Positions 1-42,092 of a stretch of DNA of 42,092 nt are shown here, in pieces. Position 1 is the stretch's first letter. Each line of letters opens with the position of its first letter. The notes beneath the pieces are model-generated. The model had not been told where the DNA came from. It saw only the letters and a list, made by a program, of their open reading frames with translations, and made no database searches. The stretch spans positions 1 through 42,092 of the forward strand of contig CAMWGV010000023.1 of NCBI GenBank assembly GCA_947173945.1, given 5' to 3'. Source of the stretch: an uncultured Lachnospiraceae bacterium. GTDB taxonomy: Bacteria > Bacillota > Clostridia > Lachnospirales > Lachnospiraceae. A program made the position numbers and the translations under genes.

Positions 1-42
1 GATGTGTTTAAGAGTCAGTGTAAGCAGAAGGGAATATATAAC

Positions 43-1143
43 ATGGCAGGTTCAACATATGGTAATATTTTTAAAATAAGCACATGGGGAGAATCTCATG
101 GCAGGGCACTTGGAGTAACCATTGACGGATGTCCTGCTGGACTTAGTTTGTCTGAAAATGATATACAGCCTTTTCTTGACAGACGAAGACCTGGACAAAG
201 TGATTTTTCCACAAAGAGAAATGAGTCTGATACAGTACAAATACTATCAGGTGTATTTAATGGCACAACTACAGGAACACCAATATCTCTTGTCGTTTTT
301 AACGAAGACCAGAAATCACGTGATTACGGTGCAATTGCAACAGCATACAGACCGGGGCATGCGGACTTTGGATTTGATGCCAAATATGGCTTCCGGGACT
401 ATCGTGGTGGCGGACGTTCATCCGGTCGTGAAACATTAGGACGGGTTGCTGCAGGTGCTATAGCTTCAAAGCTGCTTTCCACTTTAGGTGTGTCACTTTG
501 CACATATACACGTTCCATCGGAGACTTAGTCATTGACTACAACAAATTTGACAGGGAAGAAATATACAAAAATCCCCATTACATGCCAGACAGTGAATGT
601 GCCGGACGTGCATCCTTGCTTTTAAAGGAAGTCATGGCAGATAAGGATTCCATCGGTTCCTCTGTAGAATGTATAATCAGCGGAGTTCCCGCCGGTATAG
701 GAGATCCTGTTTTTGATAAGCTTGATGCCCGACTGGCTCAAGCTGTCATGTCCATAGGTGCTGTAAAAGCCGTTGAGATTGGCGACGGAGTTTTAGTCCA
801 GAGTTCACGTGGCTCAACAAATAATGATTCGTTCAGAATAGTGGACGGAAAGCCTGTCAAGATAACCAACCATTCCGGTGGTATACTAGGCGGTATCAGT
901 GATGGTTCAGACATAATAGTGCGTGCCTCATTTAAGCCTACCCCATCCATTTTTAAAAAGCAGCAGACAATTAATTCTGATATGGAAAACATTGACATCG
1001 AAATAAAAGGCAGACACGACCCGATTATAGGGCCACGTGCTGTAGTTGTTGTTGAAGCTATGTGTGCCATAACCATTCTCGACCTTATGATGACCAACGC
1101 AGCTTCAACAGTGTCAAATCTGGAGACAATATATAAAAAATAA
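43..1143 (+). CDS. aroC: Chorismate synthase
   Basis: Last step of the shikimate pathway: converts 5-enolpyruvylshikimate-3-phosphate to chorismate, the precursor of aromatic amino acids, using reduced FMN in the cytoplasm. The 366-residue product has the family N-terminus (STWGESHG), RRRPGQSD, the GGGRSSGRET signature and a complete C-terminus, so it looks full length and intact. The open frame runs upstream to a GTG at 4, but the ATG at 43 follows an AAGGGAA ribosome binding site and gives the usual MAGSTYGNIF start. It stands alone here, convergent with xerD and separated from it by a shared hairpin terminator. Its own promoter lies outside the window. Confidence 0.97.
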   Translation: MAGSTYGNIFKISTWGESHGRALGVTIDGCPAGLSLSENDIQPFLDRRRPGQSDFSTKRNESDTVQILSGVFNGTTTGTPISLVVFNEDQKSRDYGAIATAYRPGHADFGFDAKYGFRDYRGGGRSSGRETLGRVAAGAIASKLLSTLGVSLCTYTRSIGDLVIDYNKFDREEIYKNPHYMPDSECAGRASLLLKEVMADKDSIGSSVECIISGVPAGIGDPVFDKLDARLAQAVMSIGAVKAVEIGDGVLVQSSRGSTNNDSFRIVDGKPVKITNHSGGILGGISDGSDIIVRASFKPTPSIFKKQQTINSDMENIDIEIKGRHDPIIGPRAVVVVEAMCAITILDLMMTNAASTVSNLETIYKK

Positions 1144-1177
1144 GCCATATTAAAACGAAATTTCCAAACATACAAAA

Positions 1178-1203
1178 AAGGGGTTGCCTTAGGACAACCC
1201 CTT
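1178..1203. terminator. Bidirectional terminator between aroC and xerD
   Basis: A GGGGTTG / CAACCCC stem (1180-1186 with 1195-1201), extended by AA/TT, is flanked by an A-run on the left and a T-rich stretch on the right. It could stop transcription from both convergent genes. Confidence 0.85.
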
Positions 1204-1212
1204 AAATTATTT

Positions 1213-2103
1213 TTATGCATGCATCCTCGCTCTTGGATGTGCTTTATCATATTCTTCTTTTATTTTACTTCTTCTGCTTCTCAGATAAATCTGTGTCGTT
1301 GATATATCAGAATGTCCCAGCATCTCCTGTACAGCCTTTAAGTCGGCACCATTCGTAACAAGATGTGATGCAAAGGAATGCCGAATCATATGCGGTGTTA
1401 TCTCTTTGTTTATACCCGCCTTTTTCGCATAGGACTTAATAAGCTTCCAAAAGCCCTGTCTTGTCATCTGTGAGCCTTTCAAATTTGTAAACAGGTACTC
1501 ACTTCCCTCACACATGCCATCCCTTGCATTGTTAATATAATTTTCCAATGCAGCCTTTGCGGCATTTTCAATCGGAATAACCCTTTCCTTGTTTGCATCC
1601 CTGCAAAGTATATAATTCATGGAAAGATTAACATCCTCAAGCTTAAGTGAAATCAGCTCAGATACCCTCATGCCTGTAGCATATAAAAGCTCCAGCATAG
1701 CCTTGTCCCTTATCTCCTTCGGCGTTGCTTTGGATGGCTGCTCTAACAAGAGACTAACCTCCTCAATATTCAAGGTCTCAGGTGCTTTTTTCTCTATTTT
1801 TGGCGGCTTTAACTGTTCAGAAGGATCCGATGAAATAATCCCCTGCTTTAAAAGATACACAAAAAAAGACTTAATACTTGCTATATTTCTCGAGATAGTT
1901 GCCGATGACATTTCCTGCTTCTCCAAAGAAAATATGTACCCGGATAAATCTGTCTGACTTACACTTCGGGCATCTTCTATTTTCTGTGTTATCAGGTAAT
2001 TATACATCTTAAGCAAATCTCTTTTATATGATGCCATAGTATTAACACTGGAATGTTTTACCGTATTCAAATATTGTATGTAGTTCTCTATGTGCTCTTT
2101 CAT
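1213..2103 (-). CDS. xerD: Tyrosine recombinase XerD/XerC family
   Basis: Site-specific recombinase expected to resolve chromosome dimers at dif sites. The 296-residue protein has an N-terminal SAM-like DNA-binding domain (about 1-90) and a C-terminal catalytic domain. The catalytic residues are visible: R146 in ATGMRVSEL, K172, H238 and R241 in HMIRHSFASHL, H264 in LGHSDISTT, and nucleophile Y273 in QIYL. The C-terminus KAHPRA is typical of Xer proteins. The ATG follows GAGGGG. It lies downstream of the SpoIIM-like and Nudix genes, an order conserved in Firmicutes (spoIIM next to xerD), which favours XerD over a phage integrase. No mobile-element genes flank it. Confidence 0.93.
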   Translation of the reverse strand: MKEHIENYIQYLNTVKHSSVNTMASYKRDLLKMYNYLITQKIEDARSVSQTDLSGYIFSLEKQEMSSATISRNIASIKSFFVYLLKQGIISSDPSEQLKPPKIEKKAPETLNIEEVSLLLEQPSKATPKEIRDKAMLELLYATGMRVSELISLKLEDVNLSMNYILCRDANKERVIPIENAAKAALENYINNARDGMCEGSEYLFTNLKGSQMTRQGFWKLIKSYAKKAGINKEITPHMIRHSFASHLVTNGADLKAVQEMLGHSDISTTQIYLRSRRSKIKEEYDKAHPRARMHA

Positions 2104-2139
2104 GAACTAACCCCTCTTTATTTGTTAACAGGTAGTTCC

Positions 2140-2168
2140 ATTATAATGACTAATTAACATAAAATCAA
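2140..2168 (-). promoter_or_regulatory. Predicted xerD promoter
   Basis: On the minus strand, TTGATT (2163-2168), a 17-base spacer and a perfect TATAAT (2140-2145) lie about 40 bases upstream of the xerD start, between spoIIM and xerD. Confidence 0.65.
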
Positions 2169-2242
2169 ACATAATTTTTCACAAAAAACCTAGATTTTAA
2201 GCCACTTTCAGCCCTTAGTACAATATAGAGGATTTTATTATT

Positions 2243-2827
2243 TTACAACACCATATATTGATAGTATTGGAGTAAAAAAAATCTTGAAAAAAATCCTTCA
2301 GAAATCACTCCCATAGCAAATAAAATGATAAAAAGTGCTGTTACTTTTGCTTTTTCACTCATTATTTCATCCATAGCCCCTGCATCCGACATTACATTTT
2401 TTGACTGTCTGTAACCAGCATAATAATCGTGCAGAAGCTTTATCATAAAAATATAAATTATGTAATGGGGCAACATGTAAATTATAAAAGTAATAATTCC
2501 CTGAAAACCAATATAGTAGCTTTGGACAGTTGACATAACTCCATACATTCCACACAGTACAATTAAAATAATATTATAAACCAAATCCGGCTTTATTACC
2601 TTCATCAGCAGCCATATCACAATAAATTGCTTCCCTCTTTTCAGAAATACATAAAAAATCAGAGACACAATATTTAAGTTTAACGACTGTTCTATGTCAT
2701 ATATGGAAAGCTTCAGATACTCAAAATCAAAACCTCTCCTGATAAAGATATTAATAAGAAAGACAGATAGAATTAATGAGGTTAAAAGCAGTACACTTCT
2801 CTCCTCCTGACGTATTTTACTTATCAT
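2243..2827 (-). CDS. SpoIIM-like integral membrane protein
   Basis: A 194-residue hydrophobic protein with about five predicted membrane segments. The segment GFQGIITFIIYMLPHYIIYI resembles the LPH-containing core of stage II sporulation protein M, which works with SpoIID and SpoIIP in peptidoglycan remodelling during engulfment. Position supports this: spoIIM next to xerD, with a Nudix gene upstream, is a common clostridial order. The ATG at 2827 is chosen because AAAGGAG lies just before it; the longer frame from 2851 would place that Shine-Dalgarno sequence inside the gene. Sequence similarity is modest, so a diverged or repurposed copy is possible, and the window alone does not show whether the organism forms spores. 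Confidence 0.65.
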   Translation of the reverse strand: MISKIRQEERSVLLLTSLILSVFLINIFIRRGFDFEYLKLSIYDIEQSLNLNIVSLIFYVFLKRGKQFIVIWLLMKVIKPDLVYNIILIVLCGMYGVMSTVQSYYIGFQGIITFIIYMLPHYIIYIFMIKLLHDYYAGYRQSKNVMSDAGAMDEIMSEKAKVTALFIILFAMGVISEGFFSRFFLLQYYQYMVL

Positions 2828-2919
2828 ATATATCTCCTTTCCTTTGAGCATCAGCCCTATCTTAGCAGGTATTTAGCGGGTTCCACAGGAACGTGTCCAT
2901 AATCTATTTAAATTATAAT

Positions 2920-2953
2920 AAAAAACAGAGAGTGTTCCCACTCTCTATTTTTT
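2920..2953. terminator. Terminator after the Nudix gene
   Basis: Perfect 8-bp stem AGAGAGTG / CACTCTCT (2927-2934 with 2939-2946) and TTCC loop, with an A-run before it and a T-run after it. It lies directly downstream of the minus-strand Nudix gene and separates it from the SpoIIM-like gene. Confidence 0.88.
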
Positions 2954-2957
2954 ATGA

Positions 2958-3518
2958 TTATATTTTGTTAATTATTCCACTATTTCGCATCTGTTTATAG
3001 GCAAATAACGCAGCAATCGTCTTACTGTCCACAATTTCTCCTTTATATACGAGTTCAATTGCAGAATCCACGGAAAGCTTCACTACTTCGATATATTCAT
3101 CCGGGTCAAGCTTTACATTTCCTTTGCTCAGCTCTGTACCAATATATACATCCGTCCTTTCATCAAAAGTTCCGATAGACGAAACCATATTGGCCACATG
3201 ATACATTTTTTGTGGTATAAAACCGGTTTCTTCCTCTGCTTCACGCATGGCACACGTTATCCCTTTTTCTCCGATGTATGAATACCCTCCGGCAGGTATC
3301 TCCATATCAACAGCGTCTATGGAATTTCTATATTGTTTTACCAAATACGTATTTTCCTCTTCATCCACAAGGAGAACGCCTGCCCCGCCGCCTCTCTTAT
3401 GTTTTATATAATCATAGCAGACAGTATCACCACCGGGAGTCATAAGATAATCCTTATAGAGCTCTATAACCTTGGCCTCGCAAACCAATTCCATTTTCTC
3501 TCTTTTAAATTCTACCAT
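2958..3518 (-). CDS. Nudix hydrolase, ADP-ribose pyrophosphatase type
   Basis: Cytoplasmic Nudix enzyme of 186 residues, likely hydrolysing ADP-ribose or a similar nucleoside diphosphate derivative to AMP plus a phosphosugar. The Nudix box is complete: G, five residues, E, seven residues, then REAEEETGF. The upstream AGG motif and the VKQYRNSIDAVDMEIPAGG region match the NudF/ADPRase subfamily. The start at 3518 is used because GGAGG overlaps an earlier in-frame ATG at 3530. It precedes spoIIM and xerD, as in other Clostridia, but a strong terminator follows it, so it is probably its own transcript. Confidence 0.9.
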   Translation of the reverse strand: MVEFKREKMELVCEAKVIELYKDYLMTPGGDTVCYDYIKHKRGGGAGVLLVDEEENTYLVKQYRNSIDAVDMEIPAGGYSYIGEKGITCAMREAEEETGFIPQKMYHVANMVSSIGTFDERTDVYIGTELSKGNVKLDPDEYIEVVKLSVDSAIELVYKGEIVDSKTIAALFAYKQMRNSGIINKI

Positions 3519-3624
3519 TATTTCCTCCATACTTATAGTACATTATATCCTAAGTCTTATATACTATAAAATATATATTCGTTTATTTCAATAAAAAAAC
3601 GAAAATATTGAAGGTGTTACTCCT

Positions 3625-4602
3625 CTATGATGAAGACTTCATAATAAGAGCCTCTATCTCGTCCCTTGACGGCATTACCCTAAGTGCTCCCTTCCTCGTG
3701 GTTATCACTGAAGCCCCTGCATTGGCAAAGGTGAGCATACGGGCAAGCTCCTCCTCACTGTAGTCCCGAAGGCCATGTTCCAGCACATAATGCAGTACAA
3801 GTGCACAAAAGGTATCACCCGCACCTGTAGTCTCAATAGTATCAGGTTGAATAAATGGAAGCACCTGCGCACTGTGGCTCTTACTAAAGGCAAGGCTCCC
3901 TTCCTTGCCGAGGGATACTAAAATAAGTGGTATATCAAAGCGTTCCCTGATACATGCAACACCCTTAGCATAGTCCTCCTCACTTGTCAGCCACTGTATC
4001 TCATTATCAGATATTTTCAGTACGTCGCAATGTGCAAGTCCAAACTCGATCTGTTTCTTTGCCTCCTCCAGACTGCTCCACAGTGGTTCACGCAAATTAG
4101 GATCAAAGGAACGGATTGCCCCTGCTTCCTCAGCGAGTGCTATCGCACGCTGTGTTGCCTGTCTGCATCCGTCATGCGTCATGGACAGGGAGCCGAAATG
4201 AAAAATCCTGCTTCCCTCTATCATTTCCCTGCACTGCTCCACCTCCGTCACATCAAGCATCATATCCGCACCCGGATTTCTGTAAAACGAAAAGTCCCTG
4301 TCACCGTCGGGCATAGTATGAACAAACGCCAGTGTTGTATGAATATCAGCATCTGTCAAAAGTCCTTTGGTATCAATTCCGACCTCCTCCAATGCATCTT
4401 TTAGCTGATTACCGAACATATCACGGCCTACCTTTCCTATAAATGCAACAGAGTGGGAAAGTCTGGCAAGCATGGCAAGCACATTACATGGTGCTCCACC
4501 CGGATTTGCCTCCAAAAGCGGATTTCCCTGCCCACTAACACCATTTTCGGTAAAGTCAATCAGCAGTTCTCCAAGTGCAACCACATCATATCGTTTCTCC
4601 AT
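3625..4602 (-). CDS. scrK: Fructokinase, PfkB family
   Basis: Phosphorylates free fructose with ATP to give fructose 6-phosphate. The 325-residue protein has the PfkB N-terminal pattern (VVALGELLIDF, then NPGGAPCNVL) and the C-terminal ATP-binding and catalytic motif TTGAGDTF, whose Asp is the catalytic base. The start at 4602 lies one base after the alpha-galactosidase stop, with GGAGGG just upstream inside that gene's last codons, so the two are translationally coupled. As the last gene of the oligosaccharide cluster it would take the fructose freed by the amylosucrase-like enzyme. The substrate is inferred from family and context. Confidence 0.9.
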   Translation of the reverse strand: MEKRYDVVALGELLIDFTENGVSGQGNPLLEANPGGAPCNVLAMLARLSHSVAFIGKVGRDMFGNQLKDALEEVGIDTKGLLTDADIHTTLAFVHTMPDGDRDFSFYRNPGADMMLDVTEVEQCREMIEGSRIFHFGSLSMTHDGCRQATQRAIALAEEAGAIRSFDPNLREPLWSSLEEAKKQIEFGLAHCDVLKISDNEIQWLTSEEDYAKGVACIRERFDIPLILVSLGKEGSLAFSKSHSAQVLPFIQPDTIETTGAGDTFCALVLHYVLEHGLRDYSEEELARMLTFANAGASVITTRKGALRVMPSRDEIEALIMKSSS

Positions 4603-4603
4603 A

Positions 4604-6805
4604 TTATCCCTCCATACTAACATAAAATGCTGTCGAATCATAACTTGTCTCTGGTATCGGGAGCAAAAGTCCCGCATTCATCAAAGCTGCTCCCGTACGT
4701 GATTCGAGAACATGTCCGTCTCTGCAGATTTTATACACAGCATCCGGTACTAACCCTTTCAAGCGTACCGTCTTCGGCAGAGGATTCCCATGTACATCGG
4801 TAAACACGACTGCAACATATGCCTCCCGTCCGTCCTTATCCACATATTCCCATGCAGTAAAGTCAGAATTCTCAAATGGAGAGGCAATTCTGTAATAATC
4901 TCCAAACTGGAACAGCCTATAGTGCTGCTTAAAGGTTTTGACCTGCTCTTTGGCAAGTACCTTATCCTCATCACTCATCTGGCTCAAATCCAGTTCATAT
5001 CCAAAAGTACCCTGCATAGCACAGATTCCTCTGGTCTTAAATGGTGTCACCCGTCCATTCTGATGATTTGGACATACAGAAACATGCGCCGATACGGACG
5101 ACATCGGATATGCAAAGGATGTACCATACTGTATCCTCAAACGCTCTATGGCATCTGTATTATCACTGCACCATATCTGTGGTGTATAATACAGCATACC
5201 CATATCAAAGCGGCCTCCGCCTCCACTGCAGCCCTCAATCAAAAGCTCCGGATATCTTGTGTGCAAATCCTCCAGTACACGATACAGACCAAGTACAAAG
5301 CGGTGACGCACTTCACCCTGATGCTCCCTTCCCAGTCCTGCGCTGTAAACAGCAGCCAGTGAACGATTCATATCCCATTTAATGTATTGGATATTTGCGG
5401 AGTCTAAAAGTGCAAACAGCCGCTCCTCAATATACTCAACCACATCCTCCCTTGTCATATCCAGTACAAGCTGCGCCCTTCCTCTGACTGGCTCCCTGTT
5501 CGGCACAACAAATGCCCAATCAGGATGAGCTCTATACAAATCACTATCCTCAGATATCATTTCCGGTTCCACCCATATACCAAAGGAAAGCCCCATATCA
5601 TTTACCTTGTCTACAAGGTCCTTGAGCGTACATCCGAGCTTTTTCTCATTCACATACCAATCACCCAGACCGGAGTAATCATCGTCACGTTTTCCAAACC
5701 AACCGTCATCGAGCACCAGCATATCAAGTCCAAGCTCCGCACCCTGCTTCGCTATTGCAAGGAGCTTTTGTGCATTAAAATTAAAATAGGTTGCCTCCCA
5801 GTTATTGACAAGCACCGGGCGCTGTCTATCCTTCCATACACTGCGTATCAGATGATGAAACACAGCATTATGATAGCTGCGTGACAAGCGATTCAGTCCA
5901 TTTGGACTGTAACCCAGCATTACCTCAGGTGCAGTAAATATATCTCCGTCTGCTATTTTCCAATCCAGCTCCGAATCATCGATACCCATAACAAGCCTTG
6001 CATGCTCAAGCTGGTCTACCTCCGTCTGCATATGAAATCCTCCGCTGTAAACAAGTGCCGCACCATAGCATTCTCCCATTTCCTCATTCGTATTTTTATC
6101 TGCAAGAATGACAAATGGATTGTGCTGATGGCTGGAGGTACCTCTCGTACTTCTCAGCTCAAAAATACCATGAAACAGTGGAACTCTCTCCATGTTTCTC
6201 TCATTTGCATGTCTGCCATGAAAATGGATCAGGTCATAATCGCCACGTGCAAAATCCACGCCAAATGACATCACCCTCGATACACTGATTTCCTTTCCGC
6301 TCTTATTTTCAATAAAAACAGCCCGTGTTATGATATCTTCGTCAAAAAACACACCATAGAGAAGATGGACATAAACATTCTCCTTGTCCTCTTTCATGAC
6401 AATTTCCAACGTTTCAACATTATCATTTTCATCAGCAAACAATGCAGGCAGCCCTGTCAGGGAATATTTTCCTGAATATGTTTTGTGGGAATCATAAAAC
6501 AGCATGCAGTCCTTAACACCCTGTCCAAGATTCATCTCCAGACAGTTAACACGGTAATCACCGCTTCCAAGGACAGGGTATTCCTGAGGAAGGTAGTCCA
6601 GAGAATATGTGCGGTCATCACCGGCAGCGGCAATGTTTCCCGAAAATCCCACATCAGCCGCCATTATCATATATGAATAATCTGTCTCGTCTGTGCGCAT
6701 TCCGTAATAAGTATGCAAAAGTACTCCCTTATCGTCCACCTTGAGCTGATAGGTGCTGTTTTTCGTATGAATTGTAAAAACCTTATCATTAATGATGATT
6801 CCCAT
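4604..6805 (-). CDS. Alpha-galactosidase, GH36
   Basis: Cleaves terminal alpha-1,6-galactose from melibiose, raffinose and stachyose. At 733 residues it is the normal length of GH36 group I enzymes. It has an N-terminal beta-sandwich, a central barrel and a C-terminal beta domain. The catalytic pair is visible: nucleophile D478 in IKWDMNR and acid/base D548 in CSDNTD; the EGCSGGGGRFD loop also fits. There is no signal peptide, so it acts inside the cell on imported sugars. The ATG at 6805 follows AAAGGAG, which excludes the longer frame into the upstream gene. It lies 20 bases after the amylosucrase-like gene and 1 base before fructokinase, clearly one operon. Confidence 0.96.
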   Translation of the reverse strand: MGIIINDKVFTIHTKNSTYQLKVDDKGVLLHTYYGMRTDETDYSYMIMAADVGFSGNIAAAGDDRTYSLDYLPQEYPVLGSGDYRVNCLEMNLGQGVKDCMLFYDSHKTYSGKYSLTGLPALFADENDNVETLEIVMKEDKENVYVHLLYGVFFDEDIITRAVFIENKSGKEISVSRVMSFGVDFARGDYDLIHFHGRHANERNMERVPLFHGIFELRSTRGTSSHQHNPFVILADKNTNEEMGECYGAALVYSGGFHMQTEVDQLEHARLVMGIDDSELDWKIADGDIFTAPEVMLGYSPNGLNRLSRSYHNAVFHHLIRSVWKDRQRPVLVNNWEATYFNFNAQKLLAIAKQGAELGLDMLVLDDGWFGKRDDDYSGLGDWYVNEKKLGCTLKDLVDKVNDMGLSFGIWVEPEMISEDSDLYRAHPDWAFVVPNREPVRGRAQLVLDMTREDVVEYIEERLFALLDSANIQYIKWDMNRSLAAVYSAGLGREHQGEVRHRFVLGLYRVLEDLHTRYPELLIEGCSGGGGRFDMGMLYYTPQIWCSDNTDAIERLRIQYGTSFAYPMSSVSAHVSVCPNHQNGRVTPFKTRGICAMQGTFGYELDLSQMSDEDKVLAKEQVKTFKQHYRLFQFGDYYRIASPFENSDFTAWEYVDKDGREAYVAVVFTDVHGNPLPKTVRLKGLVPDAVYKICRDGHVLESRTGAALMNAGLLLPIPETSYDSTAFYVSMEG

Positions 6806-6825
6806 TGTTTTTCTCCTTTCAAACT

Positions 6826-8625
6826 CTATACCAGCCATAAAAATTCATATGGCCCAAGCAAAATCGTATTCTGATAAGACCTGATTTGTCTTCCCGTTAT
6901 AAGGTCATGCATCTCACCCGGTAATCCAAACCAATCAAAGTTTGCTGTATCCACCCACTGCTCGTGCTCCGAAAAATTAGCAAGCACCAGCATTTTATCT
7001 GCCTTATGGAAACAAAATACGGCAGAATTGCATGTTTCTACAGGGATTGCACGATAGTCTGAGCTAAAATATATACATGACTTCCTGATTTCAATCATCT
7101 GCTTCAGCCTTAGGAAAATCTGACCCTCCACCAGACTGAGATCATGTCTGTTTTCGGCAAGCTCCCAATTCATTTTTCCTCTGTGAAGCCATCTGGAATC
7201 ATTTGCATGCTCCGGTACCTCCTTGTAGCTCCAATCATTCAGTTGACCGATTTCATCACCACTATATAGCAATGGAATTCCCGTATAGGAAATAATCATT
7301 GCGTGTAACAGCAATATACGTTTGACTGCAAGTTCAAGCTTATATCCATGTTTTTCATTTTGTGCCTGCTCCAATCCACACATAGATGCCAGCGTACCAC
7401 TATTTCTCGCATCCCCTGTGACTGGATTATATTCATACAGCTCTCCGACAGAAAAGCTACCCGGAAACTGTCCTTCCATATAGCGAATCATAAACTGTTT
7501 ATGCTGCTCCGCATCTAGGTCTAAACTGTCCAGAATATCCGTCTCAAATCCCCATCCTATATCATCATGGCAACGGACATAGTTAATCCATATCCCATCA
7601 GCAGGGATTCCATAGTCTTTTGACAGAGAACGCTCCATCAAACGCACATCGCGCGTTGCAAGTGAATTCCACAATAACACCATAAAGGACGCATTGTACA
7701 TGACATTACATTCCTTATCCATTCCGTTTCCAAAATATTTGACAATTTCAAACGGTTGCACAATTGCCTCCCCAAGAAATATAACGCTCGGACATACACG
7801 TCTTGTAATCTCATACATCATTGCAACCAGCTTGTGTACATTGGGATGATTCATACAGACTGTCCCCAACTCCTTCCACATGTACGGAATCGCATCAAGT
7901 CTGAATATATCAACCCCTTTGTTGGCAAGCGTGAGCAATACCTCAACTATTTTATTAAATACCTGAGGATTCCTGTAATTCAAATCCCATTGGAACTCAT
8001 AAAACCGAGTCATAACATATTTACCATATTCAGGATAATATGTGAAATTTCCGGGTGCCACCCCAGGAAATATCTGCGTCAGATTTTTTTCATATTCCTT
8101 CGGTATGGTATCATCGTCAAACATAATGTACATATCACGGTAATCCTCATCGCCCTCGAGACATTTTTTTGCCCAGATATGCTCCTTCGCCGTATGATTT
8201 AAGACAAAATCAATACAGGTGCGGATTCCCTTTTTTCTCATCAGACCGATAATTCTCGTAAGTGTTTCCGTAGTTCCGAACCTGTCGTCCACCGTGAGAT
8301 AATCCGACACTGCATAACCTCCGTCATTGTTTCCCTCTCTGGATTTTAAGAGCGGCATAAAATGGACATAGGTCACCCCAAGCTCCGCCAGATAATCTAT
8401 TTTCTTCTCAAAGCCTTTAAGATTATCGCTGAACCTGTCCACATACAACATCATCCCCACCATCTTCTCCGAATGATACCATACATTACCCATTGTATCA
8501 TATTTCTTAAGCACAGATGGTCTCTCACTTCTGGCACGCTCCATAATATCCATGAGTTGGCCATAACGGAACCTTGTTATATCATTGTCACCATAAAGCT
8601 CATAATAACTCTGTTCTAAATTCAT
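6826..8625 (-). CDS. Amylosucrase-like GH13 enzyme (subfamily 4)
   Basis: A 599-residue (beta/alpha)8 alpha-amylase-family enzyme. Its similarity to amylosucrase runs along the whole length (YVDRFSDNL, FQWDLNYRNP, INYVRCHDDIGW, GDEIGQLND, DSRWLHRG). Catalytic residues are nucleophile D244 in FRLDAIPYMW, acid/base E286 in FLGEAIV, and D354 in RCHDD. Amylosucrases transfer glucose from sucrose onto an alpha-1,4-glucan and release fructose; close relatives simply hydrolyse sucrose. It has no signal peptide, so it is intracellular. Flanked by transporter, alpha-galactosidase and fructokinase genes, it probably processes the sucrose left after galactose is removed from raffinose sugars. Transferase versus hydrolase activity cannot be decided from sequence alone. 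Confidence 0.9.
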   Translation of the reverse strand: MNLEQSYYELYGDNDITRFRYGQLMDIMERARSERPSVLKKYDTMGNVWYHSEKMVGMMLYVDRFSDNLKGFEKKIDYLAELGVTYVHFMPLLKSREGNNDGGYAVSDYLTVDDRFGTTETLTRIIGLMRKKGIRTCIDFVLNHTAKEHIWAKKCLEGDEDYRDMYIMFDDDTIPKEYEKNLTQIFPGVAPGNFTYYPEYGKYVMTRFYEFQWDLNYRNPQVFNKIVEVLLTLANKGVDIFRLDAIPYMWKELGTVCMNHPNVHKLVAMMYEITRRVCPSVIFLGEAIVQPFEIVKYFGNGMDKECNVMYNASFMVLLWNSLATRDVRLMERSLSKDYGIPADGIWINYVRCHDDIGWGFETDILDSLDLDAEQHKQFMIRYMEGQFPGSFSVGELYEYNPVTGDARNSGTLASMCGLEQAQNEKHGYKLELAVKRILLLHAMIISYTGIPLLYSGDEIGQLNDWSYKEVPEHANDSRWLHRGKMNWELAENRHDLSLVEGQIFLRLKQMIEIRKSCIYFSSDYRAIPVETCNSAVFCFHKADKMLVLANFSEHEQWVDTANFDWFGLPGEMHDLITGRQIRSYQNTILLGPYEFLWLV

Positions 8626-8688
8626 ACTGTTTTATTCCTCTATACTTCTCCTGATTCCCTTTATTTCATTCTGCTTATAAAATCCGAT

Positions 8689-8735
8689 AAACGACAGCCT
8701 TAAGCATCAAATAAAATCTGTTAAAGCTGCCGTTT
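8689..8735 (-). other. Long intercistronic stem-loop inside the sugar operon
   Basis: Arms 8689-8703 and 8721-8735 pair over 15 positions (two G-U) around a 17-base loop, in the 145-base gap between the second permease and the amylosucrase-like gene. No clean U-run follows, so it may be a partial terminator or an RNA-stability element that lowers enzyme relative to transporter expression. Confidence 0.65.
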
Positions 8736-8770
8736 TCAAATTTAAGAAATACAATTACCTTTCTATACTG

Positions 8771-9754
8771 CTATTTAACCGCTCCATTTACCACACCACC
8801 GATAATCTGCTTCTGGCATATAATGTAGAATATCAATATTGGCAGCAAAGCAAGCAGATATGATGCAAATGCAAGGTTATAATTCGTTCCGAACTGTGAC
8901 TGGAAGTTAAGCTGTGCCAACGGAAGCGTGTTTTGGTCTGTTCCAGACATAATGACAAGTGGTGTCATAACATCATTCCATGTACTCATAGCCGTAAGGA
9001 CTGCAACCGTCGCATGCATAGGCTTCATATTTGGGAAAATAATTTTCCAATATGTCTGCCATGCGGTGGCACCATCCACACAAGCAGCCTCCTCTAAGGC
9101 TATCGGAATATTTTTCAAATATCCCGTATACAGCATCATATTCATCGGCATAAAGAATACAACATATAAAACAATAACACCAACCCGGTTGGCAATTCCC
9201 ATCTGGGCTGTCTGCTTTACAAGAGGCATCATAAGCACCGCAAACGGAACAAACATACCACTTACGATATAAAAATATGCTGCCTTAAATGTCTTAAGTC
9301 TCGCCATTTTTCTTCCAATAACGTAACCTGCCAGCGAGTGAAGTAAGATACAGATACCAACTGTCACACCTGTTAAAAGTAAACTGTTGCCTAAGGAATG
9401 CCAAAAATCAGTCACCCGCATTGCCTCTGCAAAATTATCAAAATTCCATTTTTCAGGAAAAGCAAGCGCACCTGCCACATCATTTGTCATTTCAGACGGC
9501 TTCTTAAAGGCAATAATTACAGTCATATATAACGGGAAGAATACTGTAAGACAGCCGATAACCAATAAAATATTTATAATAACATTTACTGTTTTTCCGC
9601 CCACAGCCCCCTTAGACTTTTTCATCTTAGGCGGTTTTTTCTCAGTCTCCTTCTCAGATGCTTTTTCAATCTCTTTCTCAGTCTCCTTCGGCGCAACACT
9701 CTTGGCAGCTACATCTTCCTGTATTTCGTTATTTTCACGTTCCATATTATCCAT
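8771..9754 (-). CDS. Sugar ABC transporter permease, MalG/CUT1 type
   Basis: Second membrane subunit of a carbohydrate uptake ABC transporter (327 residues, about six membrane helices). The EAA loop that contacts the ATPase is present (EEAACVDGATAWQTYWKIIFP). The first 55 residues are an unusual, highly charged Lys/Glu-rich cytoplasmic extension ahead of the first helix. The ATG overlaps the stop of the preceding permease (TAATG), with GGAGG upstream, so the two are translationally coupled. No ATPase gene is nearby, so a shared MsmK-like ATPase encoded elsewhere is likely. Raffinose-family sugars are the inferred substrate from the neighbouring alpha-galactosidase. Confidence 0.94.
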   Translation of the reverse strand: MDNMERENNEIQEDVAAKSVAPKETEKEIEKASEKETEKKPPKMKKSKGAVGGKTVNVIINILLVIGCLTVFFPLYMTVIIAFKKPSEMTNDVAGALAFPEKWNFDNFAEAMRVTDFWHSLGNSLLLTGVTVGICILLHSLAGYVIGRKMARLKTFKAAYFYIVSGMFVPFAVLMMPLVKQTAQMGIANRVGVIVLYVVFFMPMNMMLYTGYLKNIPIALEEAACVDGATAWQTYWKIIFPNMKPMHATVAVLTAMSTWNDVMTPLVIMSGTDQNTLPLAQLNFQSQFGTNYNLAFASYLLALLPILIFYIICQKQIIGGVVNGAVK

Positions 9755-10677
9755 TATAACTGCTCCTCCTTTCCACCTAAGAATTTCATCTGTAAGAATG
9801 AAATAACAACGATTACAACAAAGAATACAAATGCATTTGCACTTTGGAAGCCAAACTGTCCGCCACTCATACCGTTATTGTAAATCAAATACGATATAGA
9901 CTCCGTACTCTGTGAAGGACCACCTTTCGTCAAGGACATAATCTGGTCAAACACCATCAATGCATTTTTCATACAGAGTACAAGGTTGATTGTTACAAAA
10001 GGCATAATAAGCGGAAGTGTAATCTTGGAAAACTTTTTCCATCCACTGGCTCCATCCAGCATACAAGCCTCATATACCTCGTCAGGCACAGTCTGAAGAC
10101 CGGATATATAAATAATCGTATTCATTGCAATTCCCTGCCATGCTCCTACAATAACAATAGCAATCCACGCTGTTTTGGTACTTGCAAGAAAACTGTTCTG
10201 AAGAAATCCGATACCCGTTGCCTCTCCTACAGCAGGTAATATATAAGTAAATATAAAACTGAATATATAGCCGACTACCAGTCCGCCAAGTATATTCGGT
10301 ACAAAGTAAATACCTCTAAGTGCATTTTTTCCTTTTATCTCCCGATTCATTCCCAAAGCAAGGACAAGACTCAGGAAGTTGACTAAAAGCGTCATAATCA
10401 ATGCATATTTAAAAGTAAATAAATAGGACTTTCCTACTCTCGCATCAGAGAATAAATCTTTAAAGTTACGCAAACCTACAAAGTCATAATTTCCGTAGCC
10501 CCTGAAATTGGTAAGACCATAATAGAATCCTTTAATCAGGGGAAGCGTATTGAAACAGAAGAACAAAATTAATACAGGTATCAGTATTCCAAGAAAGATT
10601 TTATCATTTTTACTCCAGGTTTTCACTTTTTTTACTTTCTTTTCCGTCTTCTCCTTCTTTGCTTCTTCATTTTCCAT
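9754..10677 (-). CDS. Sugar ABC transporter permease, MalF/UgpA type
   Basis: First membrane subunit of the same CUT1 importer, 307 residues with six predicted helices. The EAA motif is visible (YEACMLDGASGWKKFSKITL). It begins with a short Lys/Glu-rich cytoplasmic tail, shorter than the one on its partner. GGGGGAG precedes the ATG. It starts 3 bases after the solute-binding protein gene and overlaps the next permease by one base, the usual order binding protein-permease-permease. Confidence 0.94.
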   Translation of the reverse strand: MENEEAKKEKTEKKVKKVKTWSKNDKIFLGILIPVLILFFCFNTLPLIKGFYYGLTNFRGYGNYDFVGLRNFKDLFSDARVGKSYLFTFKYALIMTLLVNFLSLVLALGMNREIKGKNALRGIYFVPNILGGLVVGYIFSFIFTYILPAVGEATGIGFLQNSFLASTKTAWIAIVIVGAWQGIAMNTIIYISGLQTVPDEVYEACMLDGASGWKKFSKITLPLIMPFVTINLVLCMKNALMVFDQIMSLTKGGPSQSTESISYLIYNNGMSGGQFGFQSANAFVFFVVIVVISFLQMKFLGGKEEQL

Positions 10678-10680
10678 CTT

Positions 10681-11964
10681 CTACTCCCCCTTCTCCTTAT
10701 ATTTTTCTACCTTCGCTATAATATCCTTATTGTAACGCACCCATTCCTTATCAAATCTTGCCATGAAGGTATCCAGTGCATTACCTCCTTTATCCAAAAG
10801 ATAGGTCTGAATCATGGCATCTACTGCCATCTCACTCGGATAATGGTGATCCTGATAATCTGCCACGATACCTTTGTCAATGTACTCCCGCATGCTGTCA
10901 AGCTCCGACGCAAGTTCAAACTCACCCTTCTTACAAGGCACTGCACTCTGTGCCTGCAGATAAAGTTCGATATTTTCGTCCTCAAGCAGGAAACGCAAAA
11001 CCTCATACGCCTCCTCCTTGTGCTCACAGTCCTCCATAACACAGAACATCAGGTCATTACCAGAATTTAATACATTCTTCGATGCATCACTGCTGGCAGG
11101 GAATACAAAGGAGTCAATGTTAATATCCGGATTAACAGACTTAATCTGCGGAATCGCATAGCTTCCTATGACATACATTGCAGATTCCCCTCTCGCAAAA
11201 GCAGTACAGGCATCATTGTAACTATATGCAACCGGATTCGGCTGTGCCCAATTAAGAAGCTCACGTTGCTTTGAAGCTACCTCCGCATAATGCTCCGAAA
11301 ATTTTGTATTTCCACTGTTTACCTGATATGCCAAATCAGATGGGCACAAATTTACTGCAATTGCATTCCAAGGTGCAAGACAGGTCCATGTGTCCTTATA
11401 TCCAAAGTAAAGTGGCTGCACACCCTCTTGTGCAATGGTATCACACAGTGCGGTAAATTCCTCCCATGTCTCCGGAACCTCCCAACCATGTTCTTCAAAC
11501 ATATCCCGATTGTAGAGTACTCCTGCTGCATTTGCCATGTATGGAACCGCATATACACCCTCCTGCGGAACATACTCTAAATCCTTGTTGATACTTAAAT
11601 AATTCTCCTTGATGTCTGAAAGTCCATCAAAGTCCGATACATTCATTATCATCTCAGCATCTAAGAAATTGGAGTAATTGATATCACCACCGATTCCGAT
11701 AATGTCAGGATTATCTTCTCTGATAAATCTTGTCTTTAGAATTGTCATTGCATCGTTAGGAGAGTCAATAACCAATTCAATATCATCATGTGTGGCATTG
11801 AATCTGTCTTCAAGCTCCTCAAATACGTCTACTGCCTCCGGCTTATACTGCACCAGCTCAATTCTGACTTTCCCACCATTGTCTTTACTCATGCTGCAGC
11901 CACCGGTCAGAAGAGAAATTGCCATTACAGTTGTAGCAAAAAGCGCACACTTTTTGTTTTTCAT
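10681..11964 (-). CDS. Extracellular sugar-binding lipoprotein of an ABC transporter
   Basis: A 427-residue family 1 solute-binding protein. A Lys-rich N-terminus, hydrophobic stretch and lipobox LTGGC give acylation at C23, so the mature protein is a lipoprotein on the outer face of the membrane. The body has typical binding-protein motifs (GVLYNRDMFEEHGWEVPETW). It captures oligosaccharide for the two downstream permeases; raffinose or stachyose is inferred from the operon. AGGAGG precedes the ATG. It is the first gene after the long AT-rich promoter region at 11965-12183. Confidence 0.95.
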   Translation of the reverse strand: MKNKKCALFATTVMAISLLTGGCSMSKDNGGKVRIELVQYKPEAVDVFEELEDRFNATHDDIELVIDSPNDAMTILKTRFIREDNPDIIGIGGDINYSNFLDAEMIMNVSDFDGLSDIKENYLSINKDLEYVPQEGVYAVPYMANAAGVLYNRDMFEEHGWEVPETWEEFTALCDTIAQEGVQPLYFGYKDTWTCLAPWNAIAVNLCPSDLAYQVNSGNTKFSEHYAEVASKQRELLNWAQPNPVAYSYNDACTAFARGESAMYVIGSYAIPQIKSVNPDINIDSFVFPASSDASKNVLNSGNDLMFCVMEDCEHKEEAYEVLRFLLEDENIELYLQAQSAVPCKKGEFELASELDSMREYIDKGIVADYQDHHYPSEMAVDAMIQTYLLDKGGNALDTFMARFDKEWVRYNKDIIAKVEKYKEKGE

Positions 11965-12020
11965 CTTTTACCTCCTTCTTTCTTTAATAATATATATTCA
12001 AAGTGTTTCCACATATAATT

Positions 12021-12083
12021 ATGTTATTTTGTTATATTTTGTTTTTCAACATGTTATGTGCAACACCAACAAAATGCATAACA
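12021..12083 (-). promoter_or_regulatory. Candidate promoter and operator of the oligosaccharide operon
   Basis: On the minus strand, TTGAAA (12044-12049), a 17-base spacer and TAACAT (12021-12026) form a plausible promoter about 60 bases before the binding-protein gene. Just upstream lies an inverted repeat with arms TGTTATGTGCA (12052-12062) and TGCATAACA (12075-12083), a possible site for the neighbouring LacI-type or AraC-type regulator. The rest of the 299-base gap at 11965-12263 is AT-rich, apart from the terminator at its right end. Confidence 0.45.
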
Positions 12084-12183
12084 AATTATATCTTTCCCAC
12101 AATTTCCCAATCTTCTTTTTGTTATTTTTACACAATTTCGTTAAAATATTCTTTTCTTTGTTTTATTAATAAATAAAAATACA

Positions 12184-12237
12184 AAAACAAAACCGCCTCA
12201 GGTAAAATAATTTTACTTTTCGAAACGGTTTTGTTTT
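12184..12237 (-). terminator. Terminator after the lacI-type gene
   Basis: Perfect 12-bp arms AAAACAAAACCG (12184-12195) and CGGTTTTGTTTT (12226-12237), with a smaller internal palindrome GTAAAATAATTTTAC. It ends the galK-galT-galE-lacI transcript before the transporter operon. Confidence 0.85.
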
Positions 12238-12263
12238 GAAATTCTCTTAATTTTAAATTTATG

Positions 12264-13280
12264 TTATGTACGAGAAAGCGTTATGTTTTTTACGCTATCC
12301 CTGACAATCAGTTCCACAGGAAGCTGGAACGAATTGACGGTGACCTCCTCACCGTATATCCTTTGCATCAACAGTGAAACCGCCTGTTCCCCCTTCTCTG
12401 CAACCGGCTGCCGTATCGTCGTGAGCATCGGTCTGCTCAGCTTGGCATATAGATTATCATCAAAGCCTGCTACAGATATATCATCGGGCACCCTGAGTCC
12501 CACTGATTCAAATATACGAACTGCTTCATTGGCAAGATAATCCGAAACGACAAAAACCGCTGTGTAGCCTTGTTGCTTTGCCCTGACTGCAAAATCCCTC
12601 AATGTCTCCCGCATCAAGTTTTTATCATCAGGGAGATATAGATAATCTTCATTGCTATATGAAATTCCATATTTGTCCAGTACATCACAATAGCCCTGAA
12701 AACGTTCCAAGGTACTTGACACGGGAATCTTCCTGTCACAGAAAAAGGCAATCCGCCTGTGTCCCTGCTTAAGCATGAACTCTGTTATCTTTTTCCCACC
12801 CTCATAATCGTCAATACCTACATTGTCATAATGACCAACACCACAATCAACAAAAACCACAGGCTTGCCCACCTTCTGTGAAAATGCCTCACATTCCCAC
12901 GGCTTAAAGCCCACAACAATTCCACCTTCGATATTTCTTGCCTGAAGCTTTTTGTATGTCTCCTCAGTGTCTTTCATGCTCCCGCATACGGGATATCTTC
13001 CGTATTCCTGAAGCTTTACACAAATTGCATCAAGCAGCTCTGCACAGAAGGGATCCATAAAAATCCTCTTTCGAAACATTAAATTAAAATCCACTGATAT
13101 CAGTTTCAGCTCCCCCAAATCATTGGAACGGTAGCTTCTTCTGAAATTATACTGAATCATTGCATTCTCAATCTTGCGTCTTGTCTCCTCCGACATTTTT
13201 TCGGTGTGCCCATTCACCACATTTGATATCGTGGTAGGGCTGACATTCAGTATACCTGCAAGCTCCTTGATGGTTATCAT
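12264..13280 (-). CDS. LacI family transcriptional regulator
   Basis: A 338-residue repressor-type regulator. The N-terminal helix-turn-helix (ITIKELAGILNVSPTTISNV, residues 2-21) is followed by the hinge helix and a periplasmic-binding-protein-like sugar-sensing domain (about 60-330) with the family motif VAGFDDNLYAKLSRPMLTTI. The start follows GGGGGA. It lies 20 bases after galE and is probably co-transcribed with the gal genes. Between the Leloir genes and the oligosaccharide operon, it likely controls one or both in response to galactose or an oligosaccharide. The effector is not known. Confidence 0.93.
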   Translation of the reverse strand: MITIKELAGILNVSPTTISNVVNGHTEKMSEETRRKIENAMIQYNFRRSYRSNDLGELKLISVDFNLMFRKRIFMDPFCAELLDAICVKLQEYGRYPVCGSMKDTEETYKKLQARNIEGGIVVGFKPWECEAFSQKVGKPVVFVDCGVGHYDNVGIDDYEGGKKITEFMLKQGHRRIAFFCDRKIPVSSTLERFQGYCDVLDKYGISYSNEDYLYLPDDKNLMRETLRDFAVRAKQQGYTAVFVVSDYLANEAVRIFESVGLRVPDDISVAGFDDNLYAKLSRPMLTTIRQPVAEKGEQAVSLLMQRIYGEEVTVNSFQLPVELIVRDSVKNITLSRT

Positions 13281-13299
13281 ATTATCCCCCTATTTTCTC

Positions 13300-14316
13300 C
13301 TAATCATCATAGCCATTCGGATTCATACTCTGCCATCTCCACGAATCCGAACACATCTCGTCAATTCCGTATTCTGCTGTCCAGCCTAGTTCTTTCTTCG
13401 CAAGCGTCGCATCCGAGTAGCAGGTTGCAATGTCACCCGCTCTTCTTGGTTTAATCTCATAAGCGATCTCATGTCCACATGCCTTCTCAAATGCTTTTAC
13501 AACATCCAGCACGCTGTATCCCTTTCCGGTTCCCAGATTATAAATCTTTACTCCCGGATTTTCCTTAAGCTTATCAATCGCCTTCACATGACCACGTGCA
13601 AGGTCTACCACATGGATATAATCACGGACACCCGTTCCATCATGTGTATCATAGTCATCACCAAATACACCTAAGCAGGAAAGCTTTCCTATGGCAACCT
13701 GTGACACATACGGAAGCAGATTGTTTGGAATTCCCTTCGGATCTTCTCCAATCAATCCACTCTTATGTGCACCTATCGGATTAAAATAACGAAGCAAAAT
13801 CACATTCCACTCTGAATCTGCTGTATGAAAATCTGTCAAAATCTGCTCTATCATATGTTTTGTCCAACCATACGGATTGGTTGGTGTTCCTTTCGGGCAC
13901 TCCTCCGTAATCGGAATAAATGCAGGATCGCCATATACAGTGGCCGACGAAGAAAAAATAATATTTTTGACACCATGTTTCCGCATTTCATCACAGAGCA
14001 CAAGAGTTCCTGCTATATTGTTCTGATAATATTCCAGCGGCTTTGCCACAGATTCCCCAACAGCCTTAAGTCCTGCGAAATGAATCACACAATCAACCGC
14101 TTCCTTATCAAAAATATCATGCATTGCTGACGCATCCTGAATGTCTGCCTGATAAAAGGTAAGTTCTTTACCTGTTATCTCACGTATTCTGTCAAGTGAT
14201 TTTTCACTTGCATTATAAAGATTATCAACTACAACTACCTCATATCCGTTCTCAAGAAGCTCCACACAGGTATGGCTTCCGATATATCCGGCACCTCCGG
14301 TTACTAATATTCTCAT
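13300..14316 (-). CDS. galE: UDP-glucose 4-epimerase
   Basis: Interconverts UDP-galactose and UDP-glucose in the Leloir pathway. The 338-residue short-chain dehydrogenase-type enzyme has the NAD-binding GGAGYIGSH motif at its start, the SSSATVYGD active-site strand and the catalytic Tyr-x3-Lys as YGWTK. The ATG at 14316 is preferred over the one six bases upstream because it is correctly spaced from AGGAGG. It follows galT by 43 bases and precedes the LacI-type gene by 20 bases. Supplying UDP-sugars for cell surface glycans is a second likely use. Confidence 0.97.
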   Translation of the reverse strand: MRILVTGGAGYIGSHTCVELLENGYEVVVVDNLYNASEKSLDRIREITGKELTFYQADIQDASAMHDIFDKEAVDCVIHFAGLKAVGESVAKPLEYYQNNIAGTLVLCDEMRKHGVKNIIFSSSATVYGDPAFIPITEECPKGTPTNPYGWTKHMIEQILTDFHTADSEWNVILLRYFNPIGAHKSGLIGEDPKGIPNNLLPYVSQVAIGKLSCLGVFGDDYDTHDGTGVRDYIHVVDLARGHVKAIDKLKENPGVKIYNLGTGKGYSVLDVVKAFEKACGHEIAYEIKPRRAGDIATCYSDATLAKKELGWTAEYGIDEMCSDSWRWQSMNPNGYDD

Positions 14317-14359
14317 ATTCATCCTCCTGATTTTATTATTTAATCATTATAATATTGTA

Positions 14360-15874
14360 TCACATAACTTTATTTACATATTCGATAAAGCGCAAAAATG
14401 CTGTCTGGCCTGCCTCGTCCTGTTTATAAACACCGGCACACTCCAAAATACTCTTAAACACTTTGCCAATTTCATCCTGCAATATCCGTTCAACATTTTC
14501 TGCATCTATTGTATCATACTTATCTATGAAACTGTTAACCCAATTTGCGTGTTTTTCTATATTAGGCATATTGTGCAAATCCTTTTTTTCAAGCAGGGCA
14601 TTTTTTATCTCCTCGATATCCCCTTTCAGTCTGGCAGGAAGCACCGCCAAACCCATCACCTCAATAAGACCTATATTTTCCTTCTTAATATGATGATATT
14701 CCTCCCACGGGTGATACAATCCCATCGGATGTTCTTTCGTCGTAATATTATTGCGCAGCACTAAATCAATCTCATAACGACCATCCCGCATTCTCGCAAT
14801 TGGCGTAATCGTATTATGTTTTTCTCCATCCGTCTCAGCATATATATAGGCAGCTTCATCCGTATAAGCTCTCCATGCGTGAAGAATGCTATCGGAAAGT
14901 TCAATGAGTCTGTCACTATCCTCTCCGTTCAGTCGAATAACCGACATTGGCCATTTTACAATACCTGCATGAACATCCTCATAACCGTGAAAGCGAATCT
15001 CCTTTTCTATCGGAGCCTTTGCCATCGCAAATTCGTAATTTCCTCCCTGAAAATGATCATGGCTCAAAATAGAACCACCTACAATCGGCAAATCAGCATT
15101 GGAGCCAACAAAATAATGTGGGAACAGCTTAATAAAATCAAACAGCTTTGCAAATGTATCTCTGTTAATCTTCATCGGCACATGCTCACCATTAAATACA
15201 ATACAGTGCTCATTATAATAAACATATGGGGAATACTGAAATCCCCATCGGCTCCCATTTATCTCAATCGGAATAATTCTGTGGTTTTGCCTTGCCGGAT
15301 GATTGATTGTTCCTGCATACCCCTCATTTTCTATGCATAGCAAACATTTCGGATAAGATGAAGATTTCACACTTCCGGCTAAAGCAATCATCTTAGGATC
15401 CTTTTCCGGCTTTGAGAGATTAATCGTGATGTCAAGTGCTCCATATTCCGTAGGAGTGACCCACTTCATATCCTTTTCTATCCTGTAGGTTCTTATATAA
15501 TCCGTTGCCTTGCTAAGCGAATAGTAATAATCCGTTGCAACTTTCGGTGATTCCCGATACTTGTCCCAAAATGTCTGTATTACCTGACTTGGCTTTGGTA
15601 CCAGCACATTCATCAGCTTCGTATCAAACAAATCCCTGAGAACAACTGAATCCGTCTCAATCAATCCCTTTTCAACCGCATAATCAAGAAGTGTTTTCAA
15701 CACCTGCTCAAGCTCCTGCGGTGTTTCTATGGCAGGAACATCCCCCGGTTCCTCATAGGTATCAAGAGCCAGCATATCAATCAAAATATTTGTTGTATAA
15801 ATTCTATCCTCAGATGTAATCAAATTTTTTGAAATTCCATACTCAACAAGCTGTTTTATACTGCGTTCAATCAT
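14360..15874 (-). CDS. galT: UDP-glucose-hexose-1-phosphate uridylyltransferase
   Basis: Transfers UMP from UDP-glucose to galactose 1-phosphate. At 504 residues it is the long Firmicutes form of GalT, not the roughly 350-residue enterobacterial form. The nucleotide-binding histidine motif is present as SHDHFQGG, and the KAPIEKEI segment also fits the family. The ATG follows AGAGGGG. It lies 22 bases after galK and 43 bases before galE, the standard Leloir order, and no promoter is evident in these gaps. Confidence 0.96.
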   Translation of the reverse strand: MIERSIKQLVEYGISKNLITSEDRIYTTNILIDMLALDTYEEPGDVPAIETPQELEQVLKTLLDYAVEKGLIETDSVVLRDLFDTKLMNVLVPKPSQVIQTFWDKYRESPKVATDYYYSLSKATDYIRTYRIEKDMKWVTPTEYGALDITINLSKPEKDPKMIALAGSVKSSSYPKCLLCIENEGYAGTINHPARQNHRIIPIEINGSRWGFQYSPYVYYNEHCIVFNGEHVPMKINRDTFAKLFDFIKLFPHYFVGSNADLPIVGGSILSHDHFQGGNYEFAMAKAPIEKEIRFHGYEDVHAGIVKWPMSVIRLNGEDSDRLIELSDSILHAWRAYTDEAAYIYAETDGEKHNTITPIARMRDGRYEIDLVLRNNITTKEHPMGLYHPWEEYHHIKKENIGLIEVMGLAVLPARLKGDIEEIKNALLEKKDLHNMPNIEKHANWVNSFIDKYDTIDAENVERILQDEIGKVFKSILECAGVYKQDEAGQTAFLRFIEYVNKVM

Positions 15875-15896
15875 AATGTTTTACCCCTCTTTCTTC

Positions 15897-17177
15897 TTAT
15901 ATAAGCTTTATCCCACCATATGGGCGTACCTTTAATATGTGACATGTTCCCGCACCGAATACGGTTTCAATCGAATTCTTATATTCTTCTGCCACATCAT
16001 TTTTCACAAATGCCTGAATGGTTCCCGCAAATCCGCCTCCGTGAACCCGACAGACACCATTGTCCTTCAATATATACTCCGTTACAGCAAGTGCAATCGT
16101 GACATTCTGACATGCTGCATCCGTTCCACTATATATGTTTTGTAACAACTTTGACGAGGAGTCTCCACTTCTCTTAATTACATCCAAAAAGGATGCAAAA
16201 TCATTTTGTTTCAAAGCATTTACACCCTCTCTCACTCTTGTCTGCTCTGTGTAAAAGTGAAGGGCACGAAGCACGGACCTGTCGCTGACTTTCTCTCTGA
16301 GCTTTGCAAGATTTGCAAAAAATACACTCTCATCAACCTCTCTCAGATACTTTTTGCCGAAAAAACCGGCAACCTCTTTCATTTCCACCGGAATGGCAGC
16401 ATAGTCATCTGTAAGATCTGCATGAGAGCCCTTTGTATCTACAATACACAGACTATGTTCATATGCCTCGAAATCACATGGAACCTGTTCTATTACCGGT
16501 TTCTCTGTATCCTTAAAATCGATGTAAATAAGTCCTCCCACACTGCATGCCATCTGGTCCATCAAACCACATGGCTTTCCGAAGTATACGTTTTCCGCAT
16601 ACTGCCCGATTTTGGCAATATCTACAGCCGAAACCTCCATATTATTGTATAGGCCTGACAAAATAGTTCCAATGAGGCTTTCAAATGCCGCAGAGCTTGA
16701 CATGCCTGCTCCCATTAATACATCACTGGTTACAAATGCCTCAAAACCTCCCACCTTATAACCACGTTCCACAAGACCCGCTGCAACACCCCGTATCAGA
16801 GCATCCGTCGTCTCCGTCTCGCTCTCCTTCTTTTCAACGTCATGAAGATCAATGACAGTCATCGGTAAATCATCCGAAACCAAACGAACAACCATATCAT
16901 CCGTAGGTGCAACCACAGCAATTGCATCTAAATTAATCGATGTTGCAAGCACATGTCCATGCTGATGGTCCGTATGATTTCCACACACCTCGCTTCTGCC
17001 GGGTGCTGAAAATACTTCCACTTGTTTTTCTCCAAACAAGCCGCAAAACTTCATTAATGCACCCACATAACGTGCCCGTTGGGGTATAACTAATGTCTCA
17101 TCGACATACACCTTTTTGAGCTTGCTGTCATATATTCCCTGCTGAATATCACCGATAATCTCATTTAACCCCTTCAT
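15897..17177 (-). CDS. galK: Galactokinase
   Basis: Phosphorylates galactose at C1 with ATP, the entry step of the Leloir pathway. The 426-residue GHMP-family kinase has the galactokinase N-terminal signature in a slightly variant form (APGRSEVCGNHTDHQHG), the ATP-binding loop MGAGMSSSAAFE and the C-terminal GGGFAGTIQAF. The ATG at 17177 follows AAGGAG; the longer frame to 17258 lacks a ribosome binding site and is unlike the family. It is the first gene of galK-galT-galE-lacI and is divergent from the AraC regulator, which probably controls it. Confidence 0.95.
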   Translation of the reverse strand: MKGLNEIIGDIQQGIYDSKLKKVYVDETLVIPQRARYVGALMKFCGLFGEKQVEVFSAPGRSEVCGNHTDHQHGHVLATSINLDAIAVVAPTDDMVVRLVSDDLPMTVIDLHDVEKKESETETTDALIRGVAAGLVERGYKVGGFEAFVTSDVLMGAGMSSSAAFESLIGTILSGLYNNMEVSAVDIAKIGQYAENVYFGKPCGLMDQMACSVGGLIYIDFKDTEKPVIEQVPCDFEAYEHSLCIVDTKGSHADLTDDYAAIPVEMKEVAGFFGKKYLREVDESVFFANLAKLREKVSDRSVLRALHFYTEQTRVREGVNALKQNDFASFLDVIKRSGDSSSKLLQNIYSGTDAACQNVTIALAVTEYILKDNGVCRVHGGGFAGTIQAFVKNDVAEEYKNSIETVFGAGTCHILKVRPYGGIKLI

Positions 17178-17469
17178 ATTACCACTCCTTTCCTTATCAT
17201 TATATTTCTTTCCTTCCGTTTCCCTATCAAATTCTTTTTCCCATTTCAGTTTACCCATATTTTACATGAAACACTCAACATATATAATGGTTATGAGTTG
17301 TAAAAAAATGTCCATTTGTTAAATTATGGAAATTATTTTTCCATCCTTTAATAAATTATCTGTCAAAGCTTGCTCAAATATTATAACTTGTGATATGTTT
17401 ATACATAATATTAAAACTATCAAACAAATAATTAGTATCGTATACATGAGAAAGCAGGTATGATTGTCA
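17178..17469. promoter_or_regulatory. Divergent control region between galK and the AraC gene
   Basis: A 292-base AT-rich gap that must hold both promoters. A 7-bp inverted repeat ATGGAAA / TTTCCAT (17326-17332 with 17338-17344) is a possible regulator site. I could not assign either promoter with confidence. Confidence 0.4.
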
Positions 17470-18342
17470 ATGGAAAAAAGTATCTTTATGGAATTGCAAC
17501 AGAATACAGATTGTGATTTATATGTCAGTGTATTTGGTCATTCCGTGACAGAGCCAATGCACAAGTCAGGTCCCTCTGTAAGATCCTTCTATCTTATTCA
17601 CTTTATCCTGGAAGGTGAGGGCGACTTCTACGTGAATAATGTCCATTATCATTTACACAGTGGACAGGGTTTTTTGATTGAACCTGACAATCAGACTACA
17701 TACATATCGGACCAGAATAATCCATGGACTTATATATGGGTTGGTTTTTCCGGCAAAAAAGCACGTGAGTATCTCCACTCCATAGGTCTTACACAGGAAA
17801 CTCCTATATTTTCGTCTGTACAGGGCGATAAATTGAAAAAATATGTGTTTGATATGCTTGAGCACAACTATTCTAACCGTGCCGACTCATATAGGCTTCT
17901 TGGCATGCTGTACCTTTTTCTGTCAATAATAGCCGAATCCCAGACAGACAAGCTTGAATCACCCTCAGGTAATACATATGTCAATCATGCTGTATCTTAT
18001 ATACAAAATCATTACAGCCTTCCTGTCACGATAGAAGAAATTGCTGATTATGTAGGCATTAACCGCAGTTACCTAAGCTCACTCTTTAAAAAATATACAG
18101 GCTTGTCTCCTATTAAATATTTACAAAATTTCAGGCTCACACGTGCGGAACACATGCTCAGGGTTACTGATTTGTCCATTGAAAGTATTGCACTGTCATG
18201 TGGCTATCAGTCTTCAGAAGCCTTTCACAAAATATTTAAAAAGACAGCCCAGATTTCTCCAAAAGAATTCCGCAGTCTACACAGAGAACGAACCTTAAAG
18301 AATCAGTCTATGCTGCGGCAAAAAAAGAACCCGAATCTGTAA
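17470..18342 (+). CDS. AraC family transcriptional regulator
   Basis: About 290 residues: an N-terminal cupin sugar-binding domain (about 10-150; HFILEGEGDFYVNN, LIEPDNQTTY) and a C-terminal pair of helix-turn-helix motifs (about 180-280; IEEIADYVGINRSYLSSLFK, then SIALSCGYQSSEAFHKIFKK). This is the architecture of RafR/MsmR-type activators of oligosaccharide genes. It is divergent from galK, so it probably activates the gal genes, the raffinose-type operon, or both. The start is uncertain: TTG at 17464 is nearer the weak AGCAGG site, but ATG at 17470 is the more usual codon. Confidence 0.92.
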   Translation: MEKSIFMELQQNTDCDLYVSVFGHSVTEPMHKSGPSVRSFYLIHFILEGEGDFYVNNVHYHLHSGQGFLIEPDNQTTYISDQNNPWTYIWVGFSGKKAREYLHSIGLTQETPIFSSVQGDKLKKYVFDMLEHNYSNRADSYRLLGMLYLFLSIIAESQTDKLESPSGNTYVNHAVSYIQNHYSLPVTIEEIADYVGINRSYLSSLFKKYTGLSPIKYLQNFRLTRAEHMLRVTDLSIESIALSCGYQSSEAFHKIFKKTAQISPKEFRSLHRERTLKNQSMLRQKKNPNL

Positions 18343-18358
18343 AAAAATTATCTACCAA

Positions 18359-18418
18359 TAAAAAAGGAGTTGCCACACCAAGCCATTTGATAAAATAACT
18401 TGGCGGACAACTCCTTGT
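18359..18418 (-). terminator. Terminator after rny
   Basis: AAGGAGTTG and its complement CAACTCCTT enclose an inner CCAAG / CTTGG stem, with a T-run on the minus strand. It lies just past the rny stop and may also serve the convergent AraC gene. Confidence 0.85.
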
Positions 18419-18420
18419 AA

Positions 18421-19971
18421 TTACTTTGCAAAATCAGTAACTCGTGATTCTCTAATGAGATTAACCTTAATCTGACCTGGATAATCAAGTTCATCCTCGA
18501 TTTTCTTAGATATATCCCTTGCCAAAAGTACCATATCGGCATCACTCACCTGCTCTGGAACTACCATAACTCGAATCTCTCTACCTGCCTGAATAGCAAA
18601 AGTCTTATCAACGCCCTTAAATCCGGTTGCAATATCCTCAAGAGATTTAAGACGTGTAGCATATGTTTCCAACGTTTCTCTTCTTGCACCAGGTCTGGCG
18701 GCTGATATCGTATCTGCTGCCTGAACTATGCAAGCAATTAAGCTTTGTGGTTCAACATCACCGTGATGTGACTCAACTGCATTAATAACTGTAGCTGATT
18801 CCTTATACTTTCTACATAAGTCAACACCTATTGTGACATGAGAACCTTCCATTTCATGATCAATAGATTTACCAATATCGTGCAACAAGCCTGCACGCTT
18901 AGCCATGCGTACATCAAGACCAAGCTCACCAGCAAGCAAACCGGAAAGCTGTGCAACCTCGATAGAATGTTTCAAAGCATTCTGACCATAGCTTGTCCTA
19001 AACTTCATCTTACCCAGCAAACGAACCAATTCAGGATGAATTCCGTGTACTCCAACCTCAAGAGTTGTAGCTTCACCCTCTTCCCGCATCATGGTCTCAA
19101 CTTCTTTTTGCGCCTTCTCGACCATCTCTTCAATTCTTGCAGGATGAATTCTTCCATCAATTATAAGCTTTTCTAAGGCAATTCTTGCAACCTCTCTCCT
19201 TACAGGATCAAAGCTTGAAAGAATAACAGCCTCAGGTGTATCGTCTATAATTAAGTCAACTCCCGTCATAGTTTCAAGGGTTCTTATATTTCTACCCTCT
19301 CTACCTATGATTCTTCCCTTCATTTCGTCATTTGGCAACTGTACTAAAGATATCGTTGTCTCTGATACATGATCTGCAGCACATTTTTGAATTGCTGTAA
19401 CAACGTAATCTCTTGCCTTTTTGTCTGCTTCTTCTTTTGCTCGTGTTTCTAATTCTTTGATCATGACTGCGGTTTCGTGTTTTACTTCGTCTTCAACAGT
19501 CTTTAATAAGTATTCCTTTGCTTGTTCAGAGGTTAATCCAGAGATTCTCTCTAGTTCCTGAGTTCTTTTTGCTTCCAAATCTGAAATCTCACTTCTAAGA
19601 GTAACCAGCTCTGCTTCTCGTTTACTCAAAGCATTCTCTCTCTTCTCAACAGCTTCGGTCTTACGGTCAAGGTTCTCTTCTCTTGAAAGAACTCTCTTTT
19701 CCATACGTTGAAGCTCATTGCGACGATCCTTGACTTCCTTATCCATGTCATTTTTCGTCTTAAGGGCTTCTTCCTTAGCTTCCAGAAGTGTCTCACGTTT
19801 CTTAGCTTCTGCACTTTTCAGTGCCTCATCTATAATCTCTCTAGCCTTGTCCTCAGCCTTTCCAACCTTTGCTTCCGCAATATTTTTACGATAAGCAATA
19901 GCAGAAAACCAAGTTATGACGACAGCTAAAACTAATATTATAGCAAAGCATATAATAACGACTGGCGGCAT
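18421..19971 (-). CDS. rny: Ribonuclease Y
   Basis: Membrane-bound endoribonuclease that starts mRNA decay in Firmicutes. The 516-residue protein has an N-terminal membrane helix (about 4-24), a long charged coiled coil (about 25-190), a KH RNA-binding domain ([15 protein letters not shown]) and an HD phosphohydrolase domain with metal ligands in [13 protein letters not shown]. The open frame begins at a GTG at 19983 that overlaps the AGGAGG, so the ATG at 19971 is chosen. It lies downstream of recA-recX, as in many Clostridia, with its own promoter. Confidence 0.97.
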
Positions 19972-20024
19972 ACCCAGGAGCACCTCCTTATTTAATTATT
20001 GCTGTACAACAGTACAACAGTTAA

Positions 20025-20053
20025 ATATTATACTTTTTTTATATATGTGTCAA
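20025..20053 (-). promoter_or_regulatory. Predicted rny promoter
   Basis: Minus strand TTGACA (20048-20053), then TAATAT after 17 bases (20025-20030), or TATAAT after 15. A TGTAC-AACA-GTACA inverted repeat lies between it and the gene. Confidence 0.6.
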
Positions 20054-20101
20054 GGAATTTATGTATTTTGTTATGCAATATTACTTATTTTTATAATTTT
20101 T

Positions 20102-20572
20102 TTATGTGTCAAAATCTTCCTTTTGTTTTATTAACCTTGAAAATGCCCTGTTAATATCATCACTTTTGTAGCCTTTTCTCATAAAGTATGCATATGCTTT
20201 TCGTCTTGTAGTATCATCGGAAATGTCACTGTACCTTTTTTTCAGAATATCCTCTATGGCACTTAATTCGTCTATATCGGAACGCTCAATCTGCTGATAA
20301 AAGGTTTCCCTATCTATTCCTTTTCTTTCAAGCTCCATAGCCATGAGCTTAACGCCTTTTCTTTTCATATTGCCTTTGATATAAGAAAGGGCATAGTTCT
20401 CATCGTTGATATAGCCATATAACTCCAATCGGTTAATGGCATTATCAATATCAGCAGAACTATAGCCCTTATCTGTAAGCTTATCAGCTAATTCTTTCTT
20501 TGTTCTGTCCTTGAAAGTAAGATAATAAACTGCTGTATCAAAAGCACTGTATGTCCTACCTTGCTTTTTCAT
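20102..20572 (-). CDS. recX: RecX family regulatory protein
   Basis: A 156-residue RecX protein built of repeated three-helix modules, for example LADKLTDKGYSSADIDNAI near the N-terminus and AYFMRKGYKSDDINRAF near the C-terminus. RecX binds RecA filaments and limits or modulates recombination and SOS signalling. It starts 5 bases after the recA stop, so it is co-transcribed and probably translationally coupled with recA. The length is normal. Confidence 0.93.
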   Translation of the reverse strand: MKKQGRTYSAFDTAVYYLTFKDRTKKELADKLTDKGYSSADIDNAINRLELYGYINDENYALSYIKGNMKRKGVKLMAMELERKGIDRETFYQQIERSDIDELSAIEDILKKRYSDISDDTTRRKAYAYFMRKGYKSDDINRAFSRLIKQKEDFDT

Positions 20573-20577
20573 ATTTT

Positions 20578-21624
20578 CTACTCTTCCACTGCATCCTCTG
20601 AAGCCTTATCCTCAGCCGTAGCTTCCTCATCACCAAAACCACACTTTGCTCTGACAAGTTTATCAAGCTCTGCCATAAACTCAGGATGTTCTGAGATGTA
20701 TATCTTAGTGTTTTCTCTACCCTGACCTATCTTGTCACCGTTGTAAGAATACCATGCACCTGCCTTGACAACAATACCACACTGCACAGCTAAATCAAGT
20801 ATGTCTCCCTCTCTTGATATACCCTTACCAAACATAATATCAAATTCTGCCTCTTTAAACGGCGGTGCAACCTTATTCTTTACAACCTTTACTCTTGTTC
20901 TGTTTCCTACTACCTCTCCTCCAACCTTGAGGGTTTCTATACGTCTTACATCAAGACGTACGGATGAGTAGAACTTAAGAGCACGTCCTCCTGTTGTCGT
21001 TTCCGGATTGCCAAACATAACACCAACCTTTTCACGAAGCTGATTGATGAATATAACAACACAGTTTGACTTACTTATAATACCGGTAAGCTTTCTAAGT
21101 GCCTGTGACATCAGTCTGGCCTGCAGGCCAACATGAGAGTCACCCATCTCACCATCTATCTCTGCACGGGGTACAAGTGCTGCAACTGAGTCCACAATAA
21201 TAACATCTACAGCTCCTGAACGAACCATCGTCTCTGTAATCTCAAGTGCCTGCTCACCGTTGTCCGGCTGAGATATGTAAAGATTGTCAATATCGACTCC
21301 TATGTGTGATGCATAAACAGGATCAAGTGCATGCTCTGCATCTATAAATCCTGCGATACCGCCCATCTTCTGAACCTCCGCAACAACATGCAGTGCAACC
21401 GTTGTCTTACCACTGGACTCAGGCCCATATATCTCTACAACTCGTCCTTTTGGCATACCGCCCAGTCCCAATGCCAAATCAAGGCTTAAAGAACCTGTAG
21501 GTACAACTTCTATGTTCATGTTTGCAGATTTGTCACCAAGCTTCATAACAGAGCCTTTACCAAATTGTTTTTCTATCTGTGCCAAAGCTGCATCTAATGC
21601 TTTCAGCTTCTCATCGTTAGCCAT
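20578..21624 (-). CDS. recA: Recombinase A
   Basis: Central homologous recombination ATPase and co-protease for LexA. The 348-residue protein has Walker A GPESSGKT (67-74), the [19 protein letters not shown] loop and an acidic C-terminal tail. The ATG at 21624 follows CAGGAGG; the longer frame to 21693 crosses the promoter and is not used. A LexA-type box and a consensus promoter lie upstream, consistent with SOS control of recA-recX. Confidence 0.99.
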
Positions 21625-21642
21625 ATAATACCTCCTGATACA

Positions 21643-21654
21643 AAACATATGTTT
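21643..21654. promoter_or_regulatory. Palindrome in the recA leader
   Basis: A perfect 12-base palindrome AAACATATGTTT sits between the predicted -10 box and the recA Shine-Dalgarno sequence. It resembles the core of a Gram-positive LexA box (GAACATATGTTC) with the outer G and C changed, so it may be a weak second site or coincidence. Confidence 0.35.
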
Positions 21655-21664
21655 GTTTTTTAAT

Positions 21665-21716
21665 AATATAATATACAAAATATTATTTGTCAATAGTTTT
21701 ATCGAATTTATGTTCG
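21665..21716 (-). promoter_or_regulatory. recA promoter with LexA (DinR) box
   Basis: Minus strand TTGACA (21688-21693), 17-base spacer, TATATT (21665-21670). Ten bases upstream of the -35 lies CGAACATAAATTCG (21703-21716), one base away from a perfect CGAAC-N4-GTTCG Gram-positive SOS box. Confidence 0.75.
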
Positions 21717-21832
21717 ATTTTTAGAGATTAAGTATGCCTGTTTATTTTAACCCGAGAAGCTACATAATGTAAAGCTACAAATTGTATAATTTAATTTACA
21801 GCGTGTAATTGGATATGCGGAATAAAAAGTTG

Positions 21833-21863
21833 TTGCATTCCAACCTGGCATATGCTAGCATAT
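21833..21863 (+). promoter_or_regulatory. Predicted tmcAL promoter overlapping a palindrome
   Basis: TTGCAT (21833-21838), 17-base spacer, TAGCAT (21856-21861). The -10 lies inside a perfect 14-base palindrome ATATGCTAGCATAT (21850-21863), a possible operator. Confidence 0.5.
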
Positions 21864-21911
21864 TTGAAACTTATTTTAATGATAGCTGTAAAACATCAGG
21901 GAGCTTTAAAT

Positions 21912-23156
21912 ATGAAAACGGTCGCTATAATTGCTGAATACAATCCTTTTCACAATGGTCATTCATTTCAACTTGAAATGGCAAAAAAACTTACCAGTGC
22001 CGATTACGCAATTGCACTTATGGGAGGTAATTTTCTCCAGCGTGGACAGGCTGCCATGTGGGACAAATACACAAGAGCACATATTGCATGTGAAAACGGA
22101 ATTGATGCCGTTTTTGAACTCCCGTTTCCTTATGCAACCGGTAGTGCAAGAGATTTTGCTTACGGCGCAGTTTCACTGCTCAACAAAATAGGCGGTATCC
22201 ATTTTCTTTGCTTTGGTGCCGAGACTGATGATGTAGCTTTACTTTCCGATATAGCCGCCACTATATGCTCTGAACCCGAAGAATACAGGCAAATATTGAA
22301 ATATCACCTCTCACAGGGGGAACCATACCCTCTTGCAAGACAAAAGGCACTGTGCTCATATAAAAAAAATGCTCATCTTGAAGCTGTCTTAACTGCACCA
22401 AACAACATACTTGCAATTGAATATATTTGTGCTCTGATAAAAACAGCTTCCTCCATAAAACCTGTTGCAGTAAAACGGGATGTTGATTATCATTCCCTGA
22501 ATCCTAAGGGACAGCTTGCTTCTGCATCAGCTATACGGCATATCATTAATGCTGAGAACTTTGATTTTTCCCAAATAGAAAATTTTATTTCCGAACATAC
22601 ACTCAAAATTCTGGAAAAGAATTATGGGACAGATTCACCTCTGGATATATCGGACAGTACACAATGGCTTCAGCAAAGGCTGATTTTATCTGATTATTCA
22701 GATGATATATGTGACATGTCTACTGAATTATGCAATCGATTAAAAAAGCTATCGCCATGTGTAACCTATCAGGATATCATTGATACTCTGAAAACAAAAA
22801 ATATTACGGAGTCCCGAATAAGCAGGGTTCTTACCCATCTTCTTTTTAACTACACGGAACAAGATCGAAGCTCATTTTTGGAAAATGGGGTGGCATTTTA
22901 TGCAAATTTGCTGGCACTGAAAAGCGCATCCTCCGAAATCATTAAATATATATCAGAGGTAAGTCTTATTCCTGTCATAACAAAAAAGGCGGACTTCAAA
23001 ACAAAAATAAAACAGCTTTCCGTATCCGGACAGGATATGGCAACCCGCATGTGGCAGTTAGACACTATGGGAACCGACTTTTATAATGCAATCATATTTA
23101 ACCGATATAATTTCAAAAAACAAAATGATTATTTAACATGTCCAAAAGTGACTTAA
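21912..23156 (+). CDS. tmcAL: tRNA(Met) cytidine acetate ligase
   Basis: Homologue of Bacillus subtilis YlbM/TmcAL, which uses acetate and ATP to form N4-acetylcytidine at the wobble position of elongator tRNA-Met. The 414-residue protein opens with the nucleotidyltransferase motif AEYNPFHNGH (HxGH class), followed by ALMGGNFLQRGQAAMWDKYT, both family hallmarks. The ATG at 21912 is used because AGGGAG lies before it. It is followed by ylbJ on the same strand and faces coaD-rsmD; all four belong to the ylb cluster in Bacillus. Confidence 0.93.
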   Translation: MKTVAIIAEYNPFHNGHSFQLEMAKKLTSADYAIALMGGNFLQRGQAAMWDKYTRAHIACENGIDAVFELPFPYATGSARDFAYGAVSLLNKIGGIHFLCFGAETDDVALLSDIAATICSEPEEYRQILKYHLSQGEPYPLARQKALCSYKKNAHLEAVLTAPNNILAIEYICALIKTASSIKPVAVKRDVDYHSLNPKGQLASASAIRHIINAENFDFSQIENFISEHTLKILEKNYGTDSPLDISDSTQWLQQRLILSDYSDDICDMSTELCNRLKKLSPCVTYQDIIDTLKTKNITESRISRVLTHLLFNYTEQDRSSFLENGVAFYANLLALKSASSEIIKYISEVSLIPVITKKADFKTKIKQLSVSGQDMATRMWQLDTMGTDFYNAIIFNRYNFKKQNDYLTCPKVT

Positions 23157-23252
23157 TGGCAGTCCTATTCATTGGTACATACTTTAAGGGAGCTGCATAA
23201 TTTTAAAACCTTGCAAATACAATATAACAAATAATATGTATTTGATCTGTGT

Positions 23253-24122
23253 ATGATTTTTTGTGTGATTACTCTAATTATTTTTGTTATGGACAGCCAG
23301 ACTGTTATATCAGGTGCAACCCACGGACTTATGCTGTGGTATAAGAATGTTGTACCTATTCTTCTTCCGTTTATGTTGATTTCCGCCCTTGTTGTAGATT
23401 CAATTTCACGTAAGCCTGCTAAAAATTCAAATGCCGCAATAGCCTCCACACTCTTTCTTGGTATTCTCTGTGGTTATCCCGTAGGTGCCAAGGTTGCATC
23501 CGATTATGTACGAAACGGGATTTATTCAAAACAGACAGGCAGTATTCTGTTCCCACTCTGCAACAATTCATCACCAATGTTCATATCGGGATATATAACT
23601 ACCTGTATATTGGGGAACAAAATCAGCTTTCTCACAATAATGGCGCTTATATATATTCCTTACATATTAATCAGTCTTTTTTTTCTTTGCATAGAATATT
23701 TCAGAAGAAAAAAAGACTCTGGCGAAATCTCTCAGCAAAAACTGATTATACCAGCACAAGCCTCTTGCGATATTATAGAAAACTCAATAAACACAATAAC
23801 ATGTGTCGGTGTTTACATCATGCTATGCTCAATCATAATTGAATTTATTAACACTGCCTCCCCGCTATCTCAAAATTATAACCTGTTTATTTCCGGTATT
23901 ACGGAAATAACCCGCGGTGTTGAGTCTTTTTTCACTAATTCACCTTTTGATATTAAAACAAAAACAGCTCTTATAATAGGATTCACTTCATTTGGCGGAA
24001 TATCCGCACTACTTCAGACAAACAAAGTTATCTCTAATTCAGAGCTGTCAATTATTCGTTATACAATTGTTAAGATAGTGTGTGCCACAATGAGCTATGC
24101 ACTAGCGATGCTACTCATCTAA
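23253..24122 (+). CDS. ylbJ: YlbJ-like sporulation-type integral membrane protein
   Basis: A 289-residue multi-pass membrane protein of the nucleoside-recognition (Gate) domain family, with about seven helices. Recognisable segments are VVPILLPFMLISALVV, LGILCGYPVGAKVASDYVRN and LFPLCNNSSPMF. YlbJ is needed for spore cortex formation in B. subtilis, where the protein is about 400 residues; this copy is shorter. The ribosome binding site is weak. It follows tmcAL, its usual cluster partner, and its last 12 bases overlap the convergent coiled-coil gene. Confidence 0.85.
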   Translation: MIFCVITLIIFVMDSQTVISGATHGLMLWYKNVVPILLPFMLISALVVDSISRKPAKNSNAAIASTLFLGILCGYPVGAKVASDYVRNGIYSKQTGSILFPLCNNSSPMFISGYITTCILGNKISFLTIMALIYIPYILISLFFLCIEYFRRKKDSGEISQQKLIIPAQASCDIIENSINTITCVGVYIMLCSIIIEFINTASPLSQNYNLFISGITEITRGVESFFTNSPFDIKTKTALIIGFTSFGGISALLQTNKVISNSELSIIRYTIVKIVCATMSYALAMLLI

Positions 24123-24854
24123 AAAGTCGTCATCCAGAAACTCATCATCCGATGCTTCCTCACCATATACATCTATGTCATCCTCATAATCATCCTCTGC
24201 TCCACCTGCCTGCAGTTGAGCATCCGGAGACTGAGGCTCCTCAGCAAATGCACTGTCAAGGTCACTATCCGACGCCCTGCTTGACTGTGATGCTGACGCT
24301 GCCATTAAGTTTATGTTGGTTTCCATTTCACTAAGATTTGTTTCAATCACATAAGTATCATTTTCAAGTGACTCAATAAGCGTTCTGTAATTTTCTTTTT
24401 CCATATCATGTATCTTCTTGAAAATGTCTTTCATTTCAGTAAGCTTGTCCTTTGTATAATACATAGCACCAAGTCTTACCTCATCCGCTTCCTCTGCTGC
24501 CTGATCAACTATCTGCTGAGCCTGATTTCTTGCCATTTCAAGAATTTCATTTGCTCTTATATTTGCAAGCTCTGTAATCTGATGCTGGTCTACAAGACGG
24601 TTTGCTTCATTAACGGACTCAGTGATAATAGCATCCGAACGTGTTCTTGCATCTGCAAGTATTGCTTCCTTGTTACGCATAATCTTTTTGCATCTTTCAA
24701 TTTCAATAGGAAGCTTAAGCTTAAGTTCATGAATCATAGACTCAAGCTCATCCTTGTGAACTACAATTTTGTTCTGTGATAGAGGCTGATATTTACAGTT
24801 GTCTATAAATATCTCTATCTGATCTATCATCTCTTCAACACCTTTTTTACCCAT
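24111..24854 (-). CDS. Coiled-coil protein with acidic tail, unknown function
   Basis: A 247-residue soluble protein with a long central coiled coil (about 40-190, rich in Glu, Ala, Gln and Arg), reminiscent of V-type ATPase stator subunits or DivIVA-like proteins. It ends in a very acidic tail (about 215-247) containing DDYEDDIDVYGEE. No catalytic motif was seen. It starts after AGGAGG, 12 bases downstream of coaD, so it is the last gene of the fakA-recG-rsmD-coaD run. A structural or cell-envelope scaffold role is only a guess. It overlaps ylbJ tail to tail by 12 bases. Confidence 0.85.
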   Translation of the reverse strand: MGKKGVEEMIDQIEIFIDNCKYQPLSQNKIVVHKDELESMIHELKLKLPIEIERCKKIMRNKEAILADARTRSDAIITESVNEANRLVDQHQITELANIRANEILEMARNQAQQIVDQAAEEADEVRLGAMYYTKDKLTEMKDIFKKIHDMEKENYRTLIESLENDTYVIETNLSEMETNINLMAASASQSSRASDSDLDSAFAEEPQSPDAQLQAGGAEDDYEDDIDVYGEEASDDEFLDDDFLDE

Positions 24855-24866
24855 CCTAGGTTCCTC

Positions 24867-25349
24867 CTATAGTTCTTTCATCTTATCTATAAGTTTAGAA
24901 ATCACGCATTCCGGCACAAAATCACTGACATCAACATCATACCTCGCATACTCCTTAACAACACTAGAACTCAAATACGAATACTTAACGCTGGTTGAAA
25001 GGAAAACCGTATCTACATCAGGTGCTACTACCCGATTACTCTGTGCCATCTGCATTTCCAGGTCAAAATCTGTTAGTGCTCTCAGCCCTCTTATGATTAC
25101 ATTGGTGTTTTTTTGTTTGACAAAATCGACCAGCAATCCATCAAAGGACTCTACGGACACATTATCAATTCCTAATACTGCATCCTGCAACATTTTAACA
25201 CGTTCTTCCAAAGAAAACAATGGTGTTTTTGAAGTATTATTCAAAACTCCTATAATTACGTGGTCAAAAATGTCCGCTGACCGCTTTATAATATCAAAAT
25301 GTCCAAGTGTGACCGGATCAAAGCTTCCGGGATAAATTGCTATACTCAT
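24867..25349 (-). CDS. coaD: Phosphopantetheine adenylyltransferase
   Basis: Penultimate step of coenzyme A synthesis: 4'-phosphopantetheine plus ATP gives dephospho-CoA. The 160-residue enzyme has the expected length, with [12 protein letters not shown] (HxGH nucleotidyltransferase motif) at the N-terminus and the second ATP motif region [14 protein letters not shown]. It starts 2 bases after the rsmD stop, indicating coupled translation. The rsmD-coaD pair is conserved across Firmicutes. Confidence 0.97.
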
Positions 25350-25351
25350 AA

Positions 25352-25900
25352 TTAATCCTTTTTTCTAATAAACAAATGTTTATTTGTTTTATATCTCTTG
25401 TCCTTTATTATATCATACCCCATGTTGTCAAGGTAACTGAAATCCTCATCAATTGCAGCCTCAACAACAATAAGAGTATCGGTATCAAACCTTTTGTTAC
25501 TTAAATTTTCTAAAACAGCTCTCTCTAAACCGTTCGAATATGGCGGGTCCATAAAAATAACATCATAGCTTATACTTTGAAGCCCATTTACAAAGCCTAC
25601 GGCATCATATTTCTGAACCTTTGCCCTATCTGCAAGCTTTGTAAATGACAGGTTTTCCTTTATACATGCAACAGCCTTTGCATTTTGCTCCACAAATGTA
25701 CAATCCGCCGCACCTCTGCTAAGTGCTTCAATCCCTATACCTCCGCTGCCTGCAAACAAATCTAGAAAACTTGCGTCAACTATATATCCTGTCAGCATGT
25801 TAAACAGAGTTTCCTTTATCCTGTCAGTAGTTGGCCTTGTATCATTTCCTTCTATTGTTTTTAAATGCAGACTTCTTGCTGTTCCTGCCACAACTCTCAT
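25352..25900 (-). CDS. rsmD: 16S rRNA (guanine(966)-N(2))-methyltransferase
   Basis: Methylates G966 of 16S rRNA with S-adenosylmethionine. The 182-residue protein has [15 protein letters not shown] at its start, the [16 protein letters not shown] segment, the SAM-binding [18 protein letters not shown] and the catalytic FMDPPY motif. The ATG at 25900 follows AGGAAGG; the upstream extension of the frame overlaps the end of the endoglucanase gene and is not expected. It is directly followed by coaD. Confidence 0.96.
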
Positions 25901-25925
25901 TTTAAAATTCCTTCCTGTTTTATGT

Positions 25926-27509
25926 CTAATTATTTCCAAGAATCTGATTCCGGAGCCACACACCTGTTTCAGACAAATCATTCTCACTCCATCCGCTCGT
26001 TTTTGAGCATGAAGCTTTAATAAGGGACGATGTCTCATCCTTGTTTGACACATTCCATGCTGCATAAGACAGGTTATGTTTTTCTATTAAATCGAACCAG
26101 AGACTTGCCTGGTTATAATCGATTGCCCCATTACCCGATGCATCACAAATGCTGAACTCACTTACAAACACCGGAAGTCCTGCCGAAAGGGCAGTTGTAA
26201 CCTTGTTTCTGATTCCATCAGTATGGGTTGCTGCATAGAAATGTATCGCATACATTATATTGTCATATCCTTTTACCGGATTATTTGCAGCCACATCTAC
26301 ATCCTGTGACCAGTTTGGAGTTCCCACTATTATAATCGCATCCGGAGAATTTGCCCTTATAATAGGTATAATTTCCTCAGCATATGACTTAACGTCTTCC
26401 CACGAAGTTCCACCATTCGGCTCATTACATATTTCATATATTACATTTTCGTAATCCTTATATTTTGATGACATTTCCTCAAAAAATTTCTTTGCTTCAT
26501 CCTTGTAAACCTGAGGATTTAAATCGTGAAGTATATGCCAGTCCACGATAACATACATTCCAAGCTCCGTAGCAGACTGAACTCCCTTATCAACAAGTCC
26601 CTTTAAGTAGGTTTTATCTCCATCCGTACAATAACCGCTGTTTTCATCTGTGTACATGGCAAGACGCACAAGATTGACACCCCAGTCATCCCTAAAGGTT
26701 TTAAATGCATCCTTGTTTACATAATCTGGAAACCATGCTATTCCATGTGTACTTACACCCTTTAACTGATACTTTTTACCATTCTTGTCAACGATATCGG
26801 TTCCCTTAACACTAAGCTTTCCATGATTATCAAAAGGGGTTCCCGTTTCCGCTTTTGCAGGCTTGCTTTCCTGCTCATCATCCTTTGTTTCCACAGTTGC
26901 CTGGGTTCCCTCTGCCACAGGCTCATAACCTGCATAAAGCTCACCGCCTATGTATAACTGCCCGTTTTTGAGCATTTCATCAATATCAGCCTTTGTCGGT
27001 GCACAAACAATAATTCCTATGTCGGAAATCTTTGAGGCAGCCGCTATGGAACCATTATACTCAACCGGCTTAATCTTTATAATGTCTCCCTCAAGGGTAC
27101 AATTGCCATTCCATGAACTGTCAAGGGTAGTTCCCTGTGCCACCTTTATCCGTATTTCCCAATCTTTCTTCTCACTGCCACTGTCATTAATAATCTGGGC
27201 ATCAATCTGGGCATTCATTTTACCATTATTTTCCCAACTGTTACTTGAAGAAAGAACAACGTAACAATCTAATTTTCCTGTCTCCTCTTTTTCCTCCTGC
27301 TTTTCTGCCTGTGTTGTCGCTTCCTCACTTGTAGGAGCATCCGTAACCGTCGCTTCACTTGAATTTGACGTATCTGTTATATTACCACTGTCATCCTTTC
27401 CCTTATCACCTGAGAAAAGAACTATGGCAAGTGCCACTATAACAACTGTCAGAACTGCTATAATAGCTATAAGAAGCTTATTCGTTTTTTTACTACTCAC
27501 GTCACTCAT
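25926..27509 (-). CDS. Membrane-anchored endoglucanase, GH5 with CBM2-like module
   Basis: Hydrolyses beta-1,4-glucan such as cellulose. The 527-residue protein has a short Lys-containing cytoplasmic tail, a membrane anchor (about 11-33), a Ser/Thr/Glu-rich linker, a CBM2-like carbohydrate-binding module (about 80-170), a second linker, and a GH5 subfamily 2 catalytic domain (about 225-525) very close to Bacillus EglS. The acid/base is E363 in CNEPNGG and the nucleophile E451 in VFVSEFS; substrate residues in VDWHILHD are kept. No clear signal-peptidase site or sorting motif is seen, so it probably stays anchored on the outer face. It sits unexpectedly between recG and rsmD. Confidence 0.93.
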   Translation of the reverse strand: MSDVSSKKTNKLLIAIIAVLTVVIVALAIVLFSGDKGKDDSGNITDTSNSSEATVTDAPTSEEATTQAEKQEEKEETGKLDCYVVLSSSNSWENNGKMNAQIDAQIINDSGSEKKDWEIRIKVAQGTTLDSSWNGNCTLEGDIIKIKPVEYNGSIAAASKISDIGIIVCAPTKADIDEMLKNGQLYIGGELYAGYEPVAEGTQATVETKDDEQESKPAKAETGTPFDNHGKLSVKGTDIVDKNGKKYQLKGVSTHGIAWFPDYVNKDAFKTFRDDWGVNLVRLAMYTDENSGYCTDGDKTYLKGLVDKGVQSATELGMYVIVDWHILHDLNPQVYKDEAKKFFEEMSSKYKDYENVIYEICNEPNGGTSWEDVKSYAEEIIPIIRANSPDAIIIVGTPNWSQDVDVAANNPVKGYDNIMYAIHFYAATHTDGIRNKVTTALSAGLPVFVSEFSICDASGNGAIDYNQASLWFDLIEKHNLSYAAWNVSNKDETSSLIKASCSKTSGWSENDLSETGVWLRNQILGNN

Positions 27510-27519
27510 TATTTTTCTC

Positions 27520-28002
27520 CTATCTCCTTGATATATTTTCCTGCAAACATACATATAACTTATAAATCCCAACCTCGTTGTACTGTCTTCCCCGAGCTCT
27601 GTCTGATTCAATGTAATACTTCTTTTTTCCTGTGTCAATGACTATTCGGTATGCCAGCGGCGATGTTCCTCTCTGACCAATATAGATTGGCTGTATATCA
27701 ACATTTTTTATATCTGTCGGTTTCAGTGTAAAGCTTCTCTTTTTGTCTTCATATTTTATGGTATTTTCCAATATGTCAAGCTGCCCTTCTCCCGTATATC
27801 TTTCCATCGGGTCTCCAATTGCTGCAATAACAAGTACAATTCCAACTAGCAGAGCAAATACTCCTATTATGTTTTTTACAATTACTATTCCGATGTAAGC
27901 ACCCACAAGTGTATTTACAAGGCCAAAAATAACAATTGCAGCTATAAAACTGAAAAATATTCCTCTTCTCCATGCTGTTATATATCCTACCTCTGCCTTC
28001 AT
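27520..28002 (-). CDS. Small membrane protein with PH-like soluble domain
   Basis: A 160-residue protein with two membrane helices (about 14-36 and 42-63) followed by a roughly 95-residue soluble beta-rich domain (IKYEDKKRSFTLKPTDIKNV, then YRIVIDTGKKKYYIES) resembling bacterial PH-like domains. Function unknown. AAAGGAGG precedes the ATG, 10 bases after recG, and the gene ends 10 bases before the endoglucanase start. The spacing suggests these two genes travel together within the operon; whether they act together is not known. Confidence 0.8.
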   Translation of the reverse strand: MKAEVGYITAWRRGIFFSFIAAIVIFGLVNTLVGAYIGIVIVKNIIGVFALLVGIVLVIAAIGDPMERYTGEGQLDILENTIKYEDKKRSFTLKPTDIKNVDIQPIYIGQRGTSPLAYRIVIDTGKKKYYIESDRARGRQYNEVGIYKLYVCLQENISRR

Positions 28003-28012
28003 GTAGCCTCCT

Positions 28013-30025
28013 TTAAAGTACCGTGCTTTCTAAGTTTCCCACAGGTCTGTCACCGTCAAGCAATGTCTCTCCATATTTGTTCCATGCATCCTGCGCAAGC
28101 TTTAGCATATCTGCGTGATTATATATATCTGCCAATGTAAAAAGAACCTCTCCACTTTGTCTTATTCCAAAGAAATCTCCAGGACCTCTCAGCTTTAAGT
28201 CCTCATTTGCTATGAAAAAACCATCATTAGAATTTTCAAGTACTTTGAGACGCTCCTGTGATTCCTGCGACTCCTTGCCATCAATAAATATGCAGTATGA
28301 CTGCTTCTTACCTCTGCCTACACGTCCCCTTAGCTGATGCAGCTGTGCCAGTCCAAAACGTTCTGCATTTTCTACCATCATAACCGTGGCATTCGGATTA
28401 TTTATTCCAACCTCTATAACTGTGGTCGATACGAGCACATCTATATTTCCTTGAAGAAAGTCCTCCATAATCTCATTTTTTTCAGCAGCCTTCATTTGTC
28501 CATGAAGCATACAAACCCTTACATTTTGTCCAAGTGACTGCTTTAAAGTATCAGTGTAATCCGTCACGTTTGTAACGTCAAGTGTCTCACTGTCATTCAC
28601 CATAGGACATATAACATATACCTGTCCCTGTTCCTTAACCTGTGATGCAATAAAATTATATGCTGTAGCTCTATAGCCCGTCCCGACAACACAATTTTTT
28701 ATGGGCTTTCTTCCCTTTGGAAGCTGGGATATAACCGAAATATCCAAATCTGCGTACATGATTATGGCAAGTGTTCTCGGAATCGGTGTTGCACTCATAA
28801 CAAGAACATGTGGAAATGTTCCTTTATTTGCAAGCTTTTTCCTCTGCTCCACTCCAAATCTGTGCTGTTCATCCGTCACAACAAGCCCAAGATTCAAAAA
28901 GTCAACTTTATCCTCTATCAGAGCATGGGTTCCGATAAGAATATCGGTCATGCCATGCCTGATATTCTCATATATCCGTCGCTTATCCTTAAGCGGTGTG
29001 GAGCCAACTAAACATTCCACACGTATATCATATGGTTCTAATGTTTTACACAGTTCCTCGTAATGTTGTTTTGCCAACACCTCAGTGGGCACCATAAGTG
29101 CTCCCTGATACCCCTCCTTAACACATGCAAAAAGTGCTGCTTCAGCAACGATTGTCTTTCCTGAGCCAACATCCCCCTGAACAAGCCTGTTCATCACATT
29201 CTCGCTGCCCATGTCCTTCAAAATATCATCAATTGCCTCTGCCTGTCCTTTTGTAAGACTATATGGAAGCGACCCAACAAATTCTGCAACCGCCTTCCCC
29301 TGAACTATTTTATGTATATTCTGCTGCTTGATGTTTTCCACCCGGAGCCTTCCCATATCGGCCAGAAACTGGTAAAACTCATCAAAAGCAAGCCTTTTTA
29401 TAGCAAGCCTTAATGCTTGCTCACTTACAGGATAATGCACTGTATCATAAGCAATACTTTGCTCCGTTAAATCAAATTCCTTACGTACCTCCTCAGGCAT
29501 ATAATCCTTAATTGAGGAAATAAGCGGCCTTACTGCTGCAACAGCCTTCATAACCATTTTGTTTGACAATCCATGTGTCAGAGGATATACAGGCTGCATC
29601 ACCTGTCTCATACCCTCATATACATTTGGTCTGTAATATTCAGGCATATCCATCACACGACTGTTATTTTTTATCTTTATAGTCCCTACAAACACATATG
29701 TATCACCCTTATGAAGTACATTTTTCAAATATGGAGAATTAAACCATGTGATTTTCAGTGTCCCTGTGGAATCCTTTACTGATATGTTTGTCAGCTTCAG
29801 ACTTCTGACCGTTCTCACATCAACGTATGACGATATAACTGCCATGACAGCGACTCTCTCCCCCATCTTAGCCTGTCCTATATCCACAACTTCATCATAT
29901 GTAAGATAATTTCTCGGGAACGTGTGAACAAGATCGTTTACTGTATCAACGCCTATACGCTTAAAAGCAGCAGACGTTTTATCTCCCACACCTTTTATAG
30001 TTGTTATGTCATCACTAAAATTCAT
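28013..30025 (-). CDS. recG: ATP-dependent DNA helicase RecG
   Basis: Branch-migration helicase that remodels stalled forks and Holliday junctions. The 670-residue protein has the N-terminal wedge/OB domain (about 1-150), Walker A GDVGSGKT (284-291), the DEQHRFGVEQR Walker B motif, ATPIPRT motif III and RGRVGRG motif VI. The ATG follows AGGAG. It lies downstream of yloU-fakA, as in Bacillus and Clostridium. Its Shine-Dalgarno sequence partly overlaps a 10-base repeat complementary to an upstream hairpin arm. Confidence 0.98.
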   Translation of the reverse strand: MNFSDDITTIKGVGDKTSAAFKRIGVDTVNDLVHTFPRNYLTYDEVVDIGQAKMGERVAVMAVISSYVDVRTVRSLKLTNISVKDSTGTLKITWFNSPYLKNVLHKGDTYVFVGTIKIKNNSRVMDMPEYYRPNVYEGMRQVMQPVYPLTHGLSNKMVMKAVAAVRPLISSIKDYMPEEVRKEFDLTEQSIAYDTVHYPVSEQALRLAIKRLAFDEFYQFLADMGRLRVENIKQQNIHKIVQGKAVAEFVGSLPYSLTKGQAEAIDDILKDMGSENVMNRLVQGDVGSGKTIVAEAALFACVKEGYQGALMVPTEVLAKQHYEELCKTLEPYDIRVECLVGSTPLKDKRRIYENIRHGMTDILIGTHALIEDKVDFLNLGLVVTDEQHRFGVEQRKKLANKGTFPHVLVMSATPIPRTLAIIMYADLDISVISQLPKGRKPIKNCVVGTGYRATAYNFIASQVKEQGQVYVICPMVNDSETLDVTNVTDYTDTLKQSLGQNVRVCMLHGQMKAAEKNEIMEDFLQGNIDVLVSTTVIEVGINNPNATVMMVENAERFGLAQLHQLRGRVGRGKKQSYCIFIDGKESQESQERLKVLENSNDGFFIANEDLKLRGPGDFFGIRQSGEVLFTLADIYNHADMLKLAQDAWNKYGETLLDGDRPVGNLESTVL

Positions 30026-30033
30026 AGCTTCTC

Positions 30034-30104
30034 CTGCCGCTTAAATCTCAGGGGCTGTCACTTAAGGATATTGCAAAATCATCTATCCCTAAGCGGCAGC
30101 CCCT
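30034..30104 (-). promoter_or_regulatory. Structured recG leader with alternative pairings
   Basis: In the 90-base fakA-recG gap, arms 30050-30067 and 30087-30104 pair over 17 of 18 positions (two G-U). The left arm of the transcript could instead pair perfectly for 10 bases with 30034-30043, which covers two bases of the recG AGGAG site. There is no U-run, so this is not a classical terminator. Confidence 0.55.
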
Positions 30105-30115
30105 ATGAAAATGAA

Positions 30116-31801
30116 CTACTCTACTGATACAATATAATAATATACCGGTTGGTCTCCGGCATGAAATTCCATCTCATAATCCGGGAACTTTTCTTCCAGA
30201 AGTTTTTGCATATTGTCAGCCTCATCCGGTTTTACATCACTTCCGTAATATACACTTAAAAGCTCTGAGTCTTCATCTGACATTTCTTTTATGAGTTCAA
30301 CCATAACGGAATTGATATCTGCCCCAACCGACTTTATTCCATCATCATCAATTCCCATGTAATCACCGGTCTTTATTTCCTTGCCATCTATTGATGTATC
30401 CCTAACCGCATATGTCACCTGACCCGATGCAATTGCTGACATAGCATCTTTCATATTTTCTTCATTACTGCTTATATCCTCCTCAGGATTGAATCCTATC
30501 ATTGCATTGATTCCCTGAGGTATTGTCTTTGAAGGAATAACGATAACCTTTTTCTCTTCCTCTATATTAGCAGCCTGATTTGCAGCCAATATAATGTTTT
30601 TGTTGTTTGGAAGTACAAATACAGTATCTGCATTTACAGCCGAAATAGCTTCAAGTACATCTTCCGTGCTTGGATTCATAGTCTGTCCACCTTCTATAAT
30701 GTGGTCAACACCTAAATCCTTAAATATCTTTTTCAACCCTTCTCCGACTGACACTGCAACAAAACCAAACTGCTTTTTAGGCTCCTCTTTTTGTTTCTCC
30801 TCTTTTTCCTTTTGGGCAGCAATCGCTCTATCCTGCTCCATAATAACTTTTTCACGATGCTCCTCACGCATATTATCAATCTTCATGCTTGTGAGCTGTC
30901 CAAACTCAAGAGCCTTCTCAAATGCAAGTCCCGGGTGATTTGTGTGCACATGAACCTTAACAATCTCATCATCTGACACTACGACAAGAGAATCACCTAT
31001 GGATGTAAGATATTTCTTGAATTCTCTCTCTGTATCCATGTTAAATTCCTTATCAAGAAGAATAATAAACTCTGTACAATATCCAAATTTGATATGTGAT
31101 ACATCTATATCCTCAGCACTGACCTTAGCATCTGCTACCGGTCTTGCCGCTCCTTTGGCAACATTGCTTAAGTCCACATTTTCCTTACCTGTAATGGCAT
31201 TGTAAGCACCCTTCAAAAACTCCATAAGACCTTGTCCGCCGGAATCAACAACACCAGCCTCCTTCAGCACAGGAAGCATATCCGGAGTCTTTGCCAGAAC
31301 TTCATCACCGTAGGCAATAACCGCCTCTGAAAACTCCACAATACTTACCTTCTTCTCTGCCATCTCGCATGCTTTTTCAGCCATGCCTTTGGCAACGGTA
31401 AGTATGGTTCCTTCCTTTGGCTTCATAACTGCCTTGTATGCAGTTTCAACTCCACGGACAAATCCATCAGCAAGAACTGACACTGTTATATCATTTTTAT
31501 CCTTTATTTCCTTACAAAAGCCTCGCAGAAGCTGTGATAATATAACACCTGAATTTCCTCTTGCGCCCCTCAGGGAACCGCTTGACATAACCTTTGCCAA
31601 GCTTTCGATTGTTGGATTTTCAAGTGCTCCAACGTCCTTTGCTGCAGCCATTATCGTCAATGACATATTGGAACCTGTATCTCCATCAGGAACCGGAAAT
31701 ACATTGAGTTCGTTAATATAATCCTTGTTTCTCTCCAAATTGTATGCGCCGGCAATAAATGCTTTTTTCAGCATCTGTGCATCCATAATTTCAATAGCCA
31801 C
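30116..31801 (-). CDS. fakA: Fatty acid kinase subunit FakA (DAK2/YloV family)
   Basis: ATP-binding kinase subunit that, with a FakB carrier, phosphorylates free fatty acids for phospholipid synthesis. The 561-residue protein has an N-terminal DhaL-like kinase domain with NVFPVPDGDTGSNMSLT and SLRGARGNSGVILSQL, a central domain, and a C-terminal DegV-like domain. The start is a GTG ten bases after GGAGG; ATG five codons later is the alternative. It is 17 bases after yloU and upstream of recG, the conserved Firmicutes order. No fakB is in the window. Confidence 0.94.
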   Translation of the reverse strand: MAIEIMDAQMLKKAFIAGAYNLERNKDYINELNVFPVPDGDTGSNMSLTIMAAAKDVGALENPTIESLAKVMSSGSLRGARGNSGVILSQLLRGFCKEIKDKNDITVSVLADGFVRGVETAYKAVMKPKEGTILTVAKGMAEKACEMAEKKVSIVEFSEAVIAYGDEVLAKTPDMLPVLKEAGVVDSGGQGLMEFLKGAYNAITGKENVDLSNVAKGAARPVADAKVSAEDIDVSHIKFGYCTEFIILLDKEFNMDTEREFKKYLTSIGDSLVVVSDDEIVKVHVHTNHPGLAFEKALEFGQLTSMKIDNMREEHREKVIMEQDRAIAAQKEKEEKQKEEPKKQFGFVAVSVGEGLKKIFKDLGVDHIIEGGQTMNPSTEDVLEAISAVNADTVFVLPNNKNIILAANQAANIEEEKKVIVIPSKTIPQGINAMIGFNPEEDISSNEENMKDAMSAIASGQVTYAVRDTSIDGKEIKTGDYMGIDDDGIKSVGADINSVMVELIKEMSDEDSELLSVYYGSDVKPDEADNMQKLLEEKFPDYEMEFHAGDQPVYYYIVSVE

Positions 31802-31818
31802 TTTCTTTCGTCCTCCTA

Positions 31819-32178
31819 CTAATCTATAACCCTGACACCCTCAACAAATATGTTTATTCCCTTAACAGCCAGTCCTGTCATTTCCTCAACGGAATATTTA
31901 ACTGTGTTAGTAAGATTTTCACACACTGTTGAAATACTTACACCATATGCCACAATAATATGGAAGTCAATTGTCAGGTTATTCTCCTCATCAACTACAG
32001 CATTCACACCCTTGCTGACACTGTCCCCCTTAAGAAGCTTTGCTATTCCATCCTTCATGCTTATGGTTGCCATTCCGACGATTCCAAAACAGCCAAGTGC
32101 CGCATGTCCTGCATACTGGGCAATCACTTCATTTTCTACAATAATGTCACCGTTTTCATTTGACAAATAGCCCTTCAT
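31819..32178 (-). CDS. Asp23/Gls24 family envelope stress protein (YloU)
   Basis: A small cytoplasmic protein of 119 residues with the Asp23 pattern: VIAQYAGHAALGCFGIVGM at the N-terminal side and a C-terminal VKGINIFVEGVRV strand. Family members tether to the membrane and respond to envelope stress. It is usually encoded just before fakA, as here. The frame opens at TTG 32187, but AAGGGGG is correctly spaced for the ATG at 32178. It is divergent from rpmB. Confidence 0.92.
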   Translation of the reverse strand: MKGYLSNENGDIIVENEVIAQYAGHAALGCFGIVGMATISMKDGIAKLLKGDSVSKGVNAVVDEENNLTIDFHIIVAYGVSISTVCENLTNTVKYSVEEMTGLAVKGINIFVEGVRVID

Positions 32179-32270
32179 AGAAACCAACCCCCTTATATAA
32201 ATAATATAGTTTTATTTCTTAATTGACCTGTTTTAATTTTCCTGCCATAAACTGCCTATTCGTATTATCA

Positions 32271-32299
32271 ATTATACACATTTATAGAAAGTTTATCAA
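32271..32299 (-). promoter_or_regulatory. Predicted promoter of the yloU-fakA-recG operon
   Basis: Minus strand TTGATA (32294-32299), 17-base spacer and perfect TATAAT (32271-32276), in the divergent gap before yloU. Confidence 0.7.
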
Positions 32300-32350
32300 G
32301 CTTGTTTTCCTATACCTTAAAAACATTTTGCCAATTTTTAAATTTTATGC

Positions 32351-32379
32351 TTGCATAATATATATTTTTTTGTTAGAAT
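32351..32379 (+). promoter_or_regulatory. Predicted rpmB promoter
   Basis: TTGCAT (32351-32356), 17-base spacer, TAGAAT (32374-32379), 66 bases before the rpmB start codon. With the divergent promoter to its left it accounts for the 266-base gap. Confidence 0.7.
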
Positions 32380-32444
32380 ATGCGTGTTGCAAACTTGTGA
32401 GAAGAGAAAACACGGGTTTAATAGAGGTCAAGGAGGTGCTAACA

Positions 32445-32630
32445 GTGGCAAAGTGCAGTATTTGTGAAAAAGGTGCTCATTTCGGAAACAATGTGAGCCA
32501 TTCTCATAGAAGATCAAACAGAATGTGGAAGTCAAACATAAAGTCAGTTAAGGCTATCGTTGACGGATCACCAAGAAAGATTTATGTTTGTACATCATGC
32601 TTAAAGTCAGGAAAAGTTGTAAGAGCTTAA
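32445..32630 (+). CDS. rpmB: 50S ribosomal protein L28
   Basis: A 61-residue large-subunit protein. It is the zinc-binding form: Cys pairs C4/C7 (CSIC) and C49/C52 (CTSC). The RRSNRMWKSNIKSV core is typical of L28. The start is a GTG eight bases after AAGGAGG; the longer open frame upstream crosses the promoter and is not coding. It is divergent from yloU-fakA, as in Bacillus, and is followed by a strong terminator. Confidence 0.97.
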   Translation: MAKCSICEKGAHFGNNVSHSHRRSNRMWKSNIKSVKAIVDGSPRKIYVCTSCLKSGKVVRA

Positions 32631-32642
32631 TACTGATGATTT

Positions 32643-32673
32643 AAAAAAGAGCTGTCTTTGACAGCTCTTTTTT
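32643..32673 (+). terminator. rpmB terminator
   Basis: Perfect hairpin: 14-bp arms, AAAAAAGAGCTGTC and its complement, around a TTT loop, ending in a T-run just past the rpmB stop. Confidence 0.95.
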
Positions 32674-32714
32674 TAGCTTTTCATCATTCTTGCTATATTT
32701 CAGGCATCTATCTG

Positions 32715-33242
32715 CTATTCTAATGTTTTTTTAAGCGTTATCATCCATTCCTCGATTGCCTGTATCAAAAGAAACTGTTGATGTAAAACTGCCATACCCG
32801 TAGCTGGAATATCTTGATCATTTTCTTTCAAGGCAATGTTTTCCTGTATATGGGTTTTCAGCACATTTATATTGCATTCAATGTTATCCAGACATTCTTT
32901 TTGCTTTTCTTTTGACATATTTTCCAAATTAACGATAACGGCGTTAAAATCTAAAAACATATTTATTGGCTTGCAGGATATTTCAAACATCAATTTTTCA
33001 AATTCTTCCCTGCCTGCATCCGTCAAGGTATATACAGCCTTTTCGGGCATTTTTCCATCTTTTTCAGTATGGCTTGTGATAAAACCCTTTTCTTCCAACT
33101 GAATAACCTTCTTGTAAATGGACGGAGTGCTGATTTTTACCCATTTTGAAATGTTACGGTATTCCACCAGTTTCTGAATATCATACGCACTCAAAGATTC
33201 CTTTTTCAACATTCCCAACACAATCAAATCAATTGTTGCCAT
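32715..33242 (-). CDS. PadR family transcriptional regulator
   Basis: A 175-residue regulator with an N-terminal PadR winged helix (about 1-85; LIVLGMLKKESLSAYDIQKL, then STPSIYKKVIQLEEKGFI) and a C-terminal helical dimerisation domain (about 95-175). PadR proteins repress transporter or detoxification genes until a drug-like ligand binds. It is divergent from the MATE pump. The gap holds two copies of a perfect palindrome placed over the -10 boxes of both promoters, which suggests it represses both itself and the pump. The ATG follows AAAGGAGG. Confidence 0.92.
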   Translation of the reverse strand: MATIDLIVLGMLKKESLSAYDIQKLVEYRNISKWVKISTPSIYKKVIQLEEKGFITSHTEKDGKMPEKAVYTLTDAGREEFEKLMFEISCKPINMFLDFNAVIVNLENMSKEKQKECLDNIECNINVLKTHIQENIALKENDQDIPATGMAVLHQQFLLIQAIEEWMITLKKTLE

Positions 33243-33263
33243 AGAAATATCCTCCTTTTACTC

Positions 33264-33294
33264 TTGACAAATACTATAAATTATAGTACTATAG
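33264..33294 (+). promoter_or_regulatory. MATE promoter with operator copy 1
   Basis: TTGACA (33264-33269), 17-base spacer, TACTAT (33287-33292). The spacer contains the perfect palindrome ACTATAAATTATAGT (33273-33287), followed by an extra ACTATAG half-site. Confidence 0.75.
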
Positions 33295-33310
33295 CCCTTG
33301 CGACGCAATT

Positions 33311-33349
33311 ACTATAATTTATAGTACTATAGATAATACTAATTATCAA
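33311..33349 (-). promoter_or_regulatory. padR promoter with operator copy 2
   Basis: Minus strand TTGATA (33344-33349), 17-base spacer, TACTAT (33321-33326). The -10 overlaps palindrome ACTATAATTTATAGT (33311-33325) and its ACTATAG half-site, a near-identical copy of the first operator 38 bases away. Confidence 0.72.
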
Positions 33350-33366
33350 ATAAAAGGAGAAACATA

Positions 33367-34752
33367 ATGAACAATCAAAGCAAAAAGATGGCACTGCTCG
33401 GAAGTGCCTCCATACCAAAAGCACTTTTAGCAATGGGCATCCCGACAATGATTGGTATGTTAGTAAATGCTTTCTATAATCTTGTTGATGCCTATTTTGT
33501 TGGTGGATTAGGTGAGAGCCAAATGGGAGCAATTTCTGTAGTCTATCCTCTCGGTCAGGTCGTCATCGGTCTTGGTCTATTGTTTGGAAATGGTGCAGCT
33601 TCCTACATTTCCAGATTGTTAGGTCGTGGATATAAGGAAAAAGCAGATGCTGTTGCAAGTACCGCTTTGTATAGCAGCATGTCAGTCGGAGCAATCATCA
33701 TTCTCATTTCCATGCTGTTCCTGCATCCGATTTTAAAACTCTTAGGTGCAACTGACAGTATCCTGCCTTATGCTACTACATACGCAGGCATTTACATTGT
33801 TTCCTGCATTTTTAACGTGTTCAATGTCACTATGAATAACATCGTGACAAGTGAAGGTGCGGCAAAAACAACAATGTGTGCCTTGCTGATTGGTGCAGTA
33901 CTTAATATTGCATTAGACCCATTGTTTATCTATGTGTTTGACTTAGGTGTAGCGGGAGCCGCCATAGCAACAGCAATCTCACAAGTAGTTTCCACTCTGG
34001 TATATCTGACCTATATTCTGCGAAGAAAAAGTGTATTTCATTTTCGGATTAAGGATTGCACATATACGAAGGAAGTCATGTGTGAAATTTTCAAAATCGG
34101 TATCCCAACACTGATATTTCAGATATTAACAAGCATCTCCATTTCCTTAATCAACAATGCTGCAGGCGATTATGGCGATTCAGCTATTGCAGGTATGGGT
34201 GTTGTTACCCGACTTATTTCTATGGTCAGTCTTTCCGTATTTGGTTTCATCAAAGGATTTCAGCCCATAGCAGGCTACAGCTATGGAGCAAAAAATTTTA
34301 ACCGTCTACGTGAAGCAATCAAAACTTCCATTCTTTGGTCAACAATTTTCTGCGTGATTTTCGGTATAATACTGGCTCTGTTCCCTGCAGCTGTCGTTTC
34401 TCAGTTTACAAAGGGTGATGCTGAGATGATTCGCATTGGTGCAGCATCTTTAAGGGTAAATGGTCTCTCCATTATGCTCTTCGGATTTAACACAGTATAT
34501 TCCTCTCTGTTTCTTGCTTTGGGAAAAGGCAAAGAAGGATTTATCCTCGGAGCCTGCAGGCAGGGGATCTGCTTTATCCCTGTTATTCTGCTACTTCCTA
34601 CAGTTTGGGGGCTTAATGGAATTTTATATGCTCAACCAATTGCTGACATGCTTTCCACAGTCATAACGGTATTTATGGCAATACCACTTCACAAAAATCT
34701 GAATGAAATGCAGAAACAAACTGCTGCAATAAACACAGACAGCAACGGCTAA
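33367..34752 (+). CDS. MATE family multidrug efflux protein
   Basis: A 461-residue inner-membrane antiporter with twelve predicted helices in two MatE halves, exporting cationic drugs or other toxic compounds against Na+ or H+. The N-terminus (IPTMIGMLVNAFYNLVDAYF) and the mid-protein segment GFIKGFQPIAGYSYGAKNF are typical of the DinF/NorM-like branch. AAAAGGAG precedes the ATG. It is divergent from a PadR regulator sharing twin operators, and a strong terminator follows. The substrate is unknown. Confidence 0.93.
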   Translation: MNNQSKKMALLGSASIPKALLAMGIPTMIGMLVNAFYNLVDAYFVGGLGESQMGAISVVYPLGQVVIGLGLLFGNGAASYISRLLGRGYKEKADAVASTALYSSMSVGAIIILISMLFLHPILKLLGATDSILPYATTYAGIYIVSCIFNVFNVTMNNIVTSEGAAKTTMCALLIGAVLNIALDPLFIYVFDLGVAGAAIATAISQVVSTLVYLTYILRRKSVFHFRIKDCTYTKEVMCEIFKIGIPTLIFQILTSISISLINNAAGDYGDSAIAGMGVVTRLISMVSLSVFGFIKGFQPIAGYSYGAKNFNRLREAIKTSILWSTIFCVIFGIILALFPAAVVSQFTKGDAEMIRIGAASLRVNGLSIMLFGFNTVYSSLFLALGKGKEGFILGACRQGICFIPVILLLPTVWGLNGILYAQPIADMLSTVITVFMAIPLHKNLNEMQKQTAAINTDSNG

Positions 34753-34770
34753 ATATTTATTCCTCCTAAA

Positions 34771-34818
34771 AACAGAGCCGATAATCTATGAGGTATCTCA
34801 CAAATTATCGGCTCTGTT
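34771..34818. terminator. Bidirectional terminator after the MATE gene
   Basis: Perfect 15-bp arms AACAGAGCCGATAAT and its complement (34771-34785 with 34804-34818), then TTTT. It serves MATE and possibly the convergent operon ending at 34868. Confidence 0.9.
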
Positions 34819-34867
34819 TTTGTACGTCTGGCTCTTTAATGACGGTTATATAGTTTCTTTACTTCTA

Positions 34868-35404
34868 TTAAAGTTTAACTTTCATCACATCAACAAAGTT
34901 TTTGATAATGTTCTTTCTAATCATAAGTATCAGACCTAACACAATCAGCACAACAGCGCTCACGATGACCAAAACAGGACTGTATTTTAGCGAAAAAATA
35001 TCTAAAAATTTGGCACAATCATCATCGCTTGATGTGTTACCATTTAGGATAAGGATTGGAATAAACACCCACGCAAAAAGACTAAATAACGGAAGAATAC
35101 ACGCAAAGTAGGATAATATCCGATATAGACTGTTTGCACATTCCTTTTGATAAAAAATCATATATACATAAGAAATAATCAAGGGGAAAAGAATGCCATT
35201 AGCATGTAACCACATTGCTTCCAAATCAGTAAAGTTTCCGCCAATATATGTCATATGTGCAGTTAAAACACTGAACTCCGTTATTTTAGCACCGCAAGCA
35301 ACGGCAACAATGCAATGACCCAATTCGTGCAAAATAATGTACAAAATCAATGTGAATATCCCCAAAAGAATTACAAGCCCAAGCAATTTAAGTTTATGTT
35401 GCAT
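34868..35404 (-). CDS. Small membrane protein with HELGH metalloprotease motif
   Basis: A 178-residue protein with about four membrane helices. The first helix carries HELGH (H26-H30), the zinc motif of M50-like (site-2) proteases and related DUF3267-type proteins; the later NG segment (HANGILFPL) is also M50-like. No clear aspartate third ligand (DG motif) is seen, so protease activity is uncertain. It lies 52 bases after the DUF2812 gene on the same strand and is probably the last gene of the padR-DUF2812 operon. AGGG precedes the ATG. Confidence 0.75.
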   Translation of the reverse strand: MQHKLKLLGLVILLGIFTLILYIILHELGHCIVAVACGAKITEFSVLTAHMTYIGGNFTDLEAMWLHANGILFPLIISYVYMIFYQKECANSLYRILSYFACILPLFSLFAWVFIPILILNGNTSSDDDCAKFLDIFSLKYSPVLVIVSAVVLIVLGLILMIRKNIIKNFVDVMKVKL

Positions 35405-35456
35405 AATACCCTCACAAATTGTAATTTATATTCAACGCTACACCTTATGTTTCCAA

Positions 35457-36383
35457 TCATTTCACGACAACTGATATATTTAATTGTCCACCCTCATAGT
35501 CCGAAAAATATATACGGTAATTGCCCTTATCCATGTGCAGTTTCATTTTTTTAATGCTAATAGAAGATTCTGTCACTGTATAAACAGCTTCGTCAGAATC
35601 ATCGATTATTGAAAAACATATAGGTGAATCTGCTTCAATATCAATATCCACATAGTAGTTATCACTATATGGGAAGTCTAAGTCAACCCATTCCAACGCA
35701 TGATCTAATTCTGCTGGAATTGGAGACACTCCTCCATCCGCAAAATATGTTGCATCAAAATTTGGACGAATAAAATCCAAATAAGTTGTGAAAACAAGCA
35801 CCACCGCTAAAACAAAAACAGAAATGAAAATCACTTTTTCCAAAGGGAGAGAACTCCTCTCTTTGGGACTTTTCATAAGGAATATGCCACGAATCAATAT
35901 CAAAGCAAAAAACAAGCAGATGGCAAATCGTATGATTGTCGGCAAAGTCGGTGTCCTTACGACATGCACACCAAAATAAAATATAAGTATTGTTTCGAGG
36001 ATTGCTAAAATAGCGGCAATCTTCATCCAACGTCCAGTCATTTCCTGCAGGGACGATTTGTCGGTAAATATTTCATACTGTTCTTCCGGAAGATTTACGT
36101 CCCACAATTTGCGGAAATAACTCCAACCGTTGGCTGTAGTATTGATATACTCCCATCCCTGTTCTCTAAATGTTTCAATATAACGACCCAAATCTTCCAC
36201 CTTGCCAGAGTAGTCAAGCTGATAACGATAACGAACATCAGGGTTCTTGTTATACTTTTTTATTAAAACTCCGCCCTTGATAAGATGCCATCCTTGCTCT
36301 GATTTTTTATTAAGTTCTTCAATTTCCTGCTGATAGCAATATGCGGGATAAGCACAAATTAATCTTTTATACTGATGTGCCAT
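35457..36383 (-). CDS. DUF2812 domain membrane protein
   Basis: A 308-residue protein. The N-terminal soluble DUF2812 domain (about 1-105) has the family pattern EEIEELNKKSEQGWHLIKGG, then YIETFREQGWEYI and a Trp-rich end. Three membrane helices follow (about 120-140, 148-168, 183-203), then a roughly 105-residue extracytoplasmic beta-rich domain. DUF2812 proteins are often encoded beside PadR regulators; their function is unknown. It starts 3 bases after the PadR gene with GAGGAGG inside that gene's end, so it is co-translated. Confidence 0.88.
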   Translation of the reverse strand: MAHQYKRLICAYPAYCYQQEIEELNKKSEQGWHLIKGGVLIKKYNKNPDVRYRYQLDYSGKVEDLGRYIETFREQGWEYINTTANGWSYFRKLWDVNLPEEQYEIFTDKSSLQEMTGRWMKIAAILAILETILIFYFGVHVVRTPTLPTIIRFAICLFFALILIRGIFLMKSPKERSSLPLEKVIFISVFVLAVVLVFTTYLDFIRPNFDATYFADGGVSPIPAELDHALEWVDLDFPYSDNYYVDIDIEADSPICFSIIDDSDEAVYTVTESSISIKKMKLHMDKGNYRIYFSDYEGGQLNISVVVK

Positions 36384-36386
36384 AGT

Positions 36387-36698
36387 TTACACCTCCTCTA
36401 CATTGGCAAGCATTTTTTTCAGTCTTACAACCTCGTCATGGAATGCCTTTTGTCCTGCTTCGGTCAAGCAATACAATCTCTTACGCATCATCCCAGGTTC
36501 ACTTGACATGATTTCTTTAATCCAACCTTTTTTCATCATGTTACTTGTTGCGCCATACATTGTGCCAGATCCGATGATTACCTCTCCATCTGACATTTTT
36601 TCTGTCATTTGCATAATGCCGTAGCCATGATTGGCACCTTTGGACAGGCAGAGCAATATATAAAAATAGCTTTCAGACATAGGTTCCGTTTTTTTCAT
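36387..36698 (-). CDS. PadR family transcriptional regulator (short)
   Basis: A 103-residue PadR protein consisting almost only of the winged helix (SESYFYILLCLSKGANHGYG, then SGTMYGATSNMMKKGWI) plus one C-terminal helix. It is the first gene of an operon with the DUF2812 and HELGH proteins. A perfect 12-bp-arm inverted repeat overlaps its promoter, so autoregulation is likely, and its target is probably its own operon. AGGAAAGG precedes the ATG. Confidence 0.93.
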   Translation of the reverse strand: MKKTEPMSESYFYILLCLSKGANHGYGIMQMTEKMSDGEVIIGSGTMYGATSNMMKKGWIKEIMSSEPGMMRKRLYCLTEAGQKAFHDEVVRLKKMLANVEEV

Positions 36699-36735
36699 TA
36701 TTTCACCTTTCCTTTATTTTCTATTATGTCGCCTT

Positions 36736-36773
36736 ACGACATATATCGTAACATGATATATGTCGTTTGTCAA
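36736..36773 (-). promoter_or_regulatory. Promoter and PadR operator of the DUF2812 operon
   Basis: Minus strand TTGACA (36768-36773), 17-base spacer, TACGAT (36745-36750). The spacer and -10 are covered by an inverted repeat with 12-base arms, ACGACATATATC (36736-36747) and its complement (36755-36766). The ATGT/ACAT halves match known PadR sites. Confidence 0.75.
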
Positions 36774-36971
36774 CATAAACATTTGTTCATCTGATGGGCA
36801 CACTCTTTCAAAACATTTTGTTTTGCCTCCTCCTTTGTAAGACCTAAACACTCCAATATACTACATGTCAAGTTTTCATAAAAAACTTGACACAACTCTA
36901 ATTTATAGCAGATGTTTATTAGTTTTTGATTAGTTTACATTTATTGTTTCATTTTATTTTACATATTAACA
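36774..36971. other. Non-coding gap with inverted repeat and possible gene remnant
   Basis: Part of a 328-base gap. It holds a perfect 11-bp inverted repeat TGTCAAGTTTT / AAAACTTGACA (36866-36876 with 36882-36892). On the minus strand there is a stop-free stretch of about 53 codons crossing the repeat, with no start codon, including LTKEEAKQNVLKECAHQMNK. It may be a decayed gene end or transposon remnant. I do not recognise it. Confidence 0.35.
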
Positions 36972-37004
36972 TTGCTTTCAATACATAATAATGCTATAAT
37001 TATG
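36972..37004 (+). promoter_or_regulatory. Toxin-antitoxin promoter with flanking inverted repeat
   Basis: TTGCTT (36972-36977), 17-base spacer, perfect TATAAT (36995-37000). CATAAT / ATTATG half-sites (36984-36989 and 36999-37004) bracket the -10, a likely autoregulatory site for the antitoxin. Confidence 0.65.
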
Positions 37005-37026
37005 TCCATGAAAGGAGTGATACATT

Positions 37027-37290
37027 ATGCCTCTTATAATGCCTATTAAAGATTTACGCAATACAACTGAAATTTCCAACATTGCACACAAACAGCAGGA
37101 GCCCATTTTTATTACCAAAAACGGATATAGTGACTTAGTTGTTATGAGCAGTGAATTATATGATAAATTTGCAAGAATGAACCGCATTGACCAAGCTATT
37201 TATGAATCTGAGCAGGAGATATTAAACGGAGCCGAAGCAGTAAATGCGGATGTGGTTTTTGCAGAACTGGAGAAAAAGCATTTTGGATAA
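37027..37290 (+). CDS. Type II antitoxin, Phd/YefM family
   Basis: An 87-residue antitoxin. The N-terminal DNA-binding fold starts PLIMPIKDLRNTTEISNIAH and includes EPIFITKNGYSDLVVMS, the Phd/YefM signature; the C-terminal half is the acidic toxin-binding tail. AAAGGAG precedes the ATG. The toxin gene overlaps its last 8 bases. It would neutralise the toxin and repress the operon. Confidence 0.9.
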   Translation: MPLIMPIKDLRNTTEISNIAHKQQEPIFITKNGYSDLVVMSSELYDKFARMNRIDQAIYESEQEILNGAEAVNADVVFAELEKKHFG

Positions 37291-37585
37291 ATACAAAGTA
37301 AAAATTAATCCCAAAGCAATACGTGAATTAGACAGCATTTACCAATATATTGCAAATGAAAAATTGGCTCCTGAAAATGCCAAAGGACAGGTTGACAGAA
37401 TTAAAAAAGCTATTTTAAATTTGGACTCTTTTCCCGAGTCACACCAAGAGCGCAACGAGGGCAGATATGCGGAGAAGGATTATCGACAATTATTGATTGA
37501 CAATTATATCATCATCTTCCGAATAGATGAAACTTACAAAATAGTCTATGTTGTAACTATACAATATCAAGGCCGAAATCTGTAA
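37283..37585 (+). CDS. Type II toxin, RelE/ParE superfamily
   Basis: A 100-residue toxin with the RelE/ParE fold pattern: INPKAIRELDSIYQYI helix, DSFPESHQE, then YRQLLIDNYIIIFRIDE and YVVTIQYQGRNL strands. The first codon in register with the family is TTG at 37283, which overlaps the antitoxin stop by 8 bases and follows GGAG by ten bases; an ATG at 37244 would add 13 unlikely residues. Ribosome-dependent mRNA cleavage (RelE) or gyrase poisoning (ParE) cannot be distinguished here. A terminator follows. Confidence 0.88.
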   Translation: MDKYKVKINPKAIRELDSIYQYIANEKLAPENAKGQVDRIKKAILNLDSFPESHQERNEGRYAEKDYRQLLIDNYIIIFRIDETYKIVYVVTIQYQGRNL

Positions 37586-37586
37586 A

Positions 37587-37625
37587 AAAGCACCAAATGA
37601 CTAAATCCAAATCATTTGGTGCTTT
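37587..37625 (+). terminator. Toxin-antitoxin terminator
   Basis: Perfect 14-bp arms AAAGCACCAAATGA and its complement (37587-37600 with 37612-37625), followed by T-rich sequence. It may also serve the convergent acetyltransferase gene. Confidence 0.88.
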
Positions 37626-37640
37626 CTTTAGTGCCATAGT

Positions 37641-38195
37641 TTATCCTTCACGAAGTGCATCATAAAAAGAATAATCAACCAAACCGCTCATTCTATCTAA
37701 TGCTCCCTTTTCCAATTCCTTTATCATCAGACAATCCGGATGTGGCAGCTTTATATTTGGTCCTGCTTCTATTCCAAATTTATAGCTTGATTGAAAGCCA
37801 CGATTATTATAATTGCGTGGATTTCCCTCAACAAGAATTGCTTTAAATCCCAATCGTTTAGCAGCGTCAAAGCCATATTCTAATATATCTTTTGAAATGT
37901 GCTGTCTTTGCAATTCCGTTTTTACAGCAACAGGCGTCAGTATTAATAATTCGTTTTCATACCTTCCCTCAATATGAAAGCGAGAAAACATCGCATATCC
38001 AATAACCTCGTCTTTCTCTTTTACCATAATAAATTCTAATTCAGGTATATAATATTTTTTTGCACGAATTTCTTCTACTAACTGTCGTACAACCTTTCCT
38101 TCCTCCGGACTATCATATTTTGTAAAAACATCTTCCACCAATTTAAGTGACGGAATAAGATATTTATTTTCCATTGATTTTATAATACGTTCCAT
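37641..38195 (-). CDS. GNAT family N-acetyltransferase
   Basis: A 184-residue predicted acetyltransferase of the YhbS-like GNAT group. The acetyl-CoA core is visible as ELLILTPVAVKTELQRQHIS (the Q/R-x-x-G loop is weakly kept, with Gln-Arg-Gln-His) and the later AILVEGNPRNYNNRGFQSSY. The substrate is unknown. AGGAGG precedes the ATG by ten bases. It lies 137 bases downstream of the MutS2-like gene on the same strand and could be part of its transcript; a CGATTTAC / GTAAATCG hairpin (38255-38273) without a U-run lies between them. Confidence 0.85.
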   Translation of the reverse strand: MERIIKSMENKYLIPSLKLVEDVFTKYDSPEEGKVVRQLVEEIRAKKYYIPELEFIMVKEKDEVIGYAMFSRFHIEGRYENELLILTPVAVKTELQRQHISKDILEYGFDAAKRLGFKAILVEGNPRNYNNRGFQSSYKFGIEAGPNIKLPHPDCLMIKELEKGALDRMSGLVDYSFYDALREG

Positions 38196-38332
38196 TTTTC
38201 ATTTACCTCCTCTATGAACATCATCCTATTTATAATTTGCTTTCAGCATATGTTCCGATTTACTTTGTAAATCGAGAAATCTACGGACTAATACCGTGTC
38301 TCGGCGGCTTTTCCACCAGACATACTACATAT

Positions 38333-40234
38333 CTATGATTCTGACTCTATCACAGCATCTGTATATTTTCTTTGCATGTCGTGCCGCTTTTTTCGATTTT
38401 CAACTGTTTCAAATACAATTGAAAAATCATAATCCTCTGGATATAGCTCTGCTGCCGCCACATGAAGTTTTACTCGTTTATGATTAATCCAGATTTTTTT
38501 ATTTGGCAGTTGTACCCTTAATACACCTTTTTCGTTGATTGGAACACACACGATACCTATCTTTTTCTCAGGATAAACCATTACACTATCACCAATTTTA
38601 TATTTGGTACTAAGCTCCACATTATTCTTTCCCTTTTTAGCCTTGGAAATCTTATTGGCATTTTTCTTAATGATATTACTTTCAGGCTTTTGAAACTTAT
38701 AAGACTCCACTGCGTCCTTTCCATATGCAGCACAAATTGCCACCCTTAACATTTCATTTGGCATTCCCAGCCTGTCTGCAATATAAAATGCACAGCTTTC
38801 GCCTGCTTCTCCAATCACCATTTGATAAGTGGGGCTTAATGTTTCCTTATCAAAAGCCATTCTTGCATTGACTATATCCTTTGCTTTCTCTGCATATTCT
38901 TTTACTTCCGGATAATGTGTTGTCACTAAGAAAATGGCACCACTTTTTCTAAGTTCTTCTAATATCGCAATTGCAATCCCCATACCTTCTGTAGGATCTG
39001 TTCCGGAACCTAATTCATCCATAATGACAAAGCTGTCCTTATCCGCTTCACTTAAAACTTCCAGCACATTGGTTATGTGTGCAGAAAATGTAGACAGATT
39101 TTCAGACAGATTCTGACCATCTCCAATATCACATAGATACGAACCATTCAAACAAATATCTGCCTGTTTACATGTCACATGCAACCCACATTGTGCCATA
39201 ATACAATTCAGCATAACCGTTTTAATTGCTACCGTTTTTCCACCCGTGTTTGGACCTGTTATAACAATACCATGTACATTTTCGTCTATATCAAACTGTA
39301 ATGGTACAGCAATTGTTTTATCCATCAAAGGGTGCCTTGCATTCGTTAGTTTGATTCTTCGTTCTGTATTTATCATTGGTTCTATTGCATCCATGTCAAT
39401 GCTTAATTTCCCTTTGGAGAAAATAAAATCTAATTTTTCAATCATTTCCAGATTTTCATTCAACACAGGAGTTGATTCCAATACGATTGCTGACAAAGTA
39501 TATAAAATGCGATACACTTCGTTTTCCTCGCCTATTTTCAGTAGTTCTAGTTCTTCATAATATTTCGCAACACTGGACGGTTCAATAAAAAATGTGCTGC
39601 CCGTAGAAGACTTGTCGATGACGCTACCGGATATCTTAAGTTTATATTCCTTTTTCACTGGAAGGCATATTCGTCCATTTCTAAACGTACAGTAGTTATC
39701 TGCCATGCAATCCTTATAAGAACGCATAATTTGTTCTGCCTTTTGTTTCATCTGTTCTTCACATTTTATAATTTGATTTCGTATCTGTCCTAATTCTTTT
39801 GATGCGTAATCATCCACAACACTATTTCTGATTTTTCTGCATATTTCTTCCCGCAATTCCGAAATGGAATCCAGATTTTCATCATAATAAGCCAAGGAAT
39901 TATTAAACATTTTCCCTCTTGCCAAATAATCCTTCAGCCTTTTTATCGCAACCAAAACTTTTTCTACTCGCTCTAACTGATACGGTGTTAAGCAACCGCC
40001 CTTTTCTGCAATCAACAAAATATCTTTTATTTCAGAGATATTTTGCAATGGCGGTGTTCCTAATTTTTCAATCAGGCTCCTGGCATCTGTTGTATCCCTT
40101 AACTGTTTTCTTAACTCATTTTCAGAAAAGTACAAGGAAACTTCTCTGATTTTTTCTTTTGCCCAGTCAGTAATGGCTAAATCAGCCCATATCTTTTTAA
40201 CTTTATCAAATTCAATTTGTCTCTCAATATTCAT
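38333..40234 (-). CDS. MutS2-like ATPase lacking the Smr nuclease domain
   Basis: A 633-residue MutS-family protein most like MutS2 but missing the C-terminal Smr domain and most of the preceding coiled coil. Seen: MutS2-type core and clamp (about 1-300), Walker A GPNTGGKT (327-334), ABC-like signature LSENLSTFSAH, Walker B VIMDELGSGTDP (D406, E407), the TTHY switch (H440), and the GESCAFYIADRLGMP segment. A KOW-like beta domain (about 545-591) follows, then a short tail with DYDFSIVFETVENRKKRH. Full-length MutS2 (about 785 residues) senses collided ribosomes. This shorter form may act on ribosomes or DNA without cutting. The gene follows a long attenuator-type leader. AAAGGA precedes the ATG. 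Confidence 0.88.
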   Translation of the reverse strand: MNIERQIEFDKVKKIWADLAITDWAKEKIREVSLYFSENELRKQLRDTTDARSLIEKLGTPPLQNISEIKDILLIAEKGGCLTPYQLERVEKVLVAIKRLKDYLARGKMFNNSLAYYDENLDSISELREEICRKIRNSVVDDYASKELGQIRNQIIKCEEQMKQKAEQIMRSYKDCMADNYCTFRNGRICLPVKKEYKLKISGSVIDKSSTGSTFFIEPSSVAKYYEELELLKIGEENEVYRILYTLSAIVLESTPVLNENLEMIEKLDFIFSKGKLSIDMDAIEPMINTERRIKLTNARHPLMDKTIAVPLQFDIDENVHGIVITGPNTGGKTVAIKTVMLNCIMAQCGLHVTCKQADICLNGSYLCDIGDGQNLSENLSTFSAHITNVLEVLSEADKDSFVIMDELGSGTDPTEGMGIAIAILEELRKSGAIFLVTTHYPEVKEYAEKAKDIVNARMAFDKETLSPTYQMVIGEAGESCAFYIADRLGMPNEMLRVAICAAYGKDAVESYKFQKPESNIIKKNANKISKAKKGKNNVELSTKYKIGDSVMVYPEKKIGIVCVPINEKGVLRVQLPNKKIWINHKRVKLHVAAAELYPEDYDFSIVFETVENRKKRHDMQRKYTDAVIESES

Positions 40235-40279
40235 TTTTCTAATCCTTTCAATTTTGAACTATGGGTTCGCCTTAAATGC

Positions 40280-40326
40280 AAAAAAGACCATAGATACCCT
40301 AAGTGCATTAAGATACTATGGTCTTT
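40280..40326 (-). terminator. Attenuator terminator before the MutS2-like gene
   Basis: Minus-strand transcript forms AAAGACCATAG / CTATGGTCTTT (11 bp; 40316-40326 with 40283-40293) followed by a U-run, ending 45 bases before the start codon. A terminator inside the leader of its own gene implies regulated readthrough. The arm GACCATA could instead pair with TATGGTC encoded at 40463-40469. Confidence 0.88.
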
Positions 40327-40367
40327 CAATCTCTATATGATTATTCTATATATTTCAAAAAGAACAA

Positions 40368-40479
40368 AGCGTTTTCAACGCTGCAGTTCGCATCCTAGCA
40401 GGCTCCATAAGGAGCGTGCCTATAGGAAATTCAGAGGAATTTCCTATAAAGTAAAACAGCATGACCATACAGTCATGCT
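40368..40479 (-). promoter_or_regulatory. Hairpin series of the attenuator leader
   Basis: In transcript order: AGCATGAC / GTCATGCT (40458-40479), a perfect 12-bp stem TATAGGAAATTC / GAATTTCCTATA (40421-40448), GCTCC / GGAGC (40402-40415), and AGCGTT / AACGCT (40368-40382). All lie between the leader ORFs and the terminator. Confidence 0.8.
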
Positions 40480-40483
40480 AATA

Positions 40484-40645
40484 TCATTTTGAAAATATAT
40501 TTACCACAATATTAAGCAATTGTAAGGCGAAAACGCTGACAACACATGTTGCCAACAAATAGGTAGACTTCCAGCGTAAACTAAAAATCAACCTTGCAAT
40601 ATTTATTTTGCAATTTTCTCCATTACAATAACACTTAACATGCAA
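40484..40645 (-). other. Overlapping 53-codon leader frame, translation unproven
   Basis: An open frame overlapping the 12-codon leader peptide out of register. It contains a hydrophobic stretch (WKSTYLLATCVVSVFALQLL) and ends five bases before the first hairpin. A TTG at 40645 lies too close to the AGGAGG to be a convincing start, and the internal TTG at 40591 has no good site. Its stop position suggests a ribosome here would cover the first hairpin arm. Confidence 0.4.
40603..40641 (-). CDS. Leader peptide MLSVIVMEKIAK
   Basis: A 12-codon ORF with a perfect AGGAGG (40649-40654) seven bases before its ATG, starting about 20 bases after the predicted transcription start. It encodes MLSVIVMEKIAK. 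The strong initiation site, tiny size and position ahead of a hairpin series and terminator fit a regulatory leader peptide whose translation is sensed. No similar known leader is recognised with certainty. Confidence 0.7.
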   Translation of the reverse strand: MLSVIVMEKIAK

Positions 40646-40668
40646 AATCCTCCTAAAACTTTTTGTTA

Positions 40669-40697
40669 ATTCTACATCATATCATATTGTTGGTCAA
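40669..40697 (-). promoter_or_regulatory. Promoter of the MutS2-like gene
   Basis: Minus strand TTGACC (40692-40697), 17-base spacer, TAGAAT (40669-40674), giving a leader of about 430 bases that fills the 494-base gap. Confidence 0.75.
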
Positions 40698-40728
40698 GTA
40701 CCAATTATAGCTACAAATATTTCAAAAC

Positions 40729-41394
40729 TCATTTACCATATAACGGCAAAATCATCGTAACATAAGAAATCAGGTTATATATCATGTGAGTCAGCATACA
40801 ACAGAATATGGAGCGTGTATGCAGGTAAAGCAAGCCTAATACGATACCACAGATAAATGCGGAAAGTGTCTGCACCATATTAAAATGAAGCAACGCAAAC
40901 ATGAATGATGATGCAAATAATGCTTTTACTGTTCCGTAGCTTACTGACAACCCATCAAGCAAAAAACCTCTCATTAAAATTTCCTCTATAATCGGTGCAA
41001 GGATGCAAATTTGAATTAAGCTGACAACAGGTGCCTCACTTAAAGATTTAAGTGTTTCCTGATAATTCTCCTCACTTACAGGGAAAATGCTTTCAAATAC
41101 AGAGTCTAAGCCCTTGTCTAAAAGGAAGTATAATAATACGGCACAACCTATCGCCAATAAGATTCCTTGCAGTGCAATATTCCCGAACAAATTAATTTTA
41201 AAATTATTTTTTTTCGTCAGTAAAAATATAAACGCAAGCATGCATAAAGCAATTGATAACAAATTCAAATATTTTCCATAAACAGGAACTGCCTTTCTCA
41301 ACACCACCACATCAACAGCAGTATATAGCAGCATGAATCCAAACCAAACAAGTGTCCACCAAATACCCTTACCGAGAGATATTCCGTCTTTCAT
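40729..41394 (-). CDS. CPBP family intramembrane metalloprotease (CAAX-type)
   Basis: A 221-residue membrane protein with about seven helices and the CPBP/Abi motifs: EE at 137-138 with R142 (IIEEILMRG), FALLH (H170) and THMIYN (H203, N207). In bacteria such proteins are linked to bacteriocin self-immunity, peptide maturation or signalling. AAGGAG lies ten bases before the ATG at 41394; the longer frame to 41424 places that site inside the gene. It follows two small membrane-protein genes on the same strand and ends just before the MutS2-like promoter. Confidence 0.9.
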   Translation of the reverse strand: MKDGISLGKGIWWTLVWFGFMLLYTAVDVVVLRKAVPVYGKYLNLLSIALCMLAFIFLLTKKNNFKINLFGNIALQGILLAIGCAVLLYFLLDKGLDSVFESIFPVSEENYQETLKSLSEAPVVSLIQICILAPIIEEILMRGFLLDGLSVSYGTVKALFASSFMFALLHFNMVQTLSAFICGIVLGLLYLHTRSIFCCMLTHMIYNLISYVTMILPLYGK

Positions 41395-41408
41395 ACCATG
41401 TATTCTCC

Positions 41409-41654
41409 TTATAAATACCACCAAATAATCTCATCTAAAATATCAAGTAACACCTCAAATGCACCGTTCCTAAACGCATTACTTAGTTTACATAATTTAA
41501 TCAGACTGCCGAATATCAGATATATACCGACCAAAAGCACTAAAAATCCCAGAAAACCATCAGGAGCTTCAAACACATGTACCTGCAAGAAAACCATCAA
41601 CAAACCTGTTATTAGTAATAATGTGTATAAGATAACTTTATGTTTCTTCTTCAT
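41409..41654 (-). CDS. Small membrane protein, unknown function
   Basis: An 81-residue protein with two predicted membrane helices (about 5-25 and 32-54) and a short C-terminal tail ending EIIWWYL. GGGAGTGG precedes the ATG at 41654. It lies 14 bases upstream of the CPBP gene and 26 bases after the next gene, so the three probably form one operon. No family is recognised. Confidence 0.7.
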   Translation of the reverse strand: MKKKHKVILYTLLLITGLLMVFLQVHVFEAPDGFLGFLVLLVGIYLIFGSLIKLCKLSNAFRNGAFEVLLDILDEIIWWYL

Positions 41655-41680
41655 AAAAACCACTCCCACGGAAACGATAA

Positions 41681-42092
41681 TTATTCTTCCATAACCGGTG
41701 TAATCCCCTGATTTGAAAAAAGCGCCTTTAACTCATCCCAACTTTGTGTTCCTGCATAATTGTCATCCATAACATACTTTGTATGCTCTGCATCATTTTC
41801 TTTGATTATCTGTTCAATATCCGTAAGCGTTACTTCCTTGCCGTCAATAAAATACTGTCCCTGCTTTACCTCGATTGTAATTATATTTTCCTCTACCTTC
41901 TCCGTTGTATCAGCTTCAGTTGTTTTTTCTGCTTCCTTATTGTTGAAAAGCCCGAATCCGAGCCCCCCTCCGTTGCCAAAATATAAAACAGCAGCAACAA
42001 TAAGCATTAAAAGCACCAATAGTAGCAACGGAAATTTTCTTTTCTTTTTCTTCTTTTCTTTTTTTGATTTTTCGTTTATCTCGTTATTATTG
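41681..42092 (-). CDS. Single-pass membrane protein, 5' end beyond the window
   Basis: The frame stays open to the window edge, so the start is missing; at least 136 residues are encoded. A very Lys-rich cytoplasmic segment precedes one membrane helix (LLLLVLLMLIVAAVLYF), a Gly-rich and Glu/Thr-rich linker, and a roughly 65-residue extracytoplasmic domain (ITIEVKQGQYFIDGKEVTL and onwards). That domain faintly resembles the ExbD/TolR fold; this is a weak guess. It is the first visible gene of the operon with the small membrane protein and the CPBP protease. Confidence 0.75.
   Translation of the reverse strand, partial: NNNEINEKSKKEKKKKKRKFPLLLLVLLMLIVAAVLYFGNGGGLGFGLFNNKEAEKTTEADTTEKVEENIITIEVKQGQYFIDGKEVTLTDIEQIIKENDAEHTKYVMDDNYAGTQSWDELKALFSNQGITPVMEE

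Follow-up and report, generated by a model that had tools for sequence, protein, structure and literature searches.

Organization of the locus

The window, i.e. the whole stretch of 42,092 nucleotides analysed here, carries on its minus strand a gene for a 633-aa MutS2-like protein. The gap in front of this gene (40235-40728) holds a promoter, a 12-codon upstream open reading frame (uORF), several hairpins and two terminator-like hairpins. A CPBP protease gene (40729-41424, minus strand) lies upstream and is co-directional with the leader. The features are listed below in the order of transcription.

40669..40697, minus strand: sigma-70-type promoter TTGACC-17-TAGAAT, consensus score 10/12
40649..40654, minus strand: Shine-Dalgarno sequence AGGAGG of the uORF, 7 bases before the ATG, from the sequence
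40603..40641, minus strand: uORF MLSVIVMEKIAK, 12 codons, candidate stall sensor, intact in 64/64 aligned leaders
40614..40638, minus strand: P1 5' strand, uORF codons 2-10 (UUAAG..AUUGUAAUGGAGAAAA), from the RNAalifold core, a hand-made extension and the swap test
40594..40613, minus strand: P1a hairpin, UUGCAA..UUGCAA, whose loop holds the uORF stop codon, from RNAalifold and the covariation count
40562..40593, minus strand: P2 hairpin, double changes at 1/2 outer pairs (helix 4) and 4/6 pairs of the inner helix (helix 5)
40534..40557, minus strand: P3 hairpin, double changes at 8/9 pairs
40512..40533, minus strand: P1 3' strand UUUUCGCCUUACAAUUGCUUAA, from the alignment, RNAalifold, the swap test and covariation
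40504..40518, minus strand: 5' strand of AT1 (antiterminator 1), UGCUUAAUAUUGUGG, from the test of own against swapped partners
40476..40484, minus strand: AT1 3' strand AUAUUAGCA, overlapping the T1 5' arm, from the swap test and compensatory changes seen by eye
40457..40480, minus strand: T1, terminator-like hairpin with U-run, homologous hairpin accepted in 53/62 leaders
40364..40450, minus strand: 87-bp repeat between T1 and T2, found at 9 places in its own genome
40280..40326, minus strand: T2, Rho-independent terminator with U-run, ending about 45 bases before the gene ATG at 40234
38333..40234, minus strand: MutS2-like gene, 633 aa, with MutS2 core, ATPase and KOW-like C-terminal part, without SMR
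37641..38195, minus strand: GNAT acetyltransferase gene downstream of the MutS2-like gene, a homologue of which stands immediately behind a copy of this leader in genome G131

The original prediction, made from this DNA alone, had described a consensus promoter, a 12-codon ORF with a perfect AGGAGG and a terminator about 45 bases before the ATG, and all three were recovered here (promoter at 40697-40669 and conserved in relatives; Shine-Dalgarno sequence at 40654-40649 and uORF at 40641-40603; hairpin at 40326-40283 followed by a U-run). Its first hairpin is also present, at 40480-40457 with a U-run. The second overlapping frame that it mentioned exists (TTG start, LQNKYCKVDF), but by eye its length and stop vary among relatives, and of its four hairpins, which are there, some fall in the 87-bp repeat insert. 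P1, P1a, P2, P3 and AT1 were not part of that prediction.

The leader folds far more stably than shuffled sequences (z = -7.5, with 0/100 shuffles as good). No Rfam family reached its gathering score in the whole window, and a search of the leader against Rfam at E values up to 1 gave three weak, implausible and unrelated matches and nothing else. The leader had no match in the plasmid and phage DNA searched. The 87-bp repeat (40364-40450) is palindrome-rich and occurs at 9 places in the genome, 5 of them full-length, with 82-100% identity. T1 and T2 lie much closer together in several relatives (L007 and L010), so their layout is independent of the repeat insert, which probably lies outside the switch. 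One relative, L019, has a palindromic insertion (MITE-like by eye) within the T2 loop with both T2 arms intact, and L128 has a similar insertion. Elsewhere in the window, two overlapping plus-strand ORFs (37027-37585) resemble by eye a RelB/Phd-type antitoxin and a ParE/RelE-type toxin.

The MutS2-like protein and its family

The protein scored 534.6 bits against TIGR01069 (endonuclease MutS2; cut-off 400), over positions 3-507 only of the 790 in the profile, and it did not reach the cut-off of KamC (NF052383; 222.6 bits vs 300). Residues 6-499 align with MutS2 structures. The C-terminus resembled the KOW region of MutS2 in hhalign (probability 86.8, P = 4.3e-6, 40 columns) and ends in a family-specific tail; the AlphaFold model (mean pLDDT 55.7) does not resolve it. 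The SMR domain (PF01713) was absent from all seven SMR-less proteins scanned and present in all three full-length ones, one of which was covered by its C-terminal part. MSSS (PF20297) was likewise matched by the three full-length proteins, and the seven SMR-less proteins had no match at E 0.05. In a tree of 31 proteins, a single branch with 100/100 support divided 23 SMR-less from 8 full-length members. By these sequence comparisons the gene belongs to an SMR-less branch of MutS2 that is apart from the housekeeping MutS2, and a full-length MutS2 is also encoded in the same genome.

SMR-less copies were found in at least 44 of 200 Lachnospiraceae genomes, including its own (sorted by eye on extent and open-frame length), and in at least 26 of 398 Bacillota genomes besides its own (also sorted by eye), these counts being lower bounds set by the E-value limits. 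Genome G180, of the same genus, had no SMR-less copy at the cut-off, so the gene looks patchy. Database records name the family 'endonuclease MutS2' or 'DNA mismatch repair protein MutS'. Open-licence PMC articles, which take in neither subscription papers nor preprints, yielded among the matches listed no leader of a MutS2-like gene and no SMR-less MutS2 family. A reading of the protein as part of a defence system was not adopted; PADLOC gave it one weak match (mad8, 23.3 bits).

Conservation of the uORF and promoter

A search of GTDB genome contigs with the MutS2-like protein found 226 relatives, of which the best 80 (69-94% identity) were taken. Two loci in which the match begins inside the gene (L028 and L029) were dropped, which left 78. 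The uORF adjoins the gene in 63 of these 78 usable relatives (64 with the window). Together with the conserved promoter, this bears out the proposed link of a uORF-type attenuator layout with the MutS2-like gene. In three other loci the contig end cuts the leader and terminator or core pieces remain (L041, L045 and L005, the last with only 77 nt of upstream sequence); in L078 the leader has diverged, and in L046 a full leader lies about 2.4 kb upstream of the gene. Partial matches lie at the outer limit of the available flanking DNA in L061 and L062, and weakly likewise in L038 (E = 0.055). No leader was found in the available flanking DNA of the other seven of the 78 loci (L022, L032, L035, L040, L042, L044 and L060). 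In L080 the uORF is kept and the RNA behind it fits the covariance model weakly (25.4 bits).

In all 64 aligned leaders (the window and 63 loci), a conserved short ORF with a ribosome-binding site stands at the start of the leader and is intact at the sequence level, with 12 codons in 59 of them and 10-11 in five, which differ by whole codons. L, S/I/N and V predominate at residues 2-4. Of the 45 distinct 12-codon uORFs, 39 have GTN as their fourth codon, and its third base is G in 18, T in 10, A in 9 and C in 2. In the proposed structure this codon falls in an internal loop of P1 and its third base is therefore free at the RNA level. Val is mostly kept all the same, which places the constraint on the peptide. 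The uORF matches none of the stalling motifs found in the literature consulted.

Promoter-like sites as such are no rarer than chance, since four sites scoring at least 9 occur on both strands of a 600-nt region where 3.7 are expected. Their position carries the evidence: 48/62 leaders have a site scoring at least 10 shortly before the uORF, mostly at the same distance, against 0/60 control windows with such a site, and at a score of at least 9 the counts are 51/62 and 5/60.

Terminators and uORFs in the wider family

Terminators within 300 nt upstream were found for 124 of 144 SMR-less genes and for 4 of 20 full-length mutS2 genes. By group, they preceded 62/64 leader-bearing genes (a group chosen for its leader), 6/14 others and 56/66 distant SMR-less genes (a set that excludes L154 and includes a misplaced window, L114). 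On the reverse strand the counts were 5/64, 1/14 and 4/66, with 4/20 for full-length mutS2. The distant and near sets overlap, as L127/L030 and L123/L071 look like the same genomes. A terminator thus stands between uORF and gene, by sequence, in 62 of 64 leaders within 300 nt. In line with the attenuator layout that had been predicted, upstream terminators are a mark of the SMR-less branch, which the sample of 20 ordinary mutS2 genes does not share.

Distant members in Bacillota have other uORFs, among those picked by eye MLSIVVMEIVAK, MSVLSVMVIIN, MLGVVLN, MLVSVLN and MTTGVLN. By eye, the end of the uORF in Paenibacillus and Cytobacillus, GTTCTTAACTAA, is followed at a distance by a nearly identical copy of its reverse complement, and two terminator-like hairpins come after that copy. 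A set of 44 distant uORFs was chosen by eye in 71 upstream regions; 14 of them pair downstream at z < -2 against shuffles, so this evidence supports the use of the uORF as a pairing strand for part of the family.

RNA structure and covariation

RNAalifold, run unaided on 43 leaders, returned a stem that joins the uORF to the UUUUCGCCUUACA strand, together with P1a, P2 and P3. This gave the core of P1, and the extension was added by hand. In the hand-extended structure 93.1% of the alignment cells pair and 18 of 42 pairs are doubly changed, which 0/500 shuffles reach, although the structure was partly derived from the alignment used to score it and the shuffles leave relatedness in place. The covariation lies mostly in P3 (8/9 pairs) and the inner P2 helix (4/6), and the P1 pairs are mostly invariant (2/14 doubly changed, 1/5 in the extension). 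P3 is missing from L049, L056 and L084, and the last of these has no P2 either; the uORF and its partner strand are kept in all three. The sequence AGTCTGCCC, which adjoins P2/P3, is nearly invariant.

The pairings were also compared by a swap test, in which the duplex energy of each locus's own strands is set against that of swapped partner strands over 5000 swaps. For P1 the means were -16.37 kcal/mol (own) and -15.00 kcal/mol (swapped) across 62 loci, and 0/5000 swaps were as good, both in the full set and in 34 thinned loci. An earlier count, limited to seven of the P1 pairs and made over 60 loci, came to 22/20000 with Watson-Crick pairs and 893/20000 when G-U was allowed. AT1 reached -8.63 vs -7.74 kcal/mol (53 loci), with 1/5000 swaps as good and 69/5000 in 34 thinned loci. 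Tests that use T1 omit L021, L049, L067, L070, L076 and L080, where the T1 call looked non-homologous. Compensatory changes in AT1 are visible by eye: UGC/GCA becomes UGU/ACA in L047, L048, L053 and L065, which have UUGUUUU with AGAACA or AAAACA, and L064 has CGCUU with GAGCG. The pairings that include the uORF and exclude one another are thus found as conserved potential pairings, in which relatedness partly remains. An alternative pairing, AAUAUUGCAA:UUGCUUAAUAUU, was dropped by eye, as the partner changes without compensation.

The original prediction placed the switch in a pairing between TATGGTC of the T1 3' arm (40469-40463) and GACCATA of the T2 5' arm (40323-40317). This complementarity is present and conserved, but it does not co-vary: the energies were -8.33 (own) vs -8.04 kcal/mol (swapped) with 498/5000 swaps as good in 43 loci, and 1528/5000 after thinning to 27 loci. 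These loci are the 46 of 62 leaders in which T2 was found by script, reduced to 43 after the six T1-doubtful loci were dropped. In the four pairings used as controls, between 508 and 4070 of 5000 swaps were as good, and a duplex of the AT1 strand and the T2 5' arm (X:E; -9.05 kcal/mol, 508/5000) is as strong as the T1-T2 pairing. The swap tests therefore give co-variation support for P1 and AT1 and none for TATGGTC:GACCATA. In the more distant leaders L051, L056 and L076, T2 reads GACCATGGTAT..GGCAGCCATGGTC; CAUGGCUGU of the usual T1 complements its 3' arm GCAGCCAUG too, which would let T1 pair with either T2 arm. The core switch suggested by these comparisons, P1/AT1, differs from the pairing first proposed, lies upstream of it and appears better supported.

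Other genes under the same leader

The covariance model found one leader copy in its own genome and, at E 0.001, 38 matches in 36 of 397 Lachnospiraceae genomes. Directly behind the leader there is a MutS2-like gene in 30 of the 38 matches (G045, G115, G133 and G131:C65 being assigned to this group by position), an ABC-2 operon in four (G742:C104, G163, G714 and G179, in the last of which the MutS2-like gene follows the operon), a GNAT gene in two (a relative of the window GNAT in G131:C55 and another GNAT in G166:C27), a methyltransferase-domain protein, with the MutS2-like gene next in line, in one (G687) and a contig end in one (G182). A further ABC-2 operon under the leader was seen in G136, from a search set that shares genomes with the 397-genome scan. 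The ABC ATPase under the leader resembles DrrA below the cut-off, and the permeases are of the ABC2_membrane_6 type. In PADLOC the ATPase gave generic ATPase matches (best mad3, 82.3 bits), and two GNATs and one permease gave no match. One stall-type leader serving efflux, acetylation, methylation and ribosome rescue would fit an antibiotic response. GNAT as a fixed partner of the MutS2-like gene was rejected, as it lies downstream in 6/78 loci, one of them a fragment.

In G630 (L210) the MutS2-like gene under the leader seems to be split into two frames. In L121 (G003) and L184 a remnant of an ABC-2 permease tail can be made out by eye behind the leader and ahead of the MutS2-like gene, which looks like what a leader-ABC-MutS2 operon would leave after deletion of its transporter.

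A proposed switch and its alternatives

Sequence comparison indicates that the leader in front of the MutS2-like gene is real, conserved and of attenuator type. We propose, with a probability of about 0.7, that it is a ribosome-mediated transcription attenuator in which a ribosome stalled on the uORF opens P1 and thereby induces a ribosome-splitting, SMR-less MutS2 paralogue. The -10 box would place the transcription start some 20 nt ahead of the uORF. When ribosomes have finished the uORF, or are absent, the uORF RNA would pair with the conserved downstream strand (P1) and hide UGCUUAAUAU, the strand needed by AT1. T1 and then T2 would form and most transcripts would stop before the MutS2-like gene. 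A ribosome stalled on the uORF would block P1, the trigger probably being an antibiotic that binds the tunnel or the PTC, in combination with the nascent MLSV.. peptide. The freed UGCUUAAUAUUG could then pair with the T1 5' arm (AT1) before the T1 3' arm is made. With T1 failing, the T2 5' arm may be captured by the T1 3' arm and the polymerase would read through. The protein made in this way would be a MutS2 paralogue without SMR, and its task would be to split stalled ribosomes.

The conserved uORF with peptide-level constraint, the promoter, P1/P2/P3, the terminator-like hairpins and the attachment of the leader to resistance-like genes are backed by comparison among relatives. Translation of the uORF, ribosome stalling on it, the drug, transcript ends and read-through at both terminator-like hairpins, the T1-T2 step and ribosome splitting by this MutS2-like protein are inferred. 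In folding calculations on transcripts ending inside T1, blocking the uORF raised the mean AT1 probability from 0.08 to 0.48 (53 loci), with a rise of more than 0.2 in 36/53 loci and a fall in none. Once the full T1 is present, T1 beats AT1 at equilibrium even with the uORF blocked, and drops by more than 0.2 in only 5/53. Equilibrium switching of T1 was therefore rejected; the switch, if real, must be kinetic, and the kinetic model survives.

What the uORF senses is the point on which the nearest alternative differs. It might be a general sensor of translation stress, so that any slow or stalled ribosome, whether from drugs, amino-acid shortage or collisions, would open P1 and the peptide would not be specific for a drug. 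The peptide varies much past about residue 4 in the wider family, down to MLIASL (6 aa), and collision rescue is a general need. The E. coli leader toiL is described as sensing at least five antibiotic classes by stalling at different codons (PMC12121999). The constraint on residues 2-4, with Val at codon 4 in 39/45 uORFs while its third base is free, points instead to recognition of the nascent peptide, and we regard the general sensor as unlikely. Leu, Val and Ile, in which the uORF is rich, could suggest an amino-acid attenuator in the style of the trp and his leaders, with ribosomes stalling for lack of charged tRNA. This is very improbable, as the uORF has no run of a single regulatory codon, codon 5 varies among Ile, Val, Phe, Leu, Thr, Ala and Asn, and the genes under the leader (MutS2-like, ABC-2, GNAT and methyltransferase) are not those of amino-acid biosynthesis.

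Co-variation in P2 and P3 and the nearly invariant sequence beside them would suit a ligand riboswitch or a protein-binding leader, the uORF being incidental. The peptide-level constraint, the lack of any Rfam family at gathering score and the leaders that lose P3, or P2 and P3, while keeping the uORF and its partner strand leave this only a slim chance. Two constitutive terminators could shield the gene from upstream transcription, to which the co-directional CPBP gene would contribute, with the short ORF there by chance. This is barely credible for a uORF, promoter and RNA that are conserved over 69-94% protein identity and on different genes. The attenuator that we propose would probably be antibiotic-induced.

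A broader reading, which we consider an even bet, is that a new class of antibiotic-responsive attenuator runs a small Lachnospiraceae regulon of SMR-less MutS2, ABC-2 exporter, GNAT acetyltransferases and a methyltransferase, and that SMR-less MutS2 proteins across the Bacillota are uORF-controlled splitters of drug-jammed ribosomes, the MutS-type counterpart of HflXr. If so, common gut bacteria would have a direct tie between ribosome-collision rescue and inducible drug tolerance, a MutS2-like family now labelled as endonuclease or mismatch repair would gain a function, and the leader would become a tag for finding resistance genes not yet known. B. subtilis probably has further ribosome splitters besides MutS2, according to PMC11633108, and the SMR-less family bears on that question.

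Comparison with known systems

The original prediction regarded the gene type as one not commonly known to be regulated in this way. It is less unexpected given that B. subtilis MutS2 splits stalled ribosomes, its loss causing sensitivity to erythromycin, chloramphenicol and tetracycline and its Walker B mutant being inactive (PMC10897456). The window protein resembles B. subtilis MutS2 in its core, ATPase (query 6-499) and KOW-like part, but it has no SMR and is one 100/100 branch away from full-length MutS2. Removal of SMR strongly lowers ribosome binding of B. subtilis MutS2 and leaves intermediate activity, and SMR mutations cause a very modest erythromycin sensitivity (PMC10897456). An SMR-less splitter is therefore possible but not given.

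Like the erm(A) and msrD leaders, the window has a short hydrophobic uORF near the 5' end and alternative hairpins, but the regulated gene is neither an rRNA methyltransferase nor an ABC-F. On msrDL (MYLIFM), erythromycin stalls the ribosome with codon 6 in the P site and blocks the terminator, as PMC10314930 describes. SVIVME of the window uORF recalls the IAVV stalling motif of ErmAL1 (PMC12698558) without matching it exactly. B. subtilis bmrB-bmrCD is a case of ribosome-mediated transcription attenuation of an ABC transporter (PMC4191407), and the present leader precedes ABC-2 operons in 4/38 matches; from the published description, the bmrCD transporter and its leader peptide appear unrelated to the present ones.

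The HflXr protein of Listeria is an HflX GTPase. Its gene hflXr (lmo0762) has the leader rli80 with a 14-aa uORF and a premature terminator, and is induced by lincomycin and erythromycin, as given in PMC6310831. Unlike hflXr, with its RLR-motif uORF and HflX product, the window has a MutS2 ATPase, two tandem terminator-like hairpins and a uORF that is itself a paired strand, and drug induction is here a prediction. Both would place a paralogue of a ribosome-splitting factor under a uORF-dependent transcription attenuator (PMC6310831). By analogy, the logic of the leader appears closest to that of Listeria HflXr.
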